34,753 nt of DNA. Origin: Gemmatimonadales bacterium. GTDB lineage: Bacteria; Gemmatimonadota; Gemmatimonadetes; Gemmatimonadales; GWC2-71-9. Below are positions 1 through 34,753 of this stretch, piece by piece. The notes below the pieces were generated by a model. The model ran no database searches and was not told where the DNA came from. It was given only the letters and a program-made list of their open reading frames with translations. The stretch covers positions 1 to 34,753 of the forward strand of contig JAICVB010000003.1 of NCBI GenBank assembly GCA_025935545.1. The letters run 5' to 3'. Position 1 is the first letter of the stretch; every line of letters starts with the position of its first letter. Both the position numbers and the translations under genes were made by a program.

Positions 1-165
1 ATGGACGACGATGCCGACTTCGACGAGGAGGACTTCGATGAGGCGGAGGAAGTCCGCGCGGTCGCGGCGCCCACCGCCCGGGAGGAGCTCGAGCTCCGCC
101 TGGAGAAGGCCCGCGGCCGGCGCCGCCGCCGACCGTCGGCGGACATCGAGGAGCCGCTCGCCTGA
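1..165 (+). CDS. C-terminal part (or short whole) of a charge-segregated protein, possibly truncated by the window edge
   Basis: Frame 1 reads MDDDADFDEEDFDEAEEVRAVAAPTAREELELRLEKARGRRRRRPSADIEEPLA* with TGA at 163-165. An upstream start cannot be excluded. Confidence 0.45.
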   Translation: MDDDADFDEEDFDEAEEVRAVAAPTAREELELRLEKARGRRRRRPSADIEEPLA

Positions 166-1097
166 GCGGCGGCCATCGCGGCGGCTGGTACCTCTCCCCG
201 AAGGGGTTCGTCCGCCGCGTCCTCCAGGCCGCCGATGAAAGCCATCTGCCGTTCCTGGCGAGTGCGGTCACCTTCGACGCACTCCTCGCCGCCGTGCCGT
301 TCGTCCTCCTGCTCCTCATCGGCCTGAGCTTCCTGGCCCAGCACCTCGCGGGAGCACAGAACACCGACCCGCTCCTGCTCTTTCACCGGTTCCTGCCGGT
401 CCACATCACCGAGGGGGGCCGCGACCCCTTCGCGGTGATCGAGGACATCCTGGCCCGCATCACCCGGAACCGCGGCGCCATCTCGCTCTACGCCGCCCCC
501 GCCTTCGTCTGGTTCAGCACGCGCCTCTTCGGGAGTCTGCGGACCTCGCTCAACGACATCTTCGACACGACGGTGCGCCCGCCGCGCCGGCGCAATCCCG
601 CCGTCTCCTACCTGCTGTCGAAGGGTCGCGACATCGCGATGGTGCTGGCCACGCTGCTCCTCTTCCTCGCGAACGCCATCCTCACCACCGGGATCGCGGT
701 GGCGCAGGAGCGCGGCGCCGTGGCGCTGGCGCGGTTTCCCTTCCTGGTGAGCACCGCCGGACGGGTGGTGAGCGAGCTCCTGACGGTGGTCTTCTCGATC
801 TCGCTCTTCTTCATGGTGTACAAGTACGCCTCCGTGCGGAAGCTCCGCTGGCGCACCGCCTTCCTCGCCGCGACCTTCTGCGCCCTCGCCTTCGAGCTGG
901 CCAAGCGGCTCTACGCGATCTACCTCTCCAACTTCGCGTCGTTCAAGGGCTCGGGCGGCGACGCGACGCTGGGCGCCATCGTGCTCTTCGTCATCTGGGT
1001 CCACTTCACGGCGCTCGTGTTCCTCCTGGGCGGCGTCGTGGCCGAGACCTGGGAGCTCCGCCGCATGCAGCGGCGCCAGCGGGCGATCCTCACCTAG
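162..1097 (+). CDS. YihY/virulence factor BrkB family inner membrane protein
   Basis: Multi-TM protein; the family-like N-terminus (WYLSPKGFVRRVLQAADESHLPFLASAVTFDALLAAVPFVLLLLIG) continues upstream of the GTG at 294. No ATG/GTG/TTG lies in frame between the TGA at 39-41 and 294, so a CTG at 162 is the likely start. End at TAG 1095-1097. Confidence 0.8.
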   Translation: MSGGHRGGWYLSPKGFVRRVLQAADESHLPFLASAVTFDALLAAVPFVLLLLIGLSFLAQHLAGAQNTDPLLLFHRFLPVHITEGGRDPFAVIEDILARITRNRGAISLYAAPAFVWFSTRLFGSLRTSLNDIFDTTVRPPRRRNPAVSYLLSKGRDIAMVLATLLLFLANAILTTGIAVAQERGAVALARFPFLVSTAGRVVSELLTVVFSISLFFMVYKYASVRKLRWRTAFLAATFCALAFELAKRLYAIYLSNFASFKGSGGDATLGAIVLFVIWVHFTALVFLLGGVVAETWELRRMQRRQRAILT

Positions 1098-1100
1098 CCC

Positions 1101-1116
1101 GCGGCGCGGGCGCCGC
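1101..1116 (+). terminator. GC-rich hairpin just after the YihY-like stop (possible weak terminator)
   Basis: GCGGCG-CGGG-CGCCGC inverted repeat 4 nt after the stop codon; no real U-tract follows. Confidence 0.3.
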
Positions 1117-1139
1117 GCTTCTCGCGAGCCTGCCGCCGG

Positions 1140-1147
1140 TATATATT
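1140..1147 (+). promoter_or_regulatory. Candidate -10 element for the SRP RNA / dnaX transcript
   Basis: TATATATT in an otherwise GC-rich stretch, 7 nt upstream of the SRP RNA 5' helix; -35 not convincing. Confidence 0.4.
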
Positions 1148-1153
1148 CCCTCC

Positions 1154-1250
1154 GCCTCAGGTCCGAAGGGCGCCGGCGCGCGAACCGCGTCAGGACCTTG
1201 CCGGTAGCAGCGCTAAGCGATGCCCGGTGTCGCTTCGGGTAGCCTGAGGC
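1154..1250 (+). ncRNA. ffs: Bacterial small signal recognition particle RNA (4.5S-like)
   Basis: Terminal helix GCCTCAGG (1154-1161) / CCTGAGGC (1243-1250) plus CCGAAG/CTTCGG. Conserved core ACCGCGTCAGG...AGCAGCGCTAAGCGA resembles the domain IV CAGG/AGCA symmetric loop. Located directly upstream of dnaX, as in many bacteria. Confidence 0.88.
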
Positions 1251-1274
1251 ACTTCTCTTTTCCCCTGCCGCCCC

Positions 1275-2969
1275 ATGTCCATAGCTCTCGCCCGTCGCTA
1301 CCGTCCCCGGCGCTTTGCCGACCTGCTGGTGCAGGACCACGTGACCGCGGTGCTGCGCGGCGCCGTGGCCCGCGACCGGATCGGGCACGGCTACCTGCTG
1401 ACGGGACCTCGCGGCGTGGGCAAGACCACGGCGGCCCGCATCCTGGCCATGGCGCTCAACTGCGCCCATCGCGATGCCGACGGGGAGCCGTGCGGCGAGT
1501 GCGCCAGCTGCACGCGCATCTGGAACGGCTCCGCCAGCCTCGACGTGATCGAGATCGACGCCGCCAGCAACCGCGGCGTGGACGACGCCCGCGACCTGCG
1601 CGAGCGGGCCATGTACGCCGCCTCGGAGGAAGGGCACCACAAGGTCTACATCGTGGATGAGGCGCACATGCTCACCCGCGAGGCGTGGAACGCCCTGCTC
1701 AAGATCCTGGAGGAGCCGCCTCCGGGCGTCGTGTTCGTCTTCGCGACCACCGAGCCGCAGAAGATCGCCGCCACCGCGGCGCCCGTGCTCTCGCGCCTGC
1801 AGCGGTTCGACTTCCGGCGGATCGGCCCCACGGCGATCCGCGATCGCCTGCGCGCCGTGCTTGCGGCCGAGGGGCTGACGGCGGACGACGACGCGCTCAC
1901 CCTGATCGCGCGCCACGCCGATGGCGGCATGCGGGACGCGCTGTCCGTGCTCGACCAGTGCCTCAGCTTCGGCGAGGGCGCCGTGACCGCCGACCGTGTG
2001 CGCGAGGTGCTCGGCCTGGTGGGCGACGAGGTCTATGCTGCGCTCCTCGAGGCGGTGGCCGGCCGCACGCCGGCCGCCATCTTTCCCCTGGTGGAGCGGC
2101 TCATGGAGGCGGGGGCCGATCTCGGGGAGTTCATGGCGGGGGCAGGGGAAATGCTCCGGGCCCTCCTCATGGTGCAGGTCCATGCCGAGCCGGACGGCCT
2201 CACCGAGTCGATGCGTGAGCTGCTCCAGCGTCACGCCACCCGGCTGCAGCCGGGCGACGTGCTCCGCATGCTCCGTCTCCTCACCGACAATGAGCCGGCC
2301 ATGCGACGGAGTGCCAACGCGCGGCTCGTGGTGGAGACGGTGCTGCTCCGCTGGACCATGCTCGACCGCATGGTGGACCTCGAGCGGGTGCTGGCCACCG
2401 GCGTCGGCGGCGTCTCGCCCGCTCCTCGCGCCCCGCGGACCACGCCGGTGGGCGGCGTAGCCGCGGCGACCGGCGGCGCAGTGCCCGCCCGCCGCGCAAC
2501 CGACCAGCCGCCCGCCGGACCGGCGTCCCCCGCGCCCGCCGCATCGGCCCCGGCCGCGCCGGCGCCCATCGCCGCGATTGCCTTCAACCGCGACTCGCTG
2601 CAGGAACACTGGGCCGACGTCATTGCCGCCGTCCGCTCCGAGAGCCGGTTTCTGGCGGAGGCGCTCGCGGGCACGGTGGTGGCCGAGGTGGCCCCGCCGG
2701 CGCTCTCGCTCGAGCTGACGGAGCCCAACCCGCTCTTCCTCGAGCGGCTGGAGCAGCAGGCCGGCGTGATCGAGGCCGTGATCGGCCGGGCGGTCGCGGC
2801 ACCGGTGCGACTCCGGCTTGCCGGCGCGCCGGTGGCGGTGGCGGCCGATCCGCGGACGCGGCGCATCTCGGATGCGAGCATCCGGGCCGATCGGCTCAAG
2901 GGCTTCCGGGCGAAGGACCCGACCCTCGACGCGGCAGCGGATGAGTTAGATTTGGAGATCGTCGAATGA
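1275..2969 (+). CDS. dnaX: DNA polymerase III subunits gamma/tau
   Basis: MSIALARRYRPRRFADLLVQDHV, Walker A GPRGVGKTTAA, Cys4 zinc motif, DEAHML, Ala/Pro-rich linker and tau-like C-terminus; synteny with ebfC-recR. Confidence 0.95.
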   Translation: MSIALARRYRPRRFADLLVQDHVTAVLRGAVARDRIGHGYLLTGPRGVGKTTAARILAMALNCAHRDADGEPCGECASCTRIWNGSASLDVIEIDAASNRGVDDARDLRERAMYAASEEGHHKVYIVDEAHMLTREAWNALLKILEEPPPGVVFVFATTEPQKIAATAAPVLSRLQRFDFRRIGPTAIRDRLRAVLAAEGLTADDDALTLIARHADGGMRDALSVLDQCLSFGEGAVTADRVREVLGLVGDEVYAALLEAVAGRTPAAIFPLVERLMEAGADLGEFMAGAGEMLRALLMVQVHAEPDGLTESMRELLQRHATRLQPGDVLRMLRLLTDNEPAMRRSANARLVVETVLLRWTMLDRMVDLERVLATGVGGVSPAPRAPRTTPVGGVAAATGGAVPARRATDQPPAGPASPAPAASAPAAPAPIAAIAFNRDSLQEHWADVIAAVRSESRFLAEALAGTVVAEVAPPALSLELTEPNPLFLERLEQQAGVIEAVIGRAVAAPVRLRLAGAPVAVAADPRTRRISDASIRADRLKGFRAKDPTLDAAADELDLEIVE

Positions 2970-3019
2970 CACCGCGGCGCGATGCGCCGCCTGACCATAA
3001 GTCGGAAGACCGGATCGTC

Positions 3020-3328
3020 ATGGCGGATTTTCAGCAGCTGTTCCAGCTGGGCCAGCAGGTGCAGGGCAAGCTGGCGCAGATCCAGAGTGATCTCGCCGGC
3101 CAGGTGATCGAGACCTCGGCGGGCGGCGGCCTGGTGCGCGTCACCGCCGATGGCCGCGGCACTGTGCGGTCCATCGCCATCGACCCCGCCGCGTTCGAGG
3201 GGCGGGACGCCGAGCTCCTGGGCGACCTCGTCCTGGCCGCCGTGGCCGAAGCCCAGCGGCGCGCGGGCGAGCTGATGCAGAGCGAGATGCGGAAGATGCC
3301 CCCCCTCCCGTTCCCGCCCGCCCTCTGA
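3020..3328 (+). CDS. ebfC: YbaB/EbfC family nucleoid-associated protein
   Basis: MADFQQLFQLGQQVQGKLAQIQSDLAGQ...; sits between dnaX and recR. An alternative start at 2966 overlaps the dnaX stop. Confidence 0.9.
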   Translation: MADFQQLFQLGQQVQGKLAQIQSDLAGQVIETSAGGGLVRVTADGRGTVRSIAIDPAAFEGRDAELLGDLVLAAVAEAQRRAGELMQSEMRKMPPLPFPPAL

Positions 3329-3330
3329 CG

Positions 3331-3921
3331 GTGGGCGCCATCGAGGAGCTGGTCACCGAGCTCGCCAGGCTGCCCGGCATCGGCCGGAAGACGGCGCAGC
3401 GGCTCACCTACCATCTCCTGCAGCAGCCGGCCGGACAGACGTCCCGGCTGGCGCGGGCCCTCGATGCGGTGGCCGAGCGCGTGGGACCCTGCGAGAGCTG
3501 CGGCAATCTGACCGAGGAGCAGCCCTGCGCCATCTGCCGCGATCCGCGGCGGGACCCGGCCCTCATGTGCGTCGTCGAGGAAGCCTCGGCCGTCGCGGTG
3601 GTGGACCGGGCGACCGAATTCCGCGGGCGGTATCACGTGCTGGGGGGACGGCTCTCGCCCCTCGACGGCATCGGCCCGGAGGCGCTCCGCATCGAGGCGC
3701 TGGTACGGCGTGTGCGGGAGGACGGGGTTCGCGAGGTCATACTCGCCACCAACCCATCCATGGAGGGCGAGGTGACGGCCACCTACATCCAGCAGCTGCT
3801 GTCGGCCATGGCCGTCCGGGTCACCCGGCTCGCCCGCGGGCTCCCCATGGGCGGCGACCTCGAGTACGTGGACGGCGTGACCCTCGCGCACGCCCTCGTC
3901 GCGCGGCAGGAGCTCCGCTGA
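3331..3921 (+). CDS. recR: Recombination mediator RecR
   Basis: HhH region LPGIGRKTAQRL, C4 zinc finger CESCGN..CAIC, Toprim region (VVEEASAV..., GGRLSPLDGIGP). GTG start. Confidence 0.95.
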   Translation: MGAIEELVTELARLPGIGRKTAQRLTYHLLQQPAGQTSRLARALDAVAERVGPCESCGNLTEEQPCAICRDPRRDPALMCVVEEASAVAVVDRATEFRGRYHVLGGRLSPLDGIGPEALRIEALVRRVREDGVREVILATNPSMEGEVTATYIQQLLSAMAVRVTRLARGLPMGGDLEYVDGVTLAHALVARQELR

Positions 3922-4190
3922 TGGGCGCCCGCACCCGGGTCTTCGTCGGCGCGGCGGCGGCGGGCGTCGTGGGTGGATGGGTCTTCGCCCAGCGGCGGCT
4001 GGTGCACCACCGGCGCGACCTCTTCAGTCCCCGGCCGCTCCGCCGCCTCGCGGCGCTGGGCTTTCTCGCCGGGCAGACCGGGATCGAGACCGTCCGGCTG
4101 CTCCGCGACTACCTGGCGTGGGAGACGCGCCCCATGCTCCGCCGCCGCGCGCTCGGCATCGTGCGCCGGATGGAAGCCAGTCTCGGCTGA
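3921..4190 (+). CDS. Small hypothetical protein with N-terminal hydrophobic segment
   Basis: MGARTRVFVGAAAAGVVGGWVFAQRRLVHHRRDLFSPRPLRRLAALGFLAG...; start overlaps the recR stop (TGATG); fits the colinear gene string. Confidence 0.7.
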   Translation: MGARTRVFVGAAAAGVVGGWVFAQRRLVHHRRDLFSPRPLRRLAALGFLAGQTGIETVRLLRDYLAWETRPMLRRRALGIVRRMEASLG

Positions 4191-4194
4191 CCGG

Positions 4195-4689
4195 ATGACA
4201 TCGGGCGCTTCGAGCTGGTCGTTCGGCGAGGAGGACGCCCGCCGGATCGACGGCATCCTGACCGGCTTCCTGCGGGAATCCAGCGCGCGCACCGCGCTGA
4301 TCGTGGATCGCACCGGCCAGCTCGTCGCCACCGCGGGCGAGCCGCCGGCGTTCGATCCGACCGCCTTCGCGTCGCTCACCGCCGCCGACTTCAGCGCCAA
4401 CGACCAGCTGGCCCGCATGCTGGGCGAGCCCGAGTTCGGGGCGCTCTTCCACCAGGGTGAGCGGGAGTCGATGTATCTCGCCGACATCGCGCGGCGGGTG
4501 ATCCTGGTGGTGCTGTTCGACAACCGGACCACGCTCGGACTGGTCAAGCTGCGCGTCCGCGCGACGGTGCAGGATCTCACCAAGGTGTTTACCGAGATGT
4601 TCGGCAGGACCCGGACCGACGCGCCCCGGGTGGAAAGCGGTTTTCTGGGCGACGCGGAAGACGAAATCGACAAACTCTTCGGAGCCTGA
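4195..4689 (+). CDS. Roadblock/LC7 domain protein (MglB-like)
   Basis: [16 protein letters not shown]...[11 protein letters not shown]...[30 protein letters not shown] resembles the roadblock/LC7 fold family; followed by an MglA-like GTPase. Confidence 0.85.
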
Positions 4690-4703
4690 GGAACCCCCCG
4701 CCC

Positions 4704-5378
4704 ATGTCGATGATCAACTACGCGTCCCGCGAGATCAACTGCAAGCTCGTGTACTACGGGCCCGGCCTCGGCGGCAAGACGACCAACCTCGAGTTCGTCT
4801 ACAACAAGGTGGCGCCCGGCTCCCGGGGGAAGATGATCTCCCTCGCGACCGAGACGGAGCGCACCCTCTTCTTCGACTTCCTGCCGGTGGATCTGGGCAC
4901 CATCCGCGGCTTCAAGGTCAAGTTCCACCTCTACACGGTGCCGGGGCAGGTGTATTACAACGCCTCGCGGAAGCTGATCCTCAAGGGCGTGGACGGCGTC
5001 GTGTTCGTGGCCGACAGCCAGCTCGAGCGGATGGAAGCCAACATCGAGGCGATGCAGAACCTGTACGACAACATGGCCCAGCATGGCTACGACCTGACCC
5101 GCCTCCCGTTCGCCATCCAGTACAACAAGCGCGACCTCCCGAACGCGGCCCCCATCGCGGAGCTGCAGGCCGCGCTCAATCCCGGCTGGGTGGTGGAGGA
5201 TCCGGCGCGCCAGCGCGTGCTGGCCGATGCCGAGCATCCCGGGGAGTTCCTGGTGAGCCAGCAGGACGGGCAGTGGATCGAGCGCGCTCCCTACTACGAG
5301 GCAGTCGCGGTGACGGGCGAAGGCGTGTTCGACACCCTCAAGGCCATCAGCAAGACCGTCGTCAAGACGCTGGGATAG
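4704..5378 (+). CDS. MglA-like small Ras-superfamily GTPase (gliding/polarity type)
   Basis: [69 protein letters not shown] (NKRD) closely match the MglA family. Confidence 0.93.
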
Positions 5379-5390
5379 GACGCGGCGCCG

Positions 5391-6029
5391 ATGTGGACGC
5401 TGCCCAACATCATCACCCTGGTCCGGATCAGCTTCACGCCGGTCATCGCCCTCCTCCCGTTCATCGAAGGCTACTGGCCCAAGCTCATCTGCTTCGTGAT
5501 CTTCGTCGCGGCCGCCGTGAGCGACGTCTTCGACGGCTATCTCGCCCGCCGGCACAACCAGGTCACCGACCTCGGCAAGCTGCTCGATCCCATCGCCGAC
5601 AAGCTCCTCCTCTTCGCCACGCTGGTGCCGATCTACTGGATCTCCCGCACGCGCCACGACCTCTACGACATCCCGGTGTGGGGGAGCATCCCCCTGTGGG
5701 TCTGCGCCCTCCTCATCGGGCGCGAGATCGCCATGACGCTCTTTCGCTGGTGGGCCCAGCGGCACGGCGTGGTGATTCCGGCCGGCGGGGCGGGGAAGCT
5801 CAAGACGGTCCTGCAGAACATCTTCGTCGGGGCGATCATGCTCTGGTTCGCCTTCCGGGATGCCCGCACGCCGATGGGCTGGACCCACGGGCGGTTCGCG
5901 AGCTTCTGGAACACCTTCCACGGGAGCTTCGTCGCCGTCACGCTCGCCATCGCGACGGTGCTCACCATCTACTCGTTCGTGCTCTACATCTATCGCTACC
6001 GGCGCCTGTTCATCGAGCGCGTGCGCTGA
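5391..6029 (+). CDS. pgsA: CDP-diacylglycerol--glycerol-3-phosphate 3-phosphatidyltransferase
   Basis: CDP-alcohol phosphatidyltransferase motif (SDVFDGYLARRHNQVTDLGKLLDPIADK); multi-TM. Confidence 0.92.
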   Translation: MWTLPNIITLVRISFTPVIALLPFIEGYWPKLICFVIFVAAAVSDVFDGYLARRHNQVTDLGKLLDPIADKLLLFATLVPIYWISRTRHDLYDIPVWGSIPLWVCALLIGREIAMTLFRWWAQRHGVVIPAGGAGKLKTVLQNIFVGAIMLWFAFRDARTPMGWTHGRFASFWNTFHGSFVAVTLAIATVLTIYSFVLYIYRYRRLFIERVR

Positions 6030-6036
6030 GGCGCCG

Positions 6037-7308
6037 ATGAACCTCGAGGTCGTCACCATCGGCACCGAGCTGCTGCTGGGGTTCACCCTGGACACCAACG
6101 GCGCCGAGATCGGGCGCGAGCTCGCGGCGCTGGGGATCCGCGTGGTGCGGCGCACCTCGGTGGCCGACCGGCCGGACGAGATTCGCGACGCGGTCGAGAG
6201 CGCCCTCCGGCGCTCCGGTGCCGTCCTCACCACCGGCGGGCTCGGCCCCACCCGCGACGACATCACCAAGCGGATCGTGGCCGAGCTCTACGGGTGGCCG
6301 CTCGACTTCGACGAGGGCTTGTGGCAGGCGCTCGTCGAGCGCTACCGTCGTCGTGGACGGATCCCGGCCGAGAGCAACCGGTCGCAGGCCGAGGTGCCGC
6401 GTGGGGCCACCGTGCTGCCGAATCAGTGGGGCAGCGCACCCGGGCTCTGGCTCGAGGGGCCGCCCGGCCTCACGGTGATGTTGCCGGGCGTCCCGCTCGA
6501 GATGCATCATCTGCTGGCGGAGGAAGTGGCGCCGCGGCTCGCGACCCGGGGCGGAGGGTCGGTGATCCGGTCGCGCACGGTGCGCGTCACGGGCATCCCC
6601 GAGAGCACGCTGGCGGAGCGGCTGGGCGAGATCGAGACCGCGATCGCGCCGCTCACCCTTGCCTACCTGCCGGGGCTCGACGGCGTGGACCTCCGCGTCA
6701 CGGCCTGGGGTCTCGCCGCCGCCGAGGCAACGCGACGCCTCGACGCCGCTGCGGCCGAGCTCCGCGTGCGCGCGGGCGACGTGGTGTACGGCGAGGACTC
6801 CGACGACCTGGCGGCGCTGGTGCTCGAAGTCGCCCGCGAGGCGGGCGCGACGATCGCGGCTGCCGAGTCGTGCACCGGCGGGATGCTGGGGGCGCGGCTG
6901 ACGGAGATCCCCGGCAGCTCGGACGTCTTCGTGGGCGGGGCCGTGAGCTACGCCGACCATGCGAAGACGGCGCTGGCCGGCGTTCCGCCCGCGCTCCTCG
7001 CCGCCCACGGTGCCGTGAGCGAGCCGGTCGCCGTCGCGATGGCCGAGGGGATCCGCGAGCGGCTGGGCGCCGATCTCGCGGTGGCGGTCACCGGGATCGC
7101 GGGCCCCGGGGGCGGTACCGCGGACAAGCCCGTGGGCACCGTCTGCTTCGCGCTGTCGGGTGGAGGCGAAACCGTGTCGTCCCGCGCGATCCTGATCGGC
7201 ACCCGCGCGGAGATCCGCTACCGCGCCGCGCAGGCGGCGCTCTTCCTTCTCCTGAAGCGGCTCCGGTTATCTTTCCCGGGACCCGAGCAGGGGAGAACCC
7301 GCAAGTGA
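6037..7308 (+). CDS. cinA: CinA family protein (competence/damage-inducible protein A with C-terminal PncC-like deamidase domain)
   Basis: MNLEVVTIGTELLLGFTLDTNGAEIGREL; GGLGPTRDDITK; C-terminal AAESCTGGMLGARLTEIPGSSDVFVGGAVSY. Confidence 0.93.
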   Translation: MNLEVVTIGTELLLGFTLDTNGAEIGRELAALGIRVVRRTSVADRPDEIRDAVESALRRSGAVLTTGGLGPTRDDITKRIVAELYGWPLDFDEGLWQALVERYRRRGRIPAESNRSQAEVPRGATVLPNQWGSAPGLWLEGPPGLTVMLPGVPLEMHHLLAEEVAPRLATRGGGSVIRSRTVRVTGIPESTLAERLGEIETAIAPLTLAYLPGLDGVDLRVTAWGLAAAEATRRLDAAAAELRVRAGDVVYGEDSDDLAALVLEVAREAGATIAAAESCTGGMLGARLTEIPGSSDVFVGGAVSYADHAKTALAGVPPALLAAHGAVSEPVAVAMAEGIRERLGADLAVAVTGIAGPGGGTADKPVGTVCFALSGGGETVSSRAILIGTRAEIRYRAAQAALFLLLKRLRLSFPGPEQGRTRK

Positions 7309-7949
7309 AACACGATCAGCGCGTTACCGACACCGACGACGCCCCCGCCGCGCCGCTCCACACCGCCGCGGGGATGGCGGAACCGGCATCGCAGGGCGGG
7401 CGGAGCGCCGACGGCGCCGATCTCGCGTCCACCGATATGTCGCAGCGTCCTTCGTCACGCGACGAAGCCACGCAGCCTGTCTTCGGCGAGGGGCGTGATC
7501 CGAGGGTCGAGCAGGACCTCGCGGAGCTGAAGGACCGCCATCTCCGGCTTGCCGCGGAATTCGATAACTACCGCAAGCGCGTGGCCCGGGAGCGGATCGA
7601 GCTGAGCGACCGCGCGCAGGCCACCTTCATTGCACGCCTCCTCGACGTGCTGGATGATCTCGACCGCCTGGTGGCGAGCGACCCGGGCACGGCGGCCGAT
7701 ACGCTGCGCGGCGGACTGTCGCTGGTTGACCGCAAGCTGCAGAAGGAGCTCGAGGCCGCCGGCGTCGAGCGCATCGATCCCGCGGGACAGCCGTTCGATC
7801 CCGCGGAGGCGGAAGCCGTGTCGATCGTGCCGCCGCCCGACCCGTCGAAGGACCACATCGTGGCGGCCACCTTCCAGGTGGGGTACCGGTTCAAGGGAAC
7901 GCTGGTGCGCCCCGCGCGGGTGCAGGTCTACTCGGAAGGCCAGGCGTAG
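7305..7949 (+). CDS. grpE: Nucleotide exchange factor GrpE
   Basis: [18 protein letters not shown]...[10 protein letters not shown]...[20 protein letters not shown]...[20 protein letters not shown] start overlaps the cinA stop (GTGA); adjacent to dnaJ. Confidence 0.92.
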
Positions 7950-7950
7950 C

Positions 7951-9048
7951 ATGGCGGCGAAGGACTTCTACCAGGTTCTCGGCGTCCCCGACTCCGCGAG
8001 CCAGGACGAGATCAAGAAGGCCTACCGCCGCCTCGCCAAGCAGTACCATCCCGACGCCAATCCCAACAACGCCGCGGCGGCGGAGCGCTTCAAGGAAATC
8101 TCCGAGGCGCACGCCACCCTCTCCGACGCGGACAAGCGGAAGCAGTACGACCAGATGCGGCGGCTGGGCGCCTTCGACGGGCTGGGGCGGCGGCCCGCCG
8201 GCGCGCCCGGCCGGGGCCCCATGGGCGGCGCGCCCGGCGCCGAGGAGATCGACCTCGGCGACCTGAGCGGGTTCGGGCTGGGCGACATCTTCTCGTCGAT
8301 CTTCGGCCGGGGCCGCCGCGAGGAACCCCGCGGCGAAAGCCTCGAAGCCGTGGTCGAGGTTCCCTTTCGCGTCGCGATGCTCGGCGGGAAGGTGCCCGTG
8401 ACCATGCCCGTGGTCGAGGCCTGCCCGACCTGCGCGGGGAGCGGCGCCGCACCGGGTGCGACGATCACGACCTGCCCGGAGTGCGACGGCCGGGGCACCA
8501 TCTCGTTCGGGCAGGGAAGCTTTGCCGTCAACCGCCCTTGTCCCCGCTGCCGGGGCCGCGGGAAGATACCGTCACAACCATGCCCCACCTGTCAGGGCGC
8601 GGGCGAGGTGCGGACCGAACGACGGGTGATGATCACCGTGCCGCCGGCGACGGAGTCCGGCAGCAAGGTGCGGCTCAAGGGGCAGGGCCAGCCGGGCCGC
8701 GCGGGCGCGCCGGCGGGCGATCTCGTGATCACCTTCCAGGTGCAGCCCGACCGGTTCTTCCACCGCGAGGGACTCGACATCGTGTGCGAGGTGCCGATCA
8801 ACCTGGCGCAGGCGGTGCTGGGGACGCGCCTCCGCGTGAAGACGCTGGACAACAAGAAGGTGGTGCTCCGGATCCCGCCCGGCACGCAGCCGGGGCGCAA
8901 GTTCCGCATCAAGGGGCAGGGGCTGGAGAAGAACGGACGGAAGGGGGACCAGCTCGTGGGCGTCCAGGTCACGCTCCCGGCCAAGCTGAGTCCGGAGCAG
9001 GAGGAGCTCATGAAGCAGTTTGCGAGCTCCGCCGGCATGGCCTACTGA
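7951..9048 (+). CDS. dnaJ: Molecular chaperone DnaJ
   Basis: J domain with HPD ([10 protein letters not shown]), G/F-rich region, four CxxCxGxG-type repeats, C-terminal substrate-binding domain. Confidence 0.96.
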
Positions 9049-9056
9049 GGCGCTGG

Positions 9057-11186
9057 CTACCCCGCGGCAGCCGGGCTCGCCGCGCGGGCCAGCTCCATCA
9101 GGATCTTCTGCGCCGACCGCTCGGGCTCGCCCGCCAGTGGCCGGCGCTGTTCGTAGGTGCCGTCGGGGCGGAGATCCCAGGCCTGGCGGTTGTCCTGCAG
9201 CATGAGCTCCAGGATCCCGATGATCGTCTGCCGGTGCGTCGGGTCCTCCACCGGAGCGGCCGCCTCGATGCGGCGATCGAAGTTGCGCGGCATCCAGTCG
9301 GCCGAGCCGATGAAGACCTCCGTCTCGCCGCCGTTGTGAAAGCAGAAGGCGCGCGAGTGCTCCAGGAAGCGGCCCACCACGCTCATCACCCGGATGCGCT
9401 CGCTCACCCCCGGCAGGCCGGGGCGGAGGCAGCAGATCCCGCGCACGATCAGGTCGATGGTGACGCCCGCCTGCGAGGCCTGGTAGAGCGCGACGATGAT
9501 CTCCGGGTCCACCAGCGCGTTCATCTTCGCGAGGATGCGCGCGGGCCGCCCGGCCTGCGCGTGCTCCATCTCGCGCCCGATGAGGGTGATGAATCGCTCG
9601 CGCATCCCCTTCGGCGCCACGACGAGCTTCCGGAATGCGGCCGGCGTGCCGAAGCCCGTGAGGACGTTGAAGAGGTCGGTGAGGTCGGAGGCGAGCTCGG
9701 GGTCCGCGGAGAAGATCCCGAAGTCGGTGTAGACCCGCGACGTCTTGAGGTTGTAGTTCCCCGTGCCCACGTGCACGTAGCGGCGCATCGCGTCCCCCTC
9801 GCGCCGGACCACCAGCATCACCTTGCTGTGGGTCTTGAGGCCCACCACGCCGTAGCTCACGTGCACGCCGACGTCCTCCAGGCGCTGGGCCCAGCGGATG
9901 TTGTTCTCCTCGTCGAAGCGGGCCTGCAGCTCGATCAGCACCGCGACCTGCTTGCCCCGCTCGGCCGCGTGCGCCAGCTGGCGGGCGATGCTGGAATCGC
10001 CCCCGGTGCGGTAGAGGGTGAGCTTGATCGCCACCACGTCGGGATCCGCCGCCGCGGCCTCGATGAAGCACTCGACGGTCTTCCCGAAGCTGTCGTACGG
10101 GTGGTGCACGAAGACGTCGCCTTCGCGGATGACCTCGAAGATGTTGCGCCCTCCGGCAAGCCGGGCCGGCGTGGCGGGATGGAAGGGCGGGTCCCGCAGC
10201 GCCGGGATCTCGAGCTGCGAGAGCGACATGAGGTCCGCCGTGTCGAGCGGGCCCAGTACCTCGTACACGTCGTCGTCCGTCAGTGCGAGCGCCGGCGACT
10301 CCTGCTCCTCGTTGAACTCGGCGAGGAGGAGCTGGCGGAGCGACACCGGCATCGACGTGTGCACCTCGAGCCGCACCACCTCACCGAAGCGCCGGTTCCG
10401 GACCTCCTCCTGGATGTGGCTCAGCAGGTCGTCGGCCTCGTCCTCGTCGAGCTCGAGCTCGGTGTTCCGGGTGATCCGGAAGGTGTACCACCCGAGGATC
10501 TCGACGCCGGGGAAGAGGAGGTCGAGATTGGCGCCGATGATGTACTCGAGGGGCACGTAGCGGTACGGCGTCGGCAGGGGAATCCAGCGGGGCAGGATCT
10601 TGGGGACCTTGACCCGCGCGAACCGTTCCTCGCCGTCTGCGTCGCGCAGCACCACCGCGAGCGAGAGGCTCAGGTTCGAGATGTAGGGGAAGGGATGGCC
10701 CGGATCGACCGCCAGGGGCGTGAGGACCGGGAAGACGTTGGCCCGGAAGTAGCGCTCCAGGTGCTCGCGATCCGCGCTGGGGAGCTCGTCGAATTCCGTG
10801 ATCAGCTGGACCCCGTGCGTGGCGAGGCCGGGCAGCACATCCTCCAGCAGGCACCGGCGGTGCCGGGCCGTCTGGTCCGCGACGGTGAGCCCGATGATCC
10901 GGAGCTGCTCCTCCGGGGTGAGCCCGTCCGCGGTGAGCTCGCTCACGCCGGCGGCCACCTGCCGCTTGAGTCCCGCCACGCGGATCTGGTAGAACTCGTC
11001 GAGGTTGTTGCTGAAGATCGCAAGGAACTTCACGCGCTCCAGGAGCGGAGTGCGCGGGTCGAGCGCCTCGTGCAGCACGCGGCCGTTGAACTCGAGCCAC
11101 GACAGCTCGCGGTTGAGGTAGAGCGACGGGTGGCGGAGGTCCACCTGGACCGGCGGAGTTTCGACATCGAGGTGCAGGTCGGTCAT
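9057..11186 (-). CDS. ppk1: Polyphosphate kinase 1
   Basis: LYLNRELSWLEFNGRVLHEA; HPYDSF; GLKTHSKVMLVVRREG; HVGTGNYN; GICCLRPGLPG. Confidence 0.96.
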   Translation of the reverse strand: MTDLHLDVETPPVQVDLRHPSLYLNRELSWLEFNGRVLHEALDPRTPLLERVKFLAIFSNNLDEFYQIRVAGLKRQVAAGVSELTADGLTPEEQLRIIGLTVADQTARHRRCLLEDVLPGLATHGVQLITEFDELPSADREHLERYFRANVFPVLTPLAVDPGHPFPYISNLSLSLAVVLRDADGEERFARVKVPKILPRWIPLPTPYRYVPLEYIIGANLDLLFPGVEILGWYTFRITRNTELELDEDEADDLLSHIQEEVRNRRFGEVVRLEVHTSMPVSLRQLLLAEFNEEQESPALALTDDDVYEVLGPLDTADLMSLSQLEIPALRDPPFHPATPARLAGGRNIFEVIREGDVFVHHPYDSFGKTVECFIEAAAADPDVVAIKLTLYRTGGDSSIARQLAHAAERGKQVAVLIELQARFDEENNIRWAQRLEDVGVHVSYGVVGLKTHSKVMLVVRREGDAMRRYVHVGTGNYNLKTSRVYTDFGIFSADPELASDLTDLFNVLTGFGTPAAFRKLVVAPKGMRERFITLIGREMEHAQAGRPARILAKMNALVDPEIIVALYQASQAGVTIDLIVRGICCLRPGLPGVSERIRVMSVVGRFLEHSRAFCFHNGGETEVFIGSADWMPRNFDRRIEAAAPVEDPTHRQTIIGILELMLQDNRQAWDLRPDGTYEQRRPLAGEPERSAQKILMELARAASPAAAG

Positions 11187-11551
11187 CGGGCGGGCCGCTC
11201 CCTGATGGTGATCGCAAGCAGGGTGCTGGCGATGCTGACGATGATGCCGCCCAGCAGCGCCGACCCGAAGCCGCTCACCGAAAAGCCGAGCCCGAGGTGG
11301 CGGGAGAGCGCGCCGGTGGCGAGGAGCAGGACGGCATTGATGACGAGCACGAACAGCCCCAGGGTGAGGACCACCAGCGGACAGGTGAGGATCATGAGCA
11401 GCGGCCGGAGCACCATGTTGACGAGCCCGAAGACGACGGCCAGGAGCGCGAACCCCGCCGGCGTGCCGGTGTAGCTGAGGCCCGGCACCAGCCAGACGGC
11501 GATGCAGAGCGCCAGCGCATTGATGACGAATCGAAGCACGTGGCCGCGCAT
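11183..11551 (-). CDS. Phage holin family 4 / YvlD-like small membrane protein
   Basis: Four predicted TM segments, LVNMVLRPLLMILTCPLVVLTLGLFVLVINAVLL; overlaps the ppk1 start by 4 nt. Confidence 0.85.
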   Translation of the reverse strand: MRGHVLRFVINALALCIAVWLVPGLSYTGTPAGFALLAVVFGLVNMVLRPLLMILTCPLVVLTLGLFVLVINAVLLLATGALSRHLGLGFSVSGFGSALLGGIIVSIASTLLAITIRERPAR

Positions 11552-11555
11552 CCCG

Positions 11556-13586
11556 CTAGGCCCCCGGGCTCCGCAGGCCGTCGTCGATCCAGTCGAGCAC
11601 GGTGTCCCACCAGAGGCGGCGGTTTCGCGGCTTGGTCACGAAGTGATCCTCGTCGGGGAAGTAGAGCAGCTTGGCGGGCACGCCCCGCAGCTTCGCCGCG
11701 GTGAACGCCTGCAGCCCCTCCGACAGGTCGACCCGGTAGTCCAGTTGGCTGTGCACGACCAGGAGCGGCGTGGCCCACTGGCTCGTGAAGTTCGCGGGCG
11801 ACCACTTCTCCATGGTCGCGCGGGCGGCCGGCGAGGTCGCCGCGCCGCCGAACTCCCAGGCCGGAAACCACTGCTCGTCGGTGCTGCCGGCCATCGACAG
11901 CGGGTTGAAGATTCCGTCGTGCGCCACCAGCGTGCGGAAGCGGCTGGTGTGGCCCGCCATCCAGTAGATCATGTAGCCGCCGTAGGACGCCCCGGCCGCC
12001 GCCACGCGTTGCCGGTCGATGTAGGGCCGCGCGCTGAGGGCGTCCAGGCCCTTCATCAGGTCGTCGTACGGCAGTCCGCCCCAGTTGCGGGAAATGCTGG
12101 CCGTGAATCGCCGGCCGTAGCCGGTCGAGCCGTGGAAATTGACGCCGGCCACCACGTAGCCCCGCGCCGCGAACATCGCGAAGTTCCAGCGCGCGTGCCA
12201 CTCGTCGAGCCACGCCCCCTGCGGGCCGCCGTGGATGAGGTAGACCAGCGGATAGGTCCGGCGGCGGTCGAAGTTCGGGGGGCGCATCAGCCACCCGAAG
12301 ACAGAGTCCCCGCCCGCTCCGGCGAAGGCGAACGGCTCGAGCGGCGTCAGGGCGAGCTGCCCCGTCACGGCCGCGTTGAGCCGCGTGAGCGGCCGGAGCG
12401 CGCGTCCGGTGGCGTCCGATCGGTAGAGCTCCGCCGGCGAGGCGGCACTCTGGCGAATGAAGACCGCGAAATCGCCCCGCGGCGACACCTGCACCGACGT
12501 GTTGCTCCCGCCACTCACGACGCGTGTCACGCGCCCCGTCGGCACGGCCACCGCTTCAATCACCCGCTGCCCGCGTTCCTCCACCTCGGCCAGCAGGGAG
12601 CGGCTGTCGGGCGCCCAGACGAAGGCGAGCACGCTCGCGTCCCAGCCCGGGGCGAGCGCGGCCCGGCGGCCCGTGGCGCGCTCGTAGAGCATGAGCTGCT
12701 GGCGATCCGACTCGAAGCCGGGGGTCTCGGCGGCCAGGTACGCGATGAAGCGGCTGTCGGGCGAGTAGGCCGGGCTGTGGTCGTTCGCCCGGCTGGTGGT
12801 GATGGGCTGGCGGCCGGAGCCGTCCGGCGCCATCACGAAGATGTCGTTGTTGGTCGAGGTCGCGACGTCCGTGTCGGGATTGTAGGTGACCGCCACCTCG
12901 GTGCCGACCGCGGAGAGCGCAAGGTCGCGGCCACCCAGCGCCAGGGTGGGGACGTCGCGGTCGATCGGCGTGAGGTCCGTCGCGCGGGAATCGGCCAGGG
13001 TCAGGCGGAAGAGGTGCTGGCGGCGGCCGGCCCGCCACTCGTCCCAGTGGCGGTAGAACAGCGAGGTCGTGATCCGCGCATTGGTGGCGAAGTCGCCGTT
13101 CCGGCGGTCCACCTCCTGCGTGGCCGGCCACTTTACGTCCGCCGTCAGGTAGAGCGACTTGCCGTCGGGCGCCCAGGCGAAGTCGTTCACCCCGCCTGAG
13201 AGCGCCGTGAGCCGCGCCGGCTCGCCGCCGGCCGCCGGCACCTGCCATACCTGCGACCCGCCCTCGCGCGTGGAGATGAATCCGAGGGACTTGCCGTCGG
13301 GCGCCCACCGCGGCGTGCGGTCGCTTCCGCTCGGGCCGGCGGTCAGGGGACGGGCATCCCCGCCCCCCGCCGGCACGATCCAGATGCGGGAGGCGTTCAC
13401 GTTGTCGTCGAGCGACGGCGTGGAGACGCTGAAGGCGACCAGCGCCCCGTCGGGCGAGATGGCCGGCTCCGACGGCGTGCGGACCGCAATGAAATCGTCG
13501 AAGGTGAGCGCGTGGCGCTGCTGGGCCGTGGCGGGGGCCGCGAGCGCCGCCGCGGCCAGGACGAGCGTGGCCGCGCGTCTACGCAA
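11556..13586 (-). CDS. S9 family (prolyl oligopeptidase-like) secreted peptidase
   Basis: Signal peptide [22 protein letters not shown], beta-propeller WD40/TolB-like repeats, GASYGGYM nucleophile, LDYRVD and EDHFV regions. TTG start overlapping the mnmA stop. Confidence 0.93.
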
Positions 13587-14637
13587 TCACGCCCCCGCCC
13601 AGGACCTGCTGGTCCGCCGCGTACACCACGCCGGACTGGCCCGGCGCGATGGCGCGGACCGGGACGCCGAGGGCAAGGTCGAGCGCGTCATCCGAGCGGC
13701 CCAGCACGGTCGCGGGGACCGCGCGCGCACGGTAGCGGAGCTGGACCAGGCAGGTGTCACCCGGCCCGAGCGGCGAAGCCAGCCAGTTGACCTCCTCGAG
13801 CCGCACGCGGTGGCCCGCGAGGTCGGCCTCCGACCCGATGACCACCTCGCGAGTGTCCGGGCGGATGGCCACCACGTAGCGCGCGCTCCCGGCGCCCCCG
13901 GGAAGGCCGCGCCGCTGGCCGATCGTATAGCGCGCGTACCCGCGGTGCTCCCCGATGCGCTCCCCGCCCACCGTCACGAGCGGCCCAGGCTGGAGCGCCG
14001 GCGCGCCCGCCGGCAGGTTCCGCTCGAGGACGCCGACGTAGTCGTCGTCCGGCACGAAGCAGATCTCGACCGACTCCGGCTTCTCCGCGGTGGTGAGCCC
14101 GAGCCGGCGGGCCACGGCGCGCGTCTCCTCCTTGGTCATCTCGCCGACCGGCGTGAGCATCCGGGCCACCACGGCACGGTCCACCCCCCACAGGAAGTAG
14201 CTCTGGTCCTTTGCCGGATCGGCGCCGCGGTAGAGGCGGCCATCACGCGCCCGCGCGTAGTGACCCGTCGCGATGGCATCGCAGCCCAGCGCGTCGGCGT
14301 GGGCCAGGAGGTCGCGGAACTTGGTGAAGGAGTTGCAGCGCACGCAGGGAATCGGGGTCCGTCCCCGGCTGTATTCGGAGACGAAGTTCTCGATGACGTG
14401 GAGGGCGAAGCGGTCCTCGAGGTTGAGGACGTAGTGCGGGATGCCGATCGCCGCCGCGACGTCGCGGGCGTCATTGATCGAGTCGAGCGAGCAGCAGGGC
14501 CGGTCGGGGACGTCGTCGCCGTAGCAGAAGAGCTTCATCGTGGCGCCGACCACCTCGTGGCCCTCTTCGACCAGCCGCGCCGCCGCCACCGAGCTGTCGA
14601 CGCCGCCGGACATGGCGACGAGCACCCTCCTACGCAC
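13579..14637 (-). CDS. mnmA: tRNA-specific 2-thiouridylase MnmA
   Basis: [17 protein letters not shown]-loop; [35 protein letters not shown] start at 14637. Confidence 0.95.
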
Positions 14638-15805
14638 GCCCGAGCACTCCCGCGAGCTTCCGCACCTTGGCCACGACGCCCGGGAAGACCTCGGCCGCAC
14701 GGTCGATGTCGGCGGGAGTCGTCTCGTGGCCCAGGCTGAAGCGGATCGCGCCGAGGGCGAGCTCGCGCGGCACGCCCATCGCCGTGAGCACGTGCGATGG
14801 CTCCATCGCCCCGGTGGAGCAGGCGGAGCCGCCCGACACGGCGACGCCCGCGAGGTCGAAGTGCATGAGCAGCGCCTCGCTGTCGGTGCCCGCCACCGCC
14901 ACGCTCAGGATGTGCGGCGCGCGCTCGGCGCCCTTCGCATTCACGTGCACGTCCGCCGCGAGGGCGACGAGCCGCGCCTCGAGGTCGTCGCGCAGCGCGC
15001 GGAGCCGCGCCGCTTCGGCGGCCTGCTCCGCCGCCGCGAGCCGCGCCGCCGCGCCGAGGGCCACGGCACCCGCCACGTTCTCGGTGCCGGGGCGGATCCC
15101 GAACTGCTGGCCACCGCCGTGGATGATCGCCTCGACCGCCTTCCGGTCGCGCACGATGAGCGCGCCGATGCCCTTGGGCGCGCCGATCTTGTGGCCGGAG
15201 ATGGTGAGCAGCGTGCAGGGGAGGCCGTCCAGCGACACCGGCACCTTGCCGAACGCCTGCACCGCGTCGCTGTGGAAGAGGACGCCGGCCGCCGCGCAGC
15301 GGCCCGCGATCTCCGCCACGGGCTGCACTACCCCGACCTCGTTGTTCACCCACATGGTGGATACGACGGCGGGCCGCTCCGCCAGGGCGGCGTCGAGGGC
15401 GTCCAGCTCGATCACCCCGTCCCCGTCCACCGGCAGGATGACCTCGCGGCCGCCGAGGTGGCAGACGGCGTGGGCGGCCGCGAGGATCGCCTTGTGCTCG
15501 ATGGCGGAGACCACGGCGCACATCGGAGCGCCGCGGTCGCGGGCGGCGAGCGCCGCCCCCACGATCCCCAGGTTGTCCGCCTCGGTGCCGCCCGACGTGA
15601 AGATCACCTGGCTCGGCTCGGCGCCCACCGCCTGGGCCACCTCCCGCCGGGCCTGCTCGAGACCGGCGCGCGCGGCCCGGCCGAACCGGTGGCCGCTCGA
15701 GGGATTGCCGAAGGCCGCGTCGGTGAGGTACGGCAGCATCGCCTCGAGCACCTCCGGGCGGACCGGAGTCGTGGCCGAGTGGTCGAGGTACACTGGCGAG
15801 GGCAT
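14630..15805 (-). CDS. Cysteine desulfurase (NifS/IscS family)
   Basis: [50 protein letters not shown]; active-site loop [16 protein letters not shown]. Confidence 0.95.
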
Positions 15806-15825
15806 GGCGCTAAAGATAACGCCGG

Positions 15826-16542
15826 CTACATCGATTGCACGCCCAGCGCCACCACGTCGTCCACCGCCATGGTCTCGTGCGTGAAGAAGGGCTCCCCGTA
15901 GCGGGTCCTGATCAGGGAGCCGTAGTGGGCGCTCTGGATCTCGACCAGGGAGTACAGGTCCTGCCCCGTGGGAAAGATCTCTCCCGCGTTCTGCGCGCCA
16001 TCGAACTGGCTCGCGTAGCAGCGGATGGCCTGCATCTTCCGCTCGAACTGGGCACTCACGTCCACCACGAACGTCGGCTTGACCGGGTCTTCCCGGTAGG
16101 CGAGCGCGTAGAGGATCTTGCGCGGCCGCCACGGCTCGCCCGGCGCATCGTATCGCCGGAGGCCGGCCAGGAAGCAGGCGTCGCGCCCCAGCTCCGAGGC
16201 AAGCCGGTGGTCGGGGTGGCGGCCGATGGGGAAGGGGAGGATGACGACCTGCGGCTGGAAGTGGCGGATCTCGCCCGCCACGATGCGGCGCGCCTCGTCG
16301 GTGTTGTGGATGTGGGCGTCGGGCAGCCCGGCGTTGCGGCGTTCGGTCACGCCCAGGATCGCCGCCGCGCGGGCGGCCTCCTCGCCCCGGAGCGCCGCGC
16401 TGCCCCGGGTGCCGCTCTCGCCCGCCGTCAGATCCAGGATGCCGGTCCGGTGGCCGGCGTCCGCGGCCCGGAGGAGGGTGCCGGCACAGGTCAGCTCGAC
16501 GTCGTCCCGATGCGCGGCGATGGCAAGCAGGTCAACGGCCAC
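15826..16542 (-). CDS. bshB1: PIG-L family deacetylase, BshB1-like (bacillithiol biosynthesis)
   Basis: LLAIAAHRDDVELTCAGTL, LDLTAGESGTRGSAALRGEEAARAAAILG, LPFPIGRHPDHRLASEL. GTG start. Confidence 0.85.
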   Translation of the reverse strand: MAVDLLAIAAHRDDVELTCAGTLLRAADAGHRTGILDLTAGESGTRGSAALRGEEAARAAAILGVTERRNAGLPDAHIHNTDEARRIVAGEIRHFQPQVVILPFPIGRHPDHRLASELGRDACFLAGLRRYDAPGEPWRPRKILYALAYREDPVKPTFVVDVSAQFERKMQAIRCYASQFDGAQNAGEIFPTGQDLYSLVEIQSAHYGSLIRTRYGEPFFTHETMAVDDVVALGVQSM

Positions 16543-16551
16543 GAGGTCCCC

Positions 16552-17793
16552 CTATTCGTACCGGAGGGCCTCCACCGGGTCCATGCGGGAGGCCTTGTTG
16601 GCGGGATAGAGGCCGAAGAGTACTCCGGTCACGGTCGAGGCCGCCACCGCCGCGATGACCGCGTTGAGCGGCACCGCGGCCTGCAGCGGGGTCGCGGACC
16701 GGATGGCGAAGGCGATCAGCGCTCCGAGCGCCATCCCGATGAGGCAGCCGACGAGGGTGAGCGTGGCCGCCTCCACGAGGAACTGGAACATGATCTCCCG
16801 CCGCGTGGCGCCCAGCGCCTTGCGCACGCCGATCTCCCGGGTGCGCTCGGTGACCGAGATCATCATGATCGCGACGACGCCCACGCCGCCCACCATGAGG
16901 CCCACGCTCGACAGCGCGATCATGACGATGAAGAAGGCACCGGTGACGTTGTTGAACGTCTCCAGCAGCTTGTCCTGCGTCACGATCGCGAAATTGTTGT
17001 CCTGGCTCGGCTTGAGCCCGCGCTTGATGCGGAGCGCGGCGGTCACCTCGTCCATGGCGTCGGCCACGCTCGCGGTTTCGGTGGGCCGGACGGCGAACAT
17101 GAGCCAGCCCTTCTCGTAGTCCGCCACCTTGGTGAACGTCGAGTGCGGCACGACCACCAGGGGGTCCTCGTGGCCGCCGAAGAGCCCCTGCGGCTGCAGC
17201 CAGACCCCCACCACCGTGAACGGCACGCCGAACACCTTGATGCGCCGGCCGATCGGGTCGAGCCCGGGAAAGAGCTGGTCGGCCATCTTGGCGTTGATGA
17301 CCGCCGTGTACGACTTCGCCGCCTCCTCGAGCTCGGTGAAGTTCCGGCCCTCTGCCAGGGAGCCGCCGACGCTCAGGATCCAGGCGGGACTGAACCCGAT
17401 CACTTCGACGCTGTTGAGGCGCGTGTCCTCGTAGCTCACCGGGCCGTTGGTGCTCTCCCGCCAGGTCACGTTCCGGATGGTCGGCAGGCGGCTCAGGAGC
17501 TCCGCCTCCTCCACCGTCAGGGCAGGATAGCGCCGCCAGGGGCTCATCTCATCTGAGCCGTCGCTGATGTCGAGCCCGCCCTGGAAGTACTTCTGCACGA
17601 AGAACGTCTTGGGGCCGAGCGTCTCGATCTGCTCCTGCACGCCGCGATTGATCCCGGTGATGGCCGAGGCCATCGCGATCACCACCATGACGCCGACGGC
17701 CACGCCGAGGATCGTGAGGAAGGCGCGCACCTTGTTGGCGCGGATCGAATCCAGCGCGATGGTGACGCCCTCGAAGAGCCGGCCGACGGTCAT
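16552..17793 (-). CDS. MacB-like ABC transporter permease
   Basis: N-terminal TM, periplasmic MacB-PCD-like domain, C-terminal FtsX-like TMs with SVTERTREIGVRKALGATRREIMFQFLVEA. Confidence 0.92.
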   Translation of the reverse strand: MTVGRLFEGVTIALDSIRANKVRAFLTILGVAVGVMVVIAMASAITGINRGVQEQIETLGPKTFFVQKYFQGGLDISDGSDEMSPWRRYPALTVEEAELLSRLPTIRNVTWRESTNGPVSYEDTRLNSVEVIGFSPAWILSVGGSLAEGRNFTELEEAAKSYTAVINAKMADQLFPGLDPIGRRIKVFGVPFTVVGVWLQPQGLFGGHEDPLVVVPHSTFTKVADYEKGWLMFAVRPTETASVADAMDEVTAALRIKRGLKPSQDNNFAIVTQDKLLETFNNVTGAFFIVMIALSSVGLMVGGVGVVAIMMISVTERTREIGVRKALGATRREIMFQFLVEAATLTLVGCLIGMALGALIAFAIRSATPLQAAVPLNAVIAAVAASTVTGVLFGLYPANKASRMDPVEALRYE

Positions 17794-17803
17794 GGCGCCT
17801 CCG

Positions 17804-19045
17804 CTATTCCGCGCGCAGCGCGGCGATGGGGTCGAGCCGCGCCGCCCGGGTCGCGGGATAGACGCCGGCGATCATGCCGACGCTCACCCCGAGGATCACC
17901 GCGACCACGATGGACCAGGGGGCGACGGCCGCCGGCATCGGGGTGACCGCCTTCACCAGGAAGGCGAGCCCGATGCCGGTCGCGATGCCGAGGGCCGCGC
18001 CGACCAGCGAGAGCGTGGCGGACTCGACCACGAACTGGGACAGGATGTCGCGCCGGCGGGCGCCGAGCGCCTTCCGGATCCCGATCTCACGGGTCCGCTC
18101 GCTCACCGCCATCAGCATGATGTTCATGATCACGATACCGCCGACGACCAGCGAGATCGCCACGAGACCGGGCAGGGCGGTCATCAAGATGCCCGAGATC
18201 TTCTTCCACCCGTCGAGCGCGGCTTCGGGCGTCTGGAGGAAGAAGTTGTTCGCCTCGTCCGGCCGCAGCTTCCGGCGGCTCCGCATGAGCGCCTCCACCT
18301 GGCCCATCGCCACCTGGACGTCGGCCGGGTTGGTCGCACGGATCTCCAGCTCGTCGAGGACGTTGTGCGGGCAGATCCAGCGCCGGGCGGGAGCGGTATA
18401 GGGCATCACGGCGAACTTGTCCATCGAGATCCCGAAGAGCGTGCCCTGCTTGGCCGCGACGCCGATCACGCGATAGGGCAGCCCGGCGATGACGACCGAC
18501 TTCCCCAGTGGGTCCACCCCGGCATAGAGCTTCTCGGCGATCAGGTCGCCGATCACGACCACCGCCTGCCCGGTCCGGACCTCCTGCTCGCTGAACGCGC
18601 GTCCGGAGGCGATGTCCACGTTCTTGATGCGGAAGTAGCTGTCCTCGGTACCGCGAAGCTCGATGTCCTTGGCCTGCTTGCCTTCGAAGCTGAGGGTCTG
18701 CCGGTCGGAGCAGAACATCGCGAACGTGGCGGGGACGGTGACGTGCTCCTTCACGTAGCGGGCATCGGCGTAGGTGATCCGCGGCCGCCGGAACCAGCTC
18801 CGCCACTCCTCCTCCTTCACCGCGCCGGTGACGATGTCGGGGCGCTGCCGGAGCGAGAAGGTGTTGAGGCCCACCAGCCGATTGGCGAACTGGTCCTCCA
18901 TGTACACGTTCATGCCCTGGATGATGGACACGACCGCGATGAGGAAGGTCACGCCGATCAGCACGCCGATCAGGGAGAAGAAGCTCTTGAGCTTCTGCGA
19001 CCGGATGGTGCGGAGCGCCATCCGCACCGCCTCGAGGAGCGGCAC
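17804..19045 (-). CDS. MacB-like ABC transporter permease (second, divergent copy)
   Basis: SERTREIGIRKALGARRRDILSQFVVESATLSLVG and GVYPATRAARLDPIAALRAE; same architecture as the neighbouring permease. Confidence 0.92.
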   Translation of the reverse strand: MPLLEAVRMALRTIRSQKLKSFFSLIGVLIGVTFLIAVVSIIQGMNVYMEDQFANRLVGLNTFSLRQRPDIVTGAVKEEEWRSWFRRPRITYADARYVKEHVTVPATFAMFCSDRQTLSFEGKQAKDIELRGTEDSYFRIKNVDIASGRAFSEQEVRTGQAVVVIGDLIAEKLYAGVDPLGKSVVIAGLPYRVIGVAAKQGTLFGISMDKFAVMPYTAPARRWICPHNVLDELEIRATNPADVQVAMGQVEALMRSRRKLRPDEANNFFLQTPEAALDGWKKISGILMTALPGLVAISLVVGGIVIMNIMLMAVSERTREIGIRKALGARRRDILSQFVVESATLSLVGAALGIATGIGLAFLVKAVTPMPAAVAPWSIVVAVILGVSVGMIAGVYPATRAARLDPIAALRAE

Positions 19046-19747
19046 CTACGCCGCCGCCCCGCGGTTGAGCCGGTCGCTCTCGACGCGCCCGTCGCGGAGC
19101 ACCACCACCCGTTCGGCATGCGCCGCGATATCGGGCTCGTGCGTCACCATGACCACCGTCTGGCCCTGGCCGTGCAGCTCCGAGAAGACGCGCATGATCT
19201 CCTCGCTGGTGGTGCTGTCGAGATTGCCGGTGGGCTCGTCGGCCAGGAGGATGCTGGGCTCGTTCACCAGCGCCCGCGCGATCGCGACCCGCTGGCGCTG
19301 GCCGCCGGAGAGCTCGTTGGGCCGGTGGTCCATCCGGTTCGCGAGCCCGACCCGGGTCAGCGCAGCGATCGCCCGCGACCGGCGGTCCCGCGCGGGGACG
19401 CCGGAATAGACCAGCGGCAGCTCCACGTTGTGGAGCGCGCTGGCGCGGGCCAGCAGGTTGAAGGTCTGGAAGACGAAGCCGATCTCCTTGTTCCGCACCC
19501 GGGCCAGTGCGTCGTCGGTCAGGCGCGACACCTCCTGCCCGTTCAGCCAGTACTCGCCGCCGGACGGCGTATCGAGGCATCCGAGCATGTTCATCATCGT
19601 GCTCTTGCCGGAGCCCGACGGTCCCATGATGGCGACGTATTCGTTGGCATGGATCGAGAGCGTGACGCCGCGGAGGGCGTGGATGGTCTCGCCGCCCATG
19701 TCGTAGTGCCGGGTCAGGTCCCGGATCTCGATGATCGCCCGGTTCAT
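19046..19747 (-). CDS. ABC transporter ATP-binding protein (MacB/LolD type)
   Basis: Walker [10 protein letters not shown], signature [15 protein letters not shown], Walker [14 protein letters not shown]. Confidence 0.96.
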
Positions 19748-21054
19748 GACTTCTTCACCTCCGCCCCCTTCGGCGCTTCGGCCGCGGCCTTCACCTTCGC
19801 GCCGTCCTTGAGGTCGCGGATCGCCTGGTAGGTGCCGGCGACGATCGTCTCGCCCTCACGCACGCCCTCGGCCACCTCGAAGTACTCGTCGCCCGCGATG
19901 CCCACCTTCACCGGCCGGAAGGTCGCGATGCCGTCGCGGACCACGAACACCCCCTCGCGGTCGCTCTTCCGCTTCGCCAGCGTGTCCCGCTTCGCCGCCG
20001 CGGCGGAGACCGGCGGCGCCGCGCCCGCGGCGGCCGACTCGTTGGGGACCGGCTGATGGTCGCGCACCGTGAGCGCGATGATGGGGATGCTCAGGGCGTT
20101 CTTCCGCGTATCGGTCACGATGCGCGCGGTGCAGCTCAGGTCCGGCCGGATCTCGCGCGGCGGGTTGGTGAGCGTGATCTCCACGTCGAAGTCCACCGCG
20201 CGGTCGGTCGACCCGCCCGACGTCTGCGTGGGCGTCAGCTGCGCGCTGTTGCTGATCTTGCTCACCCGCCCCACGAACGCCGAGTCGGGGAAGGCGTCGA
20301 TCGCCACCTCCACCGAGTCGCCGACGGCGAGGCGCACGACGTCGGTCTCGTCCACCTGGACCTTGGCCAGGATCACGGAGAGGTCGGCGATCGTCATGAG
20401 CAGGCCGGTCTCGCGGGAGAAGGTGCCCGGCACGGCCACCTCGCCCTCCTCGACCGCGAGGCGGACGACGCGCCCCGCCATCGGGGAGATGAGCCGCGTC
20501 TTGGAGAGCTGGTCCTGCGCTTCGCGCAGTCCTGCGCGCGCCTGGTCGAGCTGGGCCTGGGTGGCCCGCAGGTTCGCGTCGGCCACCGCGAGCGCCGTCT
20601 GGGCCTGCTCGACGGCCTCCGGCGAGATCAGGTTGCCGCCCGACTTGGCCATCGCACCGGCGCGCGTCATGGCGCGCTCCGCCTGGTCGCGGTTGGCCCG
20701 GGCCTGCACGGCGGAGGCCTGCGCGGAAGCCACGAGGCCCTGCGCCCGCGCGACGCCGGCCTCGTACTGCGACGGGTCGATCTGCAGCAGGAACTGTCCC
20801 TTGGTGACGAGGTCGCCCTCCTTCACGCCGATCCGGATGATGCGGCCGGTGATGTCGGCGCTGATGTCCACCTTGGTCTTCGCGTCGATCTTGCCGCTCG
20901 CGGTCACGGCGCTCACGAGGTCGTGGCGGGCGACCTTCTCCAGCCGCACCTCCGTCGCCGCGTTGCGCTTCTTGGCGCGCCCCGCCATGACGAGGCCGGC
21001 GATGCCGGCGAGGACGACGGCGAGGAAGAGGCCCAGCTTCATACCGCGGGACAT
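19744..21054 (-). CDS. Efflux transporter periplasmic adaptor (HlyD/MacA family)
   Basis: Single N-terminal TM, lipoyl/hairpin region ([30 protein letters not shown]), coiled coil, [21 protein letters not shown]. Confidence 0.93.
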
Positions 21055-21066
21055 GATCGCTCCTGG

Positions 21067-22584
21067 TCAGCGAAGGGGTCGGCCGACCGCGAGCTCGAGG
21101 TCGGCGATGGCGATGTGGTAGCTGTACACGGCATTCACGTAGTCACCTTCGGCCCGCTGGATCGCGTTCTGCGCGTCCGAGAGCTCCAGGGCGGTCCCGC
21201 TGCCGAGGCGGTACCGGTCCTGCGCCAGCCGGAGCTGCTCCCGCGCGGCATCCCGGCTGGCCTGCTGGACCGCGATCGTGCGGTACGCGGTCTCGAGCGC
21301 GAGGAAGCGGCCCTGCACGTCGGTCCGCACCTGCAGCCCCCGCGCGCGCACGCTCTCCTCCGCATCCTCTTCCTGCGCCCGGGCCTGGGCCAGCTGGAGG
21401 TGCCGGCTGAAGCCGGTGAAGATCGGCAGCGAGATGGTGAGCCGCGCGCTGAACGGCTGGCGCGTGAAATTGAACGGGAACACGTTGTTCGAGCTGCGGA
21501 TTCCGCTGACGACATCCGGCTGCAGCTCGCTCGAGCTCAGCAGGCCGGCCGAGCCCAGGCAGTCGGGATTCGTGCTGAGTCCGGCGGAGCTCCGGATGGT
21601 GTTGTTGTCGAGGCAGCTCTGATACTGGCTCTGGGCACCGCTCAGCGCCTGGCCCATGAGCAGCGACTCGTTGGTGAACTGCTGGGTGTACCCGTTCCAT
21701 CCGGCGCTGATCGAGAGCGTCGGGAAGAACTGCGACTTCGCGCCGCTCACCGCGGCGCTGGCGGCCGACTGTCGTGCCTGCACCGCGCGGAGGGCCGGGT
21801 TCTGCTCCGCCGCCATCGCGAGCAGCTCATCGAGCTTGAAGTCGGGCGCCGTCACCGGGAACGAGTCGGTGAGCCGCACCTGGTCCACCGCCACCGGCGA
21901 CGCGACGCCCATCCGCCGGAAGAGCTCCAGCTTCGCTTCGCTCTCCGTCTGGATCGCGCGGAGCAGGGTCACCTCCGACGTGCCCTTCGTGACCTCCGCC
22001 TGCCGCACGTCCAGCAGCGTCGCCTGGCCCACCTGATAGCGCGCCTGCGCCAGCTTCAGGAAGTCCTCGTTGCGGCTCACCTGCTGGCGCGCCACGTCCA
22101 CCTGCGCCCCGGCCTGCAGCGTCTGGAGGTACTGCGTGGTGATCGACCGGCGGAGATCGGCGGCGGCGGCGCCCATGTCGGCGTCGGTCGCGCGGGCGAG
22201 CGCCTTCGCCTGGCCCAGGCCGCTCAGTACGCGGCCGCTGATCTGCATCTGGAGCCCGATGCCGTAGCTCGAGTTGTAAGAGGGAGACGTCTGGCTGAAC
22301 GTGGTGCCGCCGAAGTTCGAGTTGCCGGATCCGGTGTAGCCGAGGCCCAGACTCACGTCGGCCTGGGGCAGCAGCGCCCCGTAGGCGCTCCGCACGCCCC
22401 AGCGGGCCGGGCCGGCGTCGTTGAGGGTCTGGCGGTACGTCGGGCTGTTGGCCTTGGCCGTGGAGAGCGCCTCCGCCAGTGAAAGGCCGGCGCCGGCGGG
22501 AGGGCGCGCCGTTGTCGTATCCTGCGCGGCGGCCACGACGGGGAGGCCGGCCGTGCACGCGAGCCAGAGGTACCAGCGATTCAT
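21067..22584 (-). CDS. TolC family outer membrane efflux protein
   Basis: Signal peptide MNRWYLWLACTAGLPVVAAAQ; two coiled-coil repeats; LRLAQDRYRLGSGTALELSDAQNAIQRAEGDYVNAVYSYHIAIADLELAVGRPL. Confidence 0.92.
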   Translation of the reverse strand: MNRWYLWLACTAGLPVVAAAQDTTTARPPAGAGLSLAEALSTAKANSPTYRQTLNDAGPARWGVRSAYGALLPQADVSLGLGYTGSGNSNFGGTTFSQTSPSYNSSYGIGLQMQISGRVLSGLGQAKALARATDADMGAAAADLRRSITTQYLQTLQAGAQVDVARQQVSRNEDFLKLAQARYQVGQATLLDVRQAEVTKGTSEVTLLRAIQTESEAKLELFRRMGVASPVAVDQVRLTDSFPVTAPDFKLDELLAMAAEQNPALRAVQARQSAASAAVSGAKSQFFPTLSISAGWNGYTQQFTNESLLMGQALSGAQSQYQSCLDNNTIRSSAGLSTNPDCLGSAGLLSSSELQPDVVSGIRSSNNVFPFNFTRQPFSARLTISLPIFTGFSRHLQLAQARAQEEDAEESVRARGLQVRTDVQGRFLALETAYRTIAVQQASRDAAREQLRLAQDRYRLGSGTALELSDAQNAIQRAEGDYVNAVYSYHIAIADLELAVGRPLR

Positions 22585-22628
22585 GTGCGATCCATGATTG
22601 AGGTAGGCGCGACAGGAGCTTGTACGGC

Positions 22629-22664
22629 CGCAGCGTCCCGAAGGTTTCACCTTGGGACGCTGCG
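22629..22664. promoter_or_regulatory. Strong hairpin in the leader of the tolC-efflux gene string
   Basis: C+GCAGCGTCCC-g-AAGGT-TTC-ACCTT-GGGACGCTGC+G: 11 bp + bulged G + 5 bp, 3-nt loop, no U-tract on either strand. Confidence 0.65.
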
Positions 22665-22707
22665 CCGCAATGGAGTTCCGGAGTTCAACCTGGAAGGGGC
22701 CGGGCGG

Positions 22708-23325
22708 CTACTCGCTGAGGGACGCCGTGACGCCGCCCGGGAGCTCGGCCCGAGTCAGCCGGCCCGACTCATCCACGGTCAGCGAGCCAGCGATGCCGCC
22801 TGAGAGGGTGACGCGGGTGCCGTCCTTGCGGGCCGTGAACGAGGCGCGCCGTCCCGTCCGGGGGTAGAAGCCGGTGAGCCGGACTCCCGCGGGTGTGGCC
22901 AGGTCGGCCACGGCCGTGAAGAGGGCGACGGCGTTGTCATCGAGGAGCACGACGTCGGGTCCGCCCGGCATCTCCTGCGCCGCGTCGGAGCCCTTCGCAA
23001 TCGTCTTGAGCACGATGCGCGCGCCCGCGCCGGCGGCGAGGAAGGTCACCGGGTCGGGCTTTTCGACGTCGAGCTGGAAGACGGCGAGCTGACCATCGGG
23101 CGTGCGCTCCAGTCGGGCGCCGAGCTGGCTCGCCGCCGCCGTGGCGGGATACCGGGATGCCACGGTCAGCGTCGTCCCGCTCATGCCGCGGCGCCGGCCC
23201 TGTTCGAGGGTCACCTGCTCGCGGCCGATTTCGGCGCCGTTCCGCCGCACGACGAGTGTCCCGCTCGACTGCGCAACGAGCGGCCCCGCCTGCAGGAGCA
23301 TGAGACCGGCGACAAGCGTGCGCAT
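22708..23325 (-). CDS. Hypothetical secreted protein
   Basis: Signal peptide MRTLVAGLMLLQAGPLVAQ, good RBS (AAGGAG) upstream of the ATG, compact gene context. Confidence 0.8.
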   Translation of the reverse strand: MRTLVAGLMLLQAGPLVAQSSGTLVVRRNGAEIGREQVTLEQGRRRGMSGTTLTVASRYPATAAASQLGARLERTPDGQLAVFQLDVEKPDPVTFLAAGAGARIVLKTIAKGSDAAQEMPGGPDVVLLDDNAVALFTAVADLATPAGVRLTGFYPRTGRRASFTARKDGTRVTLSGGIAGSLTVDESGRLTRAELPGGVTASLSE

Positions 23326-23342
23326 GGTGACTCCTTCCGGGG

Positions 23343-24065
23343 TCAGCAATGAGTCAGGCAACGGGACACCCGCTCGAGAATCAGGGAATATACCCGTTCG
23401 CCCTTCTGGGCGGAGGCGAGACTGGGATACCCTACCGAACCCGGGGAGCCGGCCGGGAGTTCCCGGCCGAGCGACGGATCGTAGCGGCGGCCGCCGCGCC
23501 CCGGCGGCAGCGCAAAGTCCTGTGCCAGCTCCATGTGGACCAGGTCGGGCGCGATGTACAGCATGAGCGACGTGTCCAGCTCGCCGCCATGCACCGGCCC
23601 GCCGGGGCGTTCCATCACCGTAGAGAAATCCATCGCGAACACGTCGACCGCGAGGACGCTGGCCTGGTCGGCCCGGATGGTGCTCAGCGCCTCCTGGTGC
23701 GCGTCATTGTTCTGGGCCGTGAGGATGAGGAAGTGGCCGACGCCTGCCCCCTCCTCCCATGACTCGATAAGTTCGTTCATCGTCCGATGCAGGGTCTTGC
23801 GGCGGAGGGCGGCGCCGCCGGGGAACGAGCGGGTCGGCGTATGCACGCCGTACTCGACCGTCGGCGCGCGCAGCACGCCCGACCGGGCGGAGAGGTCGTC
23901 CGCCAGCCGCTCCACGATGATGGTGTCGCATCCGAGGGGCAGGTGCGGGCCGTGCTGCTCGGTCGTTCCCACCGGCACGATCAGCGCCGAATGCTCCAGC
24001 AGCCGCTCGCGCACCGCGAGAGGGGTCATCTCCTTCATGCGCCAGGGACGTCCGTCTTGAGCCAT
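23343..24065 (-). CDS. Creatininase family protein
   Basis: LIVPVGTTEQHGPHLPLGCDTII, PTVEYGVHTPTRSFPGGAAL, GGPVHGGELDTSLMLYIAPDLVHM. Alternative start at 24038. Confidence 0.88.
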   Translation of the reverse strand: MAQDGRPWRMKEMTPLAVRERLLEHSALIVPVGTTEQHGPHLPLGCDTIIVERLADDLSARSGVLRAPTVEYGVHTPTRSFPGGAALRRKTLHRTMNELIESWEEGAGVGHFLILTAQNNDAHQEALSTIRADQASVLAVDVFAMDFSTVMERPGGPVHGGELDTSLMLYIAPDLVHMELAQDFALPPGRGGRRYDPSLGRELPAGSPGSVGYPSLASAQKGERVYSLILERVSRCLTHC

Positions 24066-27000
24066 CGGGATCGCTGGTGGTGGGTGATGGTCTCGGCGGT
24101 CGCGGTCACCGCGGCCGAGTGGCTGCGCGCGCCGGGGCCGGCCGGGGCGGGCCTCACGGTCGTCGTCTGCGCGCTGGGGGCACTCCTCCTGAGGCCCTGG
24201 CACGGCTGGATCCGCCTGATCACGCTCGCCGTACTCGCCGGCGTCGCCGGCGCCGTGGGCCTCACCCAGCGGCGTCTCACGCTCATCGAGGACGCGTGGC
24301 CCGCGCAGCGCGAGGCCCGGGTGGAGGCGGCTTCGGGCCGCCTGCGGGGCGACCTTCACGAGGCGTTCCAGCTCGCGGAGCGGCTCGCCGCACGAGCCGT
24401 GGAGGTGGCGGACGGGGCCCAAGAAGTCGCCTTCTCCCGCCTCCACGGCCTCATCCCGCAATCCGGCGTCGAGAGCGGAGTGGCGATCCTCGATCCGAAC
24501 GGTTCACCCCGCGCATGGGCGGGGCGCCAGCGGCTTCGGCCGCTCGCCACCGGCGACTCGCTCGCCGTCCGTACCACCGGATATTACCTCGTGCTGGAGA
24601 CGCGCCGCCACTCGCCGGGCGGCCGCCTGGCCGTCGCGGGAGTGCTCATCTGGGCGCACCCGGCCGTGGCGGATCGGAGCCGCAGCCTGGCCGAGCTGTT
24701 CCGCCAGCGCACGGAAGTCGGGCTGGAGGTCTATGCGCCCGGCGCCGCGCCTGATTCGCGCAACGTCTTCGACTACACCGAGCCGACCACCGCCGGGGAC
24801 CGGCTCCTGTTCAGCACCGAGCCCGTGCCGCCCACCCAGGCGGAGGCGCGCGACATTGCGGCGGCGTCGGGCGCGCGCGTGCTCGTCTGGCTGCTGCTTC
24901 TCCTCGTCGGGCTCGGGGTTGCCCTGGGGCAGTCGCCGTCGACCCGGCTCCTGGCCCTCCCCGCGGGCGCCTGGCTCGCGGTCCGCGCGCCGATCCGCGC
25001 CGCGCTCGGCGTGCATTCCCCGTTCTCGTCGACCACGTACTTCCTGCCGCTGCTCGGCCCGGTCACCAGCTCCGCTGCCGCGCTTGGCCTCACCGGCGCG
25101 CTCGTCGTGGTCGCGGCGCTGCTGTGGCGGCCGCGCGGTCGCTGGCGCGTGCCGCGCGCCGCCGCGGGCTGGCTGCTTGCCGCGCTCATGCCGCCCACGG
25201 TGGTGCTCCTCGGCCGGGGCATCACGCCGGTTGCCGCCGGGGCATCCCTCTCACTGTGGATCGCGTGGCAGCTCGCGCTCTTTCTCCCGGCCGCCGGCAT
25301 GCTGCTGATGGGCCGGGCGATGCAGGAGGGTGAGGCTGCCGGACGAATCCTGACGCCGGTCATCGCCGGAGCGGCGGCGGCACTGGCCGGCGCCGGAGCA
25401 TTGGTGCTCTGGACTCCGGCGGACGGACTGCCCGCCTGGTACCCGCTCCTCTGGATCCCCCTCGCCATTGCGGTCACGCTGCCCGCATCACGTCGCCGGG
25501 CGTTCGCGGCGATTGCCCTCGTGGCGGGTACCCTGACCGCGGCCGTCACCTGGAGTGAAGCAGTCGAGGGCCGGCTCCGCCTGGCGGAGCGGGACGTCGC
25601 CCATCTCGGCCGGGTGGAGGATGCGGCCGTGCCGCCGCTCCTCGCGAGTTTCGAGACCCGCGTCGCGGCCATACCGCGGGTCTCCCTTCAGTCGCGCATG
25701 TACACGCTCTGGGTACGCTCTCCGCTTGCCGCCGAGCGATACCCGGCACGGCTCACGCTGTGGACCCCGGCGGGCGCGCAGCTCGCGGAGCTGCCCCTCG
25801 ATCAGATCGGCGTGCCCGACTCGGCCCTCGCCCGCATGGTGCGCGAGCTGCCGCCGGCCGAGGAGCGGGCGGTGGAGCGCTTTGACGGGGTCCCCGGCGT
25901 CCACTACGTGCTCGTCGCCCGGCTCGATACGGCGTCGGTCCTCACGGTGGCGATCGGACCGCGCTCCACGCTCGTGGCGCCCGGGCGCCTCGGGCGGCTG
26001 CTGCATCCCTCAGTCGCGCGGGTCTCGCCCCAGTACCGGCTCGAGCTGCCGCCGCCCGCGCTGGATGCGGGCGCGCGCGTGTTGCCATGGCAGTGGCGCC
26101 GCGACGGCTGGAGCGTGCGGGCGGAGCGGACGCTGCCGCTGCCCGGTGGCCGGCGCCAGGTGCGCGCCTTCGTCGAGCTGCAGGACCCTGGTCCCGCGCT
26201 GGTGCGCGCCGCCCTGGTGATGGTCCTCGACCTTGCCGTGCTCCTCCTCCTCTGGATCGTGACGGCGTTCGCCGCCGGAGGTATCACGCGCCGCCTCCGC
26301 TGGCGGCAGCTCCTGCACTCGTTCCGGGTGCAGCTGACCGCGGCGCTCGCCGCGTTCTTCATCATTCCGACCGTCGCCTTCACCGCGTGGACCTTCTCGC
26401 ATTTCCAGGAGGAGGCAGAGCGCGGGCGGGACCTGCTGATCGCCCAGTCGCTGCGGGACCCCGCGCTCGCGGCCGCCAGCCTGGACTCCCTGAACGCCTC
26501 CGTGGACTCGACGCTGCGGCTCCTCGGCGACCGGATCAATGCCGACCTGGCGTTCTACCGGGGCGGCTCGTTCGTGTCCGCGAGCGCGCCGATCCTGCGC
26601 GAGCTGGGCGTGCTGGGTCCCCTCATGGACCCCGAGGCGTACCAGGCGCTCGCGCTGGAGGGCGATCTCGAAGCCACACGGGATGGTGCCATCCCGAGCC
26701 TCGCCGAACGGGTCGGGTATCGGGTGATCCAGCCGGGGCCGCCGGAGGAGGTCGGCGTGCTCGCGTCGCCGCAGGTGGCGGAGGTGGCCGGACTCGGAGC
26801 GCCGGCGCGGCAGATGGACCTCGCGCTGGTGCTGCTGCTCGCCACGCTCGCGGGGATCGGCGCGGCGGTGCTCGCGGCGGGCCGGGCCGGTCGCGCCCTC
26901 TCGCGGCCGGTGGCGGAGCTCCGCCGCTCGGCGCTCGCGCTGGGGCGGGGTCTGCCCATGCCCGACGACATCACGCCGCCGCCCTACGAATTCGAGCCGG

Positions 27001-28043
27001 TGTTCGGCGCGTTCAGCCGGATGGCCGCCGACATCAGCGCGAGCCGGGCGGCTCTCGAAGCCGCCCGCCGGCGTACGGCCGCCGTGCTGGCGACGGTTGC
27101 GACGGGCGTCGTCGGCCTCGATCCCGAGGGCCGGGTGCTGATCGCCAACCGCCAGGCCGTGGAACTCCTGGGCACGCCGCTGGAGGAAGGGTCGGTGCTC
27201 GGCGATGTGCTGGCCGACCCGTGGGGACCGCTCCTCGATGCGGTGCGCGAATTCCTCGGGCATCCCCTCCGCGCTCCCCCGGCGGCCGAGTTCACGGTGG
27301 ACCGGCGGCGCATCGCCCTGCAGATCGCGCCACTCGGTACCGACGTAAGCGGCGTGGTCCTGGCCCTCAACGACGTGACCGACCTGTCGCGCGCGGAGCG
27401 GGTGCTCGCGTGGGGCGAGATGGCGCGGCAGGTGGCGCACGAGATCAAGAACCCGCTGACGCCGCTCCGGCTCGGCATCCAGCACCTCCAGCGCGCCCAC
27501 CGCGACCGGCGGCCGGACTTCGACCGCACGCTGGAGGAAACCTCGGAGCGCATTCTCTCCGAGATCGATCGACTGGACACGATCGCGCGCGCCTTCAGCC
27601 GCTTTGCCGCGCCCGGCGCCGAGGCGCCGCCGCTCGAGCGGCTCGATCTCGTCGCGGTCGCGACCGAGGTGATCCAGCTCTACCGGCTTGCCGGGGAAGG
27701 CGCCGTGGTGGAGCTCGATGCCCCGGCCCACTTCTGGGCGCGGGCCCGCCGGGATGAAGTGAAGGAGGTCCTCGTGAACCTGCTGGAGAACGCCCGCAAC
27801 GCGGGCGCACGGCGGATTTCCGTGGCGATCCGGGGGCGCGTCATCCGGGTCGCGGACGATGGCGTCGGGGTTCCAGCCGATCAGCTGCCCAGGATCTTCG
27901 AGCCGCGGTTTTCCACCACCACGAGTGGCTCGGGCCTTGGGCTTCCCATCGTGCGGCGATTGGTAGAGGGGTGGGGCGGGACGATCGACGTCGAAAGCGA
28001 GGCAGGGAGGGGAACCGTCGCGACCGTCACGCTCCCGGAGTGA
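24057..28043 (+). CDS. Large multi-TM sensor histidine kinase (NtrY-like: HAMP, PAS, HisKA, HATPase)
   Basis: H-box MARQVAHEIKNPLTPLRLGIQHLQ, N-box EVLVNLLENARNAGA, G1 ADDGVGVP, G2 TSGSGLGLPIVRRLVEGWGG; PAS-like VLATVATGVVGLDPEGRVLIANRQAVELLG. Start uncertain (TTG 24057, GTG 24084 or ATG 24087). Confidence 0.92.
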   Translation: MSHRDRWWWVMVSAVAVTAAEWLRAPGPAGAGLTVVVCALGALLLRPWHGWIRLITLAVLAGVAGAVGLTQRRLTLIEDAWPAQREARVEAASGRLRGDLHEAFQLAERLAARAVEVADGAQEVAFSRLHGLIPQSGVESGVAILDPNGSPRAWAGRQRLRPLATGDSLAVRTTGYYLVLETRRHSPGGRLAVAGVLIWAHPAVADRSRSLAELFRQRTEVGLEVYAPGAAPDSRNVFDYTEPTTAGDRLLFSTEPVPPTQAEARDIAAASGARVLVWLLLLLVGLGVALGQSPSTRLLALPAGAWLAVRAPIRAALGVHSPFSSTTYFLPLLGPVTSSAAALGLTGALVVVAALLWRPRGRWRVPRAAAGWLLAALMPPTVVLLGRGITPVAAGASLSLWIAWQLALFLPAAGMLLMGRAMQEGEAAGRILTPVIAGAAAALAGAGALVLWTPADGLPAWYPLLWIPLAIAVTLPASRRRAFAAIALVAGTLTAAVTWSEAVEGRLRLAERDVAHLGRVEDAAVPPLLASFETRVAAIPRVSLQSRMYTLWVRSPLAAERYPARLTLWTPAGAQLAELPLDQIGVPDSALARMVRELPPAEERAVERFDGVPGVHYVLVARLDTASVLTVAIGPRSTLVAPGRLGRLLHPSVARVSPQYRLELPPPALDAGARVLPWQWRRDGWSVRAERTLPLPGGRRQVRAFVELQDPGPALVRAALVMVLDLAVLLLLWIVTAFAAGGITRRLRWRQLLHSFRVQLTAALAAFFIIPTVAFTAWTFSHFQEEAERGRDLLIAQSLRDPALAAASLDSLNASVDSTLRLLGDRINADLAFYRGGSFVSASAPILRELGVLGPLMDPEAYQALALEGDLEATRDGAIPSLAERVGYRVIQPGPPEEVGVLASPQVAEVAGLGAPARQMDLALVLLLATLAGIGAAVLAAGRAGRALSRPVAELRRSALALGRGLPMPDDITPPPYEFEPVFGAFSRMAADISASRAALEAARRRTAAVLATVATGVVGLDPEGRVLIANRQAVELLGTPLEEGSVLGDVLADPWGPLLDAVREFLGHPLRAPPAAEFTVDRRRIALQIAPLGTDVSGVVLALNDVTDLSRAERVLAWGEMARQVAHEIKNPLTPLRLGIQHLQRAHRDRRPDFDRTLEETSERILSEIDRLDTIARAFSRFAAPGAEAPPLERLDLVAVATEVIQLYRLAGEGAVVELDAPAHFWARARRDEVKEVLVNLLENARNAGARRISVAIRGRVIRVADDGVGVPADQLPRIFEPRFSTTTSGSGLGLPIVRRLVEGWGGTIDVESEAGRGTVATVTLPE

Positions 28044-28056
28044 GCGCGGCCGGGGC

Positions 28057-29610
28057 TCAGCGCGCCGCCAGCGGGCTCGCCGCCACGGCAACGAGAGCGC
28101 CCATGGTGCGGGCCCGACTGGTGAGCGCGAGCGCGGCTCGCATGGCAGCATCATCGGCGGCGCGACGCTCGATCTCCGCCGCCTCGCCCCACCGCTGGCG
28201 CGCGAGGGCGTAGCCGAGCTCGCGGTCCACCACCGAGTGGGCGCCTTCGAACACCCACCGCCGGAGCGGCACGCGTCGCTCGACCAGCTCGTCCCAGAAG
28301 GCCTCGCGCATCGCCGGCGTCACCGCGAACCCGCGGCTGCGCACGCCACCGCTCTCAACGATCCCCGCGGCAGCCACGCTCAGCGATGCGCGGTAGGCGT
28401 TGGGCGCGAGCCGGGTCTCCCGGCCGTAGAATGCCTCCGCGCTGCCGTGCCAGCGCGGGCGGACGGCGACGTCGGGCACGATGCCGCGGTGGGAGGCCAG
28501 CGGCCGACCACCGACCGACCGGTGCACGGCGGTGTCCGCCGCCGCTGAATCGGCGCTCCGCTGGATCGTCCGGCCGCTCGGCGCGTACCACCGCGCGGTC
28601 GTGAACTTGACGGCGACATCCTGGCGCAGCGGGAAGGTCGTCTGGATCACGCCTTTCCCGTAGGTCGGCGTTCCCACGACGATCGCGCGGTCATGGTCCT
28701 GCAGCGCCGCCGCGATCACCTCGGCGGAGCTGGCCGTCTGCCGGTTCACCAGCAGGACGAGCGGCATGTCGGGCCAGGGCTGCGGCATGCGGGCCACGTG
28801 CGCGGTGAGCGGGGAACGGCCGCGGCCGCGCATGACGGCGATGGTGTCACCCGGATCCAGGAAGAGCTCCGCGATGCCGACACCCTGCGCGATGAGCCCG
28901 CCCGGGTTGCGCCGCAGGTCCAGCACGAGCGTGTGCATTCCGCGGCGTCGGAGGTCGGTGATCGCGTCGAAGAGCTCGCGGGCCGCGGCCTGCGTCACGA
29001 TGTGGAGGGCCACGTAGCCGGTGCCGTGGGCCAGCATCACCCCCGGCGACACCGCGGGGATGTGCACGGCCGTCCGCTCCACGCGGCGGATCACCGCGGT
29101 GGTGCTGCCCCGCGGGCGCACCAGAAGGGTGACGGTGCGCGACGTATCGGCGGCGATGAGCTCGGCGGCGTCGGCGTCGGTCATCCCGCGGGTGGAACGT
29201 CCGTCCACCGCGAGGATCTCGTCGCCCGGCCCGATCGCCTGACCGGGGTCGGTGAATCCGAGGCCCCAGCCGGACACGCTGCCGCCCTCCCGCGGCATGC
29301 GCGGCGGGGCGAGCTCGATGCGGGTGCCGGCCATCTGCTGGTTGAAGCGGCGATACGCGTCCGCCAGGAGGAGCTCGGCGTACGGGTCGTCGAGCGAGCG
29401 CACGAGTCCTTCGGTCGCGCTCAGGTAGAGCGAGTCGGGGGGAAGGGAGTCTACGTAGTTGCGGCGGATCGTTTCGACCGCCCGGGCCAGGAGCCGGGCC
29501 TCCCGGGTGCGTTCGCCGGCCTGGCGCGCCGCCGTCCAGCGCGCCGCCGCGCCGCCGCCCCCGAAGGAGGCGGCGGCGATCAGCGCGAGGCCGATCCAGC
29601 GCCGAGCCAT
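28057..29610 (-). CDS. S41 family peptidase (C-terminal processing protease with PDZ domain)
   Basis: N-terminal hydrophobic segment; PDZ WGLGFTDPGQAIGPGDEILAVDGRSTRGMTDADAAELI; catalytic NRQTASSAEVIAAALQDHDRAIVVGTPTYGKGVIQT. Confidence 0.95.
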   Translation of the reverse strand: MARRWIGLALIAAASFGGGGAAARWTAARQAGERTREARLLARAVETIRRNYVDSLPPDSLYLSATEGLVRSLDDPYAELLLADAYRRFNQQMAGTRIELAPPRMPREGGSVSGWGLGFTDPGQAIGPGDEILAVDGRSTRGMTDADAAELIAADTSRTVTLLVRPRGSTTAVIRRVERTAVHIPAVSPGVMLAHGTGYVALHIVTQAAARELFDAITDLRRRGMHTLVLDLRRNPGGLIAQGVGIAELFLDPGDTIAVMRGRGRSPLTAHVARMPQPWPDMPLVLLVNRQTASSAEVIAAALQDHDRAIVVGTPTYGKGVIQTTFPLRQDVAVKFTTARWYAPSGRTIQRSADSAAADTAVHRSVGGRPLASHRGIVPDVAVRPRWHGSAEAFYGRETRLAPNAYRASLSVAAAGIVESGGVRSRGFAVTPAMREAFWDELVERRVPLRRWVFEGAHSVVDRELGYALARQRWGEAAEIERRAADDAAMRAALALTSRARTMGALVAVAASPLAAR

Positions 29611-29614
29611 GGCC

Positions 29615-31444
29615 TCAGGCGGCGACCTCCGCCGCCGGGAGGCCGTGGGCCTGCAGGAGACGGATGGCATCGGGACCATCGATCGTCTCGTGCGCCAGGA
29701 GCGCCTCGCCCAGCGCCTCGAGCGCGGCGCGGTGCGTCTCCATGAGCGCGACGGTGCGGCTGTAGAGCCCGTCAATGATGGCGCGGACCTCGCGATCCAT
29801 CGCCGCGTGGAGCTCGCCGCTCACCGGCCCGTTCTGGTTGTCGTAGATCATGAGGCCCGTGGACTCGCCCATGCCGAGGTTGTAGACCATTTCCTTGGCG
29901 ATGCGCGTGACGTGCTGAAGGTCGCTGCGGGCGCCGCTGGTGATCGCATCCGGCCCGAAGACGACCTGCTCCGCAGCTCGGCCGCCCAGGCCCTTCACGA
30001 TCTGGCCCTCGAGATAGCGGCGGGAGTGCAGGTGCTGGTCGCTGTCGGGCGAGAAGAAGGCGACGCCCATCGCCTGCCCGCGCGGCTGGATGGTGACCTT
30101 GTGCAGCCCGTCCTCGGGGCAGCAGGTCACGCCGGCGAGGGCGTGTCCCGCCTCGTGCATCGCGACGATCCGCCACTCGCGGTCCGACGCGCGGAAGCCG
30201 GTGCGCTCCTTCCCCAGCAGGAGCCGGTCGCGAGCACACTCGATGTCGGACCACGCCACCTGCTCGGTGCCGTTCCGCGCCGCGACGATCGCGGCTTCGT
30301 TGAGGAGGTTGGCGAGGTCGGCGCCGCTTGACTGGGGCATGAGCCGCGCCAGCCGGCCGAGATCCACGCCGGCGTCGAGCGGAACCTTGCGCTGGGCGGC
30401 GTGAAGCCGCAGGATCGCCTCGCGCTCCAGCGCGCTCGGCAGGGCCACCGAGACCGACCGGTCGAAGCGGCCCGGCCGGAGCAGGGCGGGGTCGAGATCC
30501 TCGGCCCGGTTGGTGGCAGCGATGACGATCACGCCATCGCTCGGCGAGAAGCCGTCGAGCTCGATCAGCAGCTGATTGAGCGTGCGATCATCCTCGTTGT
30601 GCGACTGGTTGCGGCCGCGGCGGCCGCCCAGGGCGTCGAGCTCGTCGATGAAGATGACGCCGCCCCGCTTCCGGGCCTTCTTGAAGAGCGACTTGAGGCG
30701 CATGACACCGAGCCCGACGATGAAGCCGGTGACCTCCGACCCCGAGATGCTCCAGAACGGCACGCCGGCTTCCCCTGCGACGGCCCGTGCCATGAGCGTC
30801 TTGCCGGTGCCGGGGGGGCCGAACATGAGCAGCCCCTTGGGTGTGCGCGCGCCGATCCGGTCGAAGCGGGCCGGCGACCTGAGAAACTCCACGATCTCCC
30901 TGAGCTCGGCCACCGCGCCCTCGTTGCCGGCGACGCTCGCGAAGGTCGTGTCCGAGCCCGTCGTCCGGCCCAGATCGGTGCCGCCGCCCTGGCCTCCGCC
31001 CATGTGCCGGCGCACCACGATCGCGAGCACCAGGACGAGGACCACGCTCACCGCCACGTTCAGGTAGTCGAGGCCGCGGCCCGCCGATTCGCGGAAGGTG
31101 ATGCTCACGCCGTCGCGCTCAGCCCGCTGGACCAGCCCGTCCACATTCGCGCTCGAGTACACCACGCGGAACGGCTCGCTCGTCGCGCGGCCGGCCCACC
31201 AGCCGAGCACCTGCTTGCCCGGCACGATCGCGATGGAGTCCACCCGTCCCTCCGTCATGGCCGAGAGGAGGGCGGTGTAGGTGAGCGCGGCCGGGGCGGG
31301 CCGGAGGGCGGCATGGCGCGCGCCCCACGCAAAGGCGCCGGCGAAGAGAATCAGGAGGCCCACCGCCGCGGAGATCCAGCGGATCCGGCGGCGGGTGCGG
31401 GCTGCGTTCTGCGGGAGCGACGGCTCGGGGTTGGAGAGCTGCAT
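29615..31444 (-). CDS. ftsH: FtsH-like ATP-dependent zinc metalloprotease (divergent paralog)
   Basis: Two N-terminal TMs flanking a small periplasmic domain, Walker A FGPPGTGKT, Walker B IFIDELDALGGRRG, SRH RPGRFDR, zinc motif HEAGH. Confidence 0.94.
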   Translation of the reverse strand: MQLSNPEPSLPQNAARTRRRIRWISAAVGLLILFAGAFAWGARHAALRPAPAALTYTALLSAMTEGRVDSIAIVPGKQVLGWWAGRATSEPFRVVYSSANVDGLVQRAERDGVSITFRESAGRGLDYLNVAVSVVLVLVLAIVVRRHMGGGQGGGTDLGRTTGSDTTFASVAGNEGAVAELREIVEFLRSPARFDRIGARTPKGLLMFGPPGTGKTLMARAVAGEAGVPFWSISGSEVTGFIVGLGVMRLKSLFKKARKRGGVIFIDELDALGGRRGRNQSHNEDDRTLNQLLIELDGFSPSDGVIVIAATNRAEDLDPALLRPGRFDRSVSVALPSALEREAILRLHAAQRKVPLDAGVDLGRLARLMPQSSGADLANLLNEAAIVAARNGTEQVAWSDIECARDRLLLGKERTGFRASDREWRIVAMHEAGHALAGVTCCPEDGLHKVTIQPRGQAMGVAFFSPDSDQHLHSRRYLEGQIVKGLGGRAAEQVVFGPDAITSGARSDLQHVTRIAKEMVYNLGMGESTGLMIYDNQNGPVSGELHAAMDREVRAIIDGLYSRTVALMETHRAALEALGEALLAHETIDGPDAIRLLQAHGLPAAEVAA

Positions 31445-32553
31445 CAGAAGACGTCCACGTTCTCGGCGTGTTCATCGCCACGGGCAGCGACGCTCCGGGC
31501 GGGGGCGAGCAGCGTGCTCGCGAGTGGGTGATAGCGGTACAGCGGTTGTGCCACGAGCCGGCGCGCCATGACCCGGGTCCCGGGGACAAGGCGCTCGTAG
31601 GCCTGCAGGAGGTCCAGCGCGGCATCGGTCGGAAGATCCGGGGCAGCGGTCGTCTGCAGGAAGTGAACCGCAAACGCCACAGCCTCGGCCTGATGTTCCT
31701 GCTCGTTCCCAAAACCATAACGGAGCGAGTCCTCGATCGGACCCACCCCCTCCCAGAGCGTCCGGAATTCACCCGGCATCGCCTTCTGCCACCGGTGCGC
31801 CAGCTCGTGCGCCAGGGCGTGGCGAAGCTGCGCTGCCTGGGTCATTCGGGACGGCGACAGCGAGATCGAATCCCGCGACGCGATATACTCGCCCAGCCGG
31901 CCGGCCCGCTGGCCCCGGTCGCCGACCAGGCCGAGCGGGCGGCTCGGCGTGCCGAAGAGCCGGAACATGGAGTCGGCGAAGGTGGTGGCGGCCCGCGCCT
32001 GCAGGGTCTCGAGCTGGGCTGCCGTGTCCGCCGGATCCACCAGGGCGAACCGGTTGGTGGCCCATGCGTCACCCAGGCTGTCCAGGCGCGGGGCGCCAGT
32101 GACCACATCACGAAGGACGCCCGGGGTGGCCGTCTCCAGCACGCCGCCGTCGAGATGGAACAGGAAGATCGAATCGCGGGCCCCCGGATCGACCCCCAGC
32201 AGCGTCACCGAGGAGTGCCGCACCGCCCGGCCTCCGTCAACCTGCACCCGGTACAGCGGGTAGGCGATGGCGGCGTCGCCCTCGGCGGGCTGGAAGATGA
32301 GCGAGCCGCCCGCGATGGAGAGCGTGCCCGGCACCGGCGGGAGGCCGCCGATGGAGAGGAGGCCTTGCCGCGAGCCGGCCGCGCGCCAGCCGATCTTGAG
32401 CCGCGTCGCGATCGAGTCTGCGGTACGCGTTGCCGTCGGTGCGGTCGCGCCCGGCGCGCGATACCCCGCCGTCGCCCCGTCCGCCGCCCGCCGGGACACG
32501 GCCAGCGCAATCAGCGCAGCGAGGCCGGCGACGAGGAATGCGGGGCGCGGCAT
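31444..32553 (-). CDS. Putative membrane-anchored HExxH metallopeptidase of unknown family
   Basis: N-terminal TM/signal anchor MPRPAFLVAGLAALIALAV; HALAHELAHRWQ (31795-31809) with acidic residues downstream (NEQEHQAEAVAFA); 1-nt overlap (TGATG) with ftsH. Confidence 0.8.
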   Translation of the reverse strand: MPRPAFLVAGLAALIALAVSRRAADGATAGYRAPGATAPTATRTADSIATRLKIGWRAAGSRQGLLSIGGLPPVPGTLSIAGGSLIFQPAEGDAAIAYPLYRVQVDGGRAVRHSSVTLLGVDPGARDSIFLFHLDGGVLETATPGVLRDVVTGAPRLDSLGDAWATNRFALVDPADTAAQLETLQARAATTFADSMFRLFGTPSRPLGLVGDRGQRAGRLGEYIASRDSISLSPSRMTQAAQLRHALAHELAHRWQKAMPGEFRTLWEGVGPIEDSLRYGFGNEQEHQAEAVAFAVHFLQTTAAPDLPTDAALDLLQAYERLVPGTRVMARRLVAQPLYRYHPLASTLLAPARSVAARGDEHAENVDVF

Positions 32554-32562
32554 GGGGCGACG

Positions 32563-32736
32563 TCAGTGCGGAGCGGGGCCGGCGTGCGCCAGCGTCGCTT
32601 CGGCGACCGCCGTCCCCTGGTTCCCATCGAACCAGGTGATGTCCACCAGATGGACGGTCAGCGAGAGGATCGTGAACAGCAGGGTGGCCATGACGGCGCG
32701 GGGCCAGAGGGCGCGGTCGGTGCGGGTCGCGTGCAT
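32563..32736 (-). CDS. Small single-pass membrane protein (57 aa)
   Basis: MHATRTDRALWPRAVMATLLFTILSLTVHLVDITWFDGNQGTAVAEATLAHAGPAPH; one TM segment; 9 nt upstream of the HExxH gene on the same strand. Confidence 0.6.
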   Translation of the reverse strand: MHATRTDRALWPRAVMATLLFTILSLTVHLVDITWFDGNQGTAVAEATLAHAGPAPH

Positions 32737-32780
32737 GCGGGTACCGGTTACGGGCGGATGGGGCGTGGACGATGCGGGGA

Positions 32781-32799
32781 GTGTCAAATTCTTCGACAC
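32781..32799. repeat. Short inverted repeat
   Basis: GTGTC-AAATTCTTC-GACAC, perfect 5-bp arms in the AT-richer intergenic region. Confidence 0.5.
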
Positions 32800-32861
32800 A
32801 ACTCTCGCGCGCGTTCCGGAATTGCACATTTCAGGCCGCGCGTTAAGCTCTCTCGAAGCAA

Positions 32862-32890
32862 TTGTTAGCGAATGATTTATAAGATATGAA
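32862..32890 (+). promoter_or_regulatory. Candidate sigma70-type promoter for comM
   Basis: TTGTTA (32862-32867), N17, TATGAA (32885-32890) in the locally AT-rich stretch. Confidence 0.4.
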
Positions 32891-32910
32891 AGAGCCGTTC
32901 GTCGTCAAGA

Positions 32911-32948
32911 TGCCGGTTTCAGGGCATCGAATCGCCTGAAAATCGGCA
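32911..32948. repeat. Long imperfect inverted repeat / hairpin upstream of comM
   Basis: TGCCG-g-TTTCAGG-GCATCGAATCG-CCTGAAA-at-CGGCA: 5 + 7 paired bases with a 1x2 internal loop; no U-tract on either side. Confidence 0.75.
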
Positions 32949-33047
32949 AAAAGTTGGCAGGGGCGACGGCGCCGGCAGGGCGCTGGATTGGTCCCCCCGG
33001 CGGGATTCCGGCCCCCGGCGCCTCGCTCATTCGCGTTAGCGTCGGTC

Positions 33048-34598
33048 ATGCTCGCCCGGGTCCGATCCGCAGCCGTGCTCGGCGTGGACGCCTATCTGGT
33101 GGATGTCGAAGTGGACATCGCCAACGGCCTGCCCTCGTTCTCCACCGTCGGCTTGCCGCACGGCGCGGTGCGCGAGGGGAGGGAACGGGTGGGCGCCGCG
33201 CTCGCGAACGCCGGCTACCAGCTGCCCCTCAAGCGGATCACGGTGAACCTCGCGCCGGCGGACATCAGGAAGGAGGGCACCGCACTGGACCTGCCGATCG
33301 CGCTCGCCATCCTCGTCGCGAGCGGGCAGCTGCCGGCCGATGCGCTCGATGCCTGCGTAGCCCTGGGAGAGGTGGGCCTGGAGGGAGACCTGCGGCCGGT
33401 GCGCGGTGCCCTTGCCATGGCGCTGGCTGCGCGCGCCGGCGGCGTCGCCACCTTGTTCCTGCCGGCCGCCAACGTGCCCGAGGCAGCCGTGGTGGACGGG
33501 CTCGCGGTCTGCGGTGCGTCCTCACTGCAGCAGGTCTGCGCGCACCTGATCGGCGTCGAGCTGATCGTGCCGGTCCGGGTGGACCCGCATCGCCTGATGG
33601 CGGAGCGGACCAGGGATACCGCCGACCTGGCGGATGTGCGCGGCCAGGCGGCGGCCAAGCGCGCGCTCGAGGTCGCGGCGGCCGGCTCGCACAATCTCCT
33701 GATGGTCGGCCCGCCGGGCGCCGGCAAGACGATGCTCGCCCGGCGCCTGCCGGGGATCCTGCCGGCCATGACGCTCGACGAGGCGCTCGAAACCACCAAG
33801 GTGCACAGCGTGGCGGGGGTCCTCGGGGCGGGGCAGTCCCTCACCACCGAGCGGCCGTTCCGGGCACCGCATCACACGATCAGCGACGCGGGGCTGATTG
33901 GCGGCGGATCCTGGCCGCGGCCCGGCGAGGTGAGCCTCGCGCACGGCGGTGTCCTCTTCCTCGACGAGCTGCCCGAGTTCCGGAAGAACGTGCTCGAGGT
34001 CATGCGGCAGCCGATGGAGGATGGCACCGTCACGCTGAGCCGGGCAGCGATGACGCTCACCTTTCCCGCGCGCTTCATGCTGGCCGCGGCGATGAACCCC
34101 TGCCCCTGCGGCCACCACGGGGATGTGCAGCACGCCTGTCGCTGCGACGCGCCGACCGTCGAGCGCTACCTCTCCCGCGTGTCGGGCCCGCTGCTCGACC
34201 GGATCGACCTGCACCTCAGCGTGCCGGCCGTGCCATACCGCGAGCTCACCGGCGAACAGCGGGAGGAGCCGAGCGCGGCGGTGCGCGCGCGAGTGGAGCG
34301 TGCGCGCAGGGTGCAGCAGGCGCGGTTCCGCCATCGTCCGGGCATCCACGCCAACGCGCACATGCTGCCGCGGGATCTGCGGACGCACTGCCGCCTGTCG
34401 CCTGCCGCCGAGCAGCTGCTGCGCGCGGCCATCCAGCGCCTGGGGCTCTCCGCGCGCGCGTATCATCGGGTGCTCAAGATCGCGCGCACGATTGCCGATC
34501 TCGACGGCGTCGAGGAGCTGAGCGCGGGCCACGTCGGGGAGGCGGTGCAGTACCGCACGCTCGATCGCCGGCGCCTGCCGGTGGCGGCGAGCGCCTAG
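33048..34598 (+). CDS. comM: YifB/ComM family Mg-chelatase-like AAA ATPase
   Basis: MLARVRSAAVLGVDAYLVDVEVDIANGLPSFSTVGLPHGAVREGRERV; GPPGAGKTMLARRLPGILP; AMNPCPCGHHGD. Confidence 0.95.
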   Translation: MLARVRSAAVLGVDAYLVDVEVDIANGLPSFSTVGLPHGAVREGRERVGAALANAGYQLPLKRITVNLAPADIRKEGTALDLPIALAILVASGQLPADALDACVALGEVGLEGDLRPVRGALAMALAARAGGVATLFLPAANVPEAAVVDGLAVCGASSLQQVCAHLIGVELIVPVRVDPHRLMAERTRDTADLADVRGQAAAKRALEVAAAGSHNLLMVGPPGAGKTMLARRLPGILPAMTLDEALETTKVHSVAGVLGAGQSLTTERPFRAPHHTISDAGLIGGGSWPRPGEVSLAHGGVLFLDELPEFRKNVLEVMRQPMEDGTVTLSRAAMTLTFPARFMLAAAMNPCPCGHHGDVQHACRCDAPTVERYLSRVSGPLLDRIDLHLSVPAVPYRELTGEQREEPSAAVRARVERARRVQQARFRHRPGIHANAHMLPRDLRTHCRLSPAAEQLLRAAIQRLGLSARAYHRVLKIARTIADLDGVEELSAGHVGEAVQYRTLDRRRLPVAASA

Positions 34599-34599
34599 C

Positions 34600-34753
34600 T
34601 CAGTCGTCCGGCGCGACCGGCCGCCGGCGTGCCTTGGTCTCGCCGCGGCGCCGCTTGGCATCGAGGCGGGCCGCCCTGGCCGCGGGGCCCGGCCGCGTCT
34701 TCCGCCGCGCCTTCCGGACCCGGAGCGCCGCCGCCACCAGCGCGCGCAGCCGC
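34600..34753 (-). CDS. C-terminal end of an ArfB/YaeJ-like peptidyl-tRNA hydrolase (partial)
   Basis: Reverse frame ends ...RLRALVAAALRVRKARRKTRPGPAARAARLDAKRRRGETKARRRPVAPDD*, resembling the basic ArfB C-terminal tail; truncated by the window edge. Confidence 0.7.
   Translation of the reverse strand, partial: RLRALVAAALRVRKARRKTRPGPAARAARLDAKRRRGETKARRRPVAPDD

Follow-up and report, generated by a model that had tools for sequence, protein, structure and literature searches.

A UUGCC apical pentaloop in place of the GNRA tetraloop in an SRP RNA, and the range of such loops in Gemmatimonadota

The SRP RNA is an ordinary bacterial RNA that aids the delivery of new membrane proteins to the cell membrane. 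Its tip is regarded as highly conserved, and the contact between this tetraloop and FtsY is under exploration as an antibacterial target. The window analysed here, a stretch of 34,753 nucleotides, holds an SRP RNA gene with the tip UUGCC, which raises the question of whether this loop is an anomaly of one genome, a sign of altered receptor docking or a five-base form of the usual structure. We favour the last, with a probability of about 0.68: UUGCC would be a class-typical pentaloop with a GNRA/UMAC-like turn, carried by a functional, sole SRP RNA with a normal, 4.5S-like way of working.

Positions 1155–1252 of the window (plus strand) matched the bacterial small SRP RNA family (RF00169, Bacteria_small_SRP) in cmscan with 43.5 bits and E = 2.6e-6, over the full model (1–97) and above the cut-off of 40 bits, and the alignment placed five bases at the tip where the model has four. 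The symmetric internal-loop core of the family, GUCAGG...AGCAGC, is present; the GGAA/GNRA apical tetraloop, which is typical of RF00169 and not required by it, is replaced by UUGCC, with the family cut-off still passed. The tip spans 1189–1211 and reads GTCAGG-ACC-TTGCC-GGT-AGCAGC: GUCAGG (1189–1194) and AGCAGC (1206–1211) are the 5′ and 3′ strands of the Ffh-binding symmetric loop region, with CAGG and AGCA invariant in the 30 aligned relatives, and ACC (1195–1197) pairs with GGU (1203–1205) as the apical stem, which closes UUGCC (1198–1202) as the terminal loop in the RNAfold structure. The minimum free energy of the RNA was −52.5 kcal/mol (z = −3.0), a stability equalled by none of 200 shuffled sequences. 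Compensatory changes were found at 13 of the 23 consensus pairs across 30 relatives, and the outermost pair of the apical stem varies among A-U, G-C, C-G and U-A, in support of a five-base loop closed by three pairs. The first-pass annotation, which had read an SRP RNA with a recognisable core and a UUGCC tip, is thus borne out by sequence, cmscan and RNAfold; its coordinates of 1189–1210 located the tip and missed the last base of AGCAGC, at 1211. A terminator-like hairpin with a T-rich tail, a consensus match only, lies at the 3′ end of the RNA (1232–1259, plus strand), with an eight-pair stem at 1232–1250 and 0.2 such hairpins expected by chance in the region scanned.

The gene lies between a gene for a YihY-like membrane protein and dnaX-ybaB-recR, the gene names having been read from the open reading frames; in Bacillus subtilis, too, the SRP RNA gene is known to be placed before dnaX. 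Downstream of recR (4190–5378), a roadblock-like open reading frame with its end at 4689 and a frame for an MglA-like small GTPase at 4704–5378, before a pgsA-like gene, were identified by eye. Ffh and FtsY are both encoded in the source genome. A second, canonical SRP RNA elsewhere, which the first-pass annotation had named as evidence against its reading, was not found in this assembly, which is 66.9% complete. The sister species has two SRP RNA copies (G001:C143:24-121 and G001:C187:21-118), each at a contig end, and they are probably one gene at an assembly break. A sequencing error was rejected as the origin of the loop, since the sister species in the genus has the same 23-mer, as do genomes that were assembled independently. 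That the locus is an assembly error or an SRP RNA pseudogene, as might be suspected in a fragmented, 67% complete genome, is very improbable, for the identical tip occurs in the sister species and in many independent assemblies, and the core is intact, with compensatory pairs and a position before dnaX.

Pattern and model searches within the phylum gave readable tips in 242 genomes of 108 genera. The wide pattern GTCAGG..AGCAGC, which had several chance matches per genome, was narrowed by adding the CC/GG stem, and the loop tally was compiled by hand, phylum genomes matching neither pattern nor model being left out. These searches, covariance model and phylum-wide look-up alike, had been proposed by the first-pass annotation, and beside the RF00169 match they gave pentaloops in 205 genomes and tetraloops in 37, numbers that describe Gemmatimonadota only and do not permit a claim that pentaloops are unique to the phylum. 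The pentaloops comprise CCGCA (65), CCGAA (46), UCGCC (33), GUGAA (24), UUGCC (14) and GUGCA (11), with small numbers each of CCGCC, GCGAA, UCGCA, CUGCA, CUGCC, CCGUA and GCGCA, and the tetraloops are GAAA (16), GGAA (11), GAGA (3), UAAC (3), UAGC (2) and GGCA (2). In the larger class, 205 of 236 surveyed genomes have a pentaloop, so the suggestion that the lineage tolerates a different loop is supported, the pentaloop being the majority state. In the other class (f11), all six genomes surveyed carry the canonical GGAA tetraloop, so that GGAA is probably the ancestral loop and the pentaloop arose within the larger class. Two families contain UUGCC and the closely similar UCGCC. A scan for UYGCC tips with GTCAGGACCTYGCCGGTAGCAGC, taking one genome per species across about 85,000 species, gave 55 exact matches, all named as Gemmatimonadota/Gemmatimonadetes, Gemmatimonadales or Longimicrobiales. 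The UUGCC tip thus belongs to a variant form of a known RNA that extends across the class, and is no anomaly of one genome. It had been held against the novelty of the loop that it might already be documented as standard for the phylum: a pentaloop is standard in fact, but a partial literature search, which permits no claim of priority, found no published description of SRP RNA pentaloops, or of SRP RNA tetraloops in Gemmatimonadetes. Eight genomes of 87–95% completeness had no RF00169 match at E 0.01 (G177, G179, G185 and G203 of family f9, and G131, G136, G168 and G257), and their SRP RNA may have diverged beyond the model.

Position 3 is G in all 205 pentaloops, position 2 is always C or U, and position 1 is never A. 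Among 101 genus-by-loop types the end bases are C..A in 51, U..C in 26, G..A in 20, C..C in three and U..A in one, so that 97 are of the C..A, G..A or U..C kind. There is coupling between positions 1 and 5, with a mutual information of 0.64 bit versus 0.015 when shuffled, and none of 2000 shuffles reached 0.64, a significance that is overstated because the shuffles ignore relatedness and genera are not independent. Several genera of family f2, and separately one genome of f5, have CGC-CAGG...AGCA-ACG in place of CGU-CAGG...AGCA-GCG in the core below the loop (L006:1501-1596, L009, L016, L017, L182-L187, L189, L190, L193, L194 and L196). Both members of the U.G pair beside the symmetric loop are thereby changed, to C.A, which is possibly an isosteric C.A+ wobble; most of these loci have GAAA tetraloops, and L193 and L196 have CCGCA.

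The history of the loop was read on a maximum-likelihood tree built from the concatenated Ffh and FtsY sequences of 29 genomes, with family f5 not in the tree. Loop length requires at least six changes and the last loop base one, while the end pair changes four times, against a minimum of two, and none of 200 shuffles was as low. The U..C-ended genomes form one clade (SH-aLRT 97) that unites UUGCC and UCGCC pentaloops with UAAC and UAGC tetraloops, and GAGA and GGAA tetraloops are placed among GUGAA and GUGCA pentaloops. Length thus changes and the ends stay, as if one base enters or leaves the loop with the closing mismatch largely kept. Family f5 also has U..C ends, which looks like a second origin; one genus of that family, g72, has CCGCA, CCGCC, CUGCC, UCGCC and UUGCC. 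The repeated changes of length, together with nine genera that each contain more than one loop, are what would be expected under relaxed constraint, in which the apical loop of this class would be unimportant for FtsY docking and would drift near-neutrally, the internal loops and the distal site being sufficient. This is unlikely, since the loops in use are a very small part of the 1024 possible pentaloops, with G at position 3, a pyrimidine at position 2 and coupled ends, and the FtsY contact lysine is kept in 29 of 29 proteins.

In E. coli, FtsY first docks on the SRP RNA at its loop (PMC4737761, PMC5454536), and contacts the 4.5S loop via a basic patch of K399, R402, K405 and K406 (PMC11404819). 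The tetraloop is important there for the binding of FtsY, and UUCG is used as a control loop that does not bind it. Given this role of the tetraloop, a changed loop could weaken FtsY docking. The patch was compared in the FtsY of the source genome (C32, over the TIGR00064 cut-off) and of 28 relatives. The equivalent of K399 is K in 29 of 29 whatever the loop, that of R402 is R in 28, and position 406 is K or R in 28; wherever the RNA-binding motif of the Ffh M domain was extracted it is canonical, reading GSGRSVQEVNQLL in the source genome. No co-variation with the loop was seen at the basic patch across the 29 proteins, and as these three positions are kept whatever the loop, the suggestion that Ffh and FtsY have co-varied finds no support at the known tetraloop-contact residues. 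It could still be argued that the pentaloop has a different shape, to which FtsY or Ffh has changed elsewhere on the contact surface, and K405 is indeed replaced in all 29 FtsY proteins (mostly by G, A or S); species whose loops are GGAA, GAAA or GAGA have this replacement too, and with K399, R402 and 406 retained regardless of the loop, such co-evolved docking seems quite unlikely. Docking of FtsY in a different manner by a constrained pentaloop that replaces the near-universal tetraloop, e.g. with the looped-out base making a new protein contact, is doubtful; if true, it would give co-translational targeting an alternative mode of docking that occurs in nature.

For the preferred reading of a shape-conserving loop, we infer the three-dimensional fold and normal docking function from the patterns above. 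The two internal loops would serve as binding sites of the Ffh M domain, and FtsY would first dock with its basic patch (K399/R402/K406) on the apical loop. In the pentaloop a GNRA/UMAC-like turn would be preserved by looping out one base, most likely that at position 4; the closing mismatch would consist of the two end bases of the loop (G..A, C..A or U..C), and the invariant G at position 3 would be the purine of the turn. FtsY would then read backbone shape rather than letters, so that the loop could drift in length and sequence without loss of the protein contact. Published work documents GNRA-like pentaloops in which one base is looped out, and UMAC loops that have the same fold without being GNRA (PMC12550061), and in these classes the relatives' GUGAA and GUGCA fit G-N-R-(N)-A and their UAAC is a UMAC loop. 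UUGCC matches none of GNRA, UMAC and GNR(N)A by letter, whereas the relatives' GUGAA, GUGCA, GAGA and UAAC do; the C..A-ended loops match no named GNRA-like class, and the CCC-rich forms may instead pair out of register, leaving a tetraloop and one bulged C. The analogy makes UUGCC most probably a GNRA/UMAC-like loop with U..C ends and one extra base, its GNRA-type U-turn being putative. To call the loop non-GNRA, as the first reading did, is accurate by letter, but the pattern in relatives, with its invariant G at position 3, coupled end bases and changes between four and five bases that keep the ends, points to a turn of the GNRA-like kind that holds one more base instead of an unrelated loop.

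A class with a usual five-base tip, repeated conversion between four and five bases and fixed receptor residues is a natural experiment on whether FtsY recognises the letters of the loop, its length or the shape of the backbone. Compared with the bacterial small SRP RNA of E. coli (4.5S RNA, ffs; RF00169), the RNA of the window shares the hairpin with both Ffh-binding internal loops and a score above the family cut-off, and differs in its pentaloop: the tip is GUCAGG-UCC-GGAA-GGA-AGCAGC in E. coli and GUCAGG-ACC-UUGCC-GGU-AGCAGC here. The boxB RNAs of phages P22 and lambda preserve a GNRA-type turn in a loop of five bases by looping out one of them (PMC12550061). The chloroplast SRP RNA of Physcomitrella patens likewise departs from the tetraloop (PMC5115805); it has a loop of about ten bases, binds cpSRP54 weakly and belongs to a plastid, whereas the loop described here is longer by a single base and the Ffh/FtsY system is conserved.
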